DNA from: a bacterium
GTDB taxonomy: Bacteria > Chloroflexota > Dormibacteria > UBA8260 > Bog-877
Reading direction: 5' to 3'
NCBI GenBank assembly: GCA_021791345.1
Contig: JAJYWT010000036.1
Coordinates: forward strand, 1-12,554
Length of the DNA: 12,554 bases
Shown here: positions 1 to 12,554 of the stretch, piece by piece
Layout: every line of letters starts with the position of its first letter
Numbering within the stretch: position 1 is the first letter of the stretch
Position numbers and translations under genes: made by a program
The notes under the pieces: model-generated
The model's database searches: none
The model's input: only the letters and a program-made list of their open reading frames with translations
What the model was told of the DNA's origin: nothing

Positions 1-960
1 AGACGCGCACACCCCGGCGCGGTCGAGGCGCATGAGCAGGAGCTCCCCCTCGGCGCCGGGGATCGCCAGCGTGCAGAAGTTGGGGAGCCGGCCCTCTCCC
101 CGGGCGCCGGTGGGTCGGGCGTCCGGGACCAGCTCCAGGAGGAGGTCCTCGAGGTGGGAGGTGAGCTCCCGCTGGCGCGCTGACTCCGCCGCCCGCTCGC
201 GCTCGGCAAGTAAGGCCGCCAGCCCCAGTCCCACGATCCCGGGGACGTTCTCGGTCCCGGACCGGCGGTTCCGCTCTTGCCCGCCGCCGGTGATCACCGG
301 GTCCAGGGTGACCCCGTGGCGGATGAAGAGCGCGCCCACCCCCTTTGGCCCCCCCACCTTGTGAGCGGAGATGGTGAGGAGGTCCACCCCCAGTTGCCCC
401 ACGTCCAGGGGAAGCTTGCCCAGAGCCTGGGTGGCATCGGTGTGGAAGAGGGCATCACTGTGTTCCCGCACCACGTGGGCCAGCTCCGAGACCGGCTCCA
501 CCGTCCCCACCTCGTTGTTGGCCAGCATCACCGAGACCAGGCGGGTGTCGGGACGCAACGCCGCCAGGAGACGCCCGGGGTCCACCCACCCCTTGGAGTC
601 CACCTCCAGCTCGGTCAGCTCCCAGCCGTCCCGGCGCAGGTCCCGGGCGGTCTCCAGCACCGCCTCGTGCTCGACCCGGGAGACCACCATGTGCCCGGGC
701 TCGCCCCGCAGCCGGCTAAGCGGTCCCCGCAGTGCGAGGTTGTCCGCTTCGCTGCCACCACCGGTGAAAACCACCTCGCGGGGCCGGCAGTTGAGGGCCT
801 CGGCGACCCGGTCCCGGGCCAGGTCGACGAGGGCACGGGCCACCCGGCCGGCGGAGTGGGTGCTGGAGGGGTTGCCGAAGACTTCGCGGAGAGGCCCCGC
901 CATCTCCTCCCGGACCTCATCCCGCACCGGAGTGGTGGCGGCGTGGTCCAGGTAGATCAA
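1..960 (-). CDS. Cysteine desulfurase (NifS/IscS family), 3' end cut off by the window
   Basis: PLP-dependent enzyme that takes sulfur from L-cysteine to form an enzyme persulfide for Fe-S clusters, tRNA thiolation or cofactors. I translated 320 codons from TTG at 960. The protein opens with MIYLDHAATTP, as family members do. Visible landmarks are His98 (VEHEAV), ANNEVGTV near 147-154, Asp175 in HTDATQ, the PLP-binding Lys201 in SAHKVGGPKG, and RRSGTEN near 232-238. The frame is open to base 1 and ends ...GVCAS. In relatives the catalytic Cys loop (SSGSAC-like) follows directly, so the active-site cysteine lies just outside. Family length is about 380-400 residues, so about 60-80 are missing. 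TTG is chosen because it gives the family N terminus and has GAGG 5 bases upstream. It starts 7 bases after the zinc-ribbon gene, so the two are probably co-transcribed. Whether it is IscS-, NifS- or SufS-like in role cannot be told here. Confidence 0.95.
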   Translation of the reverse strand, partial: MIYLDHAATTPVRDEVREEMAGPLREVFGNPSSTHSAGRVARALVDLARDRVAEALNCRPREVVFTGGGSEADNLALRGPLSRLRGEPGHMVVSRVEHEAVLETARDLRRDGWELTELEVDSKGWVDPGRLLAALRPDTRLVSVMLANNEVGTVEPVSELAHVVREHSDALFHTDATQALGKLPLDVGQLGVDLLTISAHKVGGPKGVGALFIRHGVTLDPVITGGGQERNRRSGTENVPGIVGLGLAALLAERERAAESARQRELTSHLEDLLLELVPDARPTGARGEGRLPNFCTLAIPGAEGELLLMRLDRAGVCAS

Positions 961-967
961 GTGACCC

Positions 968-1291
968 TCAGTCCCGCGACTGGCGCGGCTCCAGGAGGGC
1001 TGTCAGCGGGCCCTCATAGTCCGCCAGCTGGCGGTGGAGCTCCAGAAGCTCGTCCGCCGAGATGGGTTCGCGCTCCTTGCTGTCAACCTCCGCGGCCCCA
1101 CCTCCCTGGACCTCCAGCGCCACAAGGAAGGCCATGGAGCAGTGCCGGCAGGTCACCTGGACGGTGTAGTGGGGGCCCTGGTGGGCAAGCTGGCGCAGCT
1201 CGCAGTCGGCCAGCGAGCGCCGGCAGACGGGGCAGCGGAAGTCCCCCGCCCGCTGCCGCAGAAAGCCCATGATGTCCATCGCCATCTCCAC
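968..1291 (-). CDS. Small zinc-ribbon protein upstream of the cysteine desulfurase
   Basis: A 107-residue protein from GTG 1291 with a treble of metal-binding cysteines: CPVC at residues 20-23, Cys30, and CRHC at 48-51. This is a CxxC...CxxC zinc-ribbon pattern, followed by an acidic helical C terminus. No transmembrane segment or signal peptide is visible. I do not recognise a named family. The frame is open up to ATG 1309, but I prefer GTG 1291 because a TATACT -10 at 1302-1297 lies 5 bases upstream, which suggests a leaderless message. ATG 1279, with GGAG 6 bases before it, is the alternative. The decayed copy at 3443-3505 is most similar from GTG 1291 onward, which agrees with this start region. 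It ends 7 bases before the desulfurase, so a role in sulfur or Fe-S handling is possible but is inferred from position only. Confidence 0.8.
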   Translation of the reverse strand: MEMAMDIMGFLRQRAGDFRCPVCRRSLADCELRQLAHQGPHYTVQVTCRHCSMAFLVALEVQGGGAAEVDSKEREPISADELLELHRQLADYEGPLTALLEPRQSRD

Positions 1292-1296
1292 TTGGG

Positions 1297-1302
1297 AGTA
1301 TA
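1297..1302 (-). promoter_or_regulatory. -10 hexamer TATACT of the zinc-ribbon/desulfurase operon
   Basis: On the minus strand TATACT lies 5 bases before GTG 1291, the usual geometry of a leaderless transcript. I see no convincing -35 box. In the duplicated fragment at 3491-3505 the corresponding bases read CAATCT, a weaker box. Confidence 0.45.
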
Positions 1303-1653
1303 GATCCACCCGAAGAGCGGGCTCCCGCCGGGGCTATCGAGCCAGAATCCAGGGCGAGGAATCCGCCCCGGGTGGCTCGGGCGAAAAGGACGACCGCGGA
1401 CGACCCGCAGGGAGCGGTGGGTGTCCACGCAATCGACGGCCCATGCCCAGTGGATCCTTGAGCGAGCTGGCCTGCTAGCGGATGCGGCGGCGGCGTGGCG
1501 GGCAGGCATTCAGATTGTGGGGGCCCGCGAGCCCGCCGGTGGGCCTCAGACAACCTGGGTGAGTCCCCCGCTGCGGACCCTTGCCAAGAGCCGGGGAGAT
1601 GGTGTCCAGCACCGGAGTCCACGGCTAGTCACACTTAGTGGTACCGTGCGTGC
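1303..1653. other. Intergenic stretch between divergent zinc-ribbon gene and first toxin-antitoxin pair
   Basis: About 350 bases without a gene I can support. The open frames here are low-complexity Arg/Ala/Gly-rich translations with no motif and no ribosome site. It holds the minus-strand promoter of the zinc-ribbon gene at its left end and the toxin-antitoxin promoter at its right end. A short inverted repeat, GCGG/CCGC, lies at 1317-1328. No terminator, RNA gene or longer repeat was seen. Confidence 0.5.
1631..1646 (+). promoter_or_regulatory. Putative promoter and RHH operator of the first toxin-antitoxin operon
   Basis: CACT-T-AGTG at 1631-1639 is a perfect short palindrome that abuts GGTACC (1639-1644). 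TACCGT (1641-1646) fits the TAnnnT -10 pattern and ends 7 bases before GTG 1654, so a leaderless transcript is likely. Ribbon-helix-helix antitoxins normally bind palindromes over their own promoter, which makes this the natural candidate operator. The assignment is by position and symmetry only. Confidence 0.35.
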
Positions 1654-1911
1654 GTGAGGACCACGGACACGGTGACTATCTCACTTCCGGCCGAGCTCGC
1701 CGACGAGGTGGATCGCATCGCCCTGCAGGAGGGACGCACCCGCAGCGAGCTCTTCCGAGAGGCCTTCCGGCAGTACGCGGATCGGCGACGCCGCTGGAGC
1801 CAGTTGTTCGCATACGGCGAGGCCCGGGCCGCCGCCGGCCACCTCACCGAGGAGCGGCTCACCAGCGCCGTGAGGGCTCGCCGCCGGTCGCGCCGGCCAA
1901 CAGCGCACTGA
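1654..1911 (+). CDS. Ribbon-helix-helix (CopG-type) antitoxin
   Basis: An 85-residue protein. Residues 5-44 form a CopG/RHH_1 DNA-binding domain: a beta strand (TVTISLP), helix A (AELADEVDRIALQEG), the turn RTRSE, then helix B (LFREAFRQYADRR). The basic, Gly/Ala-containing C-terminal half would wrap and block the toxin. The start is GTG 1654, with no Shine-Dalgarno but a -10-like TACCGT 7 bases upstream. Its TGA is followed immediately by the toxin's GTG with no gap. By family analogy it neutralises the PIN toxin and represses its own operon as a dimer bound to the upstream palindrome. It shares only about 14 of 39 residues, by my count, with the antitoxin at 3571. Confidence 0.85.
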   Translation: MRTTDTVTISLPAELADEVDRIALQEGRTRSELFREAFRQYADRRRRWSQLFAYGEARAAAGHLTEERLTSAVRARRRSRRPTAH

Positions 1912-2331
1912 GTGCGGGTGGTCCTCGACACCAATGTCCTGATCTCCGCGCTTCACTTCGGCGGACGTCCCCGACGCGTCCTCGAGGCGGCGCTGCGCGG
2001 TGAGCACCAACTCGTCATCGGTACGGCCATCCTCAGCGAGCTCGAGAGCGTCCTCGTTGGGATGTGCGGATGGACGCCTGACCGTGCGACCGCCGCTTGC
2101 CGCGAACTGGAGGCCCTGGGTGAGCTGGTCTTGCCCGCTGAGGTGCCGCACCTGTGCCGTGACCCCGATGACAAGGAGATCCTGGCCATCGCTGCCGCGG
2201 GTCAGGTGGCTGCTTTGGTCACCGGGGACGCCGACCTTCTGGCCCTCGCCAGCTACGGCCGGGTCCGGATCTTGACGGTCGCCGACTTCGAGGAGACCGA
2301 CATCCTGACCTCCGCTCCCGACACCCCCTAG
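1912..2331 (+). CDS. PIN-domain toxin (putative toxin-antitoxin PIN family, COG1569-like)
   Basis: A 139-residue single PIN domain, predicted to be a Mg2+-dependent ribonuclease. The acidic catalytic set is visible: Asp6 in VVLDTNVLIS, Glu43 in LSELESVL, the cluster at Asp84/86/87 in RDPDDKEIL, and Asp106/108 in VTGDADLL. The spacing and the DPDDKEILA motif match the TIGR00305/COG1569-type putative toxins better than classical VapC. GTG 1912 directly follows the antitoxin stop, so translation is coupled. Known PIN toxins cleave tRNA, rRNA or mRNA and stop growth when freed from antitoxin; the target here is unknown. A further gene starts 4 bases downstream. Confidence 0.88.
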   Translation: MRVVLDTNVLISALHFGGRPRRVLEAALRGEHQLVIGTAILSELESVLVGMCGWTPDRATAACRELEALGELVLPAEVPHLCRDPDDKEILAIAAAGQVAALVTGDADLLALASYGRVRILTVADFEETDILTSAPDTP

Positions 2332-2335
2332 CACC

Positions 2336-2872
2336 TTGGATCAGCTACTCCTCCGCGTCTTCCAGGGCCACGTGGCTGCCCAGTGCCGGTTCGCGCTGGC
2401 CGGCGTCCCGGTTATCGACGAGAGCGCCCGTCAAGGGGATCACGATCGGCTCTGGATCGGATGCCAGATGCTCGTGCTGGGGGCCGGCAACGTGTCCAAG
2501 GCGCTCTGGGGCGACGGCCGGCACCGGCGCGCCTTGGCGCCTCGGCGCCGGGCCCTTAGGGAGTCACTGAACGTCACTGACGCCTCACCGCTCCATCAGG
2601 TCGCCATCCGCAATCATCTCGAGCACTTCGACGAGCGAATCGACTGTTGGTGGGGGCAGTCTTCCCGCCACAACTTCCTGGATGACATGATCGGACCACC
2701 GTCGGCGGTCGCCGGGTTCACCGAGATCGAGATGTTCCGGATCTATGACCCCACGCCCCCGTCTGGCCCACGAATAGTCTTCTGGGGCCAATCCTTCGAT
2801 CTCCAGCCCCTGGCCGAGGAGTGCTCTCGGATCTTCACCATCGCCAGCCGGGAAGCCGGCAGGTGGCCCTGA
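2336..2872 (+). CDS. Uncharacterised protein with an HEPN-like R-N-x3-H motif
   Basis: A 178-residue protein with balanced composition and no Arg/Pro-rich shadow character, so I take it as a real gene. The N-terminal two thirds looks helical (residues 5-100). It contains R92-N93-x3-H97 inside VAIRNHLEHFDERID, the R(N/D/H)x3-5H pattern of HEPN ribonucleases. The C-terminal part (130-170) carries FRIYDP, VFWGQSFDLQPLAEE, apparently a small beta/helix segment. No membrane segment is seen. TTG 2336 is the only plausible start before residue 13, because a stop lies 28 bases upstream in frame. It has no clear ribosome site but sits 4 bases after the PIN toxin stop, so it is likely translated by coupling. 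It could be a third member of the toxin-antitoxin operon or an independent defence-type gene. The HEPN assignment is inference from one motif. Confidence 0.6.
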   Translation: MDQLLLRVFQGHVAAQCRFALAGVPVIDESARQGDHDRLWIGCQMLVLGAGNVSKALWGDGRHRRALAPRRRALRESLNVTDASPLHQVAIRNHLEHFDERIDCWWGQSSRHNFLDDMIGPPSAVAGFTEIEMFRIYDPTPPSGPRIVFWGQSFDLQPLAEECSRIFTIASREAGRWP

Positions 2873-3144
2873 CCGCAGACCTCCGGACATCCTGCTCTCC
2901 GATGGGGTGCAGCGGTTCCCTCGGGATTGGCTTGTCGGGGCGGGCATCGAAGTCAAGCAGGCCGCCCAGCGGCGAGTCAGAGAAATTGACTGCACCACAA
3001 TCATGTTCGACTCACCAAACTCGAATGTCCAGATCTCTGGACCGAAGCCCGGGGGACGGCCCGAAGATCTAGGCCACGGGGTTCTTGGGTCTGTGGAGCT
3101 CCCGGAGCCCGGCGCAATCCACGGTCCCCAAGCTGTTTGGACCT
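2873..3144. other. Non-coding or decayed stretch of lower GC
   Basis: I find no supported gene. One plus-strand frame (about 2904-3100) reads VQRFPRDWLVGAGIEV and onward without a recognised motif or ribosome site, and then runs antisense through the galE fragment, so it is probably chance or debris. Bases 2970-3040 are noticeably less GC-rich than the rest of the window, which would fit foreign DNA. Confidence 0.4.
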
Positions 3145-3435
3145 CCGGGCGGCGCAGCCCTCCATCCCCGACGGAGACCGGTCACGGTCGTCAGCGACAC
3201 TGGCCGACCAGCTGGCTGGGTCCCACTGGCGGCGGGGCCGACCACGACCTCGATCAGCGCCCAGGTCACCTGGCGGGCTGCGGCCACCGCCTCCAGCACG
3301 GGGAACCCCCGGCCGTTGCCGGGGTTGTAGGCGAGATGGTGCCCCGCGGCGCCTGAAGTTGACTCCAGGGCCAGGAGGTGGGCGGCCGCCAGGTCGCCCA
3401 TGTGGATGTAGTCCCTAATGCAGGTCCCATCCTCC
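3145..3435 (-). pseudogene. Fragment of galE (C-terminal part only)
   Basis: The minus-strand translation matches the C-terminal third of the intact GalE encoded at 4280-5251. [10 protein letters not shown] is identical, followed by AHLLAL, NGRGF and VAAARQVT. By my count about 50 of 66 residues are identical across the best block. The block 3244-3435 aligns without gaps to 4431-4622. Toward 3235 there is a one-base loss in a G run, and similarity fades beyond about 3150 (a GW...P remnant of GWSPRRP remains). The Rossmann nucleotide-binding half and the YxxxK catalytic motif are absent, so it cannot be an epimerase. The 5' side of the fragment stops abruptly at about 3435, where the zinc-ribbon fragment begins. 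Confidence 0.85.
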
Positions 3436-3442
3436 CCTGCGG

Positions 3443-3505
3443 GCCCGCCCAATGCCGAAGGAAGCCCATGATGGCCATCGCCATCTCCACTCAGGAGATT
3501 GGAGC
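3443..3505 (-). pseudogene. Fragment of the zinc-ribbon gene (5' end and start region)
   Basis: The minus strand from GTG 3490 reads [16 protein letters not shown], against VEMAMDIMGFLRQRAG in the intact gene: 13 of 16 residues identical. Bases 3461-3490 match 1262-1291 at 28 of 30. Similarity extends a few bases into the 5' flank (to about 3505) and stops at about 3443, before the cysteine codons, so no zinc ribbon is encoded. It abuts the galE fragment in a different reading frame. A short chimeric peptide could in principle be made from this start, but nothing suggests selection for it. Confidence 0.82.
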
Positions 3506-3550
3506 CGGTCCCGGGAAAGGTACCGGCGAGGAGCACCGCACCGGGAGGCA

Positions 3551-3564
3551 ATACCGGGTATACT
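3551..3564 (+). promoter_or_regulatory. Palindromic operator ATACC-G-GGTAT overlapping the -10 of the second toxin-antitoxin operon
   Basis: Bases 3551-3561 form a perfect 11-bp palindrome. TATACT at 3559-3564 is a good -10 that ends 6 bases before GTG 3571, so the transcript is probably leaderless. An RHH antitoxin bound to the palindrome would cover the -10 directly, which is the usual autorepression geometry. A related GGTACC lies upstream at 3519-3524. Confidence 0.5.
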
Positions 3565-3570
3565 GCGCCT

Positions 3571-3807
3571 GTGGCCAAGGTGATGGTGTCGCTTCCAGAC
3601 GACCTGCTCAGAGCGGTCGATGCTGAGGCACGCCGGCTTCGGACCACCCGCAGCGGAGTCCTGCGCCAACTGGCGGAAGAGTCGATCGGGCGGCGCAGCG
3701 TCCGGCGAGCGGAGCGAATGGCGGAGATAGAGACCGCTGGCGGGTCCGGTGCCCGCCACGGGGGCCGGGTCGCCGAGCTGGTGAAGGCGACCCGGCCGGA
3801 TCTTTGA
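3571..3807 (+). CDS. vapB: VapB-type ribbon-helix-helix antitoxin
   Basis: A 78-residue protein from GTG 3571. Residues 2-40 are a ribbon-helix-helix domain: strand VMVSLP, helix [14 protein letters not shown], turn RTTRSG, then helix [12 protein letters not shown] charged tail follows ([10 protein letters not shown]...[12 protein letters not shown]), which is the expected toxin-binding part. GTG 3571 is chosen because it puts the strand at the N terminus and lies 6 bases behind TATACT. Longer in-frame starts upstream would read through the promoter. Its stop overlaps the toxin start (TTGA), so the two are co-translated. Predicted to neutralise the adjacent PIN toxin and repress the operon through the palindrome at 3551-3561. 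Confidence 0.85.
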
Positions 3808-4226
3808 GCCTCTGGCTGCTCGACGCCAGCGTCCTGCTGGCGAGCGAGGACTGGGAGGACGGCAATCACACTGAGGCGGTTCGCCTGCTCCGCGACCCGG
3901 AGCCCCTGGCGACCCTGGACCTGGCCCTCTACGAGGTGACCAACGTGGCCGTGCGCGCCTGGCGTGATCGAGCGGCGGCCCACCGCCTGGGACAGCGAGT
4001 GGAAGCCCTCGCCGAGGATGGCGGGCTGCTGCGAGCGGACGCATCGCTGCTGGCCAGCGCCGCCACCATCGCCGACGACTTCGGCATCTCGGTGTACGAC
4101 GCCGCCTACGTGGCCGCAGCGCGTCACCATGGCGCACAGCTGGTCAGCTGCGATGTCCGTGACCTCGTGTCACGGGGCCTGGCGCTCCTTCCCGGCGGCG
4201 CCGGCAGCAGCCGCTCGCCTCTCTGA
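3804..4226 (+). CDS. vapC: VapC-type PIN-domain toxin
   Basis: A 140-residue PIN ribonuclease. Catalytic acidic residues are in the expected places: Asp7 in [10 protein letters not shown], Glu44 in ALYEVTN, Asp99 in [12 protein letters not shown], and Asp117 with Asp120 in [10 protein letters not shown]. The SVYDAAYVA...L(V/I)xxD arrangement is classical VapC and differs from the PIN protein at 1912. The start is TTG 3804, whose TG is shared with the antitoxin TGA (4-base overlap). By family precedent it is an endonuclease acting on tRNA or rRNA. The last 12 residues ([10 protein letters not shown] end) look like an unstructured tail. It converges on galE, whose stop lies 53 bases downstream. 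Confidence 0.9.
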
Positions 4227-4258
4227 CGAAGACCAACCCGAGCCGAACCCTTGGGGAG

Positions 4259-4272
4259 CGGGGGATGCCCCG
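4259..4272. terminator. Short GC hairpin between convergent vapC and galE
   Basis: CGGGG-GATG-CCCCG forms a 5-bp stem with a 4-base loop in the 53-base gap between two convergent stops. No T tract follows on either strand, so it is at best a weak bidirectional terminator or pause site. Confidence 0.3.
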
Positions 4273-4279
4273 GCGCAGC

Positions 4280-5251
4280 TCAGCGGGAAGCGACCTGGCG
4301 CCGGAACTCGAATGCGTCCTGGATCATATCCTCCAGGGAGGGACGTCGCGGCGACCATCCCAGCTCCCGCTGGGCCAGTTCGCTGGAGGCCACCAGCACC
4401 GCCGGGTCCCCGGGGCGGCGGGGGCCGAACACGACCTCGATCGGGGCCCCGGTCACCTGGCGGGCGGCGGCCACCACCTCCAGCACCGAGAACCCCCGGC
4501 CGTTGCCCAGGTTGTAGACCAGGTGCCGCCCCCCGGCCGCCGCGGTGGCGTCCAGGGCCAGCAGGTGGGCGGTCGCCAGGTCGTCCACGTGGATGTAGTC
4601 CCGGATGCAGGTCCCGTCCGCCGTGGGGTAGTCGGTGCCGTACACGGTGAGTGCCCCCCGCTCCCCCAGCGCCACCTCCAGGAGGAGGGGGATGAGGTGG
4701 GTCTCGGGCTGGTGACGCTCCCCCCTCTGCAGGGCGGCCCCGGCCACGTTGAAGTAGCGCAGGGAGACCGCCGCCAGCTGGTGGGCTGTGCACTCATCCC
4801 GGATCATGAGGTCGGCCGCCAGCTTGGTGTTGCCGTAGGGGCTGGTGGGGGAGGTGGGGTGCAGCTCGTCGATGGGGAGCCTCTCGGGCTCGCCGTACAC
4901 CGACGCGGTGGAGGAGAAGACCAGCCGGCCGATCCCTAGCTCGCGCATGGCGGCGAGCAGGGTCATGGTGTCGCCCAGGTTGTTCTGCCAGTAGACCTCG
5001 GGGATCCTGGTCGACTCACCGACCTGGGAGCGGGCGCCGAAGTGCAGCACCGCCTCCACCCCCTCCAGCGCCCGGTGCAGCACCTTGGGGTGGTGGATCG
5101 AGGCCTCGAAGAACTCGGCCCCCTCGGGGACGGCGTCCCGGTGGCCGGTGCAGAGGTCGTCCAGGACCGCCACCTGGTGGCCCTCCTGGAGCAGCCGGGC
5201 CGCGACCACGCTGCCGATGTACCCCGCCCCGCCCACCACCAGGACCCGCAC
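4280..5251 (-). CDS. galE: UDP-glucose 4-epimerase
   Basis: Extended short-chain dehydrogenase that interconverts UDP-glucose and UDP-galactose (or the N-acetyl forms) with bound NAD. The 323-residue length is typical. Visible are the GGAGYIGS nucleotide-binding loop near residues 7-14, VLDDL (acidic residue binding NAD ribose), LHFGA, VGES, FSSTASVYG at about 112-120, the catalytic Tyr139-x3-Lys143 in SPYGNTK, LRYFNVAGA, and [16 protein letters not shown] prefer GTG 5251 because AGGAGG sits 5 bases before it; GTG 5257 overlaps that ribosome site. It follows the dehydrogenase gene by a short gap and appears to be the last gene of a three-gene operon. A decayed copy of its 3' part lies at 3145-3435. 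UDP-sugar specificity cannot be read from sequence. Confidence 0.95.
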   Translation of the reverse strand: MRVLVVGGAGYIGSVVAARLLQEGHQVAVLDDLCTGHRDAVPEGAEFFEASIHHPKVLHRALEGVEAVLHFGARSQVGESTRIPEVYWQNNLGDTMTLLAAMRELGIGRLVFSSTASVYGEPERLPIDELHPTSPTSPYGNTKLAADLMIRDECTAHQLAAVSLRYFNVAGAALQRGERHQPETHLIPLLLEVALGERGALTVYGTDYPTADGTCIRDYIHVDDLATAHLLALDATAAAGGRHLVYNLGNGRGFSVLEVVAAARQVTGAPIEVVFGPRRPGDPAVLVASSELAQRELGWSPRRPSLEDMIQDAFEFRRQVASR

Positions 5252-5268
5252 CGCCACCTCCTCCTCGG

Positions 5269-6339
5269 TCAGGCGCCTGAAGAGAGGGAGGCCCGGCCCG
5301 CCAGCCGCTCCAGGACCGCCTCGGTGAACTCCTCGGTGGAGGCGGTGCCGCCGATGTCCGCGGTGCTCACCCCGGCGGCCACCGTGCGCATGACCGAGTC
5401 CCGGACCCTCTGGCCCATGGCCCGAGCGGCCTCCTCGGGCATCTCCTGGAGCAGCGCCGCCACCGCCAGGATCATCGCCATGGGATTGGCCACATGGCGG
5501 CCCAGCAGCCTGGGGGCTGTGCCGTGGGGGGCCTCGGCCATCACCACCTGCTGGGTGCCGTCCTCCCGGAACCCGATCATGAGGGACTCGCTCCCCGCCA
5601 GCGTCCCGTAGAGCGCCAGCACCAGGTCGGAGAGCAGGTCACCGTCCCGGTTGAGGGCGGGGATCACCAGGGGGTCCTCCCGGGTCAGGACCAGCGCCAG
5701 AGTGGCGTCGATCAGCTGGGGCTCGTAGGGGACCTCGGGGTGGCCGGCCGCGGCCTTGTCCATCTCCTCCTTGAGCATCCCCTCGTACACCGGCGAGACC
5801 GTGTACTTGGGCCCGCCGAAGACCGTCGCCCCGACCGCGGCGGCATGGCGGAACGCGTACTCCGCCACCCGGCGGCAGCGCTCTCTGGTGATCATGGTGG
5901 TGCGGAAGGCGGACTCCGCCGCCCCCTCCCCCTCCCGCCACTCCCGGGCGCCGTAGGCGTCGTCCACCGCCATCCGGGCCACGGTGATCGGTGAGTGGAC
6001 CCCGGCCAGCGGCGGGACCCCGGGGATCCTCCGGCCGGTGCGGACGATGACGTCCCCCCCCACCTCCTGGCGGAGGATGGCGTTGGGGCTGCCCACGTCC
6101 CCCTGACCCTCCGGGGTCACGGTGGCCGCCTTGAGCCCGAAACCGCACTCCCGCATCCGCCGCGCCGCCTCATGGACGACGGCGTTCTGGGTGCGCCGGC
6201 GGGAATCCAGGGAGAGGTCCAGATGCTCCAGCTGGACCAGCCGGCGCACCTCCGGCGCCTCCAGGATGCGGAGCGCCTCCAGGAGCAGCTCCTCCCCGGT
6301 CTCGTCCCCGTGGAGGACCACCACCCGGCAGCCGGGCAT
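5269..6339 (-). CDS. Isocitrate/isopropylmalate dehydrogenase family enzyme, substrate undefined
   Basis: A 356-residue member of the beta-decarboxylating 2-hydroxyacid dehydrogenases. Family residues are in place: Ser84 and Asn86 to Arg90 in GSPNAILRQE, Arg100, Arg122 and Tyr129 spaced as Arg153/Tyr160 of E. coli Icd, Lys178 in GGPKYTV, Asp211, Asp234 and Asp238 in NRDGDLLSD, and EAPHGTAP near 269-276. The cofactor position, Lys344-Tyr345 in NADP-type E. coli Icd and Asp-Ile in NAD-type enzymes, reads Arg277-Leu278. The Arg could favour NADP, but neither textbook pair is present. The segment VRTGRRIPGVPPLAGVHS is unlike standard Icd or LeuB. The start ATG 6339 shares one base with the deacetylase stop (TGATG), so the genes are coupled. 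Substrate could be isocitrate, isopropylmalate, homoisocitrate or a tartrate/malate-like acid. Confidence 0.85.
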   Translation of the reverse strand: MPGCRVVVLHGDETGEELLLEALRILEAPEVRRLVQLEHLDLSLDSRRRTQNAVVHEAARRMRECGFGLKAATVTPEGQGDVGSPNAILRQEVGGDVIVRTGRRIPGVPPLAGVHSPITVARMAVDDAYGAREWREGEGAAESAFRTTMITRERCRRVAEYAFRHAAAVGATVFGGPKYTVSPVYEGMLKEEMDKAAAGHPEVPYEPQLIDATLALVLTREDPLVIPALNRDGDLLSDLVLALYGTLAGSESLMIGFREDGTQQVVMAEAPHGTAPRLLGRHVANPMAMILAVAALLQEMPEEAARAMGQRVRDSVMRTVAAGVSTADIGGTASTEEFTEAVLERLAGRASLSSGA

Positions 6340-7052
6340 CAGAAGGCCCTCACTCGGCGGAAGGTCTCGGCCAGGGGGATCCCCGCGGCCTGGCCCGCCT
6401 GGGCCAGCCGGGACCGCACCCGCTCCGAGGGGTCGGAGCGGTGCTGGCTCCCATGGCAGAGCAGAGCCTTGAGCTTCAGCTCCACGGTCTCCGAGACGTC
6501 CACCAGGTGGTCGGGGAACTCCGTCCCAGTCACCCAGGCCTCCCTCACCTCGTGCGGCTCCAGCCCGTCGGCCAGCAGCTCGGGGAAGGAGTAGGGGTTG
6601 CGGGCATAGGGGTAGACGCACTCCACCGCGGCCTGGCCGGCGGCCAGGTGGTCGGGGTGGTTGCCCCCCAGGTTGGCGTAGTGGCGGACGGCGTTCTGGC
6701 AGACGACCACCTCCGGGCGCAGCCGGCGGATCTGGCGGCAGAGCTCGAGGCGGAGCAGGTCGTCGCAGCGGAGCTCCCCATCCGGCCGGCGCAGGAAGAT
6801 CACCTCGGAGACGCCGAGGACGTCCGCCGCCGCCCGCTGCTCCCGCTCCCGGATCGCCCGCAGCTCCTCGCGGCCCACCCTGGGGTCGGCGGAGCCGGCC
6901 GCCCCGTCGGTGCAGATGAGGTAGTCCACGCGAACTCCCCGGCTGGTCCAGCGGGCCACGGTGCCGGCACAGCCGAACTCGGCGTCGTCGGGGTGGGCCA
7001 CGATCACCAGGACCCCCTCGGGGCGCCCGGGATCGCCCAGTTGCTCACTCAC
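6339..7052 (-). CDS. PIG-L/LmbE-type zinc deacetylase
   Basis: Member of the LmbE-like family, which removes N-acetyl groups from GlcNAc-type sugars (MshB in mycothiol, BshB in bacillithiol, PIG-L in GPI anchors). Using GTG 7052 the protein has 237 residues. The zinc site is clear: AHPDD near residues 19-23 (His and second Asp as ligands) and NHPDH near 131-135, whose last His is the third ligand. The first Asp of the PDD triplet is the usual general base. I prefer GTG 7052 because TATTCT at 7066-7061 lies 8 bases upstream; TTG 7061 is a three-codon-longer alternative without a ribosome site. It is first in the operon with the dehydrogenase (one-base overlap) and galE. Substrate unknown; no glycosyltransferase or thiol ligase is in view to identify a thiol pathway. 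Confidence 0.9.
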   Translation of the reverse strand: MSEQLGDPGRPEGVLVIVAHPDDAEFGCAGTVARWTSRGVRVDYLICTDGAAGSADPRVGREELRAIREREQRAAADVLGVSEVIFLRRPDGELRCDDLLRLELCRQIRRLRPEVVVCQNAVRHYANLGGNHPDHLAAGQAAVECVYPYARNPYSFPELLADGLEPHEVREAWVTGTEFPDHLVDVSETVELKLKALLCHGSQHRSDPSERVRSRLAQAGQAAGIPLAETFRRVRAF

Positions 7053-7060
7053 GATCTTCA

Positions 7061-7066
7061 AGAATA
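7061..7066 (-). promoter_or_regulatory. -10 hexamer TATTCT of the deacetylase/dehydrogenase/galE operon
   Basis: On the minus strand TATTCT ends 8 bases before GTG 7052, consistent with a leaderless or near-leaderless transcript. It lies in the 84-base divergent gap shared with the SNF2 gene. No clear -35 box. Confidence 0.35.
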
Positions 7067-7123
7067 CGGAAGCTCCGGCCCCGGGACCTCCGACAGGCGC
7101 CGCGGAGACTCTCCTGCACCCGC

Positions 7124-7129
7124 TTTAAT
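7124..7129 (+). promoter_or_regulatory. -10-like TTTAAT of the SNF2/SWIM operon
   Basis: TTTAAT is the only AT-rich hexamer in this GC-rich gap and ends 7 bases before GTG 7137, again a leaderless-type arrangement. No -35 box is recognisable. Confidence 0.35.
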
Positions 7130-7136
7130 TGCTGGG

Positions 7137-9893
7137 GTGGAGGTGGAAGAGCCGGCTGTGGTCGTCTTCCTGCCGGGCGACCCTCCCCGCCGCGGCCGGC
7201 TGGCGTTCGCCGGCCGGAGCTGCCCCCTGCCCGGCTCGCGCGCCGGCCAGGTGCCGCTGGCCGTGCGCCGGGGGAGGACGGTGCACCGGGTGGAGGCCAG
7301 GGCCCGGCTCCTGGATCTCTCCACGGCCATTCCCTGGCTCGCCTCCCTCCCGGCGGAGGGGACGGACCCTCCGGCCCTTTCGGCCTGGGTGCTGGCCGTC
7401 AAGGCCGGGCTGGCGGTGGTCGGGAGGGGCCGGCTGGTGCCCACGGTGACCGCGGGGGGATGGGACGGTTGGCGGGCCGGCCCGCTGGACGCTCGCGAGG
7501 AGGGCTGGCTGCGGCAGCTGGGCGCGGCCTTCCCCCCGGAGGCCCACTGCCTGGCGGCGCCGGTGACCGGGGTGCTCCGGGTCTGGCGGGCCGAGGAGCT
7601 GGTCCGGAGCTGCTGGGACGCCATCGCCGATGTCCTGCCCCGCACTGCGGCGGCTCCCCTGGCCGCCGTGGGCTCCCCTTTCGCCGGCCGGCGGGCGGTG
7701 GGGGTGGAGGGGTGGCGGGAGTGGCTGCAGGAGGCGGAGTCGGGGCTGCGCGAGGCGGCCCGCCCGGGGATCCGGCTGGAGCTGCCCCGGGCGGACGGGG
7801 AGCGCTTTCGAGCCGTCCTCCAGCTGCGCAGCCATGCGGATCCCTCCCTGGTGGTGGAGGCCGCCGAGCTCTGGAGGGCGCCGGAACCGGTCCTGCGACG
7901 CTTCGGGGAGGCGGCGGAGACCGACCTCCTGGTGGCGCTGCGGCGAGGGGCCCGGGTCTGGCCCCCCCTGAAGAGGGCGCTGGCGGCGGCTCAACCCGAC
8001 CAGGTGGAGCTCGAGGACTCGGAGGTGGAGCTGCTCCTGGGACCGGCCGGAGAGCAGCTGGCCGCCTCTGGGCTGGAGGTGCTCTGGCCCGCCGAGCTGG
8101 GGGGCGAGCTCCGGGCGCGGGCGCGGGCGGCCGCCCCTCCGCCGGACTCCGGGGTCGGGGCGGGCCTCAGCCTGGACTCCCTCCTCGACTTCCACTGGCA
8201 GCTCACCCTGGAGGGGGACCCGCTCACCGAGGCCGAGATGGAGGCGGTGGCGGAGGCCAAGCGCCCGGTGGTGCGGCTCCGCGACCGCTGGCTGGTGCTG
8301 GACCCCGAGCTGGTGCGCCAGCTCCGTTCCCGGCCACCCCGGATCACCGCCGCCGAGGCGCTGGCGGCGGAGCTGGGCGGCGGGACCGTGGAGATCGGCG
8401 GCCGGGTGGTGGAGGTGGTCCTGGAGGGGGCGGCGGCGGAGCTGGCGCAGCGCATCCGGAACGCCGCCGCCCCCTCCGAGGCGCCCGAGCCCCGGGGGCT
8501 GGAGGGGCAGCTCCGCCCCTACCAGCGCCGGGGGCTGGCCTGGCTCTCGGCCATGGCCGAGACCGGCCTCGGTGGCTGCCTCGCGGACGACATGGGGCTG
8601 GGCAAGACCATCCAGATGATCGCCCTCCACCTCCGGCTCGGCCCCGGCCCCACCCTGGTGGTCTGCCCCGCCTCCCTGCTGGGCAACTGGGAGCGCGAGC
8701 TGCACCGCTTCGCCCCCTCGGTACCCACCCGCCGCTACCACGGTGGGAGCCGGTCGCTGGATCAGCTGGCGGCGGACGAGGTTGTCCTCGCCACCTACGG
8801 GGTGATGCGGCGGGACCGCACCCAGCTGGCCGAGGTGGGCTGGAAGCTGGTGGTGGCGGACGAGGCCCAGCACGTCAAGAACCCCAACTCGCGAGGAGCG
8901 CGAGAGCTGAGGGCGATACCGGCGGCGACCCGTTTCGCCCTCACCGGCACCCCGATCGAGAACCGGCTGTCGGAGCTCTGGTCGATCCTGGACTGGACCA
9001 CGCCCGGACTGCTGGGGCCGCTGGAGCGGTTCCAACGCCGGCTCGCCACCCCCATCGAAAGGTACGGGGACGAGGAGGCGCGGGGCCGGCTCACCCGGGT
9101 GATCCGGCCCTTCCTGCTCCGTCGGCGCAAGGTCGATCCCGAGATCGCCCCCGAGCTGCCCCGGAAGACCGAGACCGACCTTCTGCTGCCGCTGACCGAG
9201 GAGCAGGCCACCCTCTACGAGGCCGTGGTCCGGGAGATCATGGATCAGATCCGACAGGCCTCGGGTATGGACCGGCGAGGGCTGGTCTTCAAGCTGCTCA
9301 CCGCCCTGAAGGAGATATGCAATCATCCCGCCCACTACCTGCGCCAGGAGGGCCCGCTTCCCGGCCGCTCCGGCAAGCTGGCAGCGGTGGACGAACTCCT
9401 GGAGATCATCGTCTCCGAGGGGGACTCGTGCCTGGTCTTCACCCAGTTCGTGGAGATGGGCAAGCTGCTGGAGCGGCACCTGGGCGCCCTCGGGATCCAG
9501 ACCGCCTTCCTGCACGGCAAGGTGGAGCCGCAGCGGCGGGACCAGCTGGTGTGGGAGTTCCAGGAGGGGCGCGTCCCGGTCTTCCTGCTCTCCCTCAAGG
9601 CGGGCGGGGTGGGGCTCAACCTCACCCGCGCCACCCAGGTGATCCACTACGACCGGTGGTGGAACCCCGCGGTCGAGGACCAGGCCACAGACCGCGCCTA
9701 CCGGATCGGGCAGGCCCGTCCCGTCCAGGTCCACCGGCTGGTGTCCCAGGGGACCCTGGAGGACAAGATCGCCCTCCTCTTGGAGCGCAAGCGGGAGCTG
9801 GCCGAGTCGGTCGTGGGCGCCGGGGAGGCCTGGATCAGCGAGCTGGGGGACGCGGAGCTCGCTGAGCTGGTTTCGCTGCAGCGACCGGCGTGA
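7137..9893 (+). CDS. SNF2-family DEAD/DEAH-box helicase-like ATPase
   Basis: A 918-residue Swi2/Snf2 protein (double-stranded nucleic acid translocase). The first 460 residues are an Ala/Leu/Glu-rich region like the SNF2-associated N-terminal domain of bacterial members. The ATPase core follows: LRPYQRRGLAWL (Q-like motif), Walker A DDMGLGKT at 484-491 with Lys490, VCPASLLGNWERE (Ia), DEAQ at 575-578 (II), ALTGTPIENRLSELW (III), VFTQF near 765 (IV), GGVGLNLTRA (V), and DRAYRIGQARPVQVHRLV near 850-865 (VI). GTG 7137 is preferred because it lies 7 bases behind TTTAAT and follows the divergent promoter. The frame stays open far upstream, but that part is antisense to the deacetylase and is not taken as coding. 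Its TGA overlaps the SWIM gene's GTG (GTGA). B. subtilis ywqA/ywqB show the same pairing. Role unknown, probably DNA repair or transcription related. Confidence 0.93.
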   Translation: MEVEEPAVVVFLPGDPPRRGRLAFAGRSCPLPGSRAGQVPLAVRRGRTVHRVEARARLLDLSTAIPWLASLPAEGTDPPALSAWVLAVKAGLAVVGRGRLVPTVTAGGWDGWRAGPLDAREEGWLRQLGAAFPPEAHCLAAPVTGVLRVWRAEELVRSCWDAIADVLPRTAAAPLAAVGSPFAGRRAVGVEGWREWLQEAESGLREAARPGIRLELPRADGERFRAVLQLRSHADPSLVVEAAELWRAPEPVLRRFGEAAETDLLVALRRGARVWPPLKRALAAAQPDQVELEDSEVELLLGPAGEQLAASGLEVLWPAELGGELRARARAAAPPPDSGVGAGLSLDSLLDFHWQLTLEGDPLTEAEMEAVAEAKRPVVRLRDRWLVLDPELVRQLRSRPPRITAAEALAAELGGGTVEIGGRVVEVVLEGAAAELAQRIRNAAAPSEAPEPRGLEGQLRPYQRRGLAWLSAMAETGLGGCLADDMGLGKTIQMIALHLRLGPGPTLVVCPASLLGNWERELHRFAPSVPTRRYHGGSRSLDQLAADEVVLATYGVMRRDRTQLAEVGWKLVVADEAQHVKNPNSRGARELRAIPAATRFALTGTPIENRLSELWSILDWTTPGLLGPLERFQRRLATPIERYGDEEARGRLTRVIRPFLLRRRKVDPEIAPELPRKTETDLLLPLTEEQATLYEAVVREIMDQIRQASGMDRRGLVFKLLTALKEICNHPAHYLRQEGPLPGRSGKLAAVDELLEIIVSEGDSCLVFTQFVEMGKLLERHLGALGIQTAFLHGKVEPQRRDQLVWEFQEGRVPVFLLSLKAGGVGLNLTRATQVIHYDRWWNPAVEDQATDRAYRIGQARPVQVHRLVSQGTLEDKIALLLERKRELAESVVGAGEAWISELGDAELAELVSLQRPA

Positions 9894-11119
9894 GGACCTT
9901 CGGCGTCACCTGGTGGGGGAAGGCCTGGGTGGACGCGCTGGAGGGCCGGGCGCGGCTGGACCCCAACCGCCTCCCCCGCGGCCGCACCTACGCCCGCACC
10001 GGCCGGGCCGGGGAGCTGAAGGTCCTCCCCGGGGAGGTGGAGGCGAGGGTCAGGGGCAGCCGCCCTCAGCCCTACCGGGTGCGGCTCAGGGTCAGGCAGT
10101 TCACCCCCACGGAGTGGGAGGCGGTCCACCGGGCGCTGGCGGCCCGCGCCGGCCATGCGGCGGCGCTCCTCGACGGCGAGCTGGACCCCGGGGTGGTCGA
10201 GGCCCTGGCCGAGGAGGGGGTTGAGCTCCTCCCTGGCCCGGGAGAACTCGGCCCCGACTGCAGCTGCCCGGATTGGGCCAACCCGTGCAAGCACGCCGCC
10301 GCGGTCTGCTACCTGGTGGCGGAGCGGATGGACCGGGATCCCTTCACGATCTTCCTCCTCCGGGGCCGGGATCGTGAGGAGCTCCTGGCCGCCGTCCGGA
10401 CCCGGCGGGTGGGGGGGCCGGGGAGCACGACCGGCGCCGGGGAGCCGGCGGGCGTCCCGGACCGGTTCATCCCGGCTCGGGAGGCGCTCCGGCCCCGGGC
10501 GTCGCGTCCTCCCCTGCCCCGCCCGCTGCCGCCGCCGGAGCGGCCGGGACGCCCGGCCCCTCTCGCCGTCCCCTACGACGAGGAGCTGGCGGGCGAGCTT
10601 GGCGAGCTGGCCGAGGATGCCGCCAGGCGGGCCTTCGAGCTCAGCTGGGGGCTCTCCGGCGGCGGCCTCGACCTGAGCGAGGATGAGGATCTGGCCCGCC
10701 GGGCGGCGGCGCTCCTCGGCACCCCCGGCCTCGAACCCTTCGCCCGCCGGGTGGGCTCCAGGCCGCGTCTCCTCCAGGGCCGGGCCCTCGCCTGGCGCGC
10801 AGGAGGGCGCGGGGCCCTCAGGGTCCTGGAGGGGGCGACGGCCGAGCCCACCTCAGAGGAGCGCGACGAGGCGGTGGCGGCCCTCGCCAGGGCCGCCGGA
10901 CCGGTCACCGTGCGCCAGGGGCGGATCACCAGCCGGAGGGGCGGCCTGCAGCTGCGGCTGGGCGAGGACCGCCTCTGGTACCTGCTGGTCCGGTCGGGCC
11001 CAGGGTGGGAGATCCACGAGCCTCCCGAAGCCGACCCCGCGGCGCTCTTCCAGAGGCCCGGTCAGCCCCGGAAGGTGGGGGCAGGCCGGCCCGTCAGCGA
11101 AAGAGCCAGGGAAGCTTGA
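9890..11119 (+). CDS. SWIM zinc-finger protein, partner of the SNF2 helicase
   Basis: A 409-residue protein. It opens with FGVTWWGKAWVDALE, a WWGxxW start common in SWIM proteins that accompany bacterial SNF2 ATPases. The SWIM finger CxCx6CxH is at Cys124, Cys126, Cys133 and His135 (CSCPDWANPCKH), followed by a helix (AAAVCYLVAERM). Residues 160-225 are Pro/Arg/Gly-rich and probably a linker. An acidic helical domain (225-265) and a C-terminal module (LQLRLGEDRLWYLLVRSGPGWE, near 345-370) follow. GTG 9890 overlaps the helicase stop by 4 bases, so translation is coupled and a physical or functional complex is likely. SWIM domains bind DNA or protein. The 3' end overlaps the convergent MgtE-like gene by 26 bases. 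Confidence 0.9.
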   Translation: MRTFGVTWWGKAWVDALEGRARLDPNRLPRGRTYARTGRAGELKVLPGEVEARVRGSRPQPYRVRLRVRQFTPTEWEAVHRALAARAGHAAALLDGELDPGVVEALAEEGVELLPGPGELGPDCSCPDWANPCKHAAAVCYLVAERMDRDPFTIFLLRGRDREELLAAVRTRRVGGPGSTTGAGEPAGVPDRFIPAREALRPRASRPPLPRPLPPPERPGRPAPLAVPYDEELAGELGELAEDAARRAFELSWGLSGGGLDLSEDEDLARRAAALLGTPGLEPFARRVGSRPRLLQGRALAWRAGGRGALRVLEGATAEPTSEERDEAVAALARAAGPVTVRQGRITSRRGGLQLRLGEDRLWYLLVRSGPGWEIHEPPEADPAALFQRPGQPRKVGAGRPVSERAREA

Positions 11120-12401
11120 GGCGCAGCCCCCCTTCCTTGAGGGCGTCGATCACGTCGTCCGCCAGCACCCGGCCCTTGGGCCGGCCCTCCGGGTCCACCA
11201 CCACCACCGAGGACGCCCTAGCGTCGGTCAGGCGATCCACCACCTCGTCAAGGAAGGCCTCGGGGTGGATCGTCACCGGCTCGGAGTCCCCCACCAGCTG
11301 GGAGAGCGGGGTGTCGTCCGAGGAGGCCAGCAGCTCGAAGAGGGGGACGTCGGCCAGCAGCCGCCCCTCCTCGTCCACCACCGCCACGGAGTCGATGTCC
11401 TGCCCGTGGGGGCGCTGCTGGCGCAGCCGCTGGCGCACCTCCGCCACCGTCTCCCCGGGTTGGGCCAGGGCCAGGGCCGTGGTCATGAAGCCGCCGGCCA
11501 TGGTCTCCGGGTAACCCAGGATCTCGGTGATCTGCCGGGCGGTCTCCGCCGGCAGCTTGGCGATGATGGCGTCGGCCTCGGCCCGCTCCATGTCCCGGAG
11601 GGCGTCCACCGCCTCGTCCGGCTCCATCTCGGCCACCAGCTGGGCCGCCCGCTCCGGGCTCACCTCCCGCAGCAGGTCCTCGATGCGCTCGGGCTCCATC
11701 TCCTCCAGGGCGTCCGCCACCGCCGAGGTGTCCAGGGCTCCGGCGAGCTCCTCCCGGGCGGGCCGGTCCAGCTCCTCCAGGAGGTCGGCCAGCTCACCGG
11801 GGTGCAGCCGGCGGATCCCCTCGTGGGGGAGCTGGAGGCGGAGCTCGGAGCCTGGCTCGCCGAAGGGCTGGACCGCCGACCAGTCCACCAGCCGGCGCCG
11901 CTCCGCCGGGCTCCCCGCCAGGAACCGCGCCAGCAGCGACCTCGGCCCTCCGGCCACGGCCACCAGCCGGAGCCGGCCCATGACCTGGGCCAGGTAGAGC
12001 TCCTCGGCCCGCAGCACCTTGACCCCGTCCACATCCACCAGCTGCCGGCCCAGGACGTCCTGGACCAGCCGCAGCTCCCCCTCGCGGCGGGAGAAGGGCT
12101 GAGCCGATGCCTCCGAGGAGCGCACCACCACGGCGCGCTGATCGAGTCGGGCCAGCTGGCTCGTGGGGTGGAAGAGCTCCTCCTCCCCCAGCTGGAGCAC
12201 CGCCCCGGTCACCGGGGGATAGGCGTCACTGCCGGTCCAGCGGACCACCACGTCCACCACCCGGCCGGCGCCCCGCCCCTCCTCGTCCGTGGCGGAGAGG
12301 GCGCGCAGCTGGGAGAGGGACACCAGGGAGGCCTGGACCGAGCGGGTGCCCAGCAGCCGGCGCCGCCGGCGCGGCACCCGCCGCCTCGGAGTGGCGTCCA
12401 C
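11094..12401 (-). CDS. Soluble MgtE-N/CBS-domain protein with PRC-barrel-like segments
   Basis: A 435-residue protein resembling the cytosolic half of the MgtE Mg2+ channel. Domain order: an Arg-rich tail (1-20), a PRC-barrel-like segment at about 24-95, a second near 112-160 (VQDVLGRQLVDVDGVKVL), the MgtE_N helical superhelix at about 195-300 (repeated LxxLxPExxxxLLxEM units), then two CBS domains, about 300-365 (YPETMAGGFMTT is the MgtE-type entry) and 366-428. It ends in LKLPWLFR with no membrane segments, so it is not a channel on its own. It more likely acts as a Mg2+- or nucleotide-sensing regulator or partner of a separate transporter. GTG 12401 has no ribosome site; GTG at codon 9 or 27 is possible, and the Arg-rich tail may not be translated. 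The cation-sensing role is inferred from the family. Confidence 0.85.
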   Translation of the reverse strand: MDATPRRRVPRRRRRLLGTRSVQASLVSLSQLRALSATDEEGRGAGRVVDVVVRWTGSDAYPPVTGAVLQLGEEELFHPTSQLARLDQRAVVVRSSEASAQPFSRREGELRLVQDVLGRQLVDVDGVKVLRAEELYLAQVMGRLRLVAVAGGPRSLLARFLAGSPAERRRLVDWSAVQPFGEPGSELRLQLPHEGIRRLHPGELADLLEELDRPAREELAGALDTSAVADALEEMEPERIEDLLREVSPERAAQLVAEMEPDEAVDALRDMERAEADAIIAKLPAETARQITEILGYPETMAGGFMTTALALAQPGETVAEVRQRLRQQRPHGQDIDSVAVVDEEGRLLADVPLFELLASSDDTPLSQLVGDSEPVTIHPEAFLDEVVDRLTDARASSVVVVDPEGRPKGRVLADDVIDALKEGGLRLKLPWLFR

Positions 12402-12403
12402 GT

Positions 12404-12421
12404 CAGCTCTAGGAGGAGCTG
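12404..12421. repeat. Inverted repeat CAGCTC-taggag-GAGCTG before the MgtE-like gene
   Basis: Perfect 6-bp arms with a 6-base loop, ending 2 bases before the GTG of the MgtE-like gene. In the transcript it would form a small hairpin next to the start codon, or on DNA serve as an operator. The stop codon of the tiny upstream frame lies in it. Confidence 0.35.
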
Positions 12422-12447
12422 GGAGGGCGGTCGGCGGGCGAACTCAC
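12409..12447 (-). other. Possible 12-codon leader reading frame upstream of the MgtE-like gene
   Basis: On the minus strand GTG 12447 lies 6 bases behind the -10 TATGCT (12459-12454), a leaderless position. It opens a frame of 12 codons (Val/Met-Ser-Ser-Pro-Ala-Asp-Arg-Pro-Pro-Ser-Ser-Ser) ending in TAG at 12411-12409, 7 bases before GTG 12401. It contains a Pro-Pro pair and a serine run, and its stop is within the hairpin. It may be chance, but the geometry fits a regulatory leader peptide. Confidence 0.25.
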
Positions 12448-12452
12448 CCTGG

Positions 12453-12459
12453 TAGCATA
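12453..12459. promoter_or_regulatory. Overlapping divergent -10 boxes
   Basis: The heptamer TAGCATA carries TATGCT on the minus strand (toward the MgtE-like gene) and TAGCAT on the plus strand (toward the gene at 12532). Both fit TAnnnT. If both are used, RNA polymerase would compete for one site and the two genes would be mutually exclusive or co-regulated. Confidence 0.35.
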
Positions 12460-12469
12460 TCGGTGCGCG

Positions 12470-12501
12470 CCGGGCTTAACCCCGAGATAACCTCGGCCCG
12501 G
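12470..12501 (+). repeat. Nested inverted repeat in the putative 5' leader of the right-edge gene
   Basis: The outer arms CCGGGC (12470-12475) and GCCCGG (12496-12501) are perfectly complementary. Inside them, CGAG (12483-12486) pairs with CTCG (12492-12495) around the loop ATAAC. The result is a stable hairpin with a 7-base bulge on the left side. No T tract follows. It lies between the putative plus-strand -10 and the start at 12532, so a structured leader or operator is possible. Confidence 0.35.
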
Positions 12502-12531
12502 TGACCATCGGGTCGAGGCATGGAGGTGAGC

Positions 12532-12554
12532 ATGGACGGGTCAAGTAGACCGCC
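12532..12554 (+). CDS. Start of an unidentified gene running off the right edge
   Basis: ATG 12532 is preceded by a strong GGAGG (12522-12526) with 5-base spacing, the best ribosome site in the window. Only seven codons are visible (M-D-G-S-S-R-P), so no function can be assigned. An in-frame ATG at 12520 is less likely because the ribosome site lies after it. It is divergent from the MgtE-like gene; a cation transporter would be a natural partner, but that is a guess. Confidence 0.55.

What the first reader, a model, noticed from the sequence alone, without database searches (positions are those of the whole stretch)
1244..4622. One tandem duplication explains the galE and zinc-ribbon fragments and the whole island
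Seen: left to right, all minus strand, the order is intact zinc-ribbon gene, galE 3' fragment (to about 3435), zinc-ribbon 5' fragment (from about 3443), intact galE. A head-to-tail duplication of a segment from inside the zinc-ribbon gene to inside galE gives exactly this order, keeps both outer genes intact and creates one chimeric junction. No further deletions are needed to explain the gene remnants. It also implies that zinc-ribbon and galE were once neighbours, with the space between them duplicated and then filled or replaced by toxin-antitoxin cargo.
Basis: partly seen in the sequence, partly recalled or inferred. Interest (0 to 1): 0.72.

Follow-up and report, generated by a model that had tools for sequence, protein, structure and literature searches.

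The report
Duplicated gene shards beside toxin-antitoxin cargo
An old head-to-tail duplication in an uncultured bacterium left broken pieces of two neighbouring genes between two unrelated toxin-antitoxin pairs, but the duplication alone does not account for all the extra genes found there.

Summary
The fragments, their order and their junction are real. A galE piece (W3207-3435) matches galE W4373-4622, and a zinc-ribbon 5' piece (W3444-3506) matches W1245-1307; they abut within 8 bp in inverted order. Two relatives carry the same arrangement (G006 on one contig, G001 on two), so it is no assembly artefact. Outgroups show the predicted single junction: galE directly beside zinc-ribbon in G003 and G009, about 0.5 kb apart in G002. 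The galE piece changed evenly over codon positions since it arose, at about the time of the split from G002. This fits a local head-to-tail duplication.

"One duplication explains the whole island" is not supported. The galE piece is internal, lacking the last ~30 codons. One VapBC-like pair (TA2) already lay between the genes: antitoxin remnants persist in G002 and in the window's left copy. The left copy's toxin and galE tail are gone; an unrelated VapBC-like pair (TA1) and an uncharacterised gene stand there. A 164-bp MITE-like element came last. A rival, unequal recombination between two alleles of the site, is not excluded.

The parts
968..1309 (-). intact zinc-ribbon-like gene (left copy), 113 aa
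   Evidence: ORF; 57 of 61 related genomes have a match; Pfam zinc-ribbon hits only below the curated cut-off
1354..1518 (+). decayed remnant of a TA2-type RHH antitoxin gene, left copy
   Evidence: 3 of 6 consecutive 55-bp blocks of W1299-1628, the three inner ones, find their best place in W3498-4280 at offsets 0, +4, +4; local alignment 266, 0 of 300 shuffles; 110-bp block 58 at offset 0, next 44
1624..2331 (+). TA1: RHH antitoxin (1654-1911) and PIN toxin (1912-2331)
   Evidence: Pfam RHH_1 2.7e-12, PIN_3 1.8e-17; TIGR00305 1.3e-12; left edge of similarity W1624 in G008, G010, G018
2336..2872 (+). 178-aa protein of unknown function, possibly HEPN-like
   Evidence: 63 homologues listed, the window's own included; invariant R92, E96, H97 in 34 aligned sequences
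2876..3039 (.). MITE-like repeat, 164 bp, flanked by GACCG at 2871-2875 and 3040-3044
   Evidence: absent at this site in G001 and G006; 4 further copies, 3 in G001 and 1 in G018
3207..3435 (-). internal galE piece, about codons 212-295
3436..3443 (.). chimeric junction
   Evidence: same sequence in W, G001 and G006
3444..3506 (-). zinc-ribbon 5' piece
   Evidence: 87% over 54 bp, 83% over 63 bp
3580..4226 (+). TA2: RHH antitoxin (3580-3807) and PIN toxin (3804-4226), right copy
   Evidence: Pfam RHH_1 6e-6 (on the longer ORF 3499-3807), PIN 1.1e-11
4280..5257 (-). intact galE
   Evidence: TIGR01179 3.3e-113

Best explanation
The ancestor had galE - TA2 - zinc-ribbon (inferred from TA2 antitoxin remnants in G002 and in the window's left copy). 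A segment from galE codon ~212 through TA2 to zinc-ribbon codon ~22 was copied head-to-tail in an ancestor of W, G001 and G006, at about the time of the split from G002 (inferred from divergence). Both outer genes stayed whole; the inner pieces became shards that decayed without selection (shown for galE by even change over codon positions). In the left copy the TA2 toxin and the galE tail were lost, the TA2 antitoxin decayed, and TA1 with the 178-aa gene came to stand there (result shown, order of events inferred). A MITE-like element then entered W. The shards probably have no function; the two pairs probably act as ordinary VapBC-type modules, a PIN nuclease held in check by an RHH antitoxin (inferred from families).
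For: Order and junction. Same island in G006 and G001. Outgroup series: 9 genomes without galE between the neighbours, G003 and G009 with galE adjacent, G002 with about 0.5 kb. galE piece changed at 7 of 69, 4 of 60 and 4 of 45 first, second and third positions at sites where 4 galE agree and 3 pieces agree; functional galE of W and G002 differ at 0, 5 and 16 of 66, 66 and 67 (first 205 columns). Third-position distance of pieces from W galE, 15 of 66 and 19 of 67, is like W vs G002 galE, 16 of 67. Collinear TA2 antitoxin remnant in the left copy.
Against: The left and right antitoxin regions differ at 80 of 180 sites, far more than galE piece and galE (41 of 227), which one simple duplication does not predict; but G002's unduplicated remnant differs from the right copy as much (80 of 182). 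A tree that joins left and right copies is second best (AU 0.34 against 0.73). The galE tree does not fix the place of the piece (AU 0.77 for the placing beside the W/G001/G006 clade, 0.43, 0.23, 0.17 and 0.17 for others). The left antitoxin remnant is weaker in G001 (2 of 300 shuffles reach it). No trace of the left copy's PIN toxin was found (231 of 300 shuffles reach the score).
Confidence: 0.6

Rival explanations
1. Unequal recombination between two alleles of one site. One allele held TA2, the other held TA1 and the 178-aa gene next to an older antitoxin remnant. Joining zinc-ribbon of the first to galE of the second out of register put both cargoes in tandem in one step.
For: Left and right antitoxin regions are much more diverged than the galE piece from galE. 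TA1 stands where the left copy's TA2 toxin should be, in the same orientation. A TA1 relative lies 6.5 kb upstream of zinc-ribbon in G008, in the same relative orientation. Explains two unlike pairs without a later insertion.
Against: G002's unduplicated remnant is just as diverged from the right copy, so the spacer may simply change fast. The galE piece shows no third-position excess on its stem, so the alleles must have had nearly identical galE. No genome seen has the second allele alone (20 stretches; the 178-aa gene in 5 of 101 genomes, only W's island relatives G001 and G006 at this site).
Confidence: 0.25
2. The shards came from another species with its own galE and zinc-ribbon neighbours.
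For: The galE piece is about equally far from four intact galE (79-82%); trees placing it further out are not rejected (AU 0.17-0.23).
Against: No third-position excess on its stem; farther from G008, G003 and G009 galE.
Confidence: 0.1
3. Assembly chimera.
For: The named relatives are metagenome assemblies, and no whole genome is held for the window.
Against: G006 has the same arrangement on one contig at 95.6-95.8% DNA identity, and G001 on two contigs.
Confidence: 0.01

Closest known systems
VapBC-type toxin-antitoxin modules (PIN toxin with RHH antitoxin)
   Same: RHH gene directly followed by, or overlapping, a PIN gene in both TA1 and TA2.
   Different: Nothing unusual seen; toxicity and pairing not tested.
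TA islands, clusters of unlike TA pairs (PMC2701414, passages read)
   Same: Two unlike TA pairs within 2.6 kb.
   Different: Shards of the flanking genes lie between the pairs. The paper says tandem duplication cannot explain islands of unlike pairs; here a duplication of the flanks took part, though not as the sole cause.
Tandem (head-to-tail) duplication with a chimeric junction
   Same: Outer genes whole, one inverted-order junction.
   Different: The left copy has lost and replaced most of its inside.

Membership tests
Tandem duplication | junction of the far end of one copy to the near end of the next, outer copies intact | tested here: met
Tandem duplication | single-copy arrangement in relatives | tested here: met
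   G002, G003, G009
Tandem duplication | the inside of the segment present in both copies at like divergence | tested here: inconclusive
   antitoxin remnant in the left copy, but 80 of 180 sites differ and the toxin was not found
VapBC module (TA1) | RHH or similar antitoxin next to a PIN toxin | tested here: met
VapBC module (TA2) | RHH or similar antitoxin next to a PIN toxin | tested here: met
VapBC module | toxic RNase neutralised by its partner | not testable with these tools
   needs expression in laboratory E. coli
HEPN (178-aa protein) | Rx4-6H motif with a polar residue after R | tested here: met
   R92 and H97 invariant and N93 nearly so in 34 sequences; motif as in PMC3710099 passages
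HEPN (178-aa protein) | HEPN fold | tested here: inconclusive
MITE (W2876-3039) | short repeat with terminal inverted repeats and target duplications, several copies | tested here: met
   sequences: 5-bp duplications GACCG (W), CAGTG, AACTG and AGATG (three G001 copies); ends alike at 12 of 15 positions, read by eye; 4 further copies in 2 of 61 genomes (the G018 copy's ends were not examined)

The most novel reading that the evidence does not exclude
The window records how a toxin-antitoxin island of unlike pairs can grow without a transposase: two alleles of one intergenic site, each holding a different TA pair, recombine out of register, so that both pairs end in tandem with shards of the flanking genes between them. 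Such shards would be a readable and datable mark of the process in other TA islands.
Probability: 0.22. Interest if true: 0.55.

Novelty: new member of a known kind. Interest (0 to 1): 0.32.

Why it matters
Clusters of unlike TA pairs have been reported as frequent, with preferred insertion regions or transfer of cassettes offered as causes (PMC2701414, passage). This locus has an outgroup series (no galE between the neighbours; galE alone; galE with a TA remnant; full island) that lets the steps be ordered, and it shows that duplication of the flanking genes can take part in building such an island. As a single locus it is a well-documented example rather than a new principle.

Tried and rejected
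Assembly artefact: rejected, G006 has the arrangement on one contig. Foreign origin of the shards: not favoured. Excess divergence of the left antitoxin as proof of the two-allele model: rejected as proof, because G002's unduplicated remnant is equally diverged from the right copy. Direct match of G002's spacer to the window's left copy: weak (11 of 300 shuffles reach it). Remnant of the left copy's PIN toxin in W2873-3210: not found. A chimeric protein across the junction: the zinc-like and galE-like frames differ, none proposed. HEPN fold for the 178-aa protein: the motif fits, the fold comparison is undecided. PADLOC gave no family for the five island proteins. Papers: searches listed no report of this locus or of the two named relatives, as far as titles and abstract starts show; only a held open-access library was searched. 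PMC2701414 and PMC3710099 were read as passages only.

Full report
What was checked. The window (12,554 bp) has intact zinc-ribbon-like (968-1309, -) and galE (4280-5257, -) genes with about 3 kb between them. Self-comparison finds galE-like W3215-3435 (83.3% to W4401-4622) and zinc-like W3444-3497 (87% to W1245-1298). They lie in inverted order and their matched blocks end 8 bp apart. In G001 it aligns without a gap to W4373-4622 (250 bp, 83.6%) and then homology stops, so about the last 30 of 325 codons are missing; W and G006 share a further 20-bp deletion.

Relatives. A scan of genome contigs with galE (best 80 loci kept) gave two close relatives, L001 (MAG YP2.bin62, G001) and L002 (MAG DBS1-1.bin61, G002), at 92% and 89% protein identity. 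The zinc-ribbon protein was then sought in 61 related genomes, 57 with a match, and 20 stretches were fetched and compared. G006 (one contig) and G001 (two contigs of the same locus) have the island as in W. G002 has galE and zinc-ribbon about 0.5 kb apart. G003 and G009 have them adjacent (gaps of about 70 and 130 bp). G007 and G008 have zinc-ribbon and nifS but no galE on the stretch; G008 keeps a galE on contig C8. Nine more (G010 to G018) have the dehydrogenase-like gene next to zinc-ribbon with no galE between. The remaining three stretches were other loci (G002 C47, G001 C57, G001 C17). So the predicted single-junction state exists, and an assembly artefact is excluded. The organism was not identified; 'bacterium' is all that the records' titles say.

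Where the galE piece comes from. Identity of the W piece to intact galE is 81.9% (W), 80.6% (G006), 80.2% (G002), 79.3% (G001), 73.1% (G008), 67.8% (G003) and 66.1% (G009). At sites where four galE agree and three pieces agree, the pieces differ at 7 of 69, 4 of 60 and 4 of 45 first, second and third positions; functional galE of W and G002 differ at 0, 5 and 16 of 66, 66 and 67 in the first 205 columns. The filter keeps fewer third positions, so this is a guide rather than a rate. The piece appears to have drifted as non-coding DNA from the start. Its third-position distance from W galE (15 of 66 for the W piece, 19 of 67 for the G001 piece) is like that between W and G002 galE (16 of 67), which puts its birth near that split. 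The tree favours, but does not prove, a place beside the W/G001/G006 galE clade (AU 0.77; alternatives 0.43, 0.23, 0.17, 0.17). Only 227-247 columns were available.

The space between the genes was not empty. Upstream of the intact zinc-ribbon gene, W1354-1518 aligns collinearly with the TA2 antitoxin of the right copy. Of six 55-bp blocks of W1299-1628, the three inner ones find their best place along W3498-4280 at offsets 0, +4 and +4; the first block is second best there and the last two find nothing collinear. A 110-bp block scores 58 at offset 0 against 44 for the next best of 121 offsets. The local alignment score of 266 is reached by 0 of 300 shuffles; for the G001 left copy, 2 of 300. 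G002's spacer carries such a remnant too (418, 0 of 300 shuffles; two of nine blocks best at offset -1), though its direct match to the window's left copy is weak (11 of 300). So a TA2-type pair was there before the duplication.

What the duplication does not explain. No trace of the TA2 toxin or the galE tail was found in the left copy. In their place lie TA1 (similarity from W1624 in G008, G010 and G018) and a 178-aa gene (W2336-2872), whose G010 relative is on another contig than that genome's TA1 relative. Codon-position differences between W and G001 are 4, 6, 12 (RHH1), 4, 4, 11 (PIN1), 7, 1, 12 (178-aa gene), 1, 3, 6 (RHH2) and 14, 12, 27 (PIN2), which suggests purifying selection on them; in G006 the 178-aa gene has a one-base gap and is read in two frames. 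About W3045-3206 and W1519-1623 remain of unknown origin. A 164-bp MITE-like element (W2876-3039) with a 5-bp target duplication is in W but not at that site in G001 or G006.

Two histories remain. In the first, a duplication of galE(part)-TA2-zinc(part) was followed by loss and replacement in the left copy. In the second, two alleles with different TA pairs recombined out of register. The left and right antitoxin regions differ at 80 of 180 sites, far more than the galE piece from galE (41 of 227), which speaks for the second; but G002's unduplicated remnant differs from the right copy just as much (80 of 182), so the spacer may simply change fast. A tree joining left and right is second best and not rejected (AU 0.34 against 0.73). 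I hold the first at 0.6 and the second at 0.25.

Known context. PMC2701414 (passages read) reports TA islands mostly of different classes and says that tandem duplication cannot explain them. This locus shows duplication of flanking genes taking part in such an island, though not as its sole cause. It is a clear, partly ordered example of a known kind of process.

Noticed in passing
2876-3039: A 164-bp MITE-like repeat sits directly behind the stop codon of the 178-aa gene in the window; it is absent there in G001 and G006, with three other copies in G001 and one in G018.
   Followed up: partly
2336-2872: The 178-aa protein belongs to a family of unknown function (63 listed) with an invariant R and H in an RNxxEH motif like that of HEPN RNases; the fold comparison was undecided.
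   Followed up: partly
L130:2198-9388 (G008 C70): Upstream of zinc-ribbon in G008 lie a PbeA-like helicase (PADLOC 1.7e-59), a BrxC/D-like ATPase (Pfam 1e-11) and a TA1 relative: the site next to zinc-ribbon also holds defence-like genes there.
   Followed up: partly
L126:1-119 and L125:1-119 (G001): In G001 the island is broken near W3806-3813, between TA2 antitoxin and toxin. One contig end can be read as the start of a helix-turn-helix protein like that of IS607 elements (by eye; family recalled), so an insertion element probably sits there.
   Followed up: partly
L140:5068-5729 (G002 C47): G002 carries a relative of TA2 (71% DNA identity) at another locus, closer to the window's TA2 antitoxin than G002's own remnant beside zinc-ribbon is (51 of 167 vs 80 of 182 differences).
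   Followed up: partly
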